Assembly (NCBI RefSeq): GCF_020614375.1
Contig: NZ_CP085327.1
Location: 2,034,823-2,098,822 of the forward strand
Length of the DNA: 64,000 nt
Source: Haladaptatus salinisoli
GTDB lineage: Archaea; Halobacteriota; Halobacteria; Halobacteriales; Haladaptataceae
Reading direction: 5' to 3'
Of this stretch, positions 1 to 64,000 are shown one piece after another; within the stretch, counting starts at the first letter, position 1; each line of letters starts with the position of its first letter. A program made the translations under genes and the position numbers. A model generated the notes under the pieces. That model ran no database searches. It was not told the origin of the DNA and saw only the letters and a program-made list of their open reading frames with translations.

Positions 1-73
1 CCCGTTCGATGCCGGTTCGCTCCGCTTCGTTCCTGACCGTTCGCAACTCCGGAATCGGCGCGGAGCACCGGCG

Positions 74-283
74 TCACTCCAGTTCCACGACACCGAGGAA
101 CGCCAGCACGGAGTAGCCGAACAGCACCGCGACCAACGCGAAGGCGACGAACATGGTCGGCGCGGAGAGGTAGCGCGCGGTTCGGTAGGAGAGCAGGAGT
201 CGCCCGAACCCCAAGAGGAGAAAACTGACGACGACGAGGCCGAACGCGCCGAGCCCGAGCCACACGAACGTTCGCTTTCGCAT
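74..283 (-). CDS. Small two-helix membrane protein, function unknown
   Basis: A 69-residue protein starting MRKRTFVWLG. Two hydrophobic stretches, about residues 7-30 and 42-66, are separated by a short basic loop (SYRTARY), so it should be an integral membrane protein with both ends on one side. I chose this ATG because the hydrophobic segment begins just after a basic N-terminus, as in many haloarchaeal small membrane proteins, and the longer upstream reading has low-complexity shadow composition. It lies downstream of and on the same strand as the GH43 gene, 91 nt away. No family recognised. Confidence 0.6.
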   Translation of the reverse strand: MRKRTFVWLGLGAFGLVVVSFLLLGFGRLLLSYRTARYLSAPTMFVAFALVAVLFGYSVLAFLGVVELE

Positions 284-374
284 CGTTCGCGTCGAGTCGC
301 CGAACCGACATAGCCGTGTCGCTCGCGGGGTCGGACGCGCGGCTCGGGGTCTCGCGTCCCTCACGTCCTGAGCA

Positions 375-1379
375 TCATCTCCCGGCGGTCGGAACGCGGT
401 GCTCCGCGCTCGGCGTCTTCCCCGGCACCACCGGCCACCCGTTCCGCCAGACCAGTCGGTCGAGCATGAGCACCCGGCGGGGCATCTTGCCGACCCACGG
501 GTTCGACCGCTCGTAGGCGTGGTAGAGGAGCCAGCGGTCGCCGTCCGGGCCGCGCGCGACGGCGCAGTGCCCCGGCCCGGCGAACTGCTCGCCGCCGTGG
601 AGAATCGTCGTTCCGGTCGCCGAAAGCAGGTTCTCGCCGTCCCGGTTCCGGTACGGGCCGCGCAGGGAGTTCGCCCGCCCGACGACGACGCGGTACGTGC
701 TCTCGGCACCCTCGCAGCAGGTCCCGCGGGAGCCGAAGAGGTAGAAGGAGTCGCCGCGCCGAATCACGTAGGCGGCCTCGACGCCCTCGCCGGCGACCTG
801 AAACTTCCCCCCGACAGTGCGCAGTCCGTCGTCCGAGAGGCGAATCCCGTAGATTCCGGCGTGGCTCCCCCAGAACAGGAAGGGCGTTCCGCGGTGGACG
901 AGGAGGCAGGGGTCGATCGAGTGAGGAACGCCGATTTCGGCGCTCCGGAACAGCGGACCGTGGTCGTCGAACGTCCCCGCAGGGTCGTTCGACGTGGCGA
1001 CGCCGATTCCGGGGTTCCCCGCCTGAAAGGAGGCGTAGGAGTAGTACAGCACGTACCGTCCCGCCAGTCGTCCGATATCGGGTGCCCACAGGCCGCCCCG
1101 TTCGCGCCAGTCGGGCTTGGTTTCGAACGCCTCGCCGACGTACTTCCAGTCGACGAGGTTCTCCGAGCGTATGATGGGAATCAGTCTCCGCCGCCCGGGA
1201 TTCCCCCAATCTTGGTACGTTCCGTAGGCGTAGTACGACCCGTCGCGCTCGACGACCGTCGGGTCGGCGAAGACGCGCTCGAACACCGGATTTCGATACG
1301 TTTCGGCCGCCCACGCGCAGCCGGCGCTCGCGCCGACGACTCCCGCGACCGCCGAAGCGAGGTACGAACGTCGATTCAC
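375..1379 (-). CDS. Exported glycoside hydrolase family 43-like protein
   Basis: A 334-residue protein with a twin-arginine start (MNRRSYLASA), a hydrophobic stretch and a Cys at about residue 21, so it is probably Tat-exported and possibly lipid-anchored, although the lipobox (ASAGC) is weak. The mature part resembles five-bladed beta-propeller GH43 enzymes (arabinanase/xylosidase type). FADPTV near the N-terminus supplies the usual general-base Asp, HSIDP the pKa-modulating Asp, and EGVEAAYV the probable general-acid Glu. GH43 enzymes cleave arabinose- or xylose-containing plant polysaccharides outside the cell. Substrate cannot be told from sequence. Transcribed divergently from metY. Confidence 0.8.
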   Translation of the reverse strand: MNRRSYLASAVAGVVGASAGCAWAAETYRNPVFERVFADPTVVERDGSYYAYGTYQDWGNPGRRRLIPIIRSENLVDWKYVGEAFETKPDWRERGGLWAPDIGRLAGRYVLYYSYASFQAGNPGIGVATSNDPAGTFDDHGPLFRSAEIGVPHSIDPCLLVHRGTPFLFWGSHAGIYGIRLSDDGLRTVGGKFQVAGEGVEAAYVIRRGDSFYLFGSRGTCCEGAESTYRVVVGRANSLRGPYRNRDGENLLSATGTTILHGGEQFAGPGHCAVARGPDGDRWLLYHAYERSNPWVGKMPRRVLMLDRLVWRNGWPVVPGKTPSAEHRVPTAGR

Positions 1380-1450
1380 GCTAGGGGTACGCGCCAGCGC
1401 TCCAAAAGCGGCGTGGCGCTCGGCGGCGCAAACGTTGCCGTAACTGAGGG

Positions 1451-1460
1451 TTATAAAATT
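1451..1460 (+). promoter_or_regulatory. TATA-type promoter of metY-metX
   Basis: The AT-rich box TTATAAAATT sits in GC-rich DNA, with its centre about 28 nt ahead of the metY ATG. This predicts a leaderless or near-leaderless transcript, the common haloarchaeal arrangement. Confidence 0.6.
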
Positions 1461-1483
1461 CTCCGAGAATATGCTTACTACAC

Positions 1484-2761
1484 ATGGACGACGACCAGCC
1501 CCGATTCGGCACCCGGAGCGTTCACGCGGGGCAGGAACCGGACCCCGCGACGGGAGCGGTTGCGCCGCCCCTCTACCAGACCACGTCGTACGCCTTCGAG
1601 GACGCCGACCGCGCCGCCGACCTGTACGCGCTGGAAGCCGACGGTCACGTCTACTCCCGACTGAGCAACCCGACCGTCGAGACGCTGGAAAACCGCGTCG
1701 CGTCGCTCGAAGGCGGCACCGGCGCGGTCGCCACCGCCAGCGGAATGGCCGCGCTGGACGCTCTCACGCTCGTCCTCGCCGAATCGGGTGACAACGTCGT
1801 CGTTTCGACCGACACCTACGGCGGAACCACGGCCTACTTCTCGCACACCGCCTCCCGCCGGGGAATCGAAGCCCGATTCGTTAACACGCTCGACTACGAC
1901 ACCTACGCCGAAGCCATCGACGAGGACACGGCCTTCGTCCACGTCGAGACGGTCGGCAACCCGTCGCTCGTCACGCCCGACTTCGAGCGCGTTTCGGAGG
2001 TCGCCCACGAGCACGGCGTCCCGCTCGTCGTCGACAACACCTTCGCCACGCCCGCGCTCTGTCGCCCGCTCGAACGCGGCGCGGACGTCGTCTGGGAGTC
2101 GACCACCAAGTGGCTCCACGGAAGCGGCACGACGGTCGGCGGCGTGCTCGTCGACGGCGGCACCTTCGACTGGGAGGGGTATCCCGAACTCGCGGGCGAG
2201 AACCCGGCGTACCACGACGTCGACTTCTCGCGGGACTTCTCGGACGCGCCGCTCGCCGCCGCCGTCCGGTTCCGGTCGGTTCGGAGCCTCGGCAATCAGC
2301 AGTCCCCCTTCGACGCGTGGCAGACCCTCCAGGGCATCGAAACGCTCCCGCTTCGGATGGAACGCCACTGCGAGAACGCGGCCGTCGTCGCGGAGTACCT
2401 CGCGGACCACGACGAGGTGGCGTGGGTCGCCTACCCCGGCCTCGAATCCCACGAGACGCACGAGAACGCCGCCCGGTACTTGGAGGGCGGCTACGGCGGC
2501 ATGATAGCGTTCGGACTCGGCGAGTTCGAGGCCAGCAAGGCGTTCTGCGAGACGGTGGAACTCGCCTCCTTCCTCGCGAACATCGGCGACGCGAAGACGC
2601 TGGTCATCCATCCGGCGAGCACGACGCACGCGCAGCTCTCGCCCGAGGAGCAGAAGGAGGCGGGCGTGACGCGCGACCTCGTCCGCCTCTCGGTCGGCAT
2701 CGAAGACCCCGCCGACATCCTCGCCGACGTCGACGCGGCCATCGAGGAGGCGACGCGATGA
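1484..2761 (+). CDS. metY: O-acetylhomoserine sulfhydrylase (PLP enzyme)
   Basis: A 425-residue member of the Cys/Met-metabolism PLP family. The PLP lysine is K209 in [25 protein letters not shown] and VVDNTFATP are standard family motifs. These enzymes join O-acetylhomoserine with sulfide (or cysteine) in methionine synthesis. The length matches MetY (about 425) better than the shorter cystathionine gamma-synthases (about 380), and the partner gene metX supplies O-acetylhomoserine. The stop TGA overlaps the metX ATG (ATGA), so the pair should be translationally coupled. A cystathionine gamma-synthase role is the main alternative. Confidence 0.9.
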
Positions 2762-3903
2762 CCGTCTCGCTCGGGCGGTTCGAGTTCGAACGCGGCGGGA
2801 GCGTTCCGAACTTGGAAGTCGCCTACGAGACCTACGGCGAGTACACCGGCGACAACGCGGTGCTCGTCTGCCACGCGCTGACCGGAAGCCACCGCGTGAA
2901 ATGCGGTCCGCGAGGGGTCGACGGACAGGGAACCGGCTGGTGGGACGACGTCGTCGGCCCCGGCAAGTTCGTCGACACGCGCGAGCACTTCGTGGTCTCC
3001 GTCAACGTCCCCGGTTCGTGCTACGGCACCACCGGTCCGGCGAACACGAACCCGGAGACGGACGACCCCTACGGCTCCGACTTCCCGAGCGTGACCGTCG
3101 GCGACTGGGTGCGCGTCCAGCGCCGCCTGCTCGACCGCCTCGGAGTCGAGACGCTCCGGGCCGTCGTCGGCGGCAGCGTCGGCGGCATGAACGTCCTCGA
3201 GTGGGCGAAGCGATACCCGGACCGCGTCGAACGCGCGATTCCCATCGCCACCGCCGCCCGCCTCGACCCGCAACTGCTCGGCCTCTGCGCGGTCGCCCGG
3301 CGGGCCATCACGTCCGACTCGGCGTGGCAGGGCGGCGACTACTACCCCGACCATCCGGACGCGGGCCTCGCCCTCGCGCGGCAACTCGGCCACGTCTCCT
3401 ACCTCTCGAAGGAGTCGATGGAACGCAAGTTCGGCAGGCGACCCGCCGACTGTCCGCCCCGGCCGTTCGCGTCCGACGGCGGCCCGGGCGGGTTCGCCCC
3501 CGACACCGAGACGTACCGCGACGTGGAGAGCTACCTCGACTATCAGGCGCGGAAGTTCGTCGAGCGGTTCGACGCGAACAGCTACCTCCACCTCACCCGC
3601 GCCATGGAGAACTACGACCTCGCCGCCGGCCACGAGTCGGACGCCGACGCGCTGGCGGGGTTCGATGGCGAGGCGCTCGTCCTCTCGATCTCGGGCGACT
3701 GGCACTTCACCGTCGAGCAGGCCGACCGCCTCGCCGGCGCGTTCCGCGAGGCGGGCTCCGAGGTGACCCATCGCGTCCTCGACAGCGACCACGGGCACGA
3801 CGCCTTCCTCGCCGAACCGGAGTTGGTCGGCCCGCCGATTCGCCGATTCCTCGCGCCCGCGAAACGCTTCGCGCCGGTGCACGCCAGCCTGTTCGCGCAC
3901 TGA
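2758..3903 (+). CDS. metX: Homoserine O-acetyltransferase
   Basis: A 381-residue alpha/beta-hydrolase-fold acyltransferase that makes O-acetylhomoserine from homoserine and acetyl-CoA, the first committed step to methionine. The nucleophile is S140 in GGSVGGMN. The rest of the triad is visible as the Asp in GDWHFT and the His in DSDHGHDAF near the C-terminus. The start is the ATG overlapping the metY stop. Upstream in-frame sequence is a shadow of metY. The product of this enzyme is the substrate of MetY, so the two-gene operon is a functional unit. Confidence 0.93.
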
Positions 3904-3996
3904 AAGCGGAACGCGCAGGCCGAGCGAGTCGCACGCCGCCGAGTCGTCCGCGCCGGCCGTGGCACTAATTAGCGTGCGAACCGTCCGCAGTTTGGG

Positions 3997-5100
3997 ATGT
4001 CCAATCGACTGCTCGTTTCCGCGCTCGTTCTCGTACTGGTGGTGGGGAGCGTTCCGGCGTCGTTCGGAACCGCGGCGACCGCGCAGGACGCTACCGCGCA
4101 GGATGCTACCGCACAAGACGCTTGCAACTTCACGCGACTGTACGACCGGACGATGGACTCCGTCGTCTCGGTTCGCGTCGGCACGCGGGGCGGCGAGTTC
4201 GGTCAGGGGTCCGGGTTCGTCTACCGACTCGGAGCCAACGGTAGCGGCCTCGTCGTCACGAACAACCACGTCGTCGCGAACGCCTCGACCGTCGCGGTTC
4301 AGTTCGACCGCGGCGAGTGGCGCGCCGCGCGCATCGTCGGCACCGACCCCTACAGCGACCTCGCGGTGCTGCGCGTCCGGCGCGTTCCGTCGTACGTCGA
4401 CGCGCTCTCGCTCGCCAACGAGACGGCCGAACCGGGCGAAGGAGTCGCGGCGCTGGGGAGTCCGCTCGGACTGCAAGGGTCGATTACGGAGGGCATCGTC
4501 AGCGGCGTCAACCGCTCGCTCCCCTCGCAGCAAGGATTCTCGATTCCGAACGTCATCCAGACCGACGCGGCCATTAACCCCGGCAACAGCGGCGGTCCGC
4601 TCGTCGACTGCAACGGCGAAGTGGTGGGCGTCAACACCGCCGGAATCAGGGGCGGCGAAAACCTCGGATTCGCCATCCCCGCGGGCGTCGTTCGGCGGGT
4701 CGTTCCGGCGTTGGTCGAGAACGGAACCTACCGCCACAGCTACCTCGGCATCTCATCGGGCGACGTATCGCCCATCGTCGCCCGCGCGAACGGATTGAAT
4801 CAGGCGCAGGGCGTGCTAGTTACGAGGGTCGTCCCCGGTAGTCCCGCGAGCGGCGTCCTCCAAGGGAGCGAGCGAACGGAAACCGTGCGCGGCGTCTCCG
4901 TCCCGGTCGGCGGCGACATCATCGTCGGAATCGACGGGCAGCGGATTCGGTCGGGAGAAGACCTCTCCAGCTATCTCTCGACCGAAACGCGTCCGGGCGA
5001 GACGGTTCGACTGACGGTTATTCGAGACGGAGAACGTCGAACCGTGAACGTAACGCTCGGGGCGCGCCCGCAACCGTCGCGCGAAAAAATCAGTCGCTGA
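3997..5100 (+). CDS. HtrA/Deg-type serine protease with PDZ domain
   Basis: A 367-residue exported S1C protease. An N-terminal signal segment (residues 1-28) is followed by three tandem TAQDA pentapeptides and then a trypsin-like domain with H91 (NNHVV), D121 (YSDLAV) and S198 (GNSGGPL). A C-terminal PDZ domain spans about residues 250-355. HtrA proteins degrade or refold damaged proteins at the cell envelope. The last 11 nt overlap the end of the convergent hsp20 gene, so two protein-quality-control genes face each other. An AT-rich element about 28 nt ahead of the ATG may be its TATA box. Confidence 0.9.
   Translation: MSNRLLVSALVLVLVVGSVPASFGTAATAQDATAQDATAQDACNFTRLYDRTMDSVVSVRVGTRGGEFGQGSGFVYRLGANGSGLVVTNNHVVANASTVAVQFDRGEWRAARIVGTDPYSDLAVLRVRRVPSYVDALSLANETAEPGEGVAALGSPLGLQGSITEGIVSGVNRSLPSQQGFSIPNVIQTDAAINPGNSGGPLVDCNGEVVGVNTAGIRGGENLGFAIPAGVVRRVVPALVENGTYRHSYLGISSGDVSPIVARANGLNQAQGVLVTRVVPGSPASGVLQGSERTETVRGVSVPVGGDIIVGIDGQRIRSGEDLSSYLSTETRPGETVRLTVIRDGERRTVNVTLGARPQPSREKISR
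4078..4122 (+). repeat. Three tandem 15-nt repeats inside the HtrA gene
   Basis: Three consecutive 15-nt units differ only at wobble positions, and each encodes Thr-Ala-Gln-Asp-Ala. They lie between the signal peptide and the protease domain, where a flexible linker is expected. The repeat number may vary between strains by slippage. Confidence 0.8.
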
Positions 5101-5491
5101 TCTCGATCTTGCTTCCGGTCTCCGCTTCCGCCTCGGCGACGGGGAGGCGGACTTCGAGCACGCCGTTGCGGTAGGACGCCGAGATGTCGTCCTCGTTCAC
5201 CGCCTTCGGCAGGGTCACGCGCTCGGAGACCTGACGGGAGCGGGCGAACTCGTCGCCGGTCACCTCGTGGTTCGCGGAAATCGTGAGCACGTTCTCGCGG
5301 AACGAGAGGTCGATCTCATCCTTCTCGAACCCGGGCAGGTCGGCGACCAGGACGAACGCGCCGTCGCGTTCGCTCAGGTCGATGTGGGTTCCTCGGCGGG
5401 GTTCGCTCTGCGACTCGCCGAGCCCCCACATTCGAGCGCGCATCTGTTCGAACATGCGGTCCATCTCCTCGAAGGGGGTGTATCGTTCCAT
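5090..5491 (-). CDS. Hsp20-family small heat-shock protein
   Basis: A 133-residue alpha-crystallin-domain chaperone. It begins MERYTPFEEMDRMF, has the central domain at about residues 35-125 and carries the typical C-terminal strand motif (YRNGVLEVRLP). Such proteins bind unfolding proteins without ATP. I prefer the ATG at 5491 over an in-frame GTG nine bases upstream because it gives the usual haloarchaeal N-terminus. An AAGATAAAG stretch at 5525-5533 (minus-strand TATA-like) lies suitably upstream. The 3' end overlaps the htrA end by 11 nt. Confidence 0.92.
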   Translation of the reverse strand: MERYTPFEEMDRMFEQMRARMWGLGESQSEPRRGTHIDLSERDGAFVLVADLPGFEKDEIDLSFRENVLTISANHEVTGDEFARSRQVSERVTLPKAVNEDDISASYRNGVLEVRLPVAEAEAETGSKIEISD

Positions 5492-5600
5492 GACAATCAC
5501 CGATGATAGTAGAGGCTTCGCGAAAAGATAAAGTTGTCGAGGGGCGGAATATCACGTGCCTCGGGCCTTCTCGCTCGGATACTCGTCCGCGACGTTCGCA

Positions 5601-6236
5601 TCAGATCGCGTTTCTCGTCGCCAGCACCTCGCGGAGTTCGTCCATGTGCGAGACGATGGTGTCGCAGGCCGGCGCGACGGCGGGTTTCGGGTCGAAACCG
5701 ACCGCCAGCCCCGCGACTTCGAGCATCGGCAGGTCGTTCGCCCCGTCGCCCACCGCGACGGTGTTCACCACGTCCGCCCCCCGATCCGCCGCCAACCGCT
5801 CCAGCGCGTCGTCCTTCGTCCCTTCGACGAGCGGCCCTTCGACGTCGCCCGTCAGCGCCTCGCCGTCGTCCGGCAGTCGGTTGGCGATGATCGTGTCCAC
5901 CGAGACGCCCTCGCGGTCGAGCGCGGCCCGCACGCCGCGCTCGAAGCCCCCGGTCAGGATGGCGACGTGGGTTCCCTTCTCGGCCAGCGCGGCGAGCACG
6001 TCCGCCGCGCCGGGGCGGAGGACGACCTGCGAGTACGCCTCCTCCGCCCGTTCCAGCGACAGCCCTTCGAGCAGCGCCGCGCGGTCGCGGAGGCTCCTCG
6101 CGTAGCTGATTTCGTCGTTCATCGCCCGGGCGGTGATGTCGGCCATCTCCTCCGCCACGCCCATCCGCTCGCCGAGCAGAACCGTCATCTCCGAGTCCGA
6201 GAGCGTGCCGTCGAAGTCGAACGCGACTATCTTCAT
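5601..6236 (-). CDS. serB: Phosphoserine phosphatase
   Basis: A 211-residue HAD-superfamily phosphatase. The catalytic motif DFDGTLSDSE is at residues 6-15, motif II is LTGG, and motif III/IV is VGDGANDLPML. The length and the ending AVGFDPKPAV fit SerB, which hydrolyses O-phosphoserine to serine in the last step of serine synthesis. The first enzyme of the pathway, SerA, is encoded about 1.3 kb away on the other strand. A TTAAAA box at 6264-6269 is about 30 nt ahead of the start. Confidence 0.9.
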   Translation of the reverse strand: MKIVAFDFDGTLSDSEMTVLLGERMGVAEEMADITARAMNDEISYARSLRDRAALLEGLSLERAEEAYSQVVLRPGAADVLAALAEKGTHVAILTGGFERGVRAALDREGVSVDTIIANRLPDDGEALTGDVEGPLVEGTKDDALERLAADRGADVVNTVAVGDGANDLPMLEVAGLAVGFDPKPAVAPACDTIVSHMDELREVLATRNAI

Positions 6237-6307
6237 TCGAATCTCGATTCGTCGGCCGGCGTGTTAAAAGAGCGTGATTGTCGGGGAAATTGCCGCCGGT
6301 CCCCCGG

Positions 6308-6739
6308 CTATTCTTTGATTTGTTCGGGAACTGCGTCGAGTTGTTCGAGCATTCCGAGGGCGTCGAACGTTCCCCACATCTCCGCGATCTTTCCGTCTTC
6401 TAGCCGCATTTCGACCATTCCGTTTATCTCGACGCTTTTCCCGGTCGGCTCGACCCCCATGATTTCCCCCTCCTGCGTTCCGTGCAGAATCCACCGGTAC
6501 ATCACCGTATCGTCCTCGGCGGACATGCTCTCGATGCTCTCGTGGTAGTCGGGGAACGCGGTTCGGTTCATCTTCACGAACTCCTTGTACTCGTCGACCC
6601 CGCGAACGTCCTCGGCCGCCGGGTCGTGACGAACGAAGTCCTCGGCGACGTACTCGTCCACCGCATCCATGTTTCCCTCGTTGAACGCCTGTTCGACGAA
6701 CGTTCGAACGGTCTCTTTGTTCTCCTCTGCCGTCGTCAT
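6308..6739 (-). CDS. SnoaL-like / ester cyclase-type protein
   Basis: A 143-residue NTF2-fold protein of the SnoaL-like ester cyclase type. It begins TTAEENKETVRTFVEQAFNEG and contains DYVAEDFVRHDP, YHESIES and a C-terminal GKIAEMWGTFD strand. SnoaL homologues bind small hydrophobic ligands, but outside polyketide clusters the substrate is generally unknown. The gene stands alone. Its promoter is flanked by an inverted repeat, described separately. Confidence 0.8.
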   Translation of the reverse strand: MTTAEENKETVRTFVEQAFNEGNMDAVDEYVAEDFVRHDPAAEDVRGVDEYKEFVKMNRTAFPDYHESIESMSAEDDTVMYRWILHGTQEGEIMGVEPTGKSVEINGMVEMRLEDGKIAEMWGTFDALGMLEQLDAVPEQIKE

Positions 6740-6743
6740 GGCT

Positions 6744-6782
6744 CCAAAATTCGCACGCTACCGCTTTAGTTAGCGATTTTGG
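6744..6782 (-). promoter_or_regulatory. Inverted repeat around the SnoaL-like gene promoter
   Basis: CCAAAAT (6744-6750) and ATTTTGG (6776-6782) are exact inverted copies, with a further CGC/GCG pair just inside. Between them is a minus-strand TATA-like CTTTAG core (6764-6769) about 27 nt ahead of the ATG at 6739. A repressor or activator dimer bound here would control TBP access. This is inference from symmetry only. Confidence 0.4.
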
Positions 6783-6820
6783 CTACCGGTACCTCGCCCG
6801 GTCCGTTTCGGAACGCTCGA

Positions 6821-7225
6821 TCACAGCCCCCGTCGTATCAGGGTGAGCAGTTCCCGCGCATCGTCCAGCTTTTTCCGCCGCATCTCCTCCTCGATACTCG
6901 GTGCGTCGAGACCCGCCAACGCGTTGTGCGCCCGGTCGATGCCGATGACGCTCTCGACGAGTCGTTCACCCTCTTCGAACGAGATATCGTCCCGGGCTAT
7001 CCGCTGTTTTCGTTCGAGTCGCTCGCGTTTCAGTTCCGTCTTCATCTCCTCGATGCGTTCGCGCTCGTCCTCGGGGATGGTGTCGAGACGTTTGCATTCG
7101 AAGACGAACGCGTTCAAGTCGATAGTCGTCCCCCCGAGGGTGAGTTCGTCGGGCATCTTCTTTCCGACGGTTCCGGAGGGGCGCCGGAGTCGGTCGAGGA
7201 GTCGTCGTCGTTCTTGCTCGTTCAT
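6821..7225 (-). CDS. Haloarchaeal conserved protein (DUF5788-like)
   Basis: A 134-residue soluble, highly charged protein rich in Arg and Glu. It begins MNEQERRRLLDRLRR and carries DLNAFVFECKRLDTIPE and SVIGIDRAHNAL, which I recognise as a haloarchaeal conserved family, probably DUF5788. The composition suggests long helices. No catalytic motif is visible and the function is unknown. The ATG at 7225 was chosen over the longer reading because upstream residues look like non-coding translation. It is divergent from serA. Confidence 0.75.
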   Translation of the reverse strand: MNEQERRRLLDRLRRPSGTVGKKMPDELTLGGTTIDLNAFVFECKRLDTIPEDERERIEEMKTELKRERLERKQRIARDDISFEEGERLVESVIGIDRAHNALAGLDAPSIEEEMRRKKLDDARELLTLIRRGL

Positions 7226-7326
7226 GTCGGTGTTCGGTGTCGGTCGCGGTCGTCCGTCGGCGATTCGTCGCGGAATCGATTTACGGTAATAACTTCGACC
7301 GGCGGTGATATATCTGTTCGGTGTAC

Positions 7327-7403
7327 CGATGCTCCGCGCGGAGCATCGAGGACGCCTCGGCGGGAAACGGGAGAGACCCCGTCGCTCACGCCGACCCGCG
7401 AGG
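7327..7403 (+). other. Fold-back element between the DUF5788-like gene and serA
   Basis: A perfect 22-nt palindrome (7327-7348) is followed by a stem pairing 7355-7364 with 7395-7403, with one bulged base. That stem encloses a small hairpin (7367-7371 with 7378-7382). A TATATC box at 7309 would place a plus-strand start near the palindrome, so this could be a structured serA leader. It could equally be an operator. The intergenic region is 283 nt long and holds no gene. Confidence 0.4.
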
Positions 7404-7442
7404 GAGCGAACGGGCGACTTCATTCCGCCGGTTTCGAATAGG

Positions 7443-7453
7443 AATTATTATGG
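7443..7453 (+). promoter_or_regulatory. Proximal TATA-like box of serA
   Basis: AATTATTATGG is the most AT-rich element close to serA and would give a start near 7475 and a leader of about 35 nt. A second candidate lies upstream at 7309. Confidence 0.35.
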
Positions 7454-7508
7454 CAATCTTCGCTGTGAGAGAAAGCGTTAACGGGCGTGGAGTGTATGCT
7501 CTCCAGCA

Positions 7509-9089
7509 ATGAAGATTCTGGTCACCGACCCCATCGCCGACGCGGGACTCGATCGACTCCGCGATGCGGGGTACGACGTGGAGACGGCCTACGACGTGAC
7601 GGGCGACGCGCTCTTGAACGCGGTTTCGGACGCGAACGGACTCATCGTCCGCTCCGGGACCGACGTGAACCGCGACGTGTTCGAGGCCGCGTCGGAGCTC
7701 GTCATCGTCGGGCGCGCCGGAATCGGCGTGGACAACATCGACATCGAGGCCGCGACCGAACACGGCGTCATCGTCGCCAACGCGCCGGAGGGGAACGTCC
7801 GCGCCGCCGCCGAACACACGGTCGCGATGGCGTTCGCCGCGGCGCGCTCCATCCCGCAGGCCCACGTCCGACTGAAGGCCGGCGAGTGGGCGAAAGGCGA
7901 ATACCTCGGCACGGAACTCAACGGGAAGACGCTCGGCATCGTCGGCCTCGGTCGGGTCGGACAGGAGGTCGCCAAGAAACTCGACAGCCTCGGCATGGAA
8001 CTGGTCGCCTACGACCCCTACATCAGCGAGGACCTCGCCCGGCAGTTGGGCGCGGAACTGGTCGAACTCGACGAGTGTCTCGACCGCGCCGACTTCCTCA
8101 CGGTGCACACTCCGCTCACGCCCGAAACGGAGAATCTCATCAGCGACGAGGAACTCGCGCAGGTCGAAGGCGGCTACGTCGTCAACTGCGCCCGCGGCGG
8201 CGTCGTGGACGAAGTGGCGCTCGCGGCGGCGGTCGAGGACGGCATCCTCGCGGGTGCCGCGGTGGACGTGTTCGCCGAGGAACCGGTGCCGGAGGACAAC
8301 CCGCTGCTCGACGTGGACGACGTCATCGTCACGCCCCACCTCGGCGCGAGCACGGAGGCGGCGCAGGAGAACGTCGCCACCAGCACCGCCGACCAGGTCG
8401 TCGCCGCGCTGCGCGAGGAACCCGTCATCAACGCGCTCAACGCCCCCTCGGTCGAGGAGAGCGCGTTCCCCCGCGTCCAACCCTACATCGAACTCGCGGA
8501 GACGGCGGGCAAGATAGCGACGCAACTCCTGGACGAGCGCATCGAGCGCATCGAGGTGAACTACGAGGGCGACATCGCCGAGGAGAACGTGGAACTCGTC
8601 ACCGCGAGCGCCCAGAAGGGGGTCTTCCAACCGCTCGAGTGGCAGGTCAACGCGGTCAACGCGCCGCAAATCGCCGAGGAGCGCGGCGTCGAAGTCACCG
8701 AGAGCAAGACCCGACAGGCCGAGGACTTTCAGAGCCTCATCGCCGTCACCGTCGAGAGCGCGGACGAGGAGATCACGGTCGAGGGGACCCTCTTCGCCGG
8801 CGACGACCCCAGAATCGTCCGCATCGACGGCTTCCGCGTGGACGCCATCCCGCACGGGTACATGCTCGTCGCCCGCAACCGGGACGTGCCCGGCGTCATC
8901 GGCTTCGTCGGCACCGTCCTCGGCGAACACAACCTCAACATCGCGGGGATGTTCAACGCCCGCGAAACCGACGGCGGCGAGGCGCTCTCCGTTTACAATC
9001 TGGACGACGAACTCACCGAGGACGCCAAGGAGGCCCTCGAAGCCGACGAGCGCATCATCGAAGTGCGGAGCATCGCGCTGAACGGATAG
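7509..9089 (+). CDS. serA: D-3-phosphoglycerate dehydrogenase
   Basis: A 526-residue long-form PGDH. It has substrate- and NAD-binding domains (VGLGRVGQEVAKKL is the dinucleotide-binding loop at about residue 145; ARGGVVDE and HLGAST follow), an intervening domain and a C-terminal ACT domain (VPGVIGFVGTVLGEHNLNIAGM). It oxidises 3-phosphoglycerate to phosphohydroxypyruvate, the entry into serine synthesis. The ACT domain usually senses serine. SerB is encoded nearby. The unusual fold-back sequence upstream may add RNA- or DNA-level control. Confidence 0.95.
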   Translation: MKILVTDPIADAGLDRLRDAGYDVETAYDVTGDALLNAVSDANGLIVRSGTDVNRDVFEAASELVIVGRAGIGVDNIDIEAATEHGVIVANAPEGNVRAAAEHTVAMAFAAARSIPQAHVRLKAGEWAKGEYLGTELNGKTLGIVGLGRVGQEVAKKLDSLGMELVAYDPYISEDLARQLGAELVELDECLDRADFLTVHTPLTPETENLISDEELAQVEGGYVVNCARGGVVDEVALAAAVEDGILAGAAVDVFAEEPVPEDNPLLDVDDVIVTPHLGASTEAAQENVATSTADQVVAALREEPVINALNAPSVEESAFPRVQPYIELAETAGKIATQLLDERIERIEVNYEGDIAEENVELVTASAQKGVFQPLEWQVNAVNAPQIAEERGVEVTESKTRQAEDFQSLIAVTVESADEEITVEGTLFAGDDPRIVRIDGFRVDAIPHGYMLVARNRDVPGVIGFVGTVLGEHNLNIAGMFNARETDGGEALSVYNLDDELTEDAKEALEADERIIEVRSIALNG

Positions 9090-9224
9090 GCGAGCGACGG
9101 GCGACGAACCTTTTTATACGAAGACGGGAGCAATTCCGACGTGATGACCTGACGCTTCGAGAACTCCGTCCCCGCCCTGCCGCGAAAGCCGGACTCAAGT
9201 ACGCGCCCGCCTTCGGTCAAACCA

Positions 9225-10475
9225 GTGGCCGACCGACTTCGAAACGGCGACCGACTCCGAAACGACGACCGACTCCCGAACGACGAGCAACTCGTGACGG
9301 GCTACTCCGGACGACTGCTGCTCGCCATCTCGCTCGGCTGGGCGATGATTCAGGCGGGCCGACTCGTGCTCTCGCCCATGCTCCCGACCGTGATGGATTC
9401 GCTCGGCATCACGGAGTTCCAAGCGGGGCTCGCGCTCTCCCTGCTCTGGGGACTGTACGCGCTCGGCCAGTATCCCAGCGGAAGGCTCTCCGACCGCCTC
9501 TCGCGGAAGAGCCTGCTCGCCGCCGGACTCGCGCTGCTCGTCGTCGGCTTCGCGGCGCTCGCCAGCGCGCCGACCTACTCGGCGTTCCTGCTCGGCGCGG
9601 CGGTCGTCGGCTCCGGTGCCGGCCTCTACCCGACCCCGGCACGCGCGCTCGTCTCCGACCTGTTCGTCGCCCGTCGGGGGCAGGCGTTCGGCCTGCACAC
9701 AGCCTCGGGCGACTCGGGCGGCGCGGTGGCGGCCGGCCTCGCGGTCGTCGTCCTCGCGGTCGCCACGTGGCGGTTCGCGTTCCTGCCGGTCACCCTCGTC
9801 CTCGTGACGGTGCTCGTCCTGCTCCATCGCTGGAGCCGCGAGGCGTACACCCGACCCCGATTCGACGCGGGCGCGGGTCGAGTCGTGCTCCGCGACCTGG
9901 GCGTGACCGCTCGCCGATTCGGCGACCGTCGAACCGCGTCCCTGCTCGTCGCCTACTCGCTGTACGCCTTCGTCTGGCAGTCCGTCGCGGGCTTTCTGCC
10001 GACGTTCCTCCAAGCGGTGAAGGGATTCTCGCCCGCACTCGCGGGCGGCGGCTTCGCCGCGCTGTTCGTCGTCGGCGCGGCGGTGAAACCCCTCTCGGGG
10101 TCGCTCGGCGACCGTATCTCGCGGCCCGTCGTCGCCGCCGGGGCGCTCACGCTCGCCGCCGCCGCCCTCGCCGCCCTCCTGCTCGCCTCCGGCACGCTCG
10201 CCATCGCGGGGTGCGTCGTCGTCTTCGCCGCCGGGTTGATGGCGTACCCGCCGGTCATGCAGGCGTTCCTGATGGACGCGTTCCCGGACGGGAGCATGGG
10301 CGGCGACCTCGGCGCGACCCGCACCGTCTACATCGGTCTCGGAAGCCTCGGGCCGACCTACGTCGGCTTCGTCGCGGGACGCGCGTCGTACGTCGCGGCG
10401 TTCGCGGGGTTGCTCGGCTGTCTGGTCGTCAGCGCCGCCGTCGTCGTCTGGCTCGCGCGAACGGAGGTCGGATAG
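9225..10475 (+). CDS. MFS permease
   Basis: A 416-residue major facilitator with about 12 hydrophobic segments. The loop GRLSDRLSRKSLL between helices 2 and 3 is the classic MFS signature. The protein begins with GTG and has an unusual hydrophilic N-terminus with three near-repeats of DRLRND before the first helix, at about residue 25. Substrate is unknown. It is downstream of serA but separated by 135 nt containing a T-rich stretch, so co-transcription is unlikely. Confidence 0.85.
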   Translation: MADRLRNGDRLRNDDRLPNDEQLVTGYSGRLLLAISLGWAMIQAGRLVLSPMLPTVMDSLGITEFQAGLALSLLWGLYALGQYPSGRLSDRLSRKSLLAAGLALLVVGFAALASAPTYSAFLLGAAVVGSGAGLYPTPARALVSDLFVARRGQAFGLHTASGDSGGAVAAGLAVVVLAVATWRFAFLPVTLVLVTVLVLLHRWSREAYTRPRFDAGAGRVVLRDLGVTARRFGDRRTASLLVAYSLYAFVWQSVAGFLPTFLQAVKGFSPALAGGGFAALFVVGAAVKPLSGSLGDRISRPVVAAGALTLAAAALAALLLASGTLAIAGCVVVFAAGLMAYPPVMQAFLMDAFPDGSMGGDLGATRTVYIGLGSLGPTYVGFVAGRASYVAAFAGLLGCLVVSAAVVVWLARTEVG

Positions 10476-10544
10476 GGTTTCGACGCCCCACGAGCGGACT
10501 CTCGCGGCTCGTCGGCGCGACCGTCGCGTTCGGACCCGCGGTCG

Positions 10545-11789
10545 TCACTCCCGGAGCACGTCTGACGGCAGTTCCTCCGCCGGCGGGAGCGGACCGAACT
10601 CGTCGAGCGCCCCTCGAAGCGCGTCGGGGTCGTCGCGGCCGGGCAGCGGTTCCGTCGCGGTTCGGCACGGTTCGGTCACGCCGAGCGCCGAGCAGACGCG
10701 GTCCGCGACCGCCTCGGCCATCTGTCGGTAGGTGGTCAGCTTCCCGCCGACGATGGTCGTCATCCCCGGGCGGTCGTCGCGCTCCTCGTGGTCGAGGAGG
10801 GTGAAATCGCGGGTCAAGGAGCGCCCGTCTTCGATGTCGGCGTCCGTCCCGCCGAACAGCGGTCTGACGCCCCAGTACGACCGGACGACCCGCGCCGTGG
10901 CGACGTCGGGAATCATCTCGCTCGCCGCCTCGACCATCCGGTCGGTCTCCCGCTCAGTCTTCGGATAGTCGTCCGGGTCCTCCACCTCGGCGCTCGTCGT
11001 CCCGAGGACCACCGTCCGTTCGTGCGGGACGACGATGTCGCCGTCGGACGCCGGGCGACCGCGATTGAGAACCGCGTCGAGCGCCGGGTAGTCGACGACG
11101 ACCATGACCCCTTTCGACGGCCGCATCGGAATCTCGACCCCGGCCATCGCGCCGACCGATTCGGCCCACGCGCCGGTCGCGTTGACGACGTGATCGGCGC
11201 GAATCTCCTCGGTTCCCGACGCCTCCCGGTGTCGAACCTCCGCCCCGACGACGGCGCCGTCTTCGACGAGCACGTCCACGACCTCCGCGTGCGTCCCGAT
11301 GGTTCCCCCTCGCTCGCGGGCACCGACGGCGTTCGCCACGGTGAGCGGAAACGGGTGGACGACGGCGTCCGGCACTCGAAACGCTCGCTCCGCCTCCGGG
11401 GATAGCCGCGGGCAGTCGTCCCGAACCGCCTCGACGGCGACCGGTTCGGCGTCGATGCCGCAGTCGAGACAGCTCCGGCGCGCCCGCTCGAAATAGGACT
11501 CGTCGTCCGCCGACAGTTGAACGAGGTAACCGCCGGTTTCGTCGACGCAGTGGCTCGCCACGTCGCGAAGGATGCGGTTCTCCTCGATGCAGTCGGCCGC
11601 GCTCTCCGGGTCGGCGACCGCGTAGCGAGCGCCGCTGTGCAGGAGTCCGTGCATGTTCCCCGTCGCGCCGTCCGCGAGTCGCCCGCGCTCGACGACGACC
11701 GTTTCGAGGCCGCGCAGTCCGAGGTCGCGCGCGACGCCGGTGCCGGTGATGCCGCCGCCGATTATCAGAACGTCCGTTTTCCCCACCAT
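10545..11789 (-). CDS. GlpA-like FAD-dependent oxidoreductase, short form
   Basis: A 414-residue DAO-fold flavoprotein. The FAD-binding motif IIGGGITGTGVARDL is at about residues 9-23, with HSGARYAV and the late YWGVRPL motif typical of glycerol-3-phosphate dehydrogenases. Full-length haloarchaeal GlpA is usually well over 500 residues and ends in a cysteine-rich [2Fe-2S]-associated domain. This protein lacks that region, and no glpB, glpC or glpK is adjacent. It may oxidise glycerol-3-phosphate or a related 2-hydroxy substrate with another electron acceptor. Confidence 0.75.
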   Translation of the reverse strand: MVGKTDVLIIGGGITGTGVARDLGLRGLETVVVERGRLADGATGNMHGLLHSGARYAVADPESAADCIEENRILRDVASHCVDETGGYLVQLSADDESYFERARRSCLDCGIDAEPVAVEAVRDDCPRLSPEAERAFRVPDAVVHPFPLTVANAVGARERGGTIGTHAEVVDVLVEDGAVVGAEVRHREASGTEEIRADHVVNATGAWAESVGAMAGVEIPMRPSKGVMVVVDYPALDAVLNRGRPASDGDIVVPHERTVVLGTTSAEVEDPDDYPKTERETDRMVEAASEMIPDVATARVVRSYWGVRPLFGGTDADIEDGRSLTRDFTLLDHEERDDRPGMTTIVGGKLTTYRQMAEAVADRVCSALGVTEPCRTATEPLPGRDDPDALRGALDEFGPLPPAEELPSDVLRE

Positions 11790-11846
11790 GCCTCCCTTCG
11801 GGTCGGGCGTCGTTTTACGCTGTCGGGCGCCCGACAGCCGGACGGG

Positions 11847-13118
11847 TCACCGAGAGAGCAGCGAGAGCACGTCGTCCGTGTCGGCGGGGACGGGCTCCGG
11901 TTCGACCCCCGCCGCGGCGGCCGCGTCGGGGTCCTTCAGGAGGTGGCCCGTCGTCAGGCAGACGACGCGCTCGTCCGCCGAAATTTCGCCCGATTCGCGG
12001 AGCGTTCGCAGGCCCGCGACGCTCGCCGCGCTGGCGGGTTCCACGCCGACGCCGTCCCGCGCCAGCGCGCGCTGCGCGTCGGTTATCTCCCCGTCGGAGA
12101 CGGCGACGGCGGTTCCGCCGGTCTCCCGAATCGCGGGGAGCGCCTTCGGCGCGTTCACCGGGTAGCCGATTCGGATGGCGGTCGCGACGGTTTCGACCTC
12201 GTCCCAGCGCCGGACCTCGTCGGCTCCCTCCTCTATGGCTTCGACCATCGGGGCCGCGCCCTCGGCCTGCACGCCGGTCAGCGTCGGCACCTCCTCGGGC
12301 GCGAGTTCCCCGGCGGCGACGAGTTCGCGGAACGCCTTGAACAGCGCGCTGGTGTTCCCGGCGTTACCGACCGGGAGGACGATTCTGTCCGGCAGTTCGC
12401 CGGTCTGGTCGCGGAACCCCTCGAGTATCTCGAGGCCGATGGTCTTCTGGCCCTCCAGTCGGAAGGGGTTCAGCGAGTTGAGCAGGTACGCCTCGCCGCG
12501 GTCGGCGAGGTCCGAGACGACGTCGAGGCAGTCGTCGAAGTTACCGTCCACTTCGAGGATGCGCGCGCCGTGGAGGCTGGCCTGCGCGACCTTTCCGGCG
12601 GCGACCTTTCCGGCGGGGAGGAGCACGAGCACCTCGCTTCCGGCGCGCGCGCCGTAGCAGGCCAGCGCGGCGCTGGTGTTGCCCGTGCTCGCGCAGGCGA
12701 GCCGGGAGACGCCGAGTTTCTGCGCGACGCGAACGCCGAGCGTCATCCCGCGGTCTTTGAAACTCCCGGTCGGGTTCATCCCCTCGTGTTTGACCCGCAG
12801 GGCCGAGACGCCGACCTCGTCCTCGATGGTCGGCACCTCGTAGAGCGGCGTGTCCCCCTCCTCGATGCTCACGCCGGAGTCGACCGGGAGCGCGTCGGCG
12901 TAGCGCCAGACGCCCCGCTTCGGGCCGCGCTCGCCGAAATCGTCGAACGTCGGGTGGTCGTCGTAGCGCACTTCGAGCAGACCGTCGCAGTCCGGACAGC
13001 GATAGCGAATCTGGTCGAACGGCGGACCGGTCCACCCGCATTCGATGCAGGCCAGCCAGACGCCGTCGTCCGCGACGTCGGGGACTGGCGCGGTCGGATT
13101 CGAGAGCGTGAGGTTCAT
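11847..13118 (-). CDS. thrC: Threonine synthase
   Basis: A 423-residue PLP enzyme that converts O-phosphohomoserine to threonine. A zinc-ribbon-like N-terminus (CIECGWTG then CPDC) precedes the catalytic domain. PLP lysine lies in GSFKDRGMT, and TGNTSAA and VGNAGNTSALF are cofactor-binding loops. The start MNLTLSNPTAP was chosen because the longer upstream reading is Pro/Ser-rich. Homoserine is also the substrate of MetX in this window, so methionine and threonine branch enzymes are near one another. Confidence 0.93.
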   Translation of the reverse strand: MNLTLSNPTAPVPDVADDGVWLACIECGWTGPPFDQIRYRCPDCDGLLEVRYDDHPTFDDFGERGPKRGVWRYADALPVDSGVSIEEGDTPLYEVPTIEDEVGVSALRVKHEGMNPTGSFKDRGMTLGVRVAQKLGVSRLACASTGNTSAALACYGARAGSEVLVLLPAGKVAAGKVAQASLHGARILEVDGNFDDCLDVVSDLADRGEAYLLNSLNPFRLEGQKTIGLEILEGFRDQTGELPDRIVLPVGNAGNTSALFKAFRELVAAGELAPEEVPTLTGVQAEGAAPMVEAIEEGADEVRRWDEVETVATAIRIGYPVNAPKALPAIRETGGTAVAVSDGEITDAQRALARDGVGVEPASAASVAGLRTLRESGEISADERVVCLTTGHLLKDPDAAAAAGVEPEPVPADTDDVLSLLSR

Positions 13119-13222
13119 CGCGCGGTGGAATGGGCTCCGGGGAGAAAAAGGCGCGGACGGTGGCAACGCTGACGGCATCGCCCGCGCGGTCAAAAATCGA
13201 AAGCGGGAGGATTCCCTGCGCC

Positions 13223-13822
13223 TCAGATGAGGCTCATGTAGTAGTCCCAGTCCCAGTACTGACCGGGGTCGGTGTGGTCGTTGTAGCCGCAGTCGGTCTC
13301 GGGGACCTGATGGTGTCCCATGATGCCGCTCTCCCCGCCGCAGGACGCGACACCGGAGACGCGACTCTTCGGGATGTTGTACTCGTTGCAGAGCCAGCGG
13401 ACGAGTTCGGCGGAGCTTCGGTACTGCGCGTCCGGGAAGCCGCTGCTCACGTAGCCGCCGTGCTCGATGCCGATGGTGGCGTCGTTGTACCACCCGACAC
13501 CGCCGGCGTGCCAGCCGATGTTGATGTCGCTCAAGCTCTGGTACTTGTACCCGTCGTCCCTGATGGTGTAGTGGGCGCTGACGTTGGCGTCGGGGTCCTG
13601 GAACCAGTTGACCGTACTCTCCGCCGACCCCTGCGCGACGTGGATGACGATGGCGTCGATCTCCGCCGCGCCGCGGTTCGCGGCCGTGTAGTTGCTCGAA
13701 TGGGCCGGCTCCCAATCGACGGTCGGCTTCGCCGCCGCCGTGTTACTCGAGAGGACCGCCGCCCCTACTCCGGCCGTACCGGCCGCACCGATTCGTTTCA
13801 GCATGTTGCGCCTTGTTGGCAT
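13223..13822 (-). CDS. Tat-exported N-acetylmuramoyl-L-alanine amidase
   Basis: A 199-residue protein with a Tat signal (MPTRRNMLKRIG, hydrophobic stretch, AAA cleavage region near residue 33) followed by an Amidase_2/PGRP domain. Candidate zinc-site and catalytic residues are His in IVIHVAQG, His in IMGHHQVP, and the C-terminal DHTDPGQYWDWDYY motif shared with secreted actinobacterial amidases. The family cuts the muramic acid to L-Ala bond of bacterial peptidoglycan, which haloarchaea do not make. The ATG at 13822 lies about 27 nt from a clear TATA box, so the start is well supported. Confidence 0.88.
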   Translation of the reverse strand: MPTRRNMLKRIGAAGTAGVGAAVLSSNTAAAKPTVDWEPAHSSNYTAANRGAAEIDAIVIHVAQGSAESTVNWFQDPDANVSAHYTIRDDGYKYQSLSDINIGWHAGGVGWYNDATIGIEHGGYVSSGFPDAQYRSSAELVRWLCNEYNIPKSRVSGVASCGGESGIMGHHQVPETDCGYNDHTDPGQYWDWDYYMSLI

Positions 13823-13844
13823 GGTGCGCCCTATTATTTTCACG

Positions 13845-13856
13845 AATAAATTTAGT
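13845..13856 (-). promoter_or_regulatory. TATA promoter of the amidase gene
   Basis: An AATAAATTTAG tract within a 60-nt AT-rich patch is centred about 27 nt ahead of the amidase ATG. This indicates leaderless transcription. Confidence 0.6.
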
Positions 13857-13959
13857 TCTTTTTTCTAGATTATTACAATACTATAACTACCCAAGAAAAG
13901 TAACCCGGGTTCGCGAGCCCGGCGGATTTCTGACGCGCCCTCGGAGCGGCCGCGGTCGC

Positions 13960-14943
13960 CTAGAGCGGCAGGCGGAGTTCGTCGTCCTCGCGCTCGAACT
14001 GCGTTCCGAACGCCGACGAGAGGGTGTCCATCCGTTGCATGCTCCAGTTGCCGGCGTAGTGTTCCGCCTCGTGGACGGCGAGGTCGTAGACCTCGGTCGG
14101 CGAGAGTCGGAGTTCGGTCGGGTCGCCCCCGTCGACGCGAACCTCGAAGAGGAAACTCCGGTCGTTGCGGAGCGAGTCGTCCACCGCGTAGTCGTCCACG
14201 AAGTCGCCCGTGTCGTACAGCACGAGCGTCCCGTCGACCACCTCGACGCCCTGAAAGACGTGCGCGCTGTGGCCGTGGACGACGTCGACGCCTCTCTCGG
14301 CCAACCAGCGGACGAACTCCCGAAATTCGACGGGCGGTTCGGTGCGCATGTTCGGCCCCCAGTGGAGCGACGCCACGAGCAGGTCGGGGTCCGCCTCGCG
14401 GGCGCGGGCGAGCGCCTCGCCGACGACGCGCGTCGTCTCGTCGTCGGTCACGTCGAACTGGACGTGGGCGGTTCCCGGTTCGTCCGGCCCCGCCGCGAAC
14501 TCGGGCGTGTTGTCGGTGAACGAGACGAACGCCACGTCGAGGTCGCCGACCGAGACGAACGCCGGTGCGTGGGACGCGTCCGCGTCGACGCCCGCCCCGG
14601 AGTGGGCGATTCCGGCGTCGTCGAGGTGGTCGATGGTGTCGCGGAGCGCGGTCGGCCCGTAGTCCAGGATGTGGTTGTTGGCGAGGTTCGCCCAGTCGAC
14701 GCCGACCGACTCCAGCGCCGGAATCGCCCAATCGGGGTCGGCCCGGAAGTGGAACGGTCGGTAGGTGTCCGTCCACGGCGTTCCGCGAACGGAGAGGCAG
14801 CACTCGAGGTTGATGAAGAGTCCGTCCAGCGCGCGGAGCCGGTCGTCCACGTTCCCCCATATCGCGGTCACGTCCCGCTGTCGCTGCCGCTCGTCCACCA
14901 ATCGACCGAGCATCACGTCGCCCGTAAAACCGAGTTTCGTCAT
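13960..14943 (-). CDS. CapA-family calcineurin-like phosphoesterase
   Basis: A 327-residue protein of the CapA (PgsA) type. Metal-binding motifs are GDVMLGR at the N-terminus, ANNHILDYG (N-H pair), and LHWGPNM plus HGHSAHVFQG later on. CapA proteins take part in poly-gamma-glutamate export or anchoring in bacilli, but in archaea the substrate is unknown. There is no obvious signal peptide. It lies just downstream of the arginine block and upstream of the amidase, all on one strand, but has its own TTTTAT box about 40 nt ahead of the start. Confidence 0.82.
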   Translation of the reverse strand: MTKLGFTGDVMLGRLVDERQRQRDVTAIWGNVDDRLRALDGLFINLECCLSVRGTPWTDTYRPFHFRADPDWAIPALESVGVDWANLANNHILDYGPTALRDTIDHLDDAGIAHSGAGVDADASHAPAFVSVGDLDVAFVSFTDNTPEFAAGPDEPGTAHVQFDVTDDETTRVVGEALARAREADPDLLVASLHWGPNMRTEPPVEFREFVRWLAERGVDVVHGHSAHVFQGVEVVDGTLVLYDTGDFVDDYAVDDSLRNDRSFLFEVRVDGGDPTELRLSPTEVYDLAVHEAEHYAGNWSMQRMDTLSSAFGTQFEREDDELRLPL

Positions 14944-15053
14944 CTTCCCCCTCACCGCACCACGGTTCGAGTGACAGCGATAAAAGGCTACTCGCCCCGC
15001 CGCCGCCCGAGACCGGCCATCGACACCCCGTCGTCGACCGCCTCCCCGAGCGC

Positions 15054-15938
15054 TCAGGCGAGGAACGTCAGCAGCGCTTTCTGCGTGTGAAGCCTGTTCT
15101 CTGCCTGGTCCCACGAGAGCGAGCGGTCGCTTTCGAGCACCTCGTTCGTTATCTCCTCGCCGCGGTGGGCCGGCAGGCAGTGCATCACCGGCGTCGAATC
15201 GGGGAGCAGCTCCGCGTTCAGTTGGAACCCCTCGAAGTCGGCCAGTTTCGACTCGCGCTCCTCCTCTTCGCCCATGCTGACCCAGACGTCGGTGTAGACC
15301 ACGTCGGCGTCGGCGACCGCCTCGGTCGGGTCGTGCGTCAGGGTCGGGGCCGGCCCCCGCGATTTCGCCCGCGCCAGCGCGTCTTCCGACGGTTCGTACC
15401 CCTCGGGCGTCGCTATCGTCAGGTCGAGACCGACCATCGAGGCGGCGACGGCGAAGGAGTTGAGGACGTTGTTTCCGTCGCCGACCCATCCGACGGACAC
15501 GTCCTCGAACCCGCCGAAGCGCTCGCGGATGGTGAGCAGGTCGGCGAGCGACTGGCAGGGGTGGGCGACGTCGGAGAGTCCGTTGACGACCGGTATCGTC
15601 GCGTGCTCGGCCATCTCGACCAGATTGCCGTGGTCGAACACGCGCCCCATGACGAAGTCCACGTAGCGCGAGAGCACGCGGCCCGTGTCGGAGACCGGTT
15701 CGCCCCGTTCGAGTTGCGTGTCGTTCGGGCCGAGGAAGATGGCGTGACCGCCGAGTTGCGTCATCCCCGTCTCGAACGAGACGCGGGTGCGCGTGCTCGG
15801 CTTCTCGAACAGCATGGCGAGCGTTCGCCCGGCCAGCGCGTCGGGCGACCCCTCCGATTTGAACTCCTCCGCGACCGCCAGCACCTCGGCCAACTCGCCC
15901 GGCGACAGGTCGTCAGTGTCGAGGAAGTGGCGCGTCAC
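15054..15938 (-). CDS. argF: Ornithine carbamoyltransferase
   Basis: A 294-residue enzyme that forms citrulline from ornithine and carbamoyl phosphate. The carbamoyl-phosphate loop FEKPSTRTRVSFE, HPCQSLADL and the ornithine-binding HCLPAHRGEE are all present. The start is a GTG that overlaps the argE stop (GTGA), so translation is probably coupled to argE. It is the last gene of the argW-to-argF run. Confidence 0.95.
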   Translation of the reverse strand: MTRHFLDTDDLSPGELAEVLAVAEEFKSEGSPDALAGRTLAMLFEKPSTRTRVSFETGMTQLGGHAIFLGPNDTQLERGEPVSDTGRVLSRYVDFVMGRVFDHGNLVEMAEHATIPVVNGLSDVAHPCQSLADLLTIRERFGGFEDVSVGWVGDGNNVLNSFAVAASMVGLDLTIATPEGYEPSEDALARAKSRGPAPTLTHDPTEAVADADVVYTDVWVSMGEEEERESKLADFEGFQLNAELLPDSTPVMHCLPAHRGEEITNEVLESDRSLSWDQAENRLHTQKALLTFLA

Positions 15939-16972
15939 GCGTCCCCCTCCAGCGATTCGCAGACGTCGGCGAGCACCGCTATCGACCGGTCGAACTCGGC
16001 CAGTTCGATGCGCTCGTCGGGGGTGTGGTCGAGCGACGAGTCGCCCGGCCCGTAGGTCACGACCGGACAGTCCCACGCCTCGGCGTAGAGGTTGGCGTCG
16101 CTCGTCCCCGTCTTGCGAAGCAGTCGGGGGTCGCCGCCCTCGTTCCGCACCGCGACCCGGAAGGCTCTCGCCAGTTCGGTCCGCGGACTCGCCATCGTCG
16201 GCGGGATGGGGTCGTTCCACGAGACCGACCCGGCGTCGAGTTCGGCCTCGGCCGCCTCGCGCACCTCGGCGACCGAGGCCCCCGGCGGCACCCGGAGTTC
16301 GACGTCGACCGTCGCCTCGGTGGCCAGTCCGTCTGCCGCGACGCCGCCCGCGAACTCGACCGGTTTCGCCGTCACCGATTCGACCGTCGGCCCGTCGGAA
16401 TCGAACGCCGACTCGACCCGCGAAAGCCACCCGACGGCGTGCTGGATGGCGTTCGGCTCCGGCCGAGAGGTGTGCTGGGACTCGACCGCGACCGAGTAGG
16501 TGCCGGACTGGAAGCCGCGGTAGCCGAGCGTCAGGCCCTCCCAACCGCTCGGCTCGCCGTTCACGACGAAGTCGGGTTCCTCGCGGTCGGTGACGAGGTG
16601 GCGCGCGCCGCGCGACCCCTCCTCCTCGCCGACGACGCCGACGAAACTCGCGCCGGTTTCGACCGCCGCGACCGCCATCGCCGAGAGCGGTCCCTTCGCG
16701 TCCACGCTCCCGCGACCCCGGAGAACGCCGCCGTCCAGTTCGACCGGGATGTCCCCCGAAACGGTGTCCATGTGGGAGGTGAGCAGGACGCCGTTTCCGG
16801 GGGCGCGGACGTTGCCGACCTCGTCGATCCACACCTCCCTGTCGTTCGCTTCGAGGAACGCCGCGAGGCGCTCCGCGCAGTCGGCTTCGTTCCCCGACAC
16901 CGAGGGCGTCTCGACCAACTCGACCAGCAGGTCGCGGGCGTCGCCCCGCGAGACGGTCGCGGTCGCCGTCAT
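15935..16972 (-). CDS. argE: [LysW]-ornithine/lysine hydrolase
   Basis: A 345-residue M20/M28-type zinc peptidase of the LysK/ArgE group. Zinc ligands are in TSHMDTV and GRGSVDAKG, the catalytic Glu pair in GEEEGSRG, and a late His in LDHTPDE. It releases ornithine from the C-terminal glutamate of the carrier ArgW. The start overlaps the argD stop by 4 nt and its end overlaps the argF GTG by 4 nt. In LysW-type systems the same enzyme may also release lysine, but only arginine genes are present here. Confidence 0.93.
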   Translation of the reverse strand: MTATATVSRGDARDLLVELVETPSVSGNEADCAERLAAFLEANDREVWIDEVGNVRAPGNGVLLTSHMDTVSGDIPVELDGGVLRGRGSVDAKGPLSAMAVAAVETGASFVGVVGEEEGSRGARHLVTDREEPDFVVNGEPSGWEGLTLGYRGFQSGTYSVAVESQHTSRPEPNAIQHAVGWLSRVESAFDSDGPTVESVTAKPVEFAGGVAADGLATEATVDVELRVPPGASVAEVREAAEAELDAGSVSWNDPIPPTMASPRTELARAFRVAVRNEGGDPRLLRKTGTSDANLYAEAWDCPVVTYGPGDSSLDHTPDERIELAEFDRSIAVLADVCESLEGDA

Positions 16973-18102
16973 TTCCCTCCCCCCAGGGCGTCGGAGAGCG
17001 CGGCGACGACGGCGTCGACGTGCTCCGTTTCGACCGTCAGGGGCGGCAGGAGTCGCAGGACGCTCCGCCCCGCCGGGAGCGCGAGCACTCGGTGCGAGAG
17101 CGCGAGCTCCTTCAGCAGGCGGTTGGCCCCGCGCTTCACCTCGATGCCGACCAGCAGCCCCGCGCCGCGAATCTCGCGCACCGGGAGGTCCGCGGCCGCG
17201 AGTTCCGACCGGAGGTACTCGCCCACCTCGGCCGCGTGGGATGGGAGGTCCTCGTCCACGACGACCGAGAGGGTCGCCTCCGCCGCGGCGCTGACGACCG
17301 GGCTTCCGCTGAACGTCGAGCCGTGCGACCCCGCGCCCTCGGCTATCCAGTCGGCGCAGAGCGTCGTCCCGACGGGGAGGCCGCTCGCCAACCCCTTCGC
17401 GGTCGTGAGCACGTCCGGAACGACGTCGGCGTGCTCGCAGGCCCAGAGCTCCCCCGTCCGGCCGAGTCCGGTCTGAATCTCGTCGAGCACCAGCGCGGCC
17501 CCGGCGTCCGCCGTCAGGTCGCGCGCCGCCCGGAGGTAGCTCGCGGTCGCGGGGTTGACGCCGCCCTCGCCCTGCACGGGTTCGAGGATGACGGCGGCGG
17601 TATCGTCGTCCACCGCCTCGGCCAGTTCGTCCTCGTCGCCGTAGGCGACGAACTCCACGTCCTGCACGAGCGGTTCGTACGGACCGCGGAACTTGGACTT
17701 CCACGTCACCGAGAGCGACCCCATGGTGCGCCCGTGGAAGCCGCGCTTCGCGGCGACTATCTTCGAGTTTCCGGTCGCGCTCCGGGCGAACTTCAGCGCC
17801 GCCTCGTTCGCCTCCGTGCCGGAGTTGCAGAGCCAGACGTTTTCGAGGCCGCCGGGAGCCACCGCCGCCAACTTCTCGTACAGCGCGTCGCGGGAGGGGG
17901 TCGGGTACGACCCCTGGACGAACAGCAGTTCCGCGGCCTGTTCCTGCACCGCCGAGACGACCTCGGGGTGGCAGTGGCCGACCGGGGCGACCGCGTAGCT
18001 CGCGCCGAAATCGAGGTACGCGGTTCCGTCGTCGGCGTACAGGTACGGTCCCTCGCCGCGCTCGATGGAGATGGGCTTCTCGGAGTAGACGAACCCAGTC
18101 AC
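16969..18102 (-). CDS. argD: [LysW]-glutamate-semialdehyde aminotransferase
   Basis: A 377-residue class-III PLP aminotransferase. VLDEIQTGLGRTG contains the PLP-binding Asp, TTAKGLASGLP the Schiff-base lysine, and FHGRTMGSLS the substrate-side motif. It converts the carrier-bound glutamate semialdehyde to the ornithine derivative. It overlaps argB by 4 nt at its start and argE by 4 nt at its end. Confidence 0.95.
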   Translation of the reverse strand: MTGFVYSEKPISIERGEGPYLYADDGTAYLDFGASYAVAPVGHCHPEVVSAVQEQAAELLFVQGSYPTPSRDALYEKLAAVAPGGLENVWLCNSGTEANEAALKFARSATGNSKIVAAKRGFHGRTMGSLSVTWKSKFRGPYEPLVQDVEFVAYGDEDELAEAVDDDTAAVILEPVQGEGGVNPATASYLRAARDLTADAGAALVLDEIQTGLGRTGELWACEHADVVPDVLTTAKGLASGLPVGTTLCADWIAEGAGSHGSTFSGSPVVSAAAEATLSVVVDEDLPSHAAEVGEYLRSELAAADLPVREIRGAGLLVGIEVKRGANRLLKELALSHRVLALPAGRSVLRLLPPLTVETEHVDAVVAALSDALGGGK

Positions 18103-19040
18103 GTCGACACCCCCACCGAACCGGGGGTGAAGCGCGTCCCGTGGCCGTTCCTCGCCGCCGTGATGGGGTCGCGGTTGTTCGCGTCGGCGACGACGACCGA
18201 CGCCGCGCCGCCTTCGAGGGCTTCGGTGGCGGCCATGACCTTCTTCGTCATGAACCCCTCCGCGGCGTCCTTCGCGGTCGCCAACTCCTCGGGACTGCCG
18301 ACCCGCTCGATGAGCGTCGCCTCGTCGTCGGGATCGGAGAGGATGCCCGGCACGTCCGTCAGGACGACGAGTTCGCCGCCGAGCGCGCCGGCGATGGCCG
18401 CGGCGGCGCGGTCGGCGTCGGCGTTGACCGGCGTCCCGTCGTCGGCCAGCATCGGCACGGTCACGACCGGCGTGTAGCCCTCGTCGAGCAGCGTTTCGAG
18501 GAGCGAGGCGTTCACCTCCTCTATCTTGCCGGAGTGGTCGCCGCGGCGAATCTTCCGCTTGCCGTCCTCGACCACCCTGACCGCGGATTTTCTGGGACCT
18601 GTCAGCAGCGCGCCGTCGACGCCGGAGAGGCCGACGGCGCGGACGCCCTCGGCCTGCAGGTCGGCGGTCAGGTCGGTGTTGAGTTTTCCGGGCATCACCA
18701 TCTCGAACACCTCCATCGCGCGCTCGTCGGTGAACCGCCCGACGACGCCGCTGGTCGATTCGACGTACTCGGGCTCCTCGCCCAGCGCTTCGAGCGTGTC
18801 GTCCACCGCTGTCGAACCGCCGTGGACGACCACCACGTCCTGTCCGTTGGCGGTCAGGTGCGCGACGTCGCCGAGCGCGCTCTCCGGGTTCACGGCGCGC
18901 GCGCCGCCGATCTTCACGACGACCGGCGACGTTTCGTCTTCGACCGCGCCGCCGTCGGTGCGCAGTCCGTCGTCGGCGTCGTTGTCGACGAGCCGGTCGT
19001 GCGCGGCGAGCAGTTCGTCGCGGGTGTATCCGCCGGTCAT
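18099..19040 (-). CDS. argB: [LysW]-glutamate kinase
   Basis: A 313-residue amino-acid kinase. VVVKIGGARAV and VVVHGGSTAVDDTL are the ATP and substrate loops, and VVLTDVPGIL is the conserved later strand. It phosphorylates the carrier-linked glutamate. The N-terminal 35 residues (TRDELLAAHDRLVDNDADDG region) are an acidic extension before the kinase fold. ATGA-type overlaps link it to argC and argD. Confidence 0.94.
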   Translation of the reverse strand: MTGGYTRDELLAAHDRLVDNDADDGLRTDGGAVEDETSPVVVKIGGARAVNPESALGDVAHLTANGQDVVVVHGGSTAVDDTLEALGEEPEYVESTSGVVGRFTDERAMEVFEMVMPGKLNTDLTADLQAEGVRAVGLSGVDGALLTGPRKSAVRVVEDGKRKIRRGDHSGKIEEVNASLLETLLDEGYTPVVTVPMLADDGTPVNADADRAAAAIAGALGGELVVLTDVPGILSDPDDEATLIERVGSPEELATAKDAAEGFMTKKVMAATEALEGGAASVVVADANNRDPITAARNGHGTRFTPGSVGVST

Positions 19041-20113
19041 GGCGCTCCCACGGGGTGCAACCCCTGGAACTCCAGTCCGGCGGTTTCCTCGAATCCGAGC
19101 GCGACGTTCGCGGCGTGAACCGCCTGCCCCGCCGACCCCTTCATCAGGTTGTCGATGGCGCTGAAGACGACGACGCGCTCGTTGCCGGGGTCGAGTTCGA
19201 AGCCGACCTCGGCGTTGTTCGTTCCGGCGACCGCCTTCGGTTCGGGGTAGCGGTAGACGCCGCCCCCGCCCGCGACGAGGCGGACGAAGGGTTCGTCCTC
19301 GTACGCGCCGCGGTAGGCTCTCCAGAGGTCGCCCTTCGAAACCGGCGAGTCGGGGAAGACGTGGCTCGTCGCGGAGGCACCGCGAACCATGTCCACCGCG
19401 TGGGCGGTGAACGAGACGCCGGTTCCGAGGATGGCTTCGATTTCGGCCTCGTGGCGGTGGCCGGTCGGCGCGTAGGGGCGGACGACGCCGGAGCGCTCGG
19501 CGTGACTTCCCGCCTTGCTCGCGCCCGCGCCGCCCTCCGAGGAGCCGACCTTCACGTCCACGACGATTCGCTCGTCTCCGTCCAGAACCCCCGCGTCGAA
19601 CAGGGGATAGAGGCCGAGGAGCGTCGCCGTCGCGTTACAGCCGCCGGCCGCGACGAGGTCCGCGCCGGCCAGTTCCTCGCGGAACAGCTCCGGCAGGGCG
19701 TAGACGGCCTCGTCCAGGTACTCGGGGCAAACGTGGCCGTCGTACCACTCGTCGTACTCCGCCTCGGAGTCGAGGCGGAAGTCCGCGCTCAGGTCGACCA
19801 CGGTGTCGGCGGCCTCGCGGAACGACTCGATGTGCTGCATCGACACGCCGTGGGGCGTCGCGGCGAACAGCGCGTCCACCGATTCGAGGTCGCCGGGGTC
19901 GGAAAAGCGCAGGTCCGCCCCGCGGAGGTTGGGGTGCACCGATCCGACCGTCTTGTTCTCGTACTCCCTGCTCGTCGCCTGCGCCACCTCGAAGTTGGGG
20001 TGGGCGACGAGCAGGCGGAGCAGTTCGCCGCCGGTGAACCCGCTGGCTCCGACCACGCTGGCCGAGAGCGTTTCCGCGGTCGTCTCCGACTCCGCGTCGG
20101 TCGCGGCGGCCAT
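19037..20113 (-). CDS. argC: [LysW]-glutamyl-phosphate reductase
   Basis: A 358-residue NADPH-dependent semialdehyde dehydrogenase. VVGASGFTGGELLRLL binds the dinucleotide and AAGGCNATAT contains the catalytic Cys. HRHEAEIEAIL and FTAHAVDMVRG are typical ArgC motifs. It starts with an acidic, Thr-rich N-terminus. Its first base overlaps the argX stop region by 1 nt. Confidence 0.94.
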   Translation of the reverse strand: MAAATDAESETTAETLSASVVGASGFTGGELLRLLVAHPNFEVAQATSREYENKTVGSVHPNLRGADLRFSDPGDLESVDALFAATPHGVSMQHIESFREAADTVVDLSADFRLDSEAEYDEWYDGHVCPEYLDEAVYALPELFREELAGADLVAAGGCNATATLLGLYPLFDAGVLDGDERIVVDVKVGSSEGGAGASKAGSHAERSGVVRPYAPTGHRHEAEIEAILGTGVSFTAHAVDMVRGASATSHVFPDSPVSKGDLWRAYRGAYEDEPFVRLVAGGGGVYRYPEPKAVAGTNNAEVGFELDPGNERVVVFSAIDNLMKGSAGQAVHAANVALGFEETAGLEFQGLHPVGAP

Positions 20114-20973
20114 CAGGCCACCACCTCCCGCGGAACCTTCGTCTCCAGCCAGTCCACGACCGCGGCGGGCACGTCAGCCTCGACCGCCTCGTTCAGGGCC
20201 TTGAACTCGACGGTGTGGTTGACCTCGTGGACGGTGTAGCCCGACTCGGTCTCCATCAGATCCACGCCGAGCAGGCCGCCGCCGACCGCGGCGCTGGCCT
20301 GCTCGACCAGCCTCTCGGCCTCGTCGTCCAGTTCGAACGCGGCCGTCTCCGCGCCCTTCGCGGCGTTCGTCAGCCAGTGGTCGGAGTGGCGCACCATCGC
20401 GGCGACCGGTTCTCCGTCGAGCGCCAGCACGCGCACGTCGCGCTCCGGCTTGTCCACGAACTCCTGCACGTAGAACACCTTGTGCTCGTAGTGGCCGAGC
20501 GTGGCCTTGTGCTCCAGCACGGCCTCCGCCGCGCTGCGGGAGTCTATCTTCGCCATGAGGCGGCCCCACGACCCGACGACGGGTTTGAGCACGCAGGGGT
20601 AGCCGAACGACTCGATCGCTTCGAGGGCGCTGTCGGTGGTGAACGCGACCTTCGTCGCGGGCGTGGGGACGCCCGCGCCCGCGAGCGCGAGGCTCGTCTT
20701 CGCCTTGTCCGCGCACACGTCCGCGGTCTGGGGGTCGTTGACGACGGGAATCCCGTACGCTTCGCAGAACCGCGTGGCGTACAGGCTCCTGCTCGTCGCC
20801 AGACAGCGGTCGAGAACGAGGTCGAGGCTCGCGAAGTCGTCCGGCACCTCCGACAGGTCGAACGCTTGCTTCCGCACGTCTATCTTCGTCACCTCGTGCC
20901 CGCGGTCGCGTAGCTCGGCGAGCAGGAGCTTCTCGTCCTTTCGAATCCGGGAGTAGAGCAGTCCAACCTTCAC
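20113..20973 (-). CDS. argX: Glutamate-ArgW ligase (LysX-type ATP-grasp)
   Basis: A 286-residue RimK/LysX-like ATP-grasp ligase. It attaches glutamate to the C-terminal Glu of ArgW, starting carrier-protein-based arginine synthesis. Recognisable parts are the N-terminal KVGLLYSRIR, the ATP-binding CVLKPVVGSWGR and the late metal/ATP site GVDLMETESGYTVHEVNHT. I chose the GTG at 20973 because family members begin at KVGLLYSRIR. A second GTG at 20982 would add three residues. It is separated from argW by 57 nt. Confidence 0.92.
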   Translation of the reverse strand: MKVGLLYSRIRKDEKLLLAELRDRGHEVTKIDVRKQAFDLSEVPDDFASLDLVLDRCLATSRSLYATRFCEAYGIPVVNDPQTADVCADKAKTSLALAGAGVPTPATKVAFTTDSALEAIESFGYPCVLKPVVGSWGRLMAKIDSRSAAEAVLEHKATLGHYEHKVFYVQEFVDKPERDVRVLALDGEPVAAMVRHSDHWLTNAAKGAETAAFELDDEAERLVEQASAAVGGGLLGVDLMETESGYTVHEVNHTVEFKALNEAVEADVPAAVVDWLETKVPREVVA

Positions 20974-21030
20974 GCGAACCACCTCCGGTTCGCGTGAGCC
21001 AACTGAATCGAAGGTTCGTTGACGTGCAAT

Positions 21031-21195
21031 TTACTCCCCCCAATCCTCTTCGAGCTCCGGCGCTCGCTCGAGGACTGGCGGGTTCACGTCGACGACTTCC
21101 AGTTCGACACCGCAGGTGGGACAGTCGATTATCTCTCCGGTTTCCAGGTCGTCGTGCAGGGTCACGTCGGCCCCGCACTCAACGCATTCTACCAT
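21031..21195 (-). CDS. argW: Amino-group carrier protein ArgW/LysW
   Basis: A 54-residue acidic protein with a zinc ribbon formed by C4/C7 and C25/C28 and the diagnostic C-terminal EDWGE. The terminal glutamate carries the growing glutamate/ornithine intermediate, which protects its amino group and presents it to ArgX, ArgC, ArgB, ArgD and ArgE. It is the first gene of the argWXCBDEF run. A minus-strand TTTAAG box lies about 27 nt ahead of the ATG, so the mRNA should be leaderless. It is easily missed by annotation because of its size. Confidence 0.95.
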   Translation of the reverse strand: MVECVECGADVTLHDDLETGEIIDCPTCGVELEVVDVNPPVLERAPELEEDWGE

Positions 21196-21221
21196 CGTAC
21201 CCTCCCCTATCGCTCCAGCGG

Positions 21222-21227
21222 ACTTAA
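21222..21227 (-). promoter_or_regulatory. TATA promoter of argWXCBDEF
   Basis: Minus-strand TTTAAG is centred about 28 nt before the argW ATG. A second AT-rich tract follows at 21236-21250. The position indicates near-leaderless transcription of the arginine operon. Confidence 0.55.
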
Positions 21228-21346
21228 ATCCATCGTATTTAATAATGAATAAAACTCGGATACCGTCGTCTAAGCGCGTGAGAAGTCGAACGCCGCGAGT
21301 CGGAATTCAGTGATCAAGTAGTACCCCACGAGGGGGTCGCGGTAGC

Positions 21347-22825
21347 TCAGGCATAGTCGTTCACCTCGTTTTGGAGCAGTTTCTCCGCGTTATCGAGCGA
21401 TTCGACCAGCCCCGCGACGCGTTCTCGGTCGGCGACGAGCGCCGCCTCCGCGTCGGACAACTCCTCGGCCGTCGCGTCGGCGGACGGTCCGCCGCGCGAA
21501 TCGCGCATGGCGACGCTCGCTTCCGGTTCGAGCGCCGATTCGACTTCCTCGCGGGGGACGTACTCGGACAGGGAGTCGCCGAGCACCTCCCGCGCGGCCG
21601 AGTCGAGGGCGTCGTAGCTCGCTTCGCCCGCCTCCGCGACCACCTCGTGCGCCGTCCGGAAGGGAATCCCCGACATCGCCAGCAGGTCGGCAACGCCGGT
21701 GGCGGTCGAAAAGCCCTCGCCCGACGCTTCGGCGAGGGCGCTCTCGTTCCACGTCGCGGTCGCCACCGCGCCCGCCGCGACCTCGACCGCGTCCGTCACG
21801 GCGTCCGCGGCGTCCCACGCGTGGGGGGTCGCGCGCTGGAGGTCGCGGTTGTACGCCCGGGGCAGTCCCTTCAGCGTCGAGAGCAGGCCGGAGAGTCCGG
21901 CGTGGGCGTCGCCCGCGACAGCGCGGACCAGTTCGAGGGTGTCGGGGTTCTTCTTCTGGGGCATGATGGACGACGTGGAGGCGTAGTCGTCCGACAGCTC
22001 CACGAAGCCGCGATTCGAGTAGACGACGAGGTCTTCCGCCAATCCGGAAACCGTCGTGGCGAGGTTCGCCAGCGCCGCGACCGTCTCCACGAGGAAATCG
22101 CGGGTCGAGGCCGCGTCCATCGAGTTACCCAGCACCGCGTCGAACCCCAGCAGTTCCGCGACGCGCTCGCGGTCGATGTCGAAGGGCGTCCCCGCGAACG
22201 CCGCCGCCCCGAGCGGACACCGGTTCACCCGCCCGTAGGCGTCCAGCAGGCGGGCCGTGTCGCGCGCCACCGCCCGCTCGTAGGACGCGAGGAAGTGCCC
22301 GACCGTGGTCGGCTGGGCGGGCTGGAGGTGGGTGTATCCCGGCATCACCGTCTCGGCGTGCGCGTCCGCGGCGTCGAGGAGCGCCGCCCTGAACGCGAGC
22401 GTCGCGTCGAGCGCCGCGAGCACGTCCTCGCGGAGGCGGTAGCGGATGCAGGTCGCCACCTCGTCGTTCCGGCTCCGGGCGGTGTGCATCCTCCCTCCGT
22501 CGGGGCCGACCCGCTCGACCACCGCGGTCTCGATGGCGGCGTGCACGTCCTCGCCCGCGGGGAGCGAACCGTGTCCGTCGACCTCGACCACGTTCAGCGC
22601 GGTGAGTATCTCTCCCGCCGTCTCGTCGTCCACGATACCCCGCTCCGCGAGCATCACGACGTGGGCGCGGTCGACCGCGAGGTCGGCCGCGAAGATGCGC
22701 TCGTCGGCCGCGAGCGACGAGAGGAACTCGCGGGCGGGACCGCCGCTGAAGCGGTCGCCGCGAACCACGTCGCCGTCGCCGGTACCGCCTCCGAAGCCGC
22801 CGCCCTCGCCGTCCGCGTCAGTCAT
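21347..22825 (-). CDS. argH: Argininosuccinate lyase
   Basis: A 492-residue member of the fumarase/aspartase superfamily with the signature SSIMPQKKNPD, plus TARSRNDE and the HLQPAQPTT region. It splits argininosuccinate into arginine and fumarate. The first 25 residues are Gly/Asp-rich and outside the usual fold. The ATG overlaps the argG stop by 8 nt, so argG and argH form a coupled pair ahead of argW. Confidence 0.95.
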   Translation of the reverse strand: MTDADGEGGGFGGGTGDGDVVRGDRFSGGPAREFLSSLAADERIFAADLAVDRAHVVMLAERGIVDDETAGEILTALNVVEVDGHGSLPAGEDVHAAIETAVVERVGPDGGRMHTARSRNDEVATCIRYRLREDVLAALDATLAFRAALLDAADAHAETVMPGYTHLQPAQPTTVGHFLASYERAVARDTARLLDAYGRVNRCPLGAAAFAGTPFDIDRERVAELLGFDAVLGNSMDAASTRDFLVETVAALANLATTVSGLAEDLVVYSNRGFVELSDDYASTSSIMPQKKNPDTLELVRAVAGDAHAGLSGLLSTLKGLPRAYNRDLQRATPHAWDAADAVTDAVEVAAGAVATATWNESALAEASGEGFSTATGVADLLAMSGIPFRTAHEVVAEAGEASYDALDSAAREVLGDSLSEYVPREEVESALEPEASVAMRDSRGGPSADATAEELSDAEAALVADRERVAGLVESLDNAEKLLQNEVNDYA

Positions 22826-23987
22826 CGCTCGCCAGACGCGCCTGGAACCCGTGGTACTTCGCCACGCCCGTCGCGTCGGCCTGCTCGATGTCGCCGACCG
22901 TCTCGGTGTTGAACGAGGCGGCGTCCTCGGAGTAGACGGCGCGGTCGCTCTCGCGGCCGACCGGGCGGGCCTGTCCGCCTTCGAACTTGACCGTCACCGT
23001 GCCCGTCACCTTCTCCTGCGTGGCGTCGATGAAGCCGTCGAGGGCGTCGACGAGCGGCGCGGAGAGCAGACCTTCGTAGGCTTTCTCCGCCCACTGCCGG
23101 TCGATTTGCGTCTTGAACGAACGCTCCTCTTTCGTCAACACCAGTCCTTCGAGGGCCTCGTGGGCGTTGAGGAGGGTCGTCGCCGCCGGATGCTCGTAGT
23201 TCTCGCGCACCTTCAGACCGAGCATGCGGTCTTCCATGAGGTCGGTGCGCCCGACGCCGTGTTCCCCCGCGACCTCGTTCAGGTGCTCGATGAGTTCGAC
23301 CGCTTCGTAGGACTCGCCGTCGACCGCGACGGGCGTTCCGGACTCGAACTCTATCTCGACGAACTCGGTCTCCGAACCGGGCGAGGCCGTCCACTCGTAG
23401 ATGTCCTCCGGCGGGACGTAACCGGGATCCTCCAGATTACCGCCCTCCACCGAGCGACTCCAGAGGTTCGTGTCGATGCTCCAGACGCCCTCGTTGCCGC
23501 CCTTCACGGGCAGGTCGTGTTCGTCGGCGTAGCCCATCTCCCACTCGCGGGTCAGGCCGAGTTCGCGCACCGGGGCGACCACGTCGAGGTCGGAGGCGCG
23601 CCAGACCGCCTCGAAGCGCAGTTGGTCGTTGCCCTTTCCGGTACATCCGTGCGCGAGGGCCTCGCAGTCGTTCTCCTTCGCCACGTCGAGTATCGCTTCG
23701 GCGATGACCGGGCGGGCCAGCGCGGTGCCGAGGGGGTACCCCTGATACGTCGCGTTCGCCTTCACCGCGTCGAGGCACTGCTCGGCGAACGCGTCTTTGG
23801 CGTCCACCACGTAGTGTTCCAAATCCAGCGCCTCCGCCGTCTCTTCCGCTTCCGCGAACTCCGCTTCGGGTTGGCCCACGTCGACCGTGACGCCGATGAC
23901 TTCGTCGTAACCGTACTCCTCTTCGAGGAGCGGGACGCAAACTGTCGTGTCGAGCCCGCCGGAGAAGGCGAGTGCAACCGTTTTCAT
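22818..23987 (-). CDS. argG: Argininosuccinate synthase
   Basis: A 389-residue enzyme joining citrulline and aspartate using ATP. The PP-loop AFSGGLDTT is at residues 7-15, and HGCTGKGNDQ and GRTDLMEDR are typical later motifs. The start MKTVALAFSGG was chosen over an ATG nine codons upstream because it matches family N-termini. It heads the argGH pair and is transcribed divergently from the lipoprotein gene across a 346-nt region rich in inverted repeats. Confidence 0.95.
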   Translation of the reverse strand: MKTVALAFSGGLDTTVCVPLLEEEYGYDEVIGVTVDVGQPEAEFAEAEETAEALDLEHYVVDAKDAFAEQCLDAVKANATYQGYPLGTALARPVIAEAILDVAKENDCEALAHGCTGKGNDQLRFEAVWRASDLDVVAPVRELGLTREWEMGYADEHDLPVKGGNEGVWSIDTNLWSRSVEGGNLEDPGYVPPEDIYEWTASPGSETEFVEIEFESGTPVAVDGESYEAVELIEHLNEVAGEHGVGRTDLMEDRMLGLKVRENYEHPAATTLLNAHEALEGLVLTKEERSFKTQIDRQWAEKAYEGLLSAPLVDALDGFIDATQEKVTGTVTVKFEGGQARPVGRESDRAVYSEDAASFNTETVGDIEQADATGVAKYHGFQARLASDD

Positions 23988-24333
23988 GTACACGTCTCCA
24001 GTAGCTCCACACACTTAAATTCTTCTCAGAAAGTTTAGAAATAAAGGCGGAGAGTAGACTAAAGGCCAGTTGGTAACACGTGAGTACCGCGTTGAACGAA
24101 CGAAAGGTCGAGGGGAATTGGGATTAGTGGGGCTAGAAAAGCCCCGGTCGTCGTCGCGGAGAGAAGGAGGCGGACTCGTCGCTCGCGGCGGGGGCGATCC
24201 CGATAGCGCGAGTCCGCGACATTAGCGAACCCTTGCGCCGTTAGGGGTATAAAGCCTTTCGGCGCGGCAAGGGTTGCCAGCGAGTCGCTTCGACCGGCTA
24301 AAATTTATCCCCGGTCGAACGAAATACTATGGA
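23988..24333. other. Divergent intergenic region with three hairpin-forming repeats
   Basis: No gene is seen in these 346 nt. The sequence contains three exact inverted repeats: 24129-24134 with 24140-24145 (5-nt loop); 24170-24178 with 24209-24217, extended by 24180-24183 with 24205-24208; and 24228-24236 with 24267-24275, extended by 24237-24240 with 24260-24263. A TATAAA sits in the loop of the third. This may be a small RNA gene, a long leader for argG (minus strand), or regulatory DNA. Confidence 0.4.
24290..24318 (+). promoter_or_regulatory. Lipoprotein promoter inside an 8-bp inverted repeat
   Basis: TCGACCGG (24290-24297) and CCGGTCGA (24311-24318) are perfect inverted copies around the AT-rich core CTAAAATTTATCC. 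The core is centred about 28 nt before the ATG at 24334, as expected for a leaderless gene. A dimeric regulator binding the arms would block or recruit TBP/TFB. Confidence 0.5.
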
Positions 24334-25440
24334 ATGCGACGACTCCCCGCGCTCCTCCTCGCCCTCCTCGTCGTGTCCTCCGGCTGTGCGGACTCGCTTC
24401 CGTGGGTAGAGAACGAACCGACCTCGGAGAGGACTCCGCAACCGACGCCGAATCCGCCGCCCGGCGCGGACACCGAGTGGATTTTCGACGCGGAGCGACT
24501 GCTCTCCGCCCACGCGTCCGTGCTCGCGGGAACGAACTACCGGAAGGAGGTTCGCATCCGCCCCAATCACAGCACCGGTCCGCTGAAGTGGTCGAACTCG
24601 ACGCTCGTCGCGCACGTCGGGGATGGTCGAGTTCGAATGCACGGGCGGGGCGAACTAGTGGCGCTGCGCGGCGTGGGCAGCCACTATCGGAGCTATCTGA
24701 CGAACCGTACCGCGATGGTGCGCGTTCCACGGAACGACGACGACGAGTACCACTACGTCGCCGACTCGACGCACCCGTTTCGGAAACCCGTCGAGAACGA
24801 TACTCGGATGGAACGGGTGCTCACGAGTTCGGATTTCGTCTGGAACGGAACGACGGTTCGCGACGGGACGACGCTGTACCGATACAGCGCGACGGGATAC
24901 ACCGAACTGTCGGGCGTAACGTCCCTCTCGGCGACCGCGTTCGTCGACGAACGCGGACTCGTCCACGATCTCTCCGGGACGATTCGAATCTCCGACTTCC
25001 GACCGACCACGGTCGATTTCTCGTACCGCTTCTTCGAAACGACCTCCCCGCCGACGAAACCGGAGTGGACTCGTCGCGTTCCGCGGGTGAGCGTGACCCG
25101 CGAGTCCGGTACTATCGCCGTCGAAAACACCGGCAATGCGATCTTTTCGGCGGGAACTAAGGGTATCGTGGTCGTGGCCAACGAGTCGGCGAGCATCGCG
25201 GACGGAATCGAATTCTCGGAACCGCTCGAACCCGGCGATGTCACGTACCTCTCCCTCGCGGACGTCGGCAACCGGACCGAAAACGGGTTGACCGACGGCG
25301 AAATTCGGATCGGCGAACGCCGGCCGCCGCCGAACGAATCGATACGGCCACCGTTCGAGTGGCGGCGGCTCAGTTTCGAGAGCGCCGACGGCGACGCGTC
25401 GGTTATAATCGTCCGGGGGTCGCGGAGAAACGAAAACTAA
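24334..25440 (+). CDS. Putative lipoprotein, haloarchaeal type
   Basis: A 368-residue exported protein. The start MRRLPALLLALLVVSSGC gives a signal peptide ending in a good lipobox with Cys at residue 18, followed by a Thr/Pro linker. The body has many beta strands and several N-x-S/T sequons, typical of surface proteins. It resembles a family of haloarchaeal lipoproteins of unknown function (I believe DUF7537, not verified), with a final beta-sandwich-like part after residue 240. Function is unknown. The promoter repeat suggests specific regulation. Confidence 0.7.
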   Translation: MRRLPALLLALLVVSSGCADSLPWVENEPTSERTPQPTPNPPPGADTEWIFDAERLLSAHASVLAGTNYRKEVRIRPNHSTGPLKWSNSTLVAHVGDGRVRMHGRGELVALRGVGSHYRSYLTNRTAMVRVPRNDDDEYHYVADSTHPFRKPVENDTRMERVLTSSDFVWNGTTVRDGTTLYRYSATGYTELSGVTSLSATAFVDERGLVHDLSGTIRISDFRPTTVDFSYRFFETTSPPTKPEWTRRVPRVSVTRESGTIAVENTGNAIFSAGTKGIVVVANESASIADGIEFSEPLEPGDVTYLSLADVGNRTENGLTDGEIRIGERRPPPNESIRPPFEWRRLSFESADGDASVIIVRGSRRNEN

Positions 25441-25555
25441 CAGCAGTTGGTAACACGGTTCCTTTATTCAGAGTAAGCTGCGAAACTCACGGTCAGGCCA
25501 GACGAGGTAGGTCTCACGATCGCACCAACAAGCGCCGGTACTCATCCCCTAGCAG

Positions 25556-26275
25556 TTATTCAGAGCGACCCGACTTTTTGGCCTTGAGGAAGTTATCGCG
25601 GATGTATTCCAACTCGTCGAACCCATAACTACCTAGAAGATCCTCGACTTCCTGCTTACTACTTCCAAGACGTTCTAAAGGCTGGTCGTGGGTAACGATG
25701 TATGCCAGCCGCGTTGTTGGCGACGAGAAGGTTGTTGAACCGCCACGGAGCAAATCGATTTCTTCGCCCTCGATGTCCGACATGAGAACGGTTGGCGATG
25801 GGACTCCATCTTCCTTGATGATACTATCGAGCGTTCGGACCGGTGTTTCTATCCTCTGCCCCGAATGGCGAACTTCGCCCATCCCACCCGGTGTATCGCG
25901 TTGAGTGTCGAATGCTATCGTCCCATCCGAATTTGAGATGGCACAATCCATAACGAGGGCCTCAATCCCGTTTAACTCGAGGTTCGCCTCTAGGCTCTCT
26001 CGTGTCCGTGGGTGAGGCTCGAAACAGACGATATCTATTTCAGGATACCTTCGACCGATCACACAGCTATTGATGCCAATGTGAGCACCAATATCGAAGA
26101 AGACATCGTTCTCATTCATTTCGAAAAACATACCCTCAAATATCTCATCATATATTTCGACATCGTCGGGGAGAAATTGGCGTTCTCTCTCCGATGCCAC
26201 ACGGAACCGCACGTCGACACCGCCGATCGTAGTTTGCACGGGTTCATCGGACGGATGTTCTTCGTTTTGGTCCAT
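25556..26275 (-). CDS. FkbM-family SAM-dependent methyltransferase
   Basis: A 239-residue protein. The SAM-binding motif FFDIGAHIGINS is at about residues 60-71, CFEPHPRTRESLEANL follows, and the FkbM signature VLMSDIEGEEIDLLRGG is near residue 165. These enzymes O- or N-methylate sugars or small metabolites, often in glycan clusters. The start MDQNEEHPSDEP is about 30 nt from a minus-strand CTTTAT box. The gene and its flanks are clearly more AT-rich than the neighbours and no glycan genes are nearby, so it is probably a transferred singleton. Confidence 0.85.
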   Translation of the reverse strand: MDQNEEHPSDEPVQTTIGGVDVRFRVASERERQFLPDDVEIYDEIFEGMFFEMNENDVFFDIGAHIGINSCVIGRRYPEIDIVCFEPHPRTRESLEANLELNGIEALVMDCAISNSDGTIAFDTQRDTPGGMGEVRHSGQRIETPVRTLDSIIKEDGVPSPTVLMSDIEGEEIDLLRGGSTTFSSPTTRLAYIVTHDQPLERLGSSKQEVEDLLGSYGFDELEYIRDNFLKAKKSGRSE

Positions 26276-26463
26276 GATCGTGACTCGCAGATAGTAGAGG
26301 ATGCAACATAAAGCGATGCGGCCTGACACCATCTCGGTTACTTCGTACACGTAGTTAGCGTACTGTCCGACTCGCTTTCAGATATCATTCCGAATAAAGA
26401 AATCGCGCTACTATCTACTGCTAAGCGTCACGCTCATACCGCTCCGGTCTCTCGCAACGAACG

Positions 26464-26964
26464 GTGTACAGCCTCAACGTTCCCGTTCCGGGCGAGGTCG
26501 CCCGACTCGCCGAAGAACTGCGCCCGTCGCTCCACCGGTTCGACGCCGTGCGCGACCGCCACACCCTCGTCGTCAAGCGGTTCGGCGAGCGCGACAACTA
26601 CGACCGGCTCGAAATGCAGGTACGAACCGCGCTCGTCGGGACGCCGGCCTTCGAAGCTCGAATCACGGAAATCGACTACTTCGAGCGTCCCGCACGGGGC
26701 GATGGCCCGGTCGTCTATCTCGGGGTCGAGAGCCCCGGCCTGCGCGAGATTCACCGCGAACTGGTGGTCGAGTTCGACCGCATCGAGGGTATCGAGGGCG
26801 AGGATTACGTTCCGCACGTGACGCTGGCTCGCGGCGGGAGCCTCGACGCGGCCCGGCGACTCGCCGAGCGGGACGTCGACCCGATCACGTGGAACGTCAA
26901 TCGACTCCACCTCTGGGACGCGACCTACGAGGAACCCGCAGCGACGCTCTCGCTTCCGGCCTGA
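26464..26964 (+). CDS. 2'-5' RNA ligase-like 2H phosphoesterase
   Basis: A 166-residue 2H-superfamily protein starting with GTG. The C-terminal motif HVTLARG is canonical (HxT). The N-terminal one reads RHTLVVKRFGE, with His-Thr-Leu instead of His-x-Thr, so the first catalytic motif is a variant. Family members act on 2'-5' or cyclic phosphate RNA ends. It lies tail to tail with the helicase gene at 26984. An opposite-strand reading of similar length looks like a shadow. Confidence 0.75.
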   Translation: MYSLNVPVPGEVARLAEELRPSLHRFDAVRDRHTLVVKRFGERDNYDRLEMQVRTALVGTPAFEARITEIDYFERPARGDGPVVYLGVESPGLREIHRELVVEFDRIEGIEGEDYVPHVTLARGGSLDAARRLAERDVDPITWNVNRLHLWDATYEEPAATLSLPA

Positions 26965-26983
26965 CGCGCCTTCTCCTCCGTTA

Positions 26984-29164
26984 TCAGGGCGTCGGCGGTT
27001 CGCCGCCCCACGCCCCTCGGTCGGTGAAGAAGTTCAGCATGGCGAACTTGAGCTTCTCCGGCTCGATGTCTATCATCTCCTCGCGCTCCTCCGGCGGGAA
27101 CGTCTCTCTGACGCTGTACTTACCCATCTCCCGGACGCTGTTCGCGGTGTAGCGTTTGTCGAGGAGGACGCGGACGCCGAAATCCTCCGGCGAACGAATC
27201 ACGCGCCCGAGAGCCTGTCGCGTCTTCCGAATCGTCGGTATCTCGACGGCGTACTCCCACCCCGAATCCCGTCCGGAGCGGTCGGAGAACACCCTGTCGT
27301 AGGCGTCCTGCACCGCGTCCATCCGGTCGTCGAGGTGGGGGTACGGGACGCCGACCACGACCACGGTTCGCGCGTCGTCGCCGTCGAAGCTCACGCCCTC
27401 CGCCAGCGTCCCCCAGAGCGAGGTGAAGAGGACGCCGTCGTCGTCCGCCGTGAACCGCCGCCGGAGTTCCTCCACGGGGGTTCCGGCCTCGTCGAAGTAG
27501 AGGTTTCCGTCGATTCGAGCCCTTACGAGGTCGCGGTAGCGCTCGGCCTCCGCGTAACTCGGGAAGAAGACGAGCGTGTTTCCGGCGGTGAATCGAACGG
27601 CGTCGCTCAGCACGCCCGCGATGGTCTCCTGCGTCTCGGGGTTGCCGCGCTCGCTGGCGAAGAGCGCCGGCGTCTCGACGGAGAAGGTGCGGCGGTTCTC
27701 CTCCGGAAACTGGAGTCCGTACGCCAGCGTCACCGGTTCGGTGAGCCCGAGCACGTCCGACAGCACGTCGAAGGGTCGGAGCGTCGCGCTCATCAGCACG
27801 GTCGCGTACACCTCGTCGAAGAGGGCTTTCGTCACCTCTCGCGGGATGCAGGTGTAGAGTTCCGCGCGTCCGTACACCTCGTCCGTACCCTCGTCGCGCC
27901 GAACCGCGACGACGGGGTACTGGCCGAGTTCGGCCCCCTCGTCCATGTACGATTTGACGAACCGCGCGGCCTGCAGCGTCCGGCACTCCTTTCGCGTCGT
28001 CGCGGTGCCCTCCTTGTACGCCTCCTCGTACTGCTGGTCGAGCTCCTTGCCCAGCGCCAGCGCGTCCTCCAGTTCCGCGTCGATGCCCGTGCCCGTGTAC
28101 TCCTGGAGGAAGTTGAGCGTGAGGTCGTCGCGCTTGTCGTCGTTCGCTATCGACACGTCGCGCCAGTTCTCGTTGACCTTCTCGCGCTCGCCGAACCCGA
28201 ACGAATCCTCGTAGGTCTTCTTCAGCGCGCGCTGGAACGCGGCGAGCACGTTGTAGCCCGACTCGCTCCGGAAGTCGTCGCTCTCCTGTAGTTCGTCCAG
28301 CGCGCCGTCGACGGTGTTCTCGGTCAGCGTCCGGGAGGCGTGGTCGCGGGCCGTCCCCTCGATGTTGTGGGCCTCGTCGAAGATGGTGATGACGTCCTCC
28401 GGGTCGCGGCCCAACCACCGGAAGAACTGCTCGCGGATGGTCGGGTCGAGCAGGTGGTGGTAGTTGCAGACGACCAGGTCGACGCCTTCCATGCCGTCTT
28501 TCAGCAGTTCGTAGCCGCACAGCGTGCGGCCGTCGGCGTACTCGTAGATGTCGTCGGGCGTGCGCACGTCGTCGTAGAGCCACTGATAGAACTCGCCCGT
28601 GTCCTCCGTGAGATTGTTGTAGTAGTACTCGCAGATGTTCTGCTCTTGTAGGGCCTCGACCTCGTCCCGTATCTGCTGGAGCTCGTCCATGACGGCGCTC
28701 CGGGCGTCCGCGGCGTCCGAATCGCCCTCCTGCATCTCCTCCAGCAGTTCGCTCTGACGCCGTTCGAGTTCCCGCTTGTCGCGCTCCGCATCGACGACCT
28801 CGTAGGTGTTGTCCCGGAGCACCTGACACTCCTGATAGTCCACGTCGATGTGGCACATCGACCCCTTCCCCCGGAAGACGACGGCGCGCAGGGGTTCCTT
28901 TCGAGTTATCTCGCGCGCTTCCGTGACGAACTGGCGCATCTGCTGGTGGACGTTGGTCGTGATGACCACGGTCTTGTCCTCCTCGCGCGCGTACTCCAAG
29001 GCGGGGACGAGCGAGGAGAGGGTCTTGCCCGTTCCGCAGGCACCCTCGAAGACCACGTCCTGTCCGCGCGACAGTCCGTTGTAGATGCGATCCATCGCCT
29101 CCCGCTGGTTGTCGTAGGGGGCGTCGTAGGGGAAGAACCGCATGTACTCGTTCGTTGTCGACAC
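26984..29164 (-). CDS. XPD/DinG-type DNA helicase
   Basis: A 726-residue superfamily 2 helicase. Walker A is EGACGTGKTL at about residues 40-49, the DEAH box is IFDEAHNIEG, and late motifs include LVFFPSYAEAERY, LWGTLAEGVSF and QALGRVIRSPEDFG. Cysteines between motifs Ia and II (MCHIDVDYQEC, NICEYYY, TLCGYEL) fit the Fe-S cluster of the XPD family, which unwinds DNA 5' to 3' in repair. A second, shorter relative is at 51211-52956. Confidence 0.9.
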   Translation of the reverse strand: MSTTNEYMRFFPYDAPYDNQREAMDRIYNGLSRGQDVVFEGACGTGKTLSSLVPALEYAREEDKTVVITTNVHQQMRQFVTEAREITRKEPLRAVVFRGKGSMCHIDVDYQECQVLRDNTYEVVDAERDKRELERRQSELLEEMQEGDSDAADARSAVMDELQQIRDEVEALQEQNICEYYYNNLTEDTGEFYQWLYDDVRTPDDIYEYADGRTLCGYELLKDGMEGVDLVVCNYHHLLDPTIREQFFRWLGRDPEDVITIFDEAHNIEGTARDHASRTLTENTVDGALDELQESDDFRSESGYNVLAAFQRALKKTYEDSFGFGEREKVNENWRDVSIANDDKRDDLTLNFLQEYTGTGIDAELEDALALGKELDQQYEEAYKEGTATTRKECRTLQAARFVKSYMDEGAELGQYPVVAVRRDEGTDEVYGRAELYTCIPREVTKALFDEVYATVLMSATLRPFDVLSDVLGLTEPVTLAYGLQFPEENRRTFSVETPALFASERGNPETQETIAGVLSDAVRFTAGNTLVFFPSYAEAERYRDLVRARIDGNLYFDEAGTPVEELRRRFTADDDGVLFTSLWGTLAEGVSFDGDDARTVVVVGVPYPHLDDRMDAVQDAYDRVFSDRSGRDSGWEYAVEIPTIRKTRQALGRVIRSPEDFGVRVLLDKRYTANSVREMGKYSVRETFPPEEREEMIDIEPEKLKFAMLNFFTDRGAWGGEPPTP

Positions 29165-29312
29165 GATACGGGGTATTCGCGTCTTAGTTCAAAAACCCTT
29201 GCCTACGTGAGAGATACGCCGCCCGCCCTCGTCGCGTCTGCCGTCGCGGAGTCGTCCCGCGAGCGTCGAACCGAACGATTTGAAACGCCCGCGCCCCGTA
29301 GGTTCCGCCGAA

Positions 29313-30107
29313 ATGCCATTCGCGGAACACGACGGCGTCTCGCTCTACTACGAGACGGACGGCGCGGGCGGCCGCGACACGGTCGCCTTCGTCGAGGACG
29401 CGGGCTACGGCGCGTGGCAGTGGGGCTGGCAACACGCCGCCGTCGCCGGGCCGTTCGAGTCGCTGGTGTGGGATAACCGAGGGACGGGGCGCTCGGACGC
29501 CCCCGACGGGCCGTACACGGTCGGGGAGATGGCAGACGATTTGGACGCGGTGTTGGCCGACCACGGGGTTCGGAACGCTCACATCGTCGGCGCGGGACTG
29601 GGCGGGATGGTCGCGCTCCGGTACGCCCTCGACCGCTCGCGGGCGAAGACGCTGACCCTCGTCGGCGCGTCCCCCGGCGGGTCGCGGTTCGGAACGCCCT
29701 CCGAGGTACGCGAGCGACTGCTCGCAGAGAAGACCCCCGAGGCGCTCCGCGAGTCGCTCCGTCCGGTCGTGAGCAGCGAGGCGTTCGAGGCCGGACTGGA
29801 GGAGGTCGTGGAGTGGCGGCTGGCGGACGACGCGGCGCTCCCCGCCCAGCGCGCCCAGTTCGCGGCGGTCGACGCCTTCGACGCGAGCGACCGCCTGTAC
29901 GAGATACCGACGCCGACGCTGGTGCTCCACGGCACCGCGGACCGCGTGTTTCCGGTCGACGCCGGCCGGGCGCTCGCCGAGGGACTCCCCCGCGCCGACC
30001 TGCGGGAGTTCGAGGGCGCCCCGCACCTCGTCCACGTCGAGCGGTCGAAGGAGGTCAACGACGAACTGCTCGCGTTCCTCGAAGCGCACTCGGACGAGCG
30101 CGGCTAA
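29313..30107 (+). CDS. Alpha/beta-hydrolase-fold protein without nucleophile serine
   Basis: A 264-residue alpha/beta-hydrolase-fold protein. The oxyanion region (VEDAGYGAW), an Asp after strand 7 (GTADRVFP) and the final His (APHLVHVER) are in place. The nucleophile elbow, however, reads GAGLGG: residue 95 is Gly where a Ser, Asp or Cys is expected. It may be a non-hydrolytic member or use another mechanism. The start MPFAEHDGVSLYYE was chosen over an upstream ATG because it matches the fold's first strand. Confidence 0.8.
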   Translation: MPFAEHDGVSLYYETDGAGGRDTVAFVEDAGYGAWQWGWQHAAVAGPFESLVWDNRGTGRSDAPDGPYTVGEMADDLDAVLADHGVRNAHIVGAGLGGMVALRYALDRSRAKTLTLVGASPGGSRFGTPSEVRERLLAEKTPEALRESLRPVVSSEAFEAGLEEVVEWRLADDAALPAQRAQFAAVDAFDASDRLYEIPTPTLVLHGTADRVFPVDAGRALAEGLPRADLREFEGAPHLVHVERSKEVNDELLAFLEAHSDERG

Positions 30108-30157
30108 GAGATGCGCAACCCGGGAAAACCGTCCGTAGCGTACTTCCGATTCGTCGC

Positions 30158-30367
30158 TCACTCGCCCCGGCACTGCGGGCAGGCGCCGTCTTCGATGTAG
30201 ACGCTCAGGAACGACTCGCCGCATCGTTCGCACTCCCGTAACGCTCGTTCTCCCTCCGAGGCTTGCTCGTCCGCCGTGGCTCGATCGCCCTTCGAGACTC
30301 GCTCGTCCTCCGGTGCCTGTTCGTCTTCCGCTGCCCGTTCGCGTTCGTCTCGGTCGTTCGTAGCCAT
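30158..30367 (-). CDS. Small zinc-ribbon protein with acidic N-terminus
   Basis: A 69-residue protein. About 45 residues of Glu/Asp/Arg-rich low-complexity sequence (MATNDRDERERAAEDEQ and so on) precede a zinc ribbon, CERCGESF then CPQC, at the C-terminus. The two CxxC pairs probably bind one zinc. Function is unknown. It is convergent with the hydrolase-like gene. Confidence 0.65.
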   Translation of the reverse strand: MATNDRDERERAAEDEQAPEDERVSKGDRATADEQASEGERALRECERCGESFLSVYIEDGACPQCRGE

Positions 30368-30524
30368 CGTGGAAAACCGTTTGATATCAAGCGCGGCCTT
30401 GCACATTAACGTATCTTATAAAGTACGATAAGTGGAAACTGGATTTCGCAGCGCGTTCACGACCCTCCGAAACTCCCACGACGAGTGCAGAACTGCTAAC
30501 ACCGTGCACGTCCCAACGAAGCGT

Positions 30525-31877
30525 ATGTCGCTGTTACTGGCGCGACACGCCGACCTCTGGAGCGACCGAACGGCAGTCGTCGACGGCGAGGAGAGCGTCT
30601 CGTACGCCGAACTCGCCCGGCGAGTCGAGTCCGCGGCGGGGCGACTCGCGGCGCTCGGCGTCGGGTCCGGAGACCGAGTGGTCGTCGTCTCTCGAAATCG
30701 CGTCGAGGTGCTCGTGCTGCTGTTCGCCGTCCGACGGGTCGGCGGCGTGTTCGCACCCGTCTCGCACCGGCTGACGCCCGCGACCGTCTCGCGTCCGGTG
30801 GAGCAAATCGACCCCGCGTTGGTGGTGCACGAATCGGCGCAACGAGACCTCGTTCGACCCTTCGAGGACACCCGGTCGTTCGAGGAGTTCGAGCGCGTCG
30901 AACCCGCCGAGCACGACCCGGTCGAACCGGAGCGGGGCGACGACAGCCTCCTCTTTCACACCGAGGGCGGTGCGGAGGTCGTTCGCCTGTCCGCTCGGGC
31001 CGTCGAACGGAACTGCGTCGCCGCCGTCTCCGGTTGGGGACTCGGACGGGACGACCGCGCGCTCGCCCCCCTCCCGCTGTCGCTTCCCGACTGCCTGCTT
31101 CGGTTCGTCCTCCCGCTGCTCACCGTCGGCGGGAGCGTCGTGCTCCGGCGCGCGTTCGACCCGGAGGACGCGCTCGCCGTCATCGAGCGCCGCGGGGTGA
31201 CCTGCTTCGACGCCGGGCCGACGGAGTTCCGCGAACTGGCCGACGCCGACGTCGACGCGGAACTCTCGTCGCTCGACTGGCTGGCGACGCGCGCCCGCGT
31301 GCCGCCGGACGTGCGCGAGGCGTTTCCGATTCCGATACTTCGCGCGTACGGCCGTCCGGAGACGGGTCCGAACGTCCTCCGCGGGACGCCGAGCGACGAG
31401 CGCGTCGGCAGACCGCTCCCCGGCTGCGACGTTCGCGTCGAAGGCGAGACGGGCGAACTCCTCGTCCGAGGTCCGGTCACCGCGAGCGGCCACCTCGGCG
31501 GCGAAGAATTCGGCGAGTGGATTCCGACCGGCGACCTGTTTCGCCGGGAGGGCGGGGGATACGTCTTCGTCGGGGGAGCGAGCGAACCGTTCGAGAGCGA
31601 GGGGAAGCGGATTCACCCGCAGGCGATAGAGACAGTCCTCGAATCGCACTCCGGGGTCCGGGCGGCGGGCGTCATCGAAACCGTCTCGGAGACCGGGGGA
31701 AGCGCGCCGAAGGCGGTGGTCGTCGGCGACGTTTCGCCCGGAGAACTCCGGGAGTTCGCGGAGGAGCGACTCGCGCCCCACGAGGTACCGCGCGCGGTCG
31801 AACTGGTCCCCTCGCTCCCCCGACGCGCGACCGGCGAACTCGACCGAGGGGAGCTACGAAAGCAATTCGGCGGATAG
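30525..31877 (+). CDS. Degenerate acyl-CoA synthetase-like protein
   Basis: A 450-residue protein with the overall ANL-superfamily layout: an N-terminal SYAELARRVE helix region, YGRPETGPN (motif A5) and PTGDLFRREG (motif A7). Several catalytic motifs are altered. The phosphate loop TSGTTGxPKG is replaced by HTEGGAEVVRL, the GRxK motif reads GGASEPF, and the A10 lysine is Glu (RRATGELDR). It probably cannot adenylate a carboxylate in the normal way. The ATG at 30525 fits family N-termini. It could have a binding or regulatory role. Confidence 0.7.
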   Translation: MSLLLARHADLWSDRTAVVDGEESVSYAELARRVESAAGRLAALGVGSGDRVVVVSRNRVEVLVLLFAVRRVGGVFAPVSHRLTPATVSRPVEQIDPALVVHESAQRDLVRPFEDTRSFEEFERVEPAEHDPVEPERGDDSLLFHTEGGAEVVRLSARAVERNCVAAVSGWGLGRDDRALAPLPLSLPDCLLRFVLPLLTVGGSVVLRRAFDPEDALAVIERRGVTCFDAGPTEFRELADADVDAELSSLDWLATRARVPPDVREAFPIPILRAYGRPETGPNVLRGTPSDERVGRPLPGCDVRVEGETGELLVRGPVTASGHLGGEEFGEWIPTGDLFRREGGGYVFVGGASEPFESEGKRIHPQAIETVLESHSGVRAAGVIETVSETGGSAPKAVVVGDVSPGELREFAEERLAPHEVPRAVELVPSLPRRATGELDRGELRKQFGG

Positions 31878-32064
31878 CGAGCGTCGGCGGCGGACTCCTG
31901 CTCGTGCTCTCCGGACAGCGACGTCGGGTCGAAGCGGAGACGAGAAGCGGTCGCGAAGCGACGAAATCGGGCGATGGCGAAGCGCGAAGGTGGTAATCGA
32001 AAGTACGGGCGAGTTTCCCGGTAGCGAAACCCACTTGACGGTTCGGGTTGCTAGTAGTATTCGA

Positions 32065-32775
32065 ATGAGTCGGCCACGAATCGCGTTTTTAAATGCCGCG
32101 CACAGCGATGCAAATACGCGGCGGAACTTCCGACGCGAACTCGACGCGGACCTCGTCGAGTTCGACGCCACCGACGGTCATCTCCCCGACAACTTCGACT
32201 TCGACGCCGCGGTCGTCTCCGGGTCGCGGGCGTCGGTCTACTGGGACGACGGGTGGATTCCGCCGTTGAAAGAATGGGTTCGGGAAGCGGCCGAAACCGG
32301 GCTACCCATGTTGGGAATCTGTTACGGTCACCAGCTACTGGCGGACGTGCTCGGCGGCGAAGTCCGCGACATGGGCGAGTACGAAATCGGGTACCGCGAA
32401 GTCGAACACTCCGGCGAGTCGCCCCTGTTCGACGGTATCAACGACCGATTCGTCGCGTTCACGACCCACTCCGACGAGGTCGTCGAACTCCCGCCGGGCG
32501 CGACGTCGATCGCGGAGAACGACTACTCCAACCACGCCTTCCGCAAGGGGGACGTGTTCGGCGTTCAGTTCCACCCCGAGTACGACATGGCCACCGCCGA
32601 GGCGGTCACGCTCGGCAAAGACCTCCCCGAGGAGCGCCTTCAACGCGTCTTGGACGGCATCAACGAGGAGAACTACGCCGCGGCCGCCGAAGCGAAACTC
32701 GTCTTCGAGAACTTCACCGACTACGTCGGTACACGAACGACGAAACGAGACGATATTCCGCCGTCATCGGCATAA
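32065..32775 (+). CDS. Class I glutamine amidotransferase-like protein
   Basis: A 236-residue stand-alone GATase1 domain. The nucleophile Cys is in GICYGHQLL at about residue 87, and the His and Glu of the triad are in QFHPEYD. Stand-alone domains of this type resemble GMP-synthase glutaminase but also include enzymes that act on gamma-glutamyl compounds. The long C-terminal helical tail after residue 180 is not part of the core. It begins MSRPRIAFLNAAHSD. Confidence 0.8.
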   Translation: MSRPRIAFLNAAHSDANTRRNFRRELDADLVEFDATDGHLPDNFDFDAAVVSGSRASVYWDDGWIPPLKEWVREAAETGLPMLGICYGHQLLADVLGGEVRDMGEYEIGYREVEHSGESPLFDGINDRFVAFTTHSDEVVELPPGATSIAENDYSNHAFRKGDVFGVQFHPEYDMATAEAVTLGKDLPEERLQRVLDGINEENYAAAAEAKLVFENFTDYVGTRTTKRDDIPPSSA

Positions 32776-32831
32776 ACAACCTGAATAGTTAACCACCAGA
32801 GTCACCCCCGTCGGGGGCGTGATGATAGTCC

Positions 32832-33251
32832 ATGGCAGACCGGACGACCGACGATGAGAATTCGTCTAACGCTTCCGCTTCGCCCGATGGCCCGAGTGCC
32901 AACGTCCCTCCGCTCTCGCAAGACGCACTCTTCAACGCGCTCTCCTCCCGTCGGAGTCGCTACATCCTCCACAACCTTCGGAGCGAAGAGACGCCGCTGA
33001 CGCTCGCGGACATCGTGGACACCGTCGCCGCGTGGGAGACCGACAAGTCCATCGACCTCGTCTCCGACGAGCACCGCCACAACGTCTCCATGTCGCTCCA
33101 GCACACGCAACTCCCGAAGCTCGCGATGGCCGGGCTCGTCCAGTACGACGAGGAGCGCGAACTCGTGGACAGGGGCGTTCACGCCGACCAGGCGGACGCG
33201 TACCTCGACATCGCGGTGGCGCGGGACGACGCGGTGCCGAAGGACGATTGA
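32832..33251 (+). CDS. Winged-helix DNA-binding protein (DUF7344-like)
   Basis: A 139-residue protein. A Ser/Asp-rich N-terminal 25 residues precede a winged-helix core: ALFNALSSRRSRYILHNL, TLADIVDTVAAWE, and SMSLQHTQLPKLAMAGLVQYDEE. This pattern is typical of the haloarchaeal transcription-regulator family I know as DUF7344. It probably binds DNA as a dimer, but the target is unknown. A T-rich stretch follows the gene. Confidence 0.7.
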   Translation: MADRTTDDENSSNASASPDGPSANVPPLSQDALFNALSSRRSRYILHNLRSEETPLTLADIVDTVAAWETDKSIDLVSDEHRHNVSMSLQHTQLPKLAMAGLVQYDEERELVDRGVHADQADAYLDIAVARDDAVPKDD

Positions 33252-33361
33252 AACGTTTTTCCGAGCCTGAACGACACCGAGACGCGGAGCGAACGCTCTC
33301 GGACGCGAAGTAGGGGCGCAGCCCGTCGTCAGCTTCCGGAGTAGGAGCGCTTTTTAGCCTC

Positions 33362-33373
33362 CCCTCCGGAGGG
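33362..33373. promoter_or_regulatory. 12-bp palindrome in front of acyl-CoA dehydrogenase
   Basis: CCCTCCGGAGGG is a perfect palindrome followed by five T residues. It lies between a TTTTTAG TATA-like box near 33351 and the ATG at 33380, in the position of an operator at the start site. It could also be the terminator of the preceding gene. Confidence 0.4.
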
Positions 33374-33379
33374 TTTTTC

Positions 33380-34543
33380 ATGCTCGATTACGCGGAACTG
33401 GAGGCCGACCTCGGACAGGAAGAGCGGATGGTGCGGGACACCGCCCGCGAGTTCGTCGCGGAGCACGTCACGCCCGACATCGGCGACCACTTCGAGGCGG
33501 GGACGTTTCCGGAGGAGATAATCCCCGAGATGGGGGAACTCGGCTTTTACGCGCCGAACCTCGACGGGTACGGTCTTCCGGGGGTGAGCGAGACGGCCTA
33601 CGGCCTGCTGATGCAGGAGTTGGAGGCGTGCGACTCCGGCCTGCGCTCGATGGCGAGCGTGCAGGGCGCGCTCGTGATGTACCCCATCCACGCGTACGGT
33701 TCGGAAGAGCAGAAGGAACGCTGGCTGCCCGCCCTCGGCGAGGGGACGGCGGTGGGCTGTTTCGGCCTGACGGAACCGGAGCACGGCTCGAACCCGTCGG
33801 GGATGGAGACCTACGCCGAGAAGGACGGCGACGAGTACGTCCTCAACGGGTCGAAGACGTGGATCACCAACTCGCCCATCGCGGACGTGGCGGTCGTTTG
33901 GGCGCGCGACCGCTCCGCCGACGATACCCCGGTTCGCGGGTTCCTCGTCGAGACAGACCGCGACGGCGTGACGACGAACAAGATAACCGAGAAGCTCTCG
34001 CTCCGCGCCTCTATCACGGGCGAAATCGGCCTCCAGAACGTCTCGGTTCCCGAGGACGCCGTCCTGCCCGGCGTCGAGGGGATGAAGGGACCGCTGTCGT
34101 GCCTCACCCAAGCCCGGTACGGCATCGCGTGGGGCGCGGTCGGCGCGGCCCGCGACTGCTTCGAGACGGCCCGCGAGTACGCGATTAACCGCGACCAGTT
34201 CGGCGGCCCCATCGCGCGCTTCCAACTCCAGCAGGAGAAACTGGCCGAGATGGCGACCCAGATAACGACCGCGCAACTGCTCGCGCACCGCCTCGCCGAA
34301 CTGAAAGAGCGCGGCGACATGCGCCCGCAGCACGTCTCGATGGCGAAGCGAAACAACGTCCGGATGGCCCGCGACCAAGCCCGCGTCGCCCGCGAGATGC
34401 TCGGCGGAAACGGCATCACGACGGACTACTCGCCGATGCGCCACATGGCGAACATGGAGACGGTGTACACCTACGAGGGCACCCACGACATCCACACGCT
34501 CGTTCTGGGGCAGGATTTGACCGGAATCGCCGCCTTCGAGTGA
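33380..34543 (+). CDS. Acyl-CoA dehydrogenase (glutaryl-CoA dehydrogenase-like)
   Basis: A 387-residue FAD-dependent acyl-CoA dehydrogenase. FGLTEPEHGSNPSGM and WITNSPIADVAVVWA are FAD/substrate loops, the RDQFGGPIARFQ motif binds FAD, and YEGTHDIHTL near the C-terminus holds the catalytic-base Glu at the glutaryl/isovaleryl-type position. It dehydrogenates an acyl-CoA and passes electrons to ETF. Substrate is inferred only from likeness to the glutaryl-CoA group. Confidence 0.88.
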   Translation: MLDYAELEADLGQEERMVRDTAREFVAEHVTPDIGDHFEAGTFPEEIIPEMGELGFYAPNLDGYGLPGVSETAYGLLMQELEACDSGLRSMASVQGALVMYPIHAYGSEEQKERWLPALGEGTAVGCFGLTEPEHGSNPSGMETYAEKDGDEYVLNGSKTWITNSPIADVAVVWARDRSADDTPVRGFLVETDRDGVTTNKITEKLSLRASITGEIGLQNVSVPEDAVLPGVEGMKGPLSCLTQARYGIAWGAVGAARDCFETAREYAINRDQFGGPIARFQLQQEKLAEMATQITTAQLLAHRLAELKERGDMRPQHVSMAKRNNVRMARDQARVAREMLGGNGITTDYSPMRHMANMETVYTYEGTHDIHTLVLGQDLTGIAAFE

Positions 34544-34654
34544 GCGGCGCGAGCGAGGGCTCGAAAGGCGCTATTCGTCTTTCGGCGTTCGAATAGACGC
34601 AGTCGTCGAAAAAGACAAGTATACCCTTCTCGAATCATCCCCCGTCCATTCTCT

Positions 34655-34703
34655 CGGTCGGAGCGACAGCGCCCGCGCTCGAATCGGCCCGTCGCTCCGA
34701 CCG
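34655..34703. other. 13-bp perfect inverted repeat upstream of phosphotransferase gene
   Basis: CGGTCGGAGCGAC (34655-34667) and its exact inverse (34691-34703) are separated by 23 nt. A GTATAC box at about 34619 would start a transcript just before the first arm, placing the hairpin in an 85-nt leader of the gene at 34731. Either an RNA hairpin or a DNA operator is possible. Confidence 0.4.
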
Positions 34704-34730
34704 GTCGTCGCCCGTCACGCGACGAACATC

Positions 34731-35660
34731 ATGCACGAAGACGAACGAGAGTTACGGAAGAGACTCGCACAGCACGCAAAACGGTACGAAGTCGTCCGGA
34801 AACTCCACGACGTACCGCCGCACGTAACGCACGAAGTTCGGGTAGACGGGAAGCGAGCGGTTTGCAAACGGGCGACGAGCGATGAAGGCAACCCGACGAT
34901 GGAGGCGCGAGCCATGCGGTTCCTCGAAACGAACGCGTCGGTTCCGGTGCCGCGCATCCTCGCAGTCGGGGACGACTACTTCGTCGCGGAGTGGTGCGAC
35001 GACGTGCCGGCGGAGAGGACGCTCGACCGTGAACGCGCCCGAACGATGGGCGCCGGAATGGCGACGCTTCACGACGAAACGGCCTTCGAGGCCACGGGGT
35101 TCCTTCGGGACGACGGCGGGAAACTCGCGCTCGACGCCCGCGAGACGTGGCACGAAACGGTCTGCGCGTTCCTCGCCGACCTGCGAGATTTCCTCGAACC
35201 GCTCGGTTACGACGATGTGGCTTCCGACGCGCTCACGTTCGTCCGCGAGCATCCCGATCTGTTCGACGGGGCGGGCGACCCCGTTCTCTGTCACGGCAAC
35301 TACCTGCCGGAACACGTGGGGACCGACGGCGACGAGGTGACGCGCGTCATCGACTTCGAACACGCGCTGGCCGCCCCCGGCGAGTACGATTACTGGCGGA
35401 CGGTCCTTCCCCTGTTCGCGGATTCGAACCGGTCGGACGAGGCGCTCGCCGAATCGTTTCGCGCGGGCTACGAGTCGGTTCGCTCGCTTCCGGACGAATT
35501 CGACCGGCGGCGGAAGGCGTACTGGACGGTCAACACGGTTTCGTACTTTCGGTCGCTCTTCCTCCAGCGCCAACGGACCGGACAGGAGGCGGCTCGAACG
35601 GCGTCTTTCTTCCGAAAGTACGTGTACGATACCATCGACTCGCTGCGGGACGAACGGTAG
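34731..35660 (+). CDS. Aminoglycoside-phosphotransferase-fold protein, altered active site
   Basis: A 309-residue protein kinase-like-fold protein. The N-lobe has a Lys in KRAVCKRAT, and ARAMRFLETNASVPVPRILAVG is typical. The catalytic loop reads CHGNYLPEHV where active members have HGDxxxxN, so the catalytic Asp and the metal-binding Asn are both changed. The following metal motif VIDFEHA is intact. It may be a variant kinase or inactive. The ATG is the first in the reading frame after a 187-nt gap holding an inverted repeat. Confidence 0.75.
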   Translation: MHEDERELRKRLAQHAKRYEVVRKLHDVPPHVTHEVRVDGKRAVCKRATSDEGNPTMEARAMRFLETNASVPVPRILAVGDDYFVAEWCDDVPAERTLDRERARTMGAGMATLHDETAFEATGFLRDDGGKLALDARETWHETVCAFLADLRDFLEPLGYDDVASDALTFVREHPDLFDGAGDPVLCHGNYLPEHVGTDGDEVTRVIDFEHALAAPGEYDYWRTVLPLFADSNRSDEALAESFRAGYESVRSLPDEFDRRRKAYWTVNTVSYFRSLFLQRQRTGQEAARTASFFRKYVYDTIDSLRDER

Positions 35661-35724
35661 CGACGACCGCTGATTCAACCGCCATCGACCTCGATTTTAT
35701 ACCGTCGGCCGGTAACTGAGGGAC

Positions 35725-36176
35725 ATGAACGGAACTGGCGAGGTCGAGGCGATTCACATCGCGCGGGAGGCGGAAGCCCGGACGGAGGCGGTCGAGGAGG
35801 TCGAAGCGGTCGCGGGGCGAGGCCTGCGCGGCGACCGCTACTTCTACGACGAGGGGACGTTCTCGGGCGACGACATCACCCTCATCGAGGCGGAGGCGCT
35901 CTCGGCCGTCGAGCGGAGTCCGGCGTCTCGCTCGAACCGGGTGCCCATCGCCGGAACGTGACGACCCGCGACGTCGCGCTGAACCACCTCGTCGGCGAGC
36001 GGTTCAGAGTCGGAACGGCGGTCTGCGAGGGCGTTGAACTCTGCGAACCGTGCTCGCACCTCGAGTCGCTGACGCAGGAGGGGACGCGCTCCGCGCTGGT
36101 GCACCGCGGCGGACTCCGCGCCGCCATCGTGGAAGACGGTGCGATTCGAGTCGGGGACGGCGTGGAACCGCTGTGA
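35725..36176 (+). pseudogene. MOSC-domain protein, single-base frameshift
   Basis: The MOSC fold (sulfur-carrier domain of molybdenum-cofactor enzymes) is encoded in two frames. Frame 1 (from 35725) gives RGLRGDRYFYDEGTFSGDD up to the codons for LSAVER. Frame 2 continues with SLEPGAHRRNVTTRDVALNHL, the conserved CEPCSHLESL containing the key Cys, and ends at 36176. Adding one G after 35916 restores a continuous protein of about 150 residues. As printed, frame 1 stops at 35961. It is either a recent pseudogene or an error in a G run. Confidence 0.85.
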
Positions 36177-36213
36177 CGGGCGGCGACGTCGGCGCTTCGG
36201 CGGGTTCGCCGGA

Positions 36214-36573
36214 CTAGCGTTTGCGGAGCTTCCCCCACCACGCCCGACGGTCGGCGGCCCAGCGGTAGGCGGGTTCGCGGATGCGGGCGCGGGCCGGGCC
36301 GGGCAGGAGGCGAAACAGCGCGACGACGGCGCGCTCCGGGGAGTCGAGTCGGGCGAGCACCTCCTCGGTCGCCTCGCCGCACGAGTACACCCGGTCGTCG
36401 GTGAGGAGGTGAGCGCACCGCTCGTAATCGGCGGGGAGGCGCGCGCGTTGGTCGGGCGTGAGTTCCGAGAAGCCCACGAGCTCGAAGTCGCCGCGAGCGT
36501 CGGCGTACTCCGCGGACCACGTGCAGAAACCGCAGTCGTCGTCGTACACGAGTCGAGGCGGATGTCGGGGCAC
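36214..36573 (-). CDS. DCC-family thiol-disulfide oxidoreductase-like protein (DUF393)
   Basis: A 119-residue protein with the family motif DDDCGFCTW near residue 11, a CxxC within a thioredoxin-like fold, and a C-terminal YRWAADRR basic segment. DUF393/DCC members are predicted oxidoreductases of unknown substrate. Starts MPRHPPRLVYDDDC. It is convergent with the MOSC gene. Confidence 0.85.
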   Translation of the reverse strand: MPRHPPRLVYDDDCGFCTWSAEYADARGDFELVGFSELTPDQRARLPADYERCAHLLTDDRVYSCGEATEEVLARLDSPERAVVALFRLLPGPARARIREPAYRWAADRRAWWGKLRKR

Positions 36574-36706
36574 ACGCCCGCTTCGTGACCGATTCGGATA
36601 CTCCCTTCGAATCGACGGGACGCTTCAGGAAGCGGGAACCACCATCCACCGACTATCGGTCGGAACGCATACCGTAATTATCAGAAAACGAACGTCTTAC
36701 GGAGCC

Positions 36707-36716
36707 TTTATTTAAC
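36707..36716 (+). promoter_or_regulatory. TATA promoter of Tat lipoprotein gene
   Basis: TTTATTTAAC is centred about 25 nt ahead of the ATG at 36737, suggesting leaderless transcription. A second AT-rich tract at 36722-36733 is too close to the ATG to serve that start. Confidence 0.55.
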
Positions 36717-36736
36717 CGCCCATATATAAATTACCC

Positions 36737-37645
36737 ATGCGCCGTAGAAGATTTCTGACGGCGTCCGGAGCAGTGCTCGTCGGGGGGGTCTTGGCGGGTT
36801 GTGCCGGTTCCGGACCGAACGACAGCGGAAACGGGGAGGTTTCGAAGACGAAAACGAAGGGGTCGGGCGGATCGGCCTCGAACGGGGGCGGAACCGCCGG
36901 AGAGGGCGGGACGACCGCGAAGGGCGGTTTCGAACTCGTCTCGGCGAACGTACCCGACCAAGTCACCGCGGGCGAGGAGTTCGCGCTCAAACTCACCGTC
37001 GAGAACCGCGGCAACAGCCCCGCCGCGTTTCGGTCGCCGATTCGGGTTGATGCGGGCGGCGGTACGCAGCAGTCCGGCACCATCCGAACCAAGGAGGTCG
37101 CGCCGGGGAAGACGGCGACGTGGTCGACGAAACTCTCCTACCCGTACGTCGGCGCGGTGACCTACCGAATAGCGAACCTCGAAAAGACGTTCACCGTGAA
37201 GTTCGTCGGCGAACGCCTCCCGGTCGGCGAGACGTTCCTCAGTCCGACGGAGATGGCGGTCACGGTTCGGGACGTCACCCTGACCGACCAGTATCGGTAC
37301 GTCCGGGGGAACGGTCGAAGGGTGGACGTGGACGCCAGCGAGGGTCGACAGTGGGCGTTCGTCACCGTCCGCGCGGAAAACCGATTCCGAATGGGCCAGA
37401 CGCTGCCGAAAGCGGATAGCTTCCGGCTGGTCGTCGGCGATAAACGGGAAGCGCCCACCGATATCGCCAAAGAGAACGGTCAGTACAAGTTGGAACGGTT
37501 CGGGCGTCGCGAGGTCAAACCCGGCGGCAGCAAAAGCGGTTGGTTGGCTTACGACGTCTCCGCCGACCGCTCCGCGAGCGACCTCGCGGTCGAATGGAAG
37601 GGAAGCGACGGTACCGGTACGTGGACGGCGCTGTGGCGTCCGTAA
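36737..37645 (+). CDS. Tat-exported lipoprotein with two beta-sandwich regions
   Basis: A 302-residue protein. MRRRRFLTASGAVLVGGVLAGCAG is a Tat signal with lipobox LAGC and Cys at about residue 22. A Gly/Ser/Lys-rich linker reaches residue 57. An Ig-like strand region (AGEEFALKLTVENRGNSP) and a C-terminal domain resembling DUF4352-type sandwiches (WAFVTVRAENRFRM) follow. It is likely a surface-anchored binding or adhesion protein. Function is unknown. It is convergent with the aldo/keto reductase, whose reading frame runs antisense through it. Confidence 0.75.
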   Translation: MRRRRFLTASGAVLVGGVLAGCAGSGPNDSGNGEVSKTKTKGSGGSASNGGGTAGEGGTTAKGGFELVSANVPDQVTAGEEFALKLTVENRGNSPAAFRSPIRVDAGGGTQQSGTIRTKEVAPGKTATWSTKLSYPYVGAVTYRIANLEKTFTVKFVGERLPVGETFLSPTEMAVTVRDVTLTDQYRYVRGNGRRVDVDASEGRQWAFVTVRAENRFRMGQTLPKADSFRLVVGDKREAPTDIAKENGQYKLERFGRREVKPGGSKSGWLAYDVSADRSASDLAVEWKGSDGTGTWTALWRP

Positions 37646-37675
37646 TCGGTCGAACGGCCCGCGGCGACGTCGTCG

Positions 37676-38464
37676 ATTCCACGGGGCCTCGTCGGGGTCG
37701 ACGAGGCGCTCTCCGCGGTCGAGAGCGTCGATAGCCGTCACGTCCTCGCGGTCGAGTTCGGGGACCGCGAGGTTCTCTCGAAGGTGGTCTTCGCCCGTCG
37801 ATTTCGGGATGGGGACGACGTTCTCCTTCCGCTGGTGCCACGCGAGACCGACCTGCGTCGGCGTCGCGTCGTACTTTTCGGCTATCTCGCGGAGTTCGGG
37901 AACGTCGTCGGCGTCGCCCTTCAGAATGGGTGCGTACGCGACGAGTACGAGGTCGCGTTCTCGGGCGTAAGACCGGAGTTCCGCCTGCTGAAAGAGCGGG
38001 TGCATCTCGACCTGATTGGCGACGACGGGCGCGTCGAGAACCGCTCGCGCCTCGTCCAACAGGTCGGGCGTGAAGTTGCTCACCCCGACGTGGCGGGTCT
38101 TTCCCTCGTCGTAGAGTCGGTCGAAGGCGGGTAGGGTGTCCCCGGCGTCGTAGGCCCGCGTGGGCCAGTGGACGTAGAGCAAGTCGACCCGGTCCGCGCC
38201 GAGTCGGTCGAGGCTCTCGTCCGCGGTCGCGAGCACGTCGTCGTACGCGAGGTTGTCGGGGTGAATCTTCGTGGCGAGGAACACCTCCTCGCGGGGGACG
38301 TCGGCGCGAGCGATGCCCGCGCCGACCGCCGCCTCGTTTCCGTACATCTGCGCGGTGTCGACGTGTCGGTAGCCCAGTTCGAGCGCGGTTCGGACGGTCT
38401 CGGCGCACCGCTCGAAATCGTCGTTGCCGGACGTGCCCAGTCCGGGTGACGGTATCTCTATCAC
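37676..38464 (-). CDS. Aldo/keto reductase core; expected stop codon missing
   Basis: The 263-residue core is a complete NADPH-dependent aldo/keto reductase. HVDTAQMYGNE gives the catalytic Asp and Tyr, ATKIHPDN the Lys, LYVHWPTRAY the His, and IPKSTGEDHLREN binds the cofactor. Family members end near RLVDPDEAPWN. Here the next codon is CGA instead of a stop, and the frame stays open to 36731, giving a 577-residue reading whose tail is antisense to the lipoprotein gene. I annotate only the core. One C-to-T change would restore TGA. Confidence 0.8.
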
Positions 38465-38971
38465 GTCGCCATCGAGGGGCGGGAGGGCGAAAAAGCTCGG
38501 TGTCCCGGAGGAACGCGGGCGGGTTTCGGCGCGGTGCGATTTCGTCGGGTTCGATCGTGGAAGCGGTCGAATCCGACTCGCTTCCGGTCGTCCTCGGTTT
38601 CGGGCTCCCTCGATGCGTCATCGCCGTCGGCTCTTCCCGTACAGTCGAAGCGAGGGGGTTCGAACCCCGCCGTCGAATCCACGCCGGGCGCGAACTCGCC
38701 CGTTTCGGCCTGCGAGTCGAAACGGTCTCCCGTCGGACGCGCGTTCCGTCGGCGGGGGTGACTTTGTGATTCGTTGTCGAACCCCTCGGTTTCCGGTGGA
38801 GAAGTTACGAGTAGGTTTTTCGGCCGCTTTCGTTTCGCGTGCGGTCGATCGCCCTCGGAATAGGGCATCGTTTCGGGTGGAACGGAGCGCGGTGTCGTCT
38901 GCGAGGGAGCGCTCCCTCCGGGTACGCACCCCCGCGTCGACGGCCCGAAGAACCGCGCCCGATACCCGAAC
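38465..38971. other. Gene-free interval
   Basis: No believable gene is seen in these 507 nt. Open readings on both strands have low-complexity Arg/Ser/Pro composition and no recognisable motif. A GGGGGTTCGAACCCC string at 38655-38669 resembles the T-arm of a tRNA, but the remaining cloverleaf is absent. Confidence 0.5.
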
Positions 38972-39439
38972 TCAGTCGAACCGTCCGGTTTCGGCCCCGC
39001 ACTCGATGCACAGCGTCACGAGCGCGTCCCTGTCCTCGGTCATCTCGATGGTGTTCGGAGTTCGTTCGCCGCAGTCGGGGCACTCGCGGCGCATCTCCAC
39101 CAAGTCGGATTCGCGCGGCGCGCCGATCGCCAGCGCGACGACGCGCTCGTCGCCCTCGTTCACGCCCCGCTGGAACTCGCCGGGGCCGAACCGAACGACC
39201 TCGCCCGCCTCGACCGTCACTTCCCCGTCGTCCGTCTCGAAGGTGGCGGTGCCCGACTGCACGTAGAACACTTCCTCTTGCTCCTCGTGGGCGTGGTAAC
39301 CGAACGCGAAGCTCTCGTCCGGCGCGAGTTCGTAGTAGTTGACCGCCACGTTCACGGCACCGAGGGGCTTCGAGAGCTCTCGTCGCACGTCGGCGGCGCT
39401 CATCCGCGCGTCGACCGCTTCGATGGTGACTTTCTCCAT
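38972..39439 (-). CDS. Cupin-domain protein with C-terminal zinc ribbon
   Basis: A 155-residue protein. The single-domain cupin (residues about 30-105) carries metal-binding motif 1, GYHAHEEQEEVFYV, and a less complete motif 2, GPGEFQRGVN. A zinc-ribbon tail follows, CPDCGERT then CIECG. Cupins bind metals and small ligands. The added ribbon may bind nucleic acid or protein. The function is unknown. Confidence 0.8.
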   Translation of the reverse strand: MEKVTIEAVDARMSAADVRRELSKPLGAVNVAVNYYELAPDESFAFGYHAHEEQEEVFYVQSGTATFETDDGEVTVEAGEVVRFGPGEFQRGVNEGDERVVALAIGAPRESDLVEMRRECPDCGERTPNTIEMTEDRDALVTLCIECGAETGRFD

Positions 39440-39552
39440 GCGGGCTTCTCCGGAACGGGTCGCCGTAAAACCACCCGCTGACAGCGGTCTGTTATTTAAA
39501 ACCTTTGTTAGTCGAAAAACGGGAATCCGCGCCTACGGGTCGCTTCCGCCAG

Positions 39553-39572
39553 TTTTTAGCCTAACCTAAAAA
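39553..39572. promoter_or_regulatory. DtxR/IdeR-box-like motif upstream of ferredoxin
   Basis: TTTTTAG (39553-39559) and CTAAAAA (39566-39572) form an inverted repeat around CCTAAC. The right part, TTAGCCTAACCTAA, matches the core of the bacterial IdeR/DtxR iron box at its last 14 positions. It lies 20-55 nt ahead of the two TATA candidates of the ferredoxin gene. Haloarchaea have DtxR-type iron regulators, so iron control is plausible but unproven. Confidence 0.45.
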
Positions 39573-39591
39573 ATCGGGCGCGAACGAACCT

Positions 39592-39974
<383 letters not shown>

Positions 39975-40013
39975 GCGTCGATAACGAAAATCGCTCTTTG
40001 TTCTACCCTCGAA

Positions 40014-40024
40014 CTTATTTATAT
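40014..40024 (+). promoter_or_regulatory. TATA promoter of the micro-ORF/small-gene pair
   Basis: TTATTTATATC is centred about 26 nt ahead of the ATG at 40045, so transcription should start at or within a base or two of that ATG. Confidence 0.65.
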
Positions 40025-40044
40025 CCTCGGTCCAATAGAGTGGT

Positions 40045-40092
40045 ATGAACCCCAGCACCCTCCGACGAGGCAGTTCAAGGTGGTGGCCGTGA
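40045..40092 (+). CDS. Leaderless 15-codon upstream ORF
   Basis: ATG at 40045 opens a 15-residue ORF, MNPSTLRRGSSRWWP, ending at TGA 40090-40092. The ATG sits at the predicted transcription start, so ribosomes would initiate here first. The stop overlaps the GTG start of the next gene as GTGA, a standard coupling overlap. The peptide is basic with two adjacent Trp. It may set translation of the downstream gene, act as an attenuator, or be a functional micro-protein. Confidence 0.5.
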   Translation: MNPSTLRRGSSRWWP

Positions 40093-40463
40093 GTCCCGAG
40101 ACGGAGCAACGAGACGACGTACTTTCGCTCGACCTCGGAGAGTCTCCGATGCCGTTCGACCCGGAGGGCGTCCTCGGCACCGACCACGACGGGGACGTGC
40201 TCACCGTGTTCACGGTCGCCGGCGGCGGTGCGTCACTGGTGCTCGCGCGCGAGTCCGCCGCGTCGGACCGACCGACCCCGCTCGACGAGGACGACCTCAC
40301 GACGGCGCTCCGAACCGGCCTCGCCTACCTCTTCTGCGACGGCGTTCGGACGGTGCGAGTCCGGGCCGACCCGGACTCCGTCGCCGACGCGCTCGACGCG
40401 CTCGGCGGCGACGCGCTCCATCGCTACGAGGACGTGACGTTCACCGCAAAACTCGAAGATTAG
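40089..40463 (+). CDS. Small conserved-looking protein of unknown function
   Basis: A 124-residue acidic soluble protein starting at GTG (VSPETEQRDDVLSLDLGES). It has alternating beta strands and helices (DVLTVFTVAGGGASLVLAR, DDLTTALRTGLAYLF, DALDALGGDALHRY) but no catalytic motif I recognise. The GTG was chosen because it overlaps the upstream micro-ORF stop in a GTGA. Two further GTGs lie 6 and 9 nt upstream in frame. It is convergent with the zinc-finger gene at 40460. Confidence 0.65.
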   Translation: MSPETEQRDDVLSLDLGESPMPFDPEGVLGTDHDGDVLTVFTVAGGGASLVLARESAASDRPTPLDEDDLTTALRTGLAYLFCDGVRTVRVRADPDSVADALDALGGDALHRYEDVTFTAKLED

Positions 40464-40624
40464 TCCGGTCGGTCGATGTCCAGTTCCTGCCGCAGGGACG
40501 CCAGCGCCTCCGACTCCGCGAGGTCCTCGAATTGCTCACGGAAGTGCGCGTCGCAGAGGCCGACCTGCACGCCGCCCAGTTCCGGCGCGAACGACGCTGT
40601 TCGGTCACAGTAGTGACACCGCAT
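40460..40624 (-). CDS. 54-residue zinc-finger protein (DUF6757-like)
   Basis: The protein begins MRCHYCDRTASF and has a CxxC followed by CDAH (LCDAHFREQFEDL), so one zinc is likely bound by three Cys and one His. The C-terminal half is an amphipathic helix region. I recognise it as a haloarchaeal family, probably DUF6757, of unknown function. An in-frame ATG at 40645 would add seven residues. The gene ends in a 4-nt overlap with its convergent neighbour. Confidence 0.75.
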   Translation of the reverse strand: MRCHYCDRTASFAPELGGVQVGLCDAHFREQFEDLAESEALASLRQELDIDRPD

Positions 40625-40662
40625 GCGCCGGACTACGGTCTCCATCGAATTGAACCCTGCGC

Positions 40663-41451
40663 TCAGAGCGTCACCGCGCTCCGGAAGTGACGATACTCGG
40701 CCTTCGAGAGTCCCGCCCGTCCCAACTCGTGGTCGTGCGCGTCGCTCCCGCCGGTCGGGACGAGACCGTGGTCGGCGATGGCGCGCTCGACGGGTCGCGG
40801 ATCGACCTCGCGCCCGTACGGGTAGTATCGCTCCACCGCGTCGAGTTCGGCCGTCAGCTCGAGCGCCGCCTCCGGGTCGTCGTACCGATAGGGGTGCGCT
40901 AACCCGACGAGTCCGCTCGCCTCGGAGAGCAGTTCGACCCCCCGGTCGAAGCTCGGCACGTCGCGGGCGACGTAGCACGGTTTGTCGGCGCCGATGAGGT
41001 CGGCGAACGCGCCTCCGAAGTCGTACTCGGCGTCCGGGTGGTCGTCGATGGCCCGGGCGATGTGCGGCCGACCGATCCCCTCGCGCGGTTCGAGGTCGAG
41101 GTCGATGCCGAGTCGGTCCTCGACGCGGTCGATGATGGCCCGCCCGCGCTCGACGCGGTCGGCCTGTAGTCGCTCCAGTTCGTCCGCGAGGTCGGGCGTC
41201 GGGTAGACTCCGTACCCGAGCAGGTCGACGTGCTGTCCGTCGGGCGCTTCCACCCGGAGTTCGATACCGTGAACGACCGTCACGCCCTCGACGGACGTGA
41301 CGGGCGTCGGCAGGTCGGGATGCAACCGGTCGTGGTCGGTGACGGCGACGACCGACACGTCCGCGGCCCGCGCGGTGGAGGGAACTTCCTCCAACTCCAT
41401 CGCTCCGTCGGAGTTAGTCGTGTGGACGTGAAGGTCGGCGAAGACGCTCAT
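40663..41451 (-). CDS. PHP-domain metal-dependent phosphoesterase
   Basis: A 262-residue protein. Metal-site motifs of the PHP fold are DLHVHTTNSDG at the N-terminus, VTDHDRL, HGIEL, GLAHPYR and GGSDAHDHE. It resembles phosphoesterases of the YciV/RNase AM type that act on nucleotides or short RNA from the 5' end. It lacks a polymerase partner. It starts MSVFADLHVHT. Confidence 0.88.
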   Translation of the reverse strand: MSVFADLHVHTTNSDGAMELEEVPSTARAADVSVVAVTDHDRLHPDLPTPVTSVEGVTVVHGIELRVEAPDGQHVDLLGYGVYPTPDLADELERLQADRVERGRAIIDRVEDRLGIDLDLEPREGIGRPHIARAIDDHPDAEYDFGGAFADLIGADKPCYVARDVPSFDRGVELLSEASGLVGLAHPYRYDDPEAALELTAELDAVERYYPYGREVDPRPVERAIADHGLVPTGGSDAHDHELGRAGLSKAEYRHFRSAVTL

Positions 41452-41600
41452 ACACGGTTTCGGTCGTACGGCAGGAAGGGACTTGCGGTGCGTAACGGCG
41501 GCGTTCCGGGTACGTGATTATACTGATTGTACATCCTTATATTCGTGGTGATTCATTGGCGACAAAGTTTATAATGAACTTTACTGTCCATCAGTTTACG

Positions 41601-41885
41601 ATGACGCTCAAGCAAGCGACCGAGTTGCTCGACGCGCACCAGTATCCGACCGACACCGAGCAGCTGATAGAGGCCCACGGCGACTACGAAATCGACCACC
41701 CGAACGGAACCGAGACGCTCAGCGACGTGTTCGGTCGCGTCGGCAACGAGACGTACGAGTCCGCGGAGCAGGCCCGCGAAGCGATGTACTGCGCGCTCGG
41801 CCACGAAGCCGTCGGTCGCCGCCACTACAGCGACCGCGACCCGACGACGATGGGGACGCTCGGCCCGGAGCAGGTGTCGTTCTAA
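41601..41885 (+). CDS. Small haloarchaeal protein (DUF5789/DUF2795-like)
   Basis: A 94-residue protein starting MTLKQATELLDAHQYP. The pattern ATELLDAHQYP, QLIEAHGDYEIDHPNGTETLSDVF resembles the DUF2795/DUF5789 group, a small helical fold common in haloarchaea and of unknown function. A TTTATAA box at 41567-41573 lies about 31 nt ahead of this ATG, which is why I reject two upstream ATGs. Confidence 0.75.
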   Translation: MTLKQATELLDAHQYPTDTEQLIEAHGDYEIDHPNGTETLSDVFGRVGNETYESAEQAREAMYCALGHEAVGRRHYSDRDPTTMGTLGPEQVSF

Positions 41886-42892
41886 ACCCACTCGACCGCT
41901 CGGTTCAGCGACAGCGGCACCGACCCTTTTCTGTACGCTTCGACGCGCCCGGAGGGTCGAGCGCGGAAGACGACGGCGGGTCGATGGCGGACGCCCGGTC
42001 GCTCGCCGACGACCGCGGACCACTCGTCGTCCCGGAAGCCGGAGCAGTCCACGAACAGCACCGCGCCGCCTCCGTGTTCGCGCAGTTGACCGGTCGATTT
42101 CGTCGCCGCCGTCTCGCGCACCGCGGCGACCGGCGTGTCAGCGGCCCTGCGCGTGGGGGGGTTCGGTCGCGTGACCTCGACGAGCGGAGACTGGCCGCCG
42201 TCGCGCGGGACGGCGCGGAAATCGAGGGAGTGTCCGGTCGTCACCTCGATTTCGGGCTCGAGGTCGTAGCCCGCGTCCACCAGCAGCTTCCCGACGGTGA
42301 ACTCGCTCATCGCGGCGCTCATGCGAGTTTCGTCGACGTACTCGCTGGTGCCGAGCTTCGACGCCATCGTGTAGCGGTGGTCGTCCAGCGCCCCGGTGCG
42401 GAGGAATCGCTCGTAGAACGAGAGCGCCTCGTCGCGCGTCGCGTCGGGGAAACCGGCGGCGTGGTCGCGGAAGAACGTCCGCGACGTCTTCCGACCGTCC
42501 TTGGAGAAGAGAACCGGCAGGAAGAACCACGAGAGGTAGTCGTACTCGGCCAACCACGGGGATTCGACGGCGAGGTCGGCGAGCAGTTCGCGCTGACCCC
42601 ACCGGGCGACCGGATACGGCACCTCGTCGAACGTGTACTTAGTCGTGCGCCAGAGGGCGGGCGGCGTCTCGGTGTTCCCGAGCCAGAACGCGCGGTCGTC
42701 GTCCCACGCGAACAGCGCCACGTCGCCGTTGTCCATCTCGAACCGAACCGCGTCGAAGCCGTTCGGTTCGACGTAATGCGGCGTCGTCGAGCGCGCGCCG
42801 ACTTTCGAGTCGAGGTGCGCGTACAGCTGGGAGGTGATGCGGTCGTCGTTCCACCGCTCCGGAGAGCGGCGAAAGCGGAGCGGGCTTGCCAC
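41882..42892 (-). CDS. Conserved haloarchaeal protein (DUF5784-like), possible nuclease fold
   Basis: A 336-residue protein, started here at a GTG (VASPLRFRRSPERW) because this matches what I recall of the DUF5784 family. An ATG at 42973 would add 27 residues. The N-terminal half contains WFFLPVLFSKDGRKTS and TFFRDHAAGFPDATRDEAL. The last third has SEFTVGKLLVDAGYD, HSLDFRAVP and LVEVTRP in that order, which looks like a PD-(D/E)XK nuclease core with the final Lys changed to Thr. Function unknown. It overlaps the end of the gene at 41601 by 4 nt. Confidence 0.7.
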   Translation of the reverse strand: MASPLRFRRSPERWNDDRITSQLYAHLDSKVGARSTTPHYVEPNGFDAVRFEMDNGDVALFAWDDDRAFWLGNTETPPALWRTTKYTFDEVPYPVARWGQRELLADLAVESPWLAEYDYLSWFFLPVLFSKDGRKTSRTFFRDHAAGFPDATRDEALSFYERFLRTGALDDHRYTMASKLGTSEYVDETRMSAAMSEFTVGKLLVDAGYDLEPEIEVTTGHSLDFRAVPRDGGQSPLVEVTRPNPPTRRAADTPVAAVRETAATKSTGQLREHGGGAVLFVDCSGFRDDEWSAVVGERPGVRHRPAVVFRARPSGRVEAYRKGSVPLSLNRAVEWV

Positions 42893-43041
42893 GTGGGACG
42901 GTAGTAACCGTGAGCGTTTACGTGTTGTGCACGCCCCGTTACGCGCCGCTGTCTCCGTCTGACGATTTTCCAACTTGGTCGAATGATGTGAATATCCGTT
43001 ACATTAATAACCAATTGCCGCCAAGTATGAGTGTGGTTGTC

Positions 43042-43215
43042 ATGTCAATGGGTGCCTATGACGAAGATGAGCACGAGCGCCGTGAGCGCAAGAACAGTAC
43101 CGTAGACGCGAGTTTCGACGACGTACGCTCGGATTATCACGGGACTGTGGAGTACGACTCCGGCGACTCGGCGGAAGACCTGCTCAAGCAGTTCGAGAAG
43201 ATAAAGTCCCAGTAG
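43042..43215 (+). CDS. Small haloarchaeal protein (DUF5786-like)
   Basis: A 57-residue acidic protein beginning MSMGAYDEDEHERRERK and ending EDLLKQFEKIK. I recognise this as a widespread haloarchaeal family, probably DUF5786, of unknown function. The start follows that conserved N-terminus. An ATG five codons upstream is the alternative. Confidence 0.8.
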   Translation: MSMGAYDEDEHERRERKNSTVDASFDDVRSDYHGTVEYDSGDSAEDLLKQFEKIKSQ

Positions 43216-43237
43216 CTCGGCGGTTTTCCGTTCGCAC

Positions 43238-44140
43238 TCACCACCCGGGGGTGGGTGGTGCGCCGCGTTCTTCCTCGACACGCTTCGTTACCGCCGGGTC
43301 CGGCTCGTCGTCCGCCGCCATCGCCTCCCACTCGGCGGCGGCCCGTCCGACCCACGAGTCCGCCGCGCGCGCTTTCACCAGCGCGTCGTCGTACGCCTCG
43401 CGGTCGGTGCCCGTCGTTCCGGGCCGCCCGGCGACGGCGGCGGCGACGAACCGGGCGCGGTCGTCGTCGGTCGACTCGTCAGCGAGCAGGCGGTCGACGA
43501 CCCCCCGCAGTTCGTCGGGGTCGGGGTAGACGAAGACCTTCTCGCCGATGGCCTGCGGGCCGAGGAGGAGCCCCGAGAGCGCGCGCGGCGGTTCGTCGTC
43601 CAGCAGGCGGTCGCCGCCGAAGGCCGCTTCGACCCGCTCGCACTCGGTCTGTTGGCCGAGTTTGAGGTTGTGTCCCGGGTACTCCGCGCACTCCGTCGGA
43701 TACGTCTCCTCGTCGTGGATCCGACACTGGAGCGTCTCCGGGTCGAGGAAGGCGCACGTCGGGAGCCACGCCGGGACGACGGCGTCCGAGTCGTCGGAGC
43801 CGTCGGCGTCGCCGGAGTCGTCCGAGTCGCCGACTCCGAAGGGTGCGACCGGTTTCGGCGGTTTGCGGAGTCCGAGGAAGAAGGCGGGTTTCCCTTCGAT
43901 GGCGGCCAGTTCGACGCCGTCAACCTCGACGCCCGACTCGTCCTCCCAGAGTCGGGGCGTCAGGGCGTCGGCGAGTCCGGCGTCGAGAAAGGCTCGGACG
44001 TCGCCGCGGGTGAGCGGAACGAGGTTGTAGGCGTCGTCCAGCGGTTTCCGCGCCCCCCGGCGCTCGTGCTCGGAGGCCTCCGGCGCGATGGCGCGCCAGT
44101 CGATACAGCAACCGGCGCATCCCTCGCAGTTCACTTCCAT
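43238..44140 (-). CDS. YkgJ-family cysteine-cluster protein
   Basis: A 300-residue protein. An N-terminal CEGCAGCCIDW and a later TCAFLDPETLQCRIHDEETYPTEC form the cysteine cluster typical of YkgJ/Fli-type proteins, which probably bind zinc or an Fe-S cluster. A Ser/Asp-rich insertion (DSDDSGDADGSDDSD) at about residue 105 is species-specific in look. Function is unknown. Confidence 0.85.
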   Translation of the reverse strand: MEVNCEGCAGCCIDWRAIAPEASEHERRGARKPLDDAYNLVPLTRGDVRAFLDAGLADALTPRLWEDESGVEVDGVELAAIEGKPAFFLGLRKPPKPVAPFGVGDSDDSGDADGSDDSDAVVPAWLPTCAFLDPETLQCRIHDEETYPTECAEYPGHNLKLGQQTECERVEAAFGGDRLLDDEPPRALSGLLLGPQAIGEKVFVYPDPDELRGVVDRLLADESTDDDRARFVAAAVAGRPGTTGTDREAYDDALVKARAADSWVGRAAAEWEAMAADDEPDPAVTKRVEEERGAPPTPGW

Positions 44141-44214
44141 GGCGTCGGTCGTACGAGATTGAGTGGCATAAACCGTGCGACCGGAATTATGTGCCTCCGC
44201 CTACGACTACGGGC

Positions 44215-44490
44215 ATGGACGACAGCGTGCGCGTCTGGCTGGTCGAGCGAACCTACTCGGACGACGAACAGAACCTCATCATCCTCGTCTACGCGACGCC
44301 CGACGGAACGCGGTACTTCCGGAAAGAGCGGGCCCTCCCGAGTTTCACCGGGTCGGCTCGCCCGACGCTCGCGGCGCTCGACGTGTCGCCCGACCAGTTG
44401 GGGTCGGTGGACGACGAGGAGACGCGGGAGCGGTACGCGAGCGAGGCCGGTCGAATGGCCGACGAACACGACCTCGACGACGAGATCTGA
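44215..44490 (+). CDS. Small conserved haloarchaeal-type protein, function unknown
   Basis: A 91-residue protein starting MDDSVRVWLVERTYSDDEQ. It is mixed alpha/beta, with a strand-rich first half (LIILVYATPDGTRYF) and an acidic helical tail. No motif I recognise. It is divergent from the YkgJ gene, with the ATG 74 nt from that start. Confidence 0.6.
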   Translation: MDDSVRVWLVERTYSDDEQNLIILVYATPDGTRYFRKERALPSFTGSARPTLAALDVSPDQLGSVDDEETRERYASEAGRMADEHDLDDEI

Positions 44491-44600
44491 TACTGACGGC
44501 GTTACAATCCGTACTCGTACGTAGCTATAAGTATGCGAACGTGTAATATACGTTGGAATATTAGAATAATTCATGTGATTTCGGTCGTTATCTTCAGACG

Positions 44601-47012
44601 ATGCGAAGACGCACATTCATGTCCGCGCTCGCAACCGCCACGGCCGCGGGGTCGATCACCGCGACCGTAAGCTCCGACGTGCGGGCCGCCTCGGGCCAGA
44701 TTTCGCCGCTCGAATGCTACTCGACGTCGAGTTTCCTCGACCACGCGTACGGCGAACTGACCGACGGTTCCGTCGTCGCCGTCTGGGCCGAGGGCACCGC
44801 CACGAACGGCGACGGCGACGGAAACGGCGACGCGACGCTCTACGGCGAGAGTACGGCGATTCCGCTCGTCGTCGCCGACTGGAACGTCGTCGCGTTCGGT
44901 TCGACGCTCGTCGAGGACGGTTCCAACTGGCAGCGGGGCAACGAGGAGTTCGTCCTCAACGTCTGGGACGACGAACTCGGCGGCTCCGGCACCGTCCTCT
45001 GGGACGAGGGCCACGGCCAGTACTACACCCTCTCCAAGTTCTCGAACTTCGAGAGCTACGCCGAGGACAACGGCTACACCGTCGCGGCGACGACCGACCT
45101 CTCGAACGACCTCGGTTCGGCGGACGCGGCGGTCGTCACCTCGCCGTCCACCGCCTTCACTACCAAAGAACTGAGCGCCCTCGGCGACTTCGTCGCCGGC
45201 GGCGGTTCCCTGTTCCTCCACGGCCAGTCCGACTACGGCGACTACGACGAGACGGCCAACCTGAACGACGTCGCGGGGTATCTCGAACTCGCGTTTCGAT
45301 TCAACGACGACGAGGTGCTCGACGCGTCGAACAACGGCGGTGCCGACTACAAGCCGGTGACCGACCGCTTCAACACCTCGTTCGACTACTTCGGCGACCG
45401 CGCCGGTCTGGGTCTCGACAAGAGCGAGACGTACACCGTGGACGTGACCTCGGTCACCGACGGCGACACCGTGGACGTGCAGTTCAGCGACGGTTCGACC
45501 GAGAGCGTCCGCATCCTCGGCATCGACACGCCCGAGAAGTCGTCGAACAGCCAGCACGAGCGCCCCGAGGAGTGGGAGGGTATCGAGTCGATGGACTACC
45601 TCGGGACGTGGGGTTCGAACGCGACCTCCTACGCGCAGGGCGAACTCGGCGGGAAGACGGTCGAACTCTCCTTCGACGAGAACGAACCCGTGCGCGACGC
45701 CTACGGTCGGGTGCTCGGCTACGTCCACTACGACGCGGACGGGGACGGTTCGCGCGACGCGTTCTACAACCGCAACGCGGTGCGGGACGGCTACGCCCGC
45801 GTCTACGGCTCCGGCTTCTCGCACCACGACGACTTCCGGTCGGCGGAGGCGACGGCCCGCGCGAGCGGCACCAACGTCTGGGGCGCGAGCGACCCCGAGA
45901 ACTCCGCGGAGATTCGCAACCGCGCGGTGGACGACCTGTTCTTCCCGACGACGGCGAGCGTCCGCACGTCCGCGGGCGCGGTCGCCGACTCCCGCGTCCC
46001 GGTGTACGCCGAGAGCACGGCCGCGCAGAGCGGCGGTTACGCCTACGGCGGCGACATCCCGCTCGTGGCGGTGGACGAATCGGCGAACGTGGCGATGGTC
46101 GGGAGCCCCCTCATCGACGAAGCCTACGAGAAGGCCGAGGGCTTCGCGGTCGACACGTCGGGGTACGAGAACTTCGTCTTCCTGACGAACCTCGTCGACT
46201 ACCTCGCCGACACGACGGGCGACGTGCTCATCGACGGCGGCCACGGCCAGTTCGACGCGGGGTACGCGCTCTCGAACGAGGACGCCGCCTACTACCAGCG
46301 GTTCCTCGAAGGCGTCGGAATCGGCTTCGAGCAGTCGAACGACCTCGACACCTTCGACCTCTCGGGGTGGCGGGCCGTCGTCGTCACGACGCCCGTCTCG
46401 GCGTTCACGCAGGCGGAGATCGACGCCCTCAACGGCTTCGTCGCGGACGGCGGTGCGGTCGTCCTCGTCGGCGCGGGCACCGCCCCGTCGAGCGCCCGCG
46501 CGAACCTGAACGACCTCGCGTCCGCGCTCGGCACCGACCTGCGACTCAACGGCGACCAGGTGACCGACGGCACGAACAACGTCGACGGTGACTCGGCGAT
46601 TCCGACGACGACGGTCTTCGACGCGTCCTTCCCGCTGTTCGACGCCTACGCCGGTTCGGGCGGCGGTGGCGGCGGCAGCGGCGAACTCTCCGTCGTCCGG
46701 ATTCACGCGGACGCGTCGGGCGACGACACGAACAACCTGAACGACGAGTACGTCGTCTTCGAGAACACCGGCGGCTCCAACCTCGATTTGACCGGCTGGT
46801 ACGTGGAGGACGAAGTCCAGAAGCGGTACGACTTCCCCGGCGGTTTCACCCTCGCGGCGGGCGCGCGGGTGACGCTCCGCTCCGGAACCGGCACGGACAC
46901 CCAGACCGACCTCTACTGGGGCCGAACCGGTTCGGCGGTGTGGAACAACGGCGGCGACACCGTCTACGTCTACGACGACTCCGGCAGCCTGCACACCAGC
47001 AAGTCGTACTGA
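44601..47012 (+). CDS. Secreted nuclease with duplicated DUF4350-like and lamin-tail domains
   Basis: An 803-residue Tat-exported protein (MRRRTFMSALATATAAG; cleavage near ASG). The order is: an OB-like start (TSSFLDHAYGELTDGSVVAV), a first DUF4350/GATase-like unit (VLWDEGHGQYY to about residue 270), a thermonuclease domain (about 275-440: VTDGDTVDVQF, RILGIDTPE, VRDAYGRVLGYV), a second OB/DUF4350 pair with the near-repeat VLIDGGHGQFDAG, a poly-Gly linker and a C-terminal lamin-tail domain (LDLTGWYVED). The thermonuclease Arg and Asp residues appear present. It probably digests extracellular DNA. Confidence 0.88.
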   Translation: MRRRTFMSALATATAAGSITATVSSDVRAASGQISPLECYSTSSFLDHAYGELTDGSVVAVWAEGTATNGDGDGNGDATLYGESTAIPLVVADWNVVAFGSTLVEDGSNWQRGNEEFVLNVWDDELGGSGTVLWDEGHGQYYTLSKFSNFESYAEDNGYTVAATTDLSNDLGSADAAVVTSPSTAFTTKELSALGDFVAGGGSLFLHGQSDYGDYDETANLNDVAGYLELAFRFNDDEVLDASNNGGADYKPVTDRFNTSFDYFGDRAGLGLDKSETYTVDVTSVTDGDTVDVQFSDGSTESVRILGIDTPEKSSNSQHERPEEWEGIESMDYLGTWGSNATSYAQGELGGKTVELSFDENEPVRDAYGRVLGYVHYDADGDGSRDAFYNRNAVRDGYARVYGSGFSHHDDFRSAEATARASGTNVWGASDPENSAEIRNRAVDDLFFPTTASVRTSAGAVADSRVPVYAESTAAQSGGYAYGGDIPLVAVDESANVAMVGSPLIDEAYEKAEGFAVDTSGYENFVFLTNLVDYLADTTGDVLIDGGHGQFDAGYALSNEDAAYYQRFLEGVGIGFEQSNDLDTFDLSGWRAVVVTTPVSAFTQAEIDALNGFVADGGAVVLVGAGTAPSSARANLNDLASALGTDLRLNGDQVTDGTNNVDGDSAIPTTTVFDASFPLFDAYAGSGGGGGGSGELSVVRIHADASGDDTNNLNDEYVVFENTGGSNLDLTGWYVEDEVQKRYDFPGGFTLAAGARVTLRSGTGTDTQTDLYWGRTGSAVWNNGGDTVYVYDDSGSLHTSKSY

Positions 47013-47262
47013 GCCGCACCAATACACACGTTCGGTTTCGCTCTTTTCCGGCGGTTCAGGACGGTCCGGAGATGAGTCTCCGATTAGGGAGTTCTTCGTG
47101 ACGACGTTCGCGCTGCCTCTCGTTCACGTTCGTTCGCGGAAACCCCGCTGGGCGCTTTGCCTCGTTCACCGGTGTGGACGTCCGGCGGCTGGTCGGCCAA
47201 ATCGACTCCGCACCTCGCAATCGCCCGAACGTTCTTTCTTCCGCCCGTTCCAACCGTCTCGT

Positions 47263-47466
47263 ATGGCCTCCGAAGAGTGCGACGGCTGCGGGGCGTCGGT
47301 ACCCATCGCGGGCGGCATCGCCGACCTCTGGAACGCGAACCGGAAGTCGTCCGGCGGGATGACGCTGGAGTTCGAGGACGGGAGCGAACACTTCCTCTGT
47401 TACGCCTGCATCGAGCGGTTGCCGGACTACCCGACCGAGGAGGACGTGGCCGAACTGGCCGAGTAG
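47263..47466 (+). CDS. Small double-CxxC zinc protein
   Basis: A 67-residue protein starting MASEECDGCGASVPI. CDGC near the N-terminus and CYAC near residue 47 should bind one zinc. The central part contains ADLWNANRKSSGGMTLEF. It looks like a haloarchaeal conserved small zinc-finger family of unknown function. It is preceded by 250 nt without a recognised gene. Confidence 0.7.
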   Translation: MASEECDGCGASVPIAGGIADLWNANRKSSGGMTLEFEDGSEHFLCYACIERLPDYPTEEDVAELAE

Positions 47467-47583
47467 GACGTCGATTCCTCCGACGCTGGCGGTGCCGCGG
47501 TGCCGAGGGCGGTCGCCCCCGCGTCGAATCGACCGCCCCGCCGGTCGCAATATTGACCCGTTCTCGCGCCCTTACTACCTGTT

Positions 47584-48744
47584 GTGAGGGGGTTTCACTT
47601 CGGGTCGGTGTGGGGGATTCCCGTTCGAATCGACGCCAGCCTGCTGTTGGCGCTCCCCGTCGTGGGATGGTGGATTCAGCGCGGCGTCTCGGTTCGGGTC
47701 TGGATAGACGTTCTCACCGCGATTTCGCCGCACACGCTCGTCTACTCGTCCATCGACACGGGGGTGACGCCGTGGCTCATCGGCACGAGCGTCTTCTTCG
47801 GCTTCGCGGCGAGCCTCTTCGCCCACGAATTGGCGCGCGTGTGGATGGCGAGGCGGTACGGCGTCAACACCCGGTACGTCCTCCTCTGGATTTTCGGCGG
47901 CCTCTCGGAGTTCGAGTACGACCCCGTCTACTTCGAACACGAGACGCCCATCGCGCTCGCCGGAATGGTCGCGAGCGCGCTTCTCACCGGAATTTTCACC
48001 GCCATCCTCTGGTTGCTCCCCGGCACCACCCCGGAGTTCGTGGCGTCGTTCGGTATGCTCGCGATGTTCAACGGCGTGGTCTGGCTCGTCAACCTGTTGC
48101 CCATCTTCCCGTTCGACGGCGCGCTGTTTCTTCGCTCGCTGGTGGTCCGCGTCGCGGACGTGAAAACGGCGACGCGGGTCGCGAGCCTCGTCGGGCAGGC
48201 GCTGGCCATCGGGATAATCTTCTACGCCGCGGTCGTGCTCGGCAACGTCCTCCTGGGTCTGGTCGCCGTCTTCTTCTACTTCTCGTCCGTCTCCGAACAC
48301 CAGTCGGTGTCGAACTGGTCGTTCCTCGACGACATGCCCGTGTCGGCGTTCGTGCGGCGGAAAGCGGAGTGCGTTCCGTCGGGAACGCTGGTGGAGGACT
48401 TCCTCGCCGACGAACGACCGGACCTCGACGAGATAACCGCGTACCCGGTGTGCGACGGCGACGGGACGCCGGTCGGCGTCCTCACGACGACCGCACTCCA
48501 ATCGTGGGAACGGCGAGCGAGACCCTCGAGCACGACGAACGTCGGCAAACTCGCGTCGGAGGACGCCGTCGCCGTTCGACCGGACGAAAACGCGTTCAGG
48601 GTCTACCTGCTACTTCGGGAGGATACGAAGTACGTCCTCGTATCGTACCCGGACGAGATCGGCGTCCTGACCAAACCCGACTTCCTCCACATGCTCGAGA
48701 CCAGACAGGAGATCGCCGGCGTGCGGCCGACGACCTGGCCGTAA
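47584..48744 (+). CDS. Site-2-protease-like membrane protein with altered zinc motif and CBS-like tail
   Basis: A 386-residue membrane protein with a GTG start. About six hydrophobic segments hold the M50 motifs. The first reads HELAR at residues 81-85 instead of HExxH, so the second zinc-binding His is Arg. The second motif, NLLPIFPFDGA, keeps its Asp. The C-terminal 130 residues (MPVSAFVRRKAECVPSG, VLTTTALQSW) resemble paired CBS domains. Active S2P enzymes cut transmembrane regulators. This one may be an inactive relative. Confidence 0.8.
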   Translation: MRGFHFGSVWGIPVRIDASLLLALPVVGWWIQRGVSVRVWIDVLTAISPHTLVYSSIDTGVTPWLIGTSVFFGFAASLFAHELARVWMARRYGVNTRYVLLWIFGGLSEFEYDPVYFEHETPIALAGMVASALLTGIFTAILWLLPGTTPEFVASFGMLAMFNGVVWLVNLLPIFPFDGALFLRSLVVRVADVKTATRVASLVGQALAIGIIFYAAVVLGNVLLGLVAVFFYFSSVSEHQSVSNWSFLDDMPVSAFVRRKAECVPSGTLVEDFLADERPDLDEITAYPVCDGDGTPVGVLTTTALQSWERRARPSSTTNVGKLASEDAVAVRPDENAFRVYLLLREDTKYVLVSYPDEIGVLTKPDFLHMLETRQEIAGVRPTTWP

Positions 48745-48858
48745 CGCCGGTCGCGCCGTCGGGAATCCGTTCCGGCCCCCGGAGCAGTCAAGGCTATGTT
48801 CTTCCGTGTTCTCTTCCCTATCAGGTCGCAAAGACCACAAGTGGGGACGAGGGTTATC

Positions 48859-51156
48859 ATGTTACTCGAAACGGCGAGCGGAGTACTTCCGCCGCTCAAC
48901 GAACATCAGCTACTGTACCTGTTCGTTCAGCTGTTCCTGCTGTTGTTCACCGCTCGCATCCTCGGCGAAGGAGCGAAACGCGCTGGTCTTCCGTCCGTGT
49001 TGGGGGAGTTGCTCGCGGGAATCGTGCTCGGGCCGTCGCTGCTGGGTGCCGTCGCGCCCGGTCTGTTCACCGCGCTCTTTCCGCAGAACGCGGTGCAGTA
49101 CCACCTGATAGAGGTCGTGTCGTGGATCGGCCTCCTCATGTTGCTCGTCGTCACGGGCTTCGAAACCGATCTCGACCTCATCGCCAAAGAGGCCAAGCCG
49201 GCGACGTACACGGCCGGCGCCGGAATCATCATCCCGTTCGCGATGGGATTCGGGTTGGCGTATCTCCTCCCGTCGCAGTTCCTCGCCGCCGATAACCAGC
49301 GACTCGTGTTCAGCCTGTTCATAGCGACTGCGCTCTCCATCTCTGCGATTCCGGTCATCGCGAAGGTGCTGATCGACATGGGAGTCATCGACCGCGACAT
49401 CGGGCAGATAACCATCGCGTCGGGGATGATAAACGACACCGTGGGGTGGATCTTGCTCGCCGTCGTCGCCAGCCTCGCCCGAAGCGGGGGCGGCGAGGCG
49501 TTCGGCACCGCGGGCGAGACCATCGTCCTCTTGGCGCTCTTCCTCGGCGTCGCGTTCCTGCTCGGCGGGAGGGTGATTCGCTGGCTCTTCCGCTGGGTCG
49601 ACACCCACATCGCGGGCGACCTCGCGCTCCCGACCACCGTTATGGTGCTCGCGCTCGGCGTCGGGTCGATCACCCACTACCTCGGCTTGGAGGCCGTTCT
49701 CGGCGCGTTCGTCGTGGGCATCCTCGTCGGTCGAGTCAAGCGGTTCGACCAGGCCGCGCGGCACACGTTCGAGGTCATCGCGCTCGGCATCTTCGCCCCG
49801 ATATTCTTCGCGACGGCCGGACTGCGCGTCGACCTGACGGCGCTGCTCGCCCCGACCGCGTTTCTCGCCGGAGTCGCCGTGCTCGCGGTCGCCATCGCCG
49901 GCAAGTTCGTCGGGTCGTTCGTCGGCGCGAAACTCGCCGGGATGTCGAACTGGGAGGGCATCGCGCTCGGGTCGGGCCTGAACGCGAGGGGGGCGCTGGA
50001 GATAATCGTCGCGACCATCGGGATAAGCGTCGGAATCCTCACCGGCACGATGTACACCATCATCGTCATGGTCGCCATCATCACGTCGTTGATAGCGCCG
50101 CCGCTGCTCCGGTCGTCGCTCGCCCGCGTCGAGATATCCGAGGAGGAGGCGGAACGACTCGCCCGGAAGGAACGGGAAGAACGGAGTTTCCTCGGAAACA
50201 TCGTCAGCGTACTGCTGCCGACCCGCTGTAGCGTCGACGCGCTGTTGGCGGCGCGGCTACTGGGACACGTCGCCCGGAGCCGGGACATGGAGGTGACGTG
50301 CACGTACGTCACGTACGACGAGGAACGCGCGACGAGCGGCGGTTCGCTGACGCGGCGCGTGAAGCGGGCGCTCTCCATCGCTCGGCCGCCCCCGCAACGG
50401 ACGGAGATAGACGGAGGTATCGTCCAATCGACGGCGGAGTCCGACGAACGGGCCGACGCGTGCCTCGAATCGATGGGCGAGCAGTTTTCGCTGCCGTCGA
50501 ACCGGGTGCGCTCGACGGTCCGGAACGTGACTGAGAACGCGAGCGACGCGGTTCTCGGCGAAGCCAACCGGGGCTACGACCTGCTGGTTCTCGGGGCGGG
50601 ACGGGGGCCGCGCGGAACGAGCGGCGCGCTGTTCAGCACCGAAATCGACGACGTGCTCCAGGCGAGTCCCTGTCCGGTGATGGCCGTGAGCGCCAACGGG
50701 CCGAACGTGGAGCGGTCGCTCCGAGACGGCGCGATACGGCGCATACTGCTGCCGACCGTCGGTACCGAGTACAGCCTCCAAGCCGCCGAAATCGCGTTCG
50801 CCATCGCGAGCGAGTGCGACGCGCAGGTCGAAATCCTGTACGTCGTCAATCGATCGCAGGTCGAGGAACCGCTCGTCGGCGAAACCGACCTTCACGAGGC
50901 CATCGAGTTCGGCGAGGACATCGTCGACAGGGAGGCCGAACTCGGACGACAGATGGACGCCGACGTGACCACGAGGGTGTCCATCGGCGACAGGCCGGAG
51001 CGGAGCGTCGTCGAGCGGGCGATGGTGGAGGAGACCGACCTCATCGTCCTCGGCACCGAAACCCGTCCGGTGTCCCGGCGCGCCTTCCTCGGCCACCGAA
51101 CCGAACACATCCTACGAAACGCCCCGTGTTCGGTCGCGGTCGTCAGTTCCACCTGA
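48859..51156 (+). CDS. CPA2-type cation/proton antiporter with Usp-like C-terminal domains
   Basis: A 765-residue protein. The N-terminal 420 residues form about 12 helices of a CPA2 exchanger (LGELLAGIVLGPSLLG, ASGMINDTVGWILLAV, LNARGALEIIVATIG). The C-terminal half carries two universal-stress-protein-like segments, a degenerate one at about 450-610 and a clearer one at about 620-765 ending DLIVLGTETRPVSRRAFLGHRTEHIL. Usp domains often bind nucleotides and could gate transport. Cation is probably Na+ or K+. The start MLLETASGVLPPL was preferred to an ATG 21 codons upstream. Confidence 0.88.
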   Translation: MLLETASGVLPPLNEHQLLYLFVQLFLLLFTARILGEGAKRAGLPSVLGELLAGIVLGPSLLGAVAPGLFTALFPQNAVQYHLIEVVSWIGLLMLLVVTGFETDLDLIAKEAKPATYTAGAGIIIPFAMGFGLAYLLPSQFLAADNQRLVFSLFIATALSISAIPVIAKVLIDMGVIDRDIGQITIASGMINDTVGWILLAVVASLARSGGGEAFGTAGETIVLLALFLGVAFLLGGRVIRWLFRWVDTHIAGDLALPTTVMVLALGVGSITHYLGLEAVLGAFVVGILVGRVKRFDQAARHTFEVIALGIFAPIFFATAGLRVDLTALLAPTAFLAGVAVLAVAIAGKFVGSFVGAKLAGMSNWEGIALGSGLNARGALEIIVATIGISVGILTGTMYTIIVMVAIITSLIAPPLLRSSLARVEISEEEAERLARKEREERSFLGNIVSVLLPTRCSVDALLAARLLGHVARSRDMEVTCTYVTYDEERATSGGSLTRRVKRALSIARPPPQRTEIDGGIVQSTAESDERADACLESMGEQFSLPSNRVRSTVRNVTENASDAVLGEANRGYDLLVLGAGRGPRGTSGALFSTEIDDVLQASPCPVMAVSANGPNVERSLRDGAIRRILLPTVGTEYSLQAAEIAFAIASECDAQVEILYVVNRSQVEEPLVGETDLHEAIEFGEDIVDREAELGRQMDADVTTRVSIGDRPERSVVERAMVEETDLIVLGTETRPVSRRAFLGHRTEHILRNAPCSVAVVSST

Positions 51157-51210
51157 CCCCCGTCTCCCGAATCGGCAGGTTTTACGCCCCTCCTCGCCGT
51201 TGGGCTAACA

Positions 51211-52956
51211 GTGAACCCCGAGCGGATTATAGACGAGTTCCCCGCGCCCTCCTTTCGCGGCAACCAGCGAGACGCCCTCGACGACGTTCGAAACGCCTTC
51301 GAGGGCGGTAACGACGTGGTGCTGGTGCGCGCGCCGACGGGGAGCGGCAAGTCCCTCCTTGCGCGCTCCATCGCGGGGTGCGCCCGCCGCGCGGACGAGG
51401 CCGCGCCGAGCGACGCGACGGGGGCGTACTACACGACGCCGCAGGTGTCCCAACTGGACGACGTGGCGAGCGATAATTTGCTCGACGACCTGAAGATAAT
51501 CCGCGGCAAGCGAAACTACTCCTGCATCCTGCCGGGCGAGCGCGACACCCCCGTCGATAGAGCGCCCTGCGCCCGGGAGAAGGGGTACGACTGCTCGGTG
51601 AAACACCGCTGTCCGTACTTCTCCGACCGCGCCATCGCCAGCAACCGCGAAATCGCGGCGATGACGCTCGCCTACTTCATGCGCACCGCCGGGTCGGAGG
51701 TGTTCCGCAAGCGCGACGTGGTGGTCGTCGACGAGGCTCACGGCCTCGCGGAGTGGGCGGAGATGTACGCGACCATCGACCTGAACCCCCGCACGGTGCC
51801 CATCTGGGACGACCTGAAGGTTCCCGAGGTGACCGGCCTCAACAGGGCGGTGGAGTACGCCGAGCGCCTCGCGGGAACCTGCAAGCGCCGGAAGGACGAC
51901 CTCGTCGCCAAGCCTGAACTCACCGCCCCGGAGGCGGCCCGGCGCGACCGATTCCAGGAACTCGTCTCCGAGTTGGACTGGTTCGTGGAGGACTACCGCA
52001 ACCCCGACAGCGCGACGGAGTGGGTGGTCGACCAACCCGACGGGGAGGGCGGCCCCGTCACCATCAAGCCGATGAACCCCGAGCGCTACCTCTCGCACAC
52101 CGTCTGGGAGCGCGGGAACAAGTTCGCGCTCCTCTCCGCCACCATCCTGAACAAGGACGCGTTCTGCCGGCAGGTCGGCCTCGACCCCGCCCGCGTCGCG
52201 CTCGTGGACGTGGGCCACACCTTCCCCGTCGAGAATCGCCCGCTGTACGACGTGACGCAGGGAAAGATGACCTACGAGCGCCGGGAGGAGACCCTGCCGA
52301 AAATCGCGCGAACCGTCGTCCGCGTCATGCAGGCCCACCCGAACGAGAAGGGTATCGTCCACGCTCACTCCTATCACATCCAGCGGAAACTCGCCGAGAA
52401 ACTCCGCGAGTTCGGCGTCGGCGACCGCGTCCGCGCCCACGAACGCGACTCCCGCGACGCCGACCTCGAAGCGTGGAAGGCGACCGACGACTCGGACGTG
52501 TTCCTCTCCGTGAAGATGGAGGAAGCCCTCGATCTGAAAGGCGACCTCGCGCGCTGGCAGGTGCTCTGCAAGGCTCCGTTCCTGAACACCGGCGACTCGC
52601 GGGTCGCCCACCGACTCGAAGACGGCCAGTGGGCGTGGTACTACCGGGCCGCGCTCCGCACCGTCATCCAGGCCTGCGGGCGCGTCGTTCGGTCGCCCGA
52701 CGACTACGGCGCGACCTACCTCGCCGACTCCAGTCTCCTCCAGTTGTTCGACCGCGCGCGCACCGACATGCCCGACTGGTTCGCGGAACAGGTGGACCGG
52801 ATGTCGCACCCCGACCTGCCGGAGTTCGACCCCGGCGGCGCGGGCGGCGACGGGAGCGGGGCCGGCGGCGCCGGTCGGAGGACGGAGGGCGAGTCGCGGA
52901 CGCGACGCTCGCGCGACCGGAAGAGCCCGATGGCGGACGTGTGGGACACCGAGTAG
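51211..52956 (+). CDS. Second XPD/DinG-like Fe-S helicase
   Basis: A 581-residue helicase with a GTG start. Walker A is RAPTGSGKSLLA at about residue 46 and the DEAH box is VVVDEAHGLAEW. Four cysteines between them (SCILPGE, APCAREKGYDC, RCPYFSD) fit the XPD-type 4Fe-4S cluster. Late motifs are ALLSATILNKDAF and QACGRVVRSPDDYG. The tail is Gly- and Arg-rich. It is shorter than the paralogue at 26984-29164 and probably has a distinct repair role. Confidence 0.9.
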   Translation: MNPERIIDEFPAPSFRGNQRDALDDVRNAFEGGNDVVLVRAPTGSGKSLLARSIAGCARRADEAAPSDATGAYYTTPQVSQLDDVASDNLLDDLKIIRGKRNYSCILPGERDTPVDRAPCAREKGYDCSVKHRCPYFSDRAIASNREIAAMTLAYFMRTAGSEVFRKRDVVVVDEAHGLAEWAEMYATIDLNPRTVPIWDDLKVPEVTGLNRAVEYAERLAGTCKRRKDDLVAKPELTAPEAARRDRFQELVSELDWFVEDYRNPDSATEWVVDQPDGEGGPVTIKPMNPERYLSHTVWERGNKFALLSATILNKDAFCRQVGLDPARVALVDVGHTFPVENRPLYDVTQGKMTYERREETLPKIARTVVRVMQAHPNEKGIVHAHSYHIQRKLAEKLREFGVGDRVRAHERDSRDADLEAWKATDDSDVFLSVKMEEALDLKGDLARWQVLCKAPFLNTGDSRVAHRLEDGQWAWYYRAALRTVIQACGRVVRSPDDYGATYLADSSLLQLFDRARTDMPDWFAEQVDRMSHPDLPEFDPGGAGGDGSGAGGAGRRTEGESRTRRSRDRKSPMADVWDTE

Positions 52957-52966
52957 CGAACGCCGG

Positions 52967-53056
52967 TCAGAACAGGGTGACGGTGTAGGCGACCGCCGAA
53001 CTCAGCATCAGCAGGACGAAAAACAGCGATATCAGCTTCTGTCGGAGGTTTTCCAT
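52967..53056 (-). CDS. 29-residue single-helix membrane peptide
   Basis: ATG at 53056 begins MENLRQKLISLFF, followed by one hydrophobic helix to residue 29 and a TGA at 52967. A minus-strand TTTATT box at 53081-53086 is centred about 27 nt ahead of the ATG, exactly as for leaderless genes here, which supports that it is real. It is convergent with the helicase gene. Function is unknown. Small membrane proteins of this sort are often missed. Confidence 0.6.
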   Translation of the reverse strand: MENLRQKLISLFFVLLMLSSAVAYTVTLF

Positions 53057-53092
53057 ACGAAAGACGATAGTTCGAGGGGAATAAATCTTCGG

Positions 53093-54091
53093 TCACTCGA
53101 CCCGCGCGTCCACGACGACGTGCCAGACGCCCTCGCTGTGGCTCTTGACCCGCCTGCGGTCGAGCACCTCGATTTCGCGCCCGCGCTCGCCGGCCGCCTC
53201 CCGGATTCGCTCGACGGGTCGCTCCCAGAGTCGATTCTCGGGGGTCGTCTCGTGCGCGTGGAGGACGCCGCCGGGTTCCAGCGCCGCCAGCGCGGTGTCG
53301 AGGTACTCGTGGGCCTCGTAGTATCCCATGACGACGCGCTCGGCGCTCGCGTCCACGTCCCGGCAGTCGGCCCGATAGGCGTCGATTCTGCCGGTCACGT
53401 CGTTCAACACGGCGTTTTCGAGGAGGAACTGGAAGGCGGTCGGGTTGCGCTCCACCGCCGTCACCCGCGCTCCGGCGCGAGCCATCGGAAGCGCGAAGTA
53501 GCCGACTCCGGCGAACATGTCGAACACGCGCTCGTCGGGTTCGACCACCTCGCCCATCCGGACGCGTTCGCGCTGGTTGCCCGGAGCGAACATCACTTCC
53601 CGCAGGTCGAGGGCGTACTTCGTCCCGTGCTCGGTGTGGACGGTCTCGGTGTCGCCCGACCCCGCGACGACCGTCACCTCCGGTTCGCGGTGTTCGCCCG
53701 AGATGCCGCCGCGCGCGAGCACCGTGTCGGCCTCCCCGTGCAGTTCGAGGAGCGCCTCGCCGACCTCCTCTCTCCGGGGGCAGTCGCCGAACCGCACGAG
53801 CACGACGCTTCCGACGACGGCCCACGAGTTCGGCGCGCGAGCGAGTTCGTCGTCCGACCACCCCCGCGCTCGGAGGCGGGATTCCAAATCGGGGAGACGG
53901 CGCTCTGCGGTCGCCTGCTCGACGACGTCGAGAACCGGCGTGGTCTCCGGCGCCCGTGTCACGGGTAGTTCGACCGTCTCGTCGTCGTGCTCGCGCACCT
54001 TTCGGGAGTCGTCGTAGACGCCTTCCGACGCGAGGTCGTCGATGGCGTCCTCGGCGCGCGATTTCTCGACCAGCGCGGCGAGATTACGCAT
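53093..54091 (-). CDS. taw2: tRNA wyosine synthesis enzyme Taw2
   Basis: A 332-residue protein of the Trm5/TYW2 group. The SAM motif is VFDMFAGVGYFALPMA. VVMGYYEAHEYLDTAL and LHAHETTPENRLWERP, followed by EGVWHVVVDARVE, match the TYW2-type 3-amino-3-carboxypropyltransferase rather than Trm5, which has an NLP-type motif at this point. It should modify the wyosine base next to the tRNA-Phe anticodon. Its start overlaps the end of the nmd3-like gene by 8 nt. Confidence 0.82.
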   Translation of the reverse strand: MRNLAALVEKSRAEDAIDDLASEGVYDDSRKVREHDDETVELPVTRAPETTPVLDVVEQATAERRLPDLESRLRARGWSDDELARAPNSWAVVGSVVLVRFGDCPRREEVGEALLELHGEADTVLARGGISGEHREPEVTVVAGSGDTETVHTEHGTKYALDLREVMFAPGNQRERVRMGEVVEPDERVFDMFAGVGYFALPMARAGARVTAVERNPTAFQFLLENAVLNDVTGRIDAYRADCRDVDASAERVVMGYYEAHEYLDTALAALEPGGVLHAHETTPENRLWERPVERIREAAGERGREIEVLDRRRVKSHSEGVWHVVVDARVE

Positions 54092-55196
54092 CGGGCACCA
54101 CGTAGAGACCGGTACGGCTCTTGAACACCGGCACCGTCTCGGCGTCCTCGTCCATGTACGAGGGGCGGGCGATGGTCTTCGTCTGGAACGTCTCCGGGTC
54201 GAGCACCTGCACCGCGCGTTCGTCCTCCACCGCCACGAGGGTGGTCTCTTGTCCGTCTTCGAGGGTGCCCAGCTTTAGAGCGTCGGGGGCGTGACCGTCC
54301 TCGAATCGAGCTTCGTACTCCTCGCCGGTCGTGATTCGCCTGCCTTTCAGGTTCCCCCGCACGCTTCGGACGAGCACCGGCCCTCCGTCGTCGTCCGGGT
54401 CGATGATGTCGCCGGGCGTGAACGGCGGGAGGCGGACGGCGTAGGTGACGCGGTACACCTCGTTGCCGTCCTCGTCCTCCGTGACGAGCGTCTCAGAGTC
54501 GGAGACGTTGCCGCCGAACTCCTCGACCAGTTTGTTCGATATTTTCTTGCCGATGTTGTTGGTCGAGACCTTGATGTTCAGCCCGTCCGGCGTCTCGTCC
54601 ATCTCGGTAACGAAGGCGTTTCGGTCGCCGGTCGACTCCATGTCGGCGACTATCTCGTTCGCTATCTCGCGGGCGCGCCGCTCCTCTTCCGGCGTCGGCG
54701 TTCGGTCGACGCCCCGAACCTGGACGATGCTCGCGTAGTAGTCGCCCGCGATGCGACCGCACCGGGTGCAGGTCTGGCGGGAGATTCTGACGGGGACGAC
54801 CACCTCCTCTTCGACGAGCGTCCCGCGGACGACGCCCGAGAAGTAACAGTGCATCCGGATGGTGTTCTGGTCCACCTGCTCGGGGTCGACCTGCCACGAC
54901 ACGTCCTCCGCGTCGACGTGGACCCCGAGCGATTCGCTCACCTCCTCGACGGCGACGTCGGTGTAGTCGCGCGCGCCGACGTCCACCCAGCGTCGCCCTC
55001 GATACACCGCACCGCACTGGGCGCACACTCGTACCTCGATTCGCTCCGGGGCGTCCACGAGGTCGAAGCGGTCGAAGTAACAGGCGTCACAGAGCTTCCG
55101 CTCTCGGCGGGACGCGGACGCCGGATAGTCCCGTTCCGCGGCGTCCACGGAGAGCGGTTCGCCGCAGTTCGGGCAGAACTCCCGAGACTCGGTCAT
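54084..55196 (-). CDS. nmd3: NMD3-like ribosomal-subunit protein
   Basis: A 370-residue protein. Zinc-binding pairs CPNC and CDAC, then CAQC and CTRC, lie in the first 155 residues, as in the eukaryotic 60S export adaptor NMD3. The middle (FVTEMDETPDGLNIKVSTNN) and the C-terminal OB-like region also fit. In archaea, which have no nucleus, the role is thought to be ribosome-related. It starts MTESREFCPNCGEP. It overlaps taw2, suggesting co-transcription of two translation-related genes. Confidence 0.88.
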   Translation of the reverse strand: MTESREFCPNCGEPLSVDAAERDYPASASRRERKLCDACYFDRFDLVDAPERIEVRVCAQCGAVYRGRRWVDVGARDYTDVAVEEVSESLGVHVDAEDVSWQVDPEQVDQNTIRMHCYFSGVVRGTLVEEEVVVPVRISRQTCTRCGRIAGDYYASIVQVRGVDRTPTPEEERRAREIANEIVADMESTGDRNAFVTEMDETPDGLNIKVSTNNIGKKISNKLVEEFGGNVSDSETLVTEDEDGNEVYRVTYAVRLPPFTPGDIIDPDDDGGPVLVRSVRGNLKGRRITTGEEYEARFEDGHAPDALKLGTLEDGQETTLVAVEDERAVQVLDPETFQTKTIARPSYMDEDAETVPVFKSRTGLYVVPDA

Positions 55197-55238
55197 TACC
55201 GGGCGTAGGGCGCTCTCACTTTTAAACCTGTAGAACGC

Positions 55239-56120
55239 TCACGCGAGGATGGTGCTGTTCTCGTCCATCGAGTCGCGCCACGTGTTGGTCGGTCGCCACC
55301 CGAGCATCGACCGAATCTTTTCCGTCGAGAGCGCCGAGTCGTTCCCCGTGACCCCGCACTCGTCGGGGAGTCCGCCGAAGAACTCGCGGAGGGCGTCCTC
55401 GATGGGTCGGTCGAGATAGTTGTCCTCCGCGCCGACGAGAAACGGTTCGTGACCCTCGAACCCCGCCGCGATGGCGCACTCGATGGCGGTCGCGACGTCC
55501 CGAACGTCAACGTACGACCAGAAGTTACCGGCCCCGGCCGCGAGGTCGCTCCGGGCGTCGAGACAGTCGTACTCGCCGGGAAACTGCACCCACGACGCGC
55601 GAATCGACGCGACGGGAACGTCGTACCGACGGGCCACCATCCTGCCGATCTCCTCGCCGACGACCTTCGACGTTCCGTACGGGTCTTCCGGACGGAGCGG
55701 ATACGACTCGTCCAGCGGTAGGTACTCGGGAAGCGACGGCGCTCCGGAGAGCGGAAAACCGTACGCGCTCTCGCTCGACGCCCACGCGATGCGGGCGTTC
55801 GCCCGACCCGCCGCGGTGAGAACGTTGTACGCGCTGATGACGTTGTTCTCGAAGACGCGCATCCCGGCGTGGCGCTCCGGCGACGGGAGGGGCGTCCAGT
55901 GGACGACCGCGTCGGGATTCTCGCTCGAAACGACGTCCGCCATCTCGACCTGTTCGGTCAGGTCAGCAGTGCGAAACGAAAGCCCCCGACGCTCTTCGAG
56001 TTCCCACTCCGTTCGGGAGAGACCGACGCAGGTCACGTCCCACCCCCGTTCCGCGAGATGAACCGCGAGCCACCGGGCGGTACGGTCGAGACTCCCGGCG
56101 ACGAGAGCCGTCCCGGTCAT
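55239..56120 (-). CDS. NAD-dependent epimerase/dehydratase family protein
   Basis: A 293-residue extended SDR protein. The active-site YGTSK lies in DPYGTSKVVGEE and the later region SYVDVRDVATAIE is typical. The nucleotide-binding loop reads AGSLDRTARWLA where GxxGxxG is expected, so two glycines are replaced and NAD binding may be changed. Sugar or small-carbonyl substrate is unknown. The start MTGTALVAGSLDR was chosen at the first strand of the fold. Confidence 0.82.
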   Translation of the reverse strand: MTGTALVAGSLDRTARWLAVHLAERGWDVTCVGLSRTEWELEERRGLSFRTADLTEQVEMADVVSSENPDAVVHWTPLPSPERHAGMRVFENNVISAYNVLTAAGRANARIAWASSESAYGFPLSGAPSLPEYLPLDESYPLRPEDPYGTSKVVGEEIGRMVARRYDVPVASIRASWVQFPGEYDCLDARSDLAAGAGNFWSYVDVRDVATAIECAIAAGFEGHEPFLVGAEDNYLDRPIEDALREFFGGLPDECGVTGNDSALSTEKIRSMLGWRPTNTWRDSMDENSTILA

Positions 56121-56218
56121 CGCCGTACCCTCGCTGGTCCGTAGGTAGACATGCTCGTTCGTAATCCGCGTTCGTGGGTAAACGTTCTGGCTCCCCGGGG
56201 GAGAAACCATCTATTTCG

Positions 56219-56234
56219 GCGGCGTTCGCGCCGC
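56219..56234. other. TTCG-tetraloop hairpin in a divergent intergenic region
   Basis: GCGGCG and CGCCGC pair perfectly around TTCG. It lies midway between the divergent epimerase and htpX starts. A second near-palindrome of C and G runs is at 56191-56203. Role unknown. Confidence 0.35.
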
Positions 56235-56332
56235 TGTGGCGCATTTTCACCCAGATTTGAACAACAGGTTTGGTCGGTTCTCGTCCGTTTCGCTCGCCGG
56301 GCGTGCCACTTTCTCGCACTCACGACGAATAC

Positions 56333-56339
56333 TTATAAA
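56333..56339 (+). promoter_or_regulatory. TATA promoter of htpX
   Basis: TTATAAA-type box (within CTTATAAAC) is centred about 28 nt ahead of the htpX ATG. Confidence 0.6.
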
Positions 56340-56363
56340 CGGTCGGAATGCCTAGATTGGGGC

Positions 56364-57236
56364 ATGAAGTGGAAAGCAGACTGGGGACTTCGTGCCAGGA
56401 TGGGCCTGACGATGTTCCTGTTGTTCGCGCTATACATCGTGTTCATCGGCGTACTCGCATACATGAGGCTGAGTGTGTTGGTGATCGCGCTCGTGTTCGG
56501 AGGTTTCTCGCTCGCCCAGTTCTTCTTCAGCGACCGCCTCACGCTGTGGAGCATGGGCGCACACGAGGTGAGCGAGGAGGAGTACCCGCAACTGCACGCG
56601 ATGGTGGGCCGCCTCTCGCAGCAGGCCGACCTGCCGAAACCGAAGGTGGCCGTGTCCGACCAGCGAGTTCCGAACGCCTTCGCCACCGGCCGCTCGCAGA
56701 AGAAGGCCGCCGTCTGCGTGACGACCGGACTGCTGCAGACGCTGAACCAGGAGGAGTTGGAGGGCGTCCTCGCCCACGAACTCGCGCACGTCAAGAACCG
56801 CGACATGATGGTGATGACCATCGCGTCGTTCCTCTCGACCATCGCGTTCATGGTCGTCCGCTGGGGCTGGTTGTTCGGCGGCGGCGACCGGCGCAACCAG
56901 GCGCCCATCTGGGTCGCCATCCTCGCGTCGCTCGTCGTCTGGATCGTCAGCTACATCCTCATCCGGGCGCTCTCGCGCTACCGCGAGTTCGCCGCGGACC
57001 GCGGCGGGGCGACCATCACCGGGAAGCCCTCGGCGCTCGCCTCGGCGCTGATGACCATCGACGGGCGGATGGACAAGGTGCCGAAAGAGGACCTGCGCGA
57101 GGAGGCGGAGATGAACGCCTTCTTCATCATCCCCATCAGGAGCGGGTTCATCGGGCGACTGTTCAGCACGCACCCGAGCACCGAGCGCCGAGTCGAGCGA
57201 CTCCGCGAGATGGAGCGCGAGATGGAGTCCTATTAA
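56364..57236 (+). CDS. htpX: HtpX-like membrane zinc metalloprotease
   Basis: A 290-residue M48B protease. Two helices lie at the N-terminus, the zinc motif HELAH is at residues 138-142, two further helices follow, and EFAADRGG carries the third zinc ligand. HtpX degrades misfolded membrane proteins. The gene is followed by pspAB, which is its usual haloarchaeal partner. Start MKWKADWGLRARMG fits the TATA spacing. Confidence 0.93.
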   Translation: MKWKADWGLRARMGLTMFLLFALYIVFIGVLAYMRLSVLVIALVFGGFSLAQFFFSDRLTLWSMGAHEVSEEEYPQLHAMVGRLSQQADLPKPKVAVSDQRVPNAFATGRSQKKAAVCVTTGLLQTLNQEELEGVLAHELAHVKNRDMMVMTIASFLSTIAFMVVRWGWLFGGGDRRNQAPIWVAILASLVVWIVSYILIRALSRYREFAADRGGATITGKPSALASALMTIDGRMDKVPKEDLREEAEMNAFFIIPIRSGFIGRLFSTHPSTERRVERLREMEREMESY

Positions 57237-57278
57237 CGACCGTCCCCCTTTTTCTTCTCGCGCCCGTACCCCTTCGCC

Positions 57279-57884
57279 ATGGGACTGCTGGACGGACTCC
57301 GCGAAGTGCTCGGGATTCGCGCCGAGACGGACGCCGGACGCGACGCCGACCCCGAAGACCTCTTCGGCATGAGCACTGCCTACGTCACGATGGAGGCCGA
57401 CCTCGGATACGAACCGGTCGGGATGGCCGCGCTCTGCTTCTCGCAGGTCGACAGCGCGGACTTCCGCGAGGCGGTGGACGAGGTGCACGCGATCCTCGAA
57501 GCCGGGAAGGAGGAAACCGGAACGGAGGCGCGTGCGCACGAGGACGACCACGGCTACTCGTGGGTCATCCTCGAAGACGACGACTTCGAGGACCTCGTGA
57601 CCAGCCTCCACTTCGCCGCGGACACGTTCGTCGAGGAGGGGTACGGGTCGCGCCTGCTCGCCGCGCTCTTCGGATTCCGGCGCGACGGAAACTACGTCTA
57701 CTGGGTGTACTCGTTCCGCAGGGGGGCGTACTACCCCTTCGCGCCGACGTCCGGCCACGACCGCGACTCCTCCGCGGAGTTCAAACTGGAGAGCAACTTG
57801 GACGGGGAACTCGAAGTCGAGTCCGACAAGGAGTACTGGTACCCCCTCTGGCCCGACCGCTCCGGCGAACATCCGTGGCAGTAG
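57279..57884 (+). CDS. pspAB: PspA-associated protein PspAB
   Basis: A 201-residue soluble acidic protein. It starts MGLLDGLREVLGI and contains VTMEADLGYEPVG, SWVILEDDDFEDLV, and YVYWVYSFRRGAYYPFAP. This matches the PspAB family found next to htpX in archaea. PspAB is linked to the PspA-type membrane-stress system by gene neighbourhood. Its biochemical role is not known. The 42-nt gap to htpX suggests one operon. Confidence 0.85.
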   Translation: MGLLDGLREVLGIRAETDAGRDADPEDLFGMSTAYVTMEADLGYEPVGMAALCFSQVDSADFREAVDEVHAILEAGKEETGTEARAHEDDHGYSWVILEDDDFEDLVTSLHFAADTFVEEGYGSRLLAALFGFRRDGNYVYWVYSFRRGAYYPFAPTSGHDRDSSAEFKLESNLDGELEVESDKEYWYPLWPDRSGEHPWQ

Positions 57885-58019
57885 TCCGCACACTACCGCG
57901 GCCTCTTCTCTAAAACTTGCCACCTCTTCCCTCGGACGTCTCGTTTCCGTCTTCCATTTTCACTTTCGGTCCGGTGTTAACGGGGGTTTATATGATGGGG
58001 GGCACAAGGAGCAGGTACG

Positions 58020-59051
58020 ATGGCAGACGCAGACCTCGAAGCGCTGCCGGGTGTCGGCCCGGCGACGGCAGAAAAGCTCAACGATGCAGGATTCGACTCC
58101 TATCAAAGTCTCGCGGTCGCCAGCCCCGGCGAACTCGGCAACACCGCCGACGTGGGCGAGAGCACCGCCGCTGATATCATCCAAGCCGCGCGGAAGGAAG
58201 CCGACATCGGCGGCTTCGAAACCGGCTCACAGGTACTCGAACGCCGGGAGCGAATCGGCAAACTCAGCTGGCAGATCGACGAGGTGGACGACTTGCTCGG
58301 CGGCGGCGTCGAGACGCAGTCCATCACGGAAGTGTACGGCGAGTTCGGTGCCGGTAAGTCGCAAGTCACCCACCAGCTCGCGGTGAACGTCCAACTCCCC
58401 CGCGAACAGGGCGGTCTCCGCGGGAGCACCATCTTCATCGACAGCGAAGACACGTTCCGCCCGGAGCGCATCGACGACATGGTTCGCGGACTCCCGGAGG
58501 AGGCCATTCAGGCCGCCATGGACGACCGCGAAATCGAAGGGTCGCCCGATGACGACGCGGCGATGGACGAACTCATCGACGACGTCCTCGACAAAATCCA
58601 CGTCGCCAAGGCGTTCAACTCCAACCACCAGATGCTCCTCGCGGAGAAGGCCCAGGAGCTCGCAGGCGAGCACGAAGATAGCGAGTGGCCCGTCCGCCTC
58701 CTCTGCGTGGACAGCCTCACGGCCCACTTCCGCGCCGAGTACGTCGGTCGCGGACAGCTCGCCGAGCGCCAGCAGAAGCTTAACAAACACCTCCACGACC
58801 TGGATAAGGTCGGCAACCTCTACAACACCGCTACGGTCGTGACGAATCAGGTCTCCTCCAACCCCGATTCGTTCTTCGGCGACCCGACCCAGCCCATCGG
58901 TGGTAACATCCTCGGTCACAAATCGACGTTCCGGATGTACCTCCGCAAGTCGAAGGGCGACAAGCGTATCGTCCGCCTCGTGGACGCGCCGAACCTCGCG
59001 GACGGCGAAGCGGTCATGCGCGTGCAGGACGGCGGGCTGAAGCCCGAATAG
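58020..59051 (+). CDS. radA: DNA repair and recombination protein RadA
   Basis: A 343-residue archaeal RecA/Rad51-type recombinase without an intein. The N-terminal helix-hairpin-helix ([15 protein letters not shown]) is followed by Walker [10 protein letters not shown] at residues 107-115 and Walker [13 protein letters not shown]2-region residues and the C-terminal QDGGLKPE are present. It assembles on single-stranded DNA for homologous strand exchange. A TTTATA box upstream precedes the ATG by about 30 nt. Confidence 0.97.
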
Positions 59052-59108
59052 ACGGCGACCGACGAACCGGCCCGCAGCCTTTTCGCCGACAGACCCTAGC
59101 CGCGGAAT

Positions 59109-60108
59109 ATGCGCGCTCGTACCGGCTTCGCCGTCGTACTCACGAGCATCCTCGTCGCGCTCTCCGTTCTCATCGTCGAACCGTTTCTGAGCTACGTCTT
59201 CGCGGCGATGCTGTTGGGGTTCGTCCTCTATCCGGCGCAGCGGCGGCTCGCTCCGGTCGTCGGCCAGCGCGTGGCCGCGTTCGCGCTCGTCTGTTTTTCG
59301 GTCGCGCTCGTCGTCGTTCCGACCGGGCTGTTCCTCCGAACCGCGCTGGAACAGGTCGGAAACGTCCCGACCTCGATGCGAGAGCTACCGGCGTTTCGAC
59401 CGCTCGAAGAACTGCTCCGGCGTCGATTCGGTCTCGAAATCCAGGTCGGTGCGCTGGTGGGGCGGCTCCTCGACCGACTCGCCAGCGCGGCAACCGGTCG
59501 AGCGTCGCGAGTCGCGCGCTCCGGTCTCCACGCCGCTCTCGGGATCCTCTTGCTCCTGTTTCTCCTCTACTATCGCCTCAAGGACGGCGACGAGCTCGTC
59601 CGGTGGGCGAAGCGGGTCACGCCGCTCGTGCGACCCGTCCAGGACGAACTGTACGAGGAGGCCGAGGATGCGACGTGGGCGGTGTTGAAGGGGCACGTCT
59701 TCGTCGCCGTCGTACAGGGATTCGTGTCCGGAATCGGCCTTCTTCGTCGCCGGCGTTCGGAACGCCGCCTTCGGGACGATGGTGATGATGTTTCTGGCGA
59801 TGGTTCCGATAATCGGCGTCGCGCCCGTGCTGGGCGGTGCGACCGTCTACTTGCTGACGGTCAGTCGGCCGCTCGCGGCGGTGTCGTGGATGGTGTACGG
59901 GATGACCGTCGTCGCGGCCACCGACGACTACCTGCGGGCGCTCGTCATCGACAGGGCGTCGTCGCTCCACTCGGCCACCGTTCTCGTCGGGGTGTTCGGC
60001 GGGGCGTACGTCTTCGGCGCCATCGGACTGTTCGTCGGACCGATTCTCCTCGCCCTCTCGAAGGCGACGGTCGAAGTGTTCGCCGACTACTACGACCTCG
60101 CCGGGTAG
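59109..60108 (+). pseudogene. AI-2E-family transporter, single-base frameshift
   Basis: The permease is split over two frames. Frame 1 runs from ATG 59109 through several helices to AVVQGFVSGIGL. After that, the correct continuation FVAGVRNAAFGTMVMMF and GPILLALSKATVEVF is in another frame ending at 60108. Removing one T near 59740 joins them into a 333-residue protein typical of the AI-2E/UPF0118 family. The gene as printed is broken. The family has roles in efflux or Na+/H+ exchange. Confidence 0.88.
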
Positions 60109-60182
60109 GGTTATTCGCCGCTCCGTCGAGAAGAGAGCGAAAGAAGAGAATCGCGGCGAAACGGTGCTCTCGGGTTCGGAAT

Positions 60183-60602
60183 CTAGTCTTCGGTCGTCGT
60201 CCGGTCGAGTTCCTTCTCCCCCTCGTAGATCTCCGCGCCGTCTTGGACGACCTTCTCGGCGAGCACCGCGCACTTCACTCGCATCGGGCTGATCTCCACC
60301 CCGAGCATGTCGATGACGTCGTCCCTGTCCATCGCGTCGACTTCGGCGAGCGTCATCCCCGGGAGCTTCTGGGAGAGCATGCTCGCGCTGGCCTGACTGA
60401 TGGCGCAGCCGTCGCCCCGGAACGCGACGCGTTCGACGGTTTCGCCGTCGTCCCCGAGCACCACGTCGAATTCGAGTTCGTCGCCGCAGGAGGGATTGAC
60501 CCCCTCGTGGGTGAAACTCGGCTGTTCGAGTTCACCGTAGTTGCGCGGGTTCCGGTAGTGGTCGAGAATCTGCTGCCGGTACATGTCCGAACCCATGCTC
60601 AT
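60183..60602 (-). CDS. sufU: SufU/IscU-like Fe-S scaffold
   Basis: A 139-residue protein of the SufU/NifU-N type. It begins DMYRQQILDHYRNPRNYG and has the three cluster or zinc cysteines in NPSCGDEL, GDGCAISQAS and RVKCAVLAEK, plus the Asp of the GD motif. It accepts sulfur from a cysteine desulfurase and passes on Fe-S clusters. Fe-S clients encoded here include the ferredoxin and two helicases. No desulfurase is adjacent. Confidence 0.9.
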   Translation of the reverse strand: MSMGSDMYRQQILDHYRNPRNYGELEQPSFTHEGVNPSCGDELEFDVVLGDDGETVERVAFRGDGCAISQASASMLSQKLPGMTLAEVDAMDRDDVIDMLGVEISPMRVKCAVLAEKVVQDGAEIYEGEKELDRTTTED

Positions 60603-60629
60603 AGTTGCATCTGAGTAGGCGAGTCCGGC

Positions 60630-61919
60630 CTAAAAGGATTCCGACGATTCGGCCCGCGGCGGGCGGGCCAGCCCGTATCGCTCGCCCTCGATGTCCTCGA
60701 CCGTCGACAGGCCGCGGAGCAAGGGGTGTGCCAGCCAGTACAGCGAGAGGAAGACGAAACCGAACCCCGCGCAGGTCACGACCGCGCCGCTTCCGACGGA
60801 GTCGCCGGCGATACCGCCGAGGAGCGCCCCGACGGGCATCGCGCCCGCGGAGGCGCTGGCGTTCACGGACGCCACGCGCCCCATGAGGTCTTCGGGGACG
60901 ACGGACTGTATCATCGCGGCGAAGATGACGTTCGTCGCGCCGACCGGAATCCACGCGACGAAGAACAGCCCCACGGTCGCCGGGAACCAGCCAACCGCGA
61001 CCGCGGCGAGCCACGCGACCCCGCCGAAGGCGAACCCGGCGACGCTCAGGCTGGCGAGCGAGAACCGCTTCAGCGGCGTCGCCGCGAGCGACCCGACGAG
61101 CAGTCCGCCGACGATGCCGGCGAGCATGAATCCGTACGCGTCGGGGCCGCCGTTCGCGTTCGCGTAGGCCGGGAGCACGGCCATCGTGGTGCCGACGGTG
61201 AAGTTGACGACGAGGCTGGCGGCGAGCAGCCAGACGAGCACCGACCCGCGAACGTAGCGAATCCCCTCCCGAAGCCGGGTGAGATAGTCGTCCACGGCGG
61301 TGGTGACGCCCCCGTCCCCGTCGTCCGACTTCTCGGCCGACTTCTCGGCCGCCGGAACGCGGACGGTGAGGAAGACGAGCGCGGCGGCCGCGAACGTCAC
61401 CGAGTCGACGAGGTAGAGCGACACCGCGCCGACCAGCGCGACGAGGACTCCGCCGAGCGCGGTGAAGGCGAAATCGACGCCCTGATAGGCGAACGAGAAC
61501 GCCGAGTTGGCCTCGACGAGTTCGTCTCTGTCGACGATTCGAGGCAGCGCGGCCTGCTGCGCCGGGTAGACGAACTGGTTCAGGAGCGAGACGACGGGCA
61601 TCACGACGAGCACGACCCAGACCGAAAGCCGGCCCGTCGCGGCGGCGAGCGGGATGGTGAGGACGAGTATCGCCTGCGCGACCTGCGTCGCGACCAGCAC
61701 TCGTCGAAGCCGCCATCGGTCGACGAACGGTCCCACGAGAAACTGGAGCGTCTGCGGGAACATGGTCAGAAAGCCCGCCAGCCCGGTGTAGAACGACGAA
61801 CCGCCGAGTTCGAACGCGAGCCACATCGCCGCGACGGCGTAGACGCTGTCGCCCGCGTTCGTTATCAACCGACCCGCGAAGAGTCGGGCGAACGCCCGAT
61901 TTCTGAACACGGAGTGCAT
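60630..61919 (-). CDS. MFS exporter (MFS_3 type)
   Basis: A 429-residue permease with about 12 helices. The LFAGRLITNAGDSVYAVA start and PFVDRWRLRRVL loop are typical of the enterobactin-exporter-like MFS_3 group, as is AMIQSVVPEDLMGRVAS. Cytosolic loop Asp/Lys-rich between helices 6 and 7. Substrate is unknown, probably drug or small-molecule efflux. Confidence 0.87.
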   Translation of the reverse strand: MHSVFRNRAFARLFAGRLITNAGDSVYAVAAMWLAFELGGSSFYTGLAGFLTMFPQTLQFLVGPFVDRWRLRRVLVATQVAQAILVLTIPLAAATGRLSVWVVLVVMPVVSLLNQFVYPAQQAALPRIVDRDELVEANSAFSFAYQGVDFAFTALGGVLVALVGAVSLYLVDSVTFAAAALVFLTVRVPAAEKSAEKSDDGDGGVTTAVDDYLTRLREGIRYVRGSVLVWLLAASLVVNFTVGTTMAVLPAYANANGGPDAYGFMLAGIVGGLLVGSLAATPLKRFSLASLSVAGFAFGGVAWLAAVAVGWFPATVGLFFVAWIPVGATNVIFAAMIQSVVPEDLMGRVASVNASASAGAMPVGALLGGIAGDSVGSGAVVTCAGFGFVFLSLYWLAHPLLRGLSTVEDIEGERYGLARPPRAESSESF

Positions 61920-62008
61920 GGGCGAGAGCAGGCGTCCTCCCCGAATATATGTTAGCAGAAATACATTTCTGTAAACGCGCCGGCCGAAACGCGCTTCTGT
62001 AACGTCAG

Positions 62009-62863
62009 TTACCCTTGTCGGACGGCGACCTTCAGGTCGCTATCCACGGTGAGTTCGAGTTCGTCGCCGCCGAGTTCGACCGTGTACTCGACCGACAGCG
62101 GGTCCTCCGAGACGATTCGGGCGTCGTCCTCGCCGAGCCATTCGAGTTCCCACGCGGAGTCTCGGCTCAGGTCGACGCCGCGGTCGTAGTGGAACGCGAC
62201 GACCGCCGGGTGCTGGAGGAGGTACGTTCCGACGTTGCCGGACACGTAATCGCCGCAGCGTTCGCAGACGAACTCGACGCCGGCCGTCTGGTCGTCGCCG
62301 AAGTGCTCCGAGTCGGTGACGAGCGCCCCGACCGTGCGCCCCGAGCAGTTCAGACAGATTCCGTCGGCCGCGACCGAGAACGCGTTGCGGAGCCACCGCT
62401 CGAACGTTCGTGGGAGGTCCTCGACGCTCCGACCCTCGAAGGCCCCCGGCGGAAACCCGAACATCGCCCGCTGCTCGTCGCAGGACGAACAGCGAACCGT
62501 AACCATCTCCTCCTCGTACTCCGCCTCCAGCGTCCCGCCGCACTCGATGCACCGCGTATCGAGTTCGAACGTCGCCGATTCCCCGTGGCGGGTGTACGTT
62601 CCGGAGAGAATCGCCCCGATGACCCGGTGCCCGGCGAACGGAAGCTGGTACTTCCCGTCTTTCTGCCGGACGAACAGCCCGACGAGCTTGTTCAGGTGGT
62701 AGTTGAACTGACCGCTGTCGCGGAGTGCGATCCGGTCGTGAAGCTCGGAGAACGACAGGGGTTCGTCGGCCTCCCACAGCGCCCGAACGATGTCGATTCG
62801 GGTGTCGTTCCCGAGGAGGGAGAACGCCTCCTCCGGGGGGATAGCTCGTTCGTCGGAGTCCAT
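62009..62863 (-). CDS. Winged-helix regulator with two zinc-finger pairs
   Basis: A 284-residue protein. The N-terminal ArsR-like winged helix (AFSLLGNDTRIDIVRALWE, SFSELHDRI, FNYHLNKLVGL) is followed by CIECGGT/CSSC and CLNC/CERC pairs that should bind two zinc ions, then a beta-rich end. I recognise the layout as a haloarchaeal regulator type (DUF7351-like). The cognate target is unknown. Start MDSDERAIPPEEAF. Confidence 0.8.
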   Translation of the reverse strand: MDSDERAIPPEEAFSLLGNDTRIDIVRALWEADEPLSFSELHDRIALRDSGQFNYHLNKLVGLFVRQKDGKYQLPFAGHRVIGAILSGTYTRHGESATFELDTRCIECGGTLEAEYEEEMVTVRCSSCDEQRAMFGFPPGAFEGRSVEDLPRTFERWLRNAFSVAADGICLNCSGRTVGALVTDSEHFGDDQTAGVEFVCERCGDYVSGNVGTYLLQHPAVVAFHYDRGVDLSRDSAWELEWLGEDDARIVSEDPLSVEYTVELGGDELELTVDSDLKVAVRQG

Positions 62864-62913
62864 AGCACGTCGTGCGCCGGAGGGCTGAAAAGTTTTCAGT
62901 CTTCCGTCCTCGG

Positions 62914-63555
62914 TCAGCGCTCCCCGGTCGCTTCGCGCTCGAAGCGGTCGACGAACTCGACGACGAACGCCCGGCGCTCGTCGGCCAACTCCCGGCCCGC
63001 GTCGGTGTACATTCGCTTCGGAAGCCGGAGAATCTTCTTGTGGAAGTGGTTCACGGCGGTCGAACCGGCCCGCGTGTCGTCCGTTTCTATCGGTCGGTCG
63101 GGGTCGTACAACGGTTTGCCGTGTTCGCCGCTGTAGCAGAAGTTCCGCGCGATTCCGACCGCGCCGAGGGCGTCCAAGTTGTCGGCGTCGGAGAGGAGCT
63201 TCGCTTCCAGCGTCCGGGGTTCCACGTCGTTCGAGAAGCGGTGCGCCCGGATGCAGTGTTGGACGGCTTCGACGAACTCGCGGTCGCGGTCGAACTCGGC
63301 GAGGATCCGTCTCGCTTCCCTCGCGCCCCACTCGGCGTGGTCGTCTATCTCCCCCCGGTCCTCCCGCTCTCGCCCGATGTCGTGGAGCCAGACCGCGGTG
63401 AAGAGAACCGTCTCGTCAGCGTCGTACTCCTTGACGAGCGTCTCCGCGAGCGTAGCGACTCGCCGGACGTGGTGCCAGTCGTGGGCGGGGGCGACGTTCT
63501 CGAAGTAGGTCTTCGCCCGAGCGCGAACCGCGTCCGGGAGGGACCGGGTCGTCAT
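62914..63555 (-). CDS. HD-domain phosphohydrolase
   Basis: A 213-residue protein. Metal-binding residues follow the H...HD...D pattern: HDWHHVRRV near residue 25, VWLHDIGRE at about 55 and LLSDADNLDALG near 120. HD proteins hydrolyse nucleotides or other phosphate esters. This one resembles uncharacterised YedJ-type members. It is 50 nt upstream of the zinc-finger regulator on the same strand. Confidence 0.85.
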   Translation of the reverse strand: MTTRSLPDAVRARAKTYFENVAPAHDWHHVRRVATLAETLVKEYDADETVLFTAVWLHDIGREREDRGEIDDHAEWGAREARRILAEFDRDREFVEAVQHCIRAHRFSNDVEPRTLEAKLLSDADNLDALGAVGIARNFCYSGEHGKPLYDPDRPIETDDTRAGSTAVNHFHKKILRLPKRMYTDAGRELADERRAFVVEFVDRFEREATGER

Positions 63556-63688
63556 CCGTCTCTGTCGTCGGCGACACCGTTAGTATTCTGCGATCGTCGA
63601 TTCCGAACGTCGACGAACGAACCGCGATCGGTTTCACACGAACCGCGCGAAAAATGGGTGTCTGCGCAGCTTCTCCCCTCGGCCGCGA

Positions 63689-64000
63689 TCACATCGCGTC
63701 TTCGAGCGCCGCCCGAAGCGGGGTGACGTCCCACTGCTCGTCGTAGCGCTCCCCGTTGATGAAGAACGTCGGCGTCCCCACAACTCCGCTCTGAGCGCCG
63801 GAGACGAGATCGTCGCGGACCCGGTTGCGGTGGGTGTGCATCGCGAGTTCGTCGTTGAACTGGGTGCGGTCGAGGTCGAGGTCCGCGGCGAAATCCTGGA
63901 GGTCCGTTTCCGTTATTTCGCTCGGATGCTCGAAGAGCATGTCGTGCATCTCCCAAAACTTCCCCTGTTCCGCCGCCGCTTCCGCCGCTTCCGCCGCCCG
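63689..64000 (-). CDS. DsbA-like thioredoxin-fold protein, 5' end outside window
   Basis: The last 103 residues of a protein running off the right edge. AAEQGKFWEMHDMLFEHPSEI and VVGTPTFFINGERYDE, with the cis-Pro in TPTFF, identify a DsbA/thioredoxin-type oxidoreductase. The N-terminal CxxC is not in the window. The visible upstream end is Ala/Glu-rich (AAEAAEAAAEQ). Confidence 0.82.
   Translation of the reverse strand, partial: RAAEAAEAAAEQGKFWEMHDMLFEHPSEITETDLQDFAADLDLDRTQFNDELAMHTHRNRVRDDLVSGAQSGVVGTPTFFINGERYDEQWDVTPLRAALEDAM

Follow-up and report, generated by a model that had tools for sequence, protein, structure and literature searches.

A leaderless-type micro-ORF joined by a GTGA overlap to a lipoprotein-related gene in Haladaptatus, a candidate ribosome-delivery ORF

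The window, a 64,000-nt stretch of the Haladaptatus salinisoli genome (NZ_CP085327.1, positions 2,034,823 to 2,098,822), contains a small gene of 124 codons, here called the host gene, between a ferredoxin gene and a convergent DUF6757 gene. A 15-codon open reading frame (ORF) precedes the host gene and overlaps its start codon. The features are, in window coordinates:

39654..39974, + strand: upstream neighbour, a 4Fe-4S ferredoxin gene (Pfam Fer4 families), kept in all relatives
39994..40003, + strand: T-rich stretch 3′ of the ferredoxin gene, a probable terminator between two transcripts; T-rich in 11 of 11 aligned genomes
40014..40024, + strand: TATA box CTTATTTATAT, its TTTATA beginning 27 nt 5′ of the micro-ORF ATG
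40045..40092, + strand: putative leaderless micro-ORF, MNPSTLRRGSSRWWP (15 codons) followed by TGA; ATG and frame conserved in Haladaptatus
40078..40082, + strand: Shine-Dalgarno (SD)-like AGGTG within the micro-ORF (codons Arg12-Trp13), 6 nt from the GTG and able to pair with the 16S rRNA 3′ end
40089..40092, + strand: GTGA overlap of the gene start GTG (40089-40091) and the micro-ORF stop TGA (40090-40092)
40089..40463, + strand: host gene, 124 codons, start GTG, related to the C-terminal domain of a haloarchaeal Tat lipoprotein
40460..40645, − strand: downstream convergent neighbour, a DUF6757 protein gene (Pfam PF20542), kept in all relatives

A sequence-only reading of this DNA had described a TATA box at 40014-40024 and an ATG at 40045 opening a 15-codon ORF, with two adjacent Trp and three Arg and a stop inside the GTG of the next gene. 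The window agrees with this description to the letter, and the residues concerned are R7, R8, R12, W13, and W14. Most mapped haloarchaeal mRNAs are leaderless. TATA boxes in the source genome peak at −33 to −27 from called start codons, and the TTTATA at −27 falls within that range, so transcription is expected to start at ATG 40045 or a few bases off, judging by the TATA distance. Two other host-gene starts, GTG 40080 and GTG 40083, were rejected because their conservation fails across the genus. A frameshifted N-terminal extension of the host gene was rejected because its own frame is closed upstream by stops in G003, G004, G002, G005, and G007. The cupin gene that adjoins the ferredoxin gene is matched by two overlapping pieces in G003 (L003:2518-2962), which suggests a frameshift in that genome.

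The locus was compared across nine Haladaptatus genomes, all of which carry a host-gene ortholog; its anatomy, conservation, and synteny are direct observations. The micro-ORF ATG lies exactly 44 nt upstream of the host-gene start in all nine, with TTTATAT or TTCATAT at −27. The start TATG is identical in all nine genomes, whereas just 6 of the 63 neutral columns nearby show such identity. Stops across the micro-ORF region number 1, 8, and 5 in frames 0, 1, and 2. The 15-codon length and RTGA overlap are kept in eight genomes, and the junction tetramer is GTGA in seven, ATGA in one, and GTGG in one. The GTGG belongs to G006, where a TAG at codon 14 ends the micro-ORF and a 2-nt gap takes the place of the 4-nt overlap; the exact overlap is thus dispensable there. 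By a rough estimate, about ten coincidences of this kind would arise by chance per genome. A single genome could therefore show the arrangement by accident, and its conservation across the genus marks it as more than chance. The sequence-only reading had proposed comparing both the peptide and the overlap in relatives; the overlap was retained, and the peptide was not.

Across micro-ORF codons 3-11, pairwise differences within the genus total 138, 201, and 170 at codon positions 1, 2, and 3. Synonymous changes were not enriched relative to permuted columns in the nine genomes. Little is common to all the peptides beyond M, N, and an Arg-Trp pair, and that pair is encoded by AGGTGG, a match to the complement of the 16S 3′ end (GGATCACCTCCT). 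The SD match spans 4-7 nt, with a 6-nt spacer to the host start in eight of nine genomes, and shrinks to a weak 4 nt in G001 and G006. Earlier, a real micro-protein had been suggested, and these counts do not bear it out. The ORF is present in nine of nine genomes and its changes within the close trio G002, G004, and G005 are mostly synonymous, which would suit a functional 15-residue peptide. However, the 45 nt compared in the trio are too little to weigh, codon position 2 changes most genus-wide, and the few shared residues include an Arg-Trp that the SD site itself encodes. We consider a functional micro-protein extremely improbable.

Attenuation had also been suggested, in which ribosome stalling at Trp or Arg codons of a leader peptide would control the host gene. 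The window copy has its adjacent Trp pair and three Arg, and a Trp codon lies within the SD region in every copy. Against this, conservation does not extend to the second Trp or to most Arg codons, the conserved Arg-Trp coincides with the SD site, and no run of regulatory codons is conserved across the nine genomes. No conserved hairpin was found; the RNA folds no better than shuffled sequence (z −1.0 to +0.7). The host gene, as kin of a lipoprotein domain, has no visible tie to amino-acid supply. Attenuation is very unlikely on these grounds. An unconserved peptide, Arg-Trp codons that double as the SD site, and a fold no better than shuffled sequence make both peptide-centred readings poor ones.

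The host gene is intact in all nine Haladaptatus genomes, with many invariant residues and dN/dS of 0.11-0.35, values indicating that it is under purifying selection. The protein matched no Pfam family. Its AlphaFold model has a mean pLDDT of 80, and a fold search of this model against the PDB gave a best match of E = 0.75, with no close solved relative. Over its last ~120 residues, a 340-350-residue Tat lipoprotein encoded in two genomes of sister genera (G009 and G015; L024 and L025) is homologous to the host protein. In both, the lipoprotein gene occupies the position of the host gene, between the ferredoxin gene and the DUF6757 and PHP genes. Promoter regions of the Haladaptatus and lipoprotein genes align from the T-rich stretch to the ATG, most rows needing just one gap of one base; the leaderless-type ATG of the lipoprotein aligns with that of the micro-ORF. 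This ATG is thus probably a fossil, the position at which an ancestral leaderless lipoprotein gene once started. Because paralogs of the lipoprotein occur widely in the family, Haladaptatus included, truncation is probably the derived state. These alignments suggest that the host gene is the C-terminal remnant of an ancestral lipoprotein whose middle was lost by internal deletion in Haladaptatus; two outgroup genomes underlie this history, including its inferred direction. A decaying lipoprotein pseudogene with nothing under selection would also leave a full-length gene at this position in two sister genera, but it has next to no probability given the intact reading frames, constrained dN/dS, and invariant residues.

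The strongest parallel was found at the helicase gene hel308. Within the family, 28 of 28 genomes, covering three genera, have a leaderless-type micro-ORF ahead of hel308 that ends on the GTGA of that gene (L091-L118; L038:14941-17200). These micro-ORFs are 12, 13, 18, 21, or 27 codons long, all in frame, and contain no stops in their own frame versus 23 and 11 in the other two. The SD spacer is 6 nt in nearly all 28 genomes. As at the lipoprotein-related gene, the peptide is not conserved and the linkage is. In G014 the ATG of the true micro-ORF is the second one that follows the TATA box; in G007 and G001 the micro-ORF has an extra in-frame ATG two codons upstream. In 20 genomes of other families, the hel308 ATG itself lies directly behind the promoter in nearly all; it is 31-33 nt after a TTTAAA-type box in the 15 genomes with that box. 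The same distance separates the box from the micro-ORF ATG in this family, so transcription of hel308 appears to have kept its start, and the start codon of the gene appears to have shifted 3′ of the micro-ORF.

Genome-scale counts were made on an 864-kb sample of the source genome, in which 843 genes were called. Six of these genes have, with a TATA box at leaderless distance, a short upstream ORF that opens with ATG and ends on the gene start; at each of six control distances the count is 0-1 (mean 0.67). A 400-kb sample of G013 gave one case versus none in the control, and the class is therefore small and uneven. The strict pattern TTTATA-N-ATG-N-RTGA matched 15 times in the 864-kb sample versus 8 for the reversed pattern, with few matches in frame, and was too blunt to be useful. 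Conservation was examined for four of the six source-genome cases. An antiporter gene has a 5-codon ORF overlapping its start in nine Haladaptatus genomes (L061-L069; L040:16812-18696). This ORF reads ATG-GAG-GGN and encodes MEGRP, MEGRS, MEGQQ, or close variants, and TTGA replaces RTGA at its junction in G003. In genus g3 the related antiporter genes lack the ORF and instead carry a short GGAGG-bearing leader; the family may therefore also use SD-led initiation at genes that have no micro-ORF. A RecA/KaiC-like ATPase gene has a 27-33-codon leaderless-type micro-ORF and GTGA in five genomes (L179-L184; L042:1671-2772). The arrangement is lost in G005, and the promoter motif was not found in G006-G008.

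Two further short ORFs were noted. A transporter-like gene has a 16-codon leaderless-type ORF ending on TTGA (L150:11280-12615). A 30-codon leaderless-type ORF with one transmembrane-like stretch (MSTPTKIVIGTVGLTALAAIVVVFNFWFAA) overlaps the next gene by TGATG (L038:6319-7087, − strand) and is probably a real small membrane protein.

We propose that the 15-codon ORF upstream of the lipoprotein-related gene is a ribosome-delivery micro-ORF, and consider it quite probable that leaderless loading there is followed by SD-assisted termination-reinitiation at the host GTG. A ribosome would start leaderlessly on the 5′-terminal AUG (40045), read 15 codons, and terminate at the UGA within GUGA. Pairing of the AGGUG 6 nt upstream would hold the terminated ribosome, which would then restart on the overlapping GUG and synthesize the 124-residue protein. 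Selection would act on the AUG at the transcript start, on the openness of the frame, on the SD site, and on the RTGA overlap, with the peptide as a by-product. The lipoprotein gene would have lost its middle, leaving a C-terminal domain that is now started by reinitiation. The transcript start, the translation of the micro-ORF, and its coupling to the host gene are predicted from the sequence comparison. The sequence-only reading had put forward a route in which a ribosome starts leaderlessly, has to pass through the micro-ORF, and reinitiates at the overlapping start of the second gene; conservation and published haloarchaeal reinitiation (PMC6728339) lend this route support.

The chief rival treats the 44 nt as an ordinary 5′ UTR, with de novo initiation at the GTG through AGGTG and a micro-ORF that is incidental or rarely translated. 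The good SD site at 6-nt spacing would serve such a start, the antiporter relatives in g3 have SD-bearing leaders without a micro-ORF, and G006 lacks the exact overlap. However, this reading leaves unexplained an ATG fixed at the predicted transcript start in nine of nine genomes, as well as the codon-multiple length changes and absence of in-frame stops in 28 hel308 genomes. In Haloferax, moreover, translation from the one 5′ UTR examined did not initiate de novo through its SD motif (PMC3986360). We judge de novo initiation unlikely.

Ribosome delivery through a micro-ORF could arise by a relay of starts. In haloarchaea the promoter would fix the first AUG, and an indel that breaks the frame of a leaderless gene would turn the old start into that of a micro-ORF, with restart at a GTG overlapping the new stop. 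The hel308 gene (insertion, family-wide) and the lipoprotein-derived gene (internal deletion, genus-wide) would be two independent examples. We hold this history to be evenly balanced between true and false.

If ribosome delivery is true, conserved leaderless micro-ORFs would partly answer how genes are started other than at the first AUG and what role intragenic SD sites have. They would also mark a convergence with mycobacteria and could serve as compact, natural expression cassettes. With its before/after contrast, hel308 allows a direct test of the idea in a haloarchaeon amenable to genetics. Start annotation can overlook such micro-ORFs and calls for caution.

Several known systems resemble parts of this arrangement. 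In its account of Haloferax volcanii transcripts, PMC4983044 gives 72% of protein-coding transcripts as leaderless, and describes a leaderless GUG start as weak in single-gene tests, yet found naturally. The same source lists uORFs (Table 2) that, like the micro-ORF here, encode 15-31 residues upstream of haloarchaeal genes; those lie in 5′ UTRs of 150-250 nt, and start/stop coupling is not part of their description there, whereas the Haladaptatus micro-ORF is predicted to begin the transcript and overlaps the gene start. Overlapping gene pairs of Haloferax volcanii use termination-reinitiation, with a variable contribution from an intragenic SD (Huber et al. 2019, PMC6728339). They share with the present case the stop/start overlap, the helping SD, and a haloarchaeal host, but both members of those pairs are ordinary genes, whereas the upstream member in the present set is an ORF of 5-33 codons that opens a predicted leaderless transcript. 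Ribosome delivery by a short ORF has been proposed as an alternative initiation route in a 2025 review (PMC12548453). An engineered leaderless bicistronic design in Corynebacterium glutamicum likewise has, as outlined in PMC10367133, a leaderless first cistron that controls expression of the second; that design is bacterial, and the present arrangement is natural and archaeal. The closest counterparts are the "coupled" leaderless small ORFs of mycobacteria, which are joined to the next gene by RTGA and conserve the linkage but not the peptide (Shell et al. 2015, PMC4633059). They too have a leaderless start on an unannotated small ORF, an RTGA overlap, and a suggested embedded SD. For those bacterial cases RNA-seq and ribosome profiling provide support, whereas the Haladaptatus case is archaeal and known from sequence comparison. 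Unlike them, the micro-ORF of hel308, and probably that of the lipoprotein-related gene, appears to occupy an ancestral leaderless gene start. A literature search of partial coverage found no report of a leaderless micro-ORF combined with coupled reinitiation in archaea. The kind is known in bacteria; what appears new is the archaeal set, its family-wide conservation, and the evidence that a micro-ORF can replace an ancestral leaderless start.
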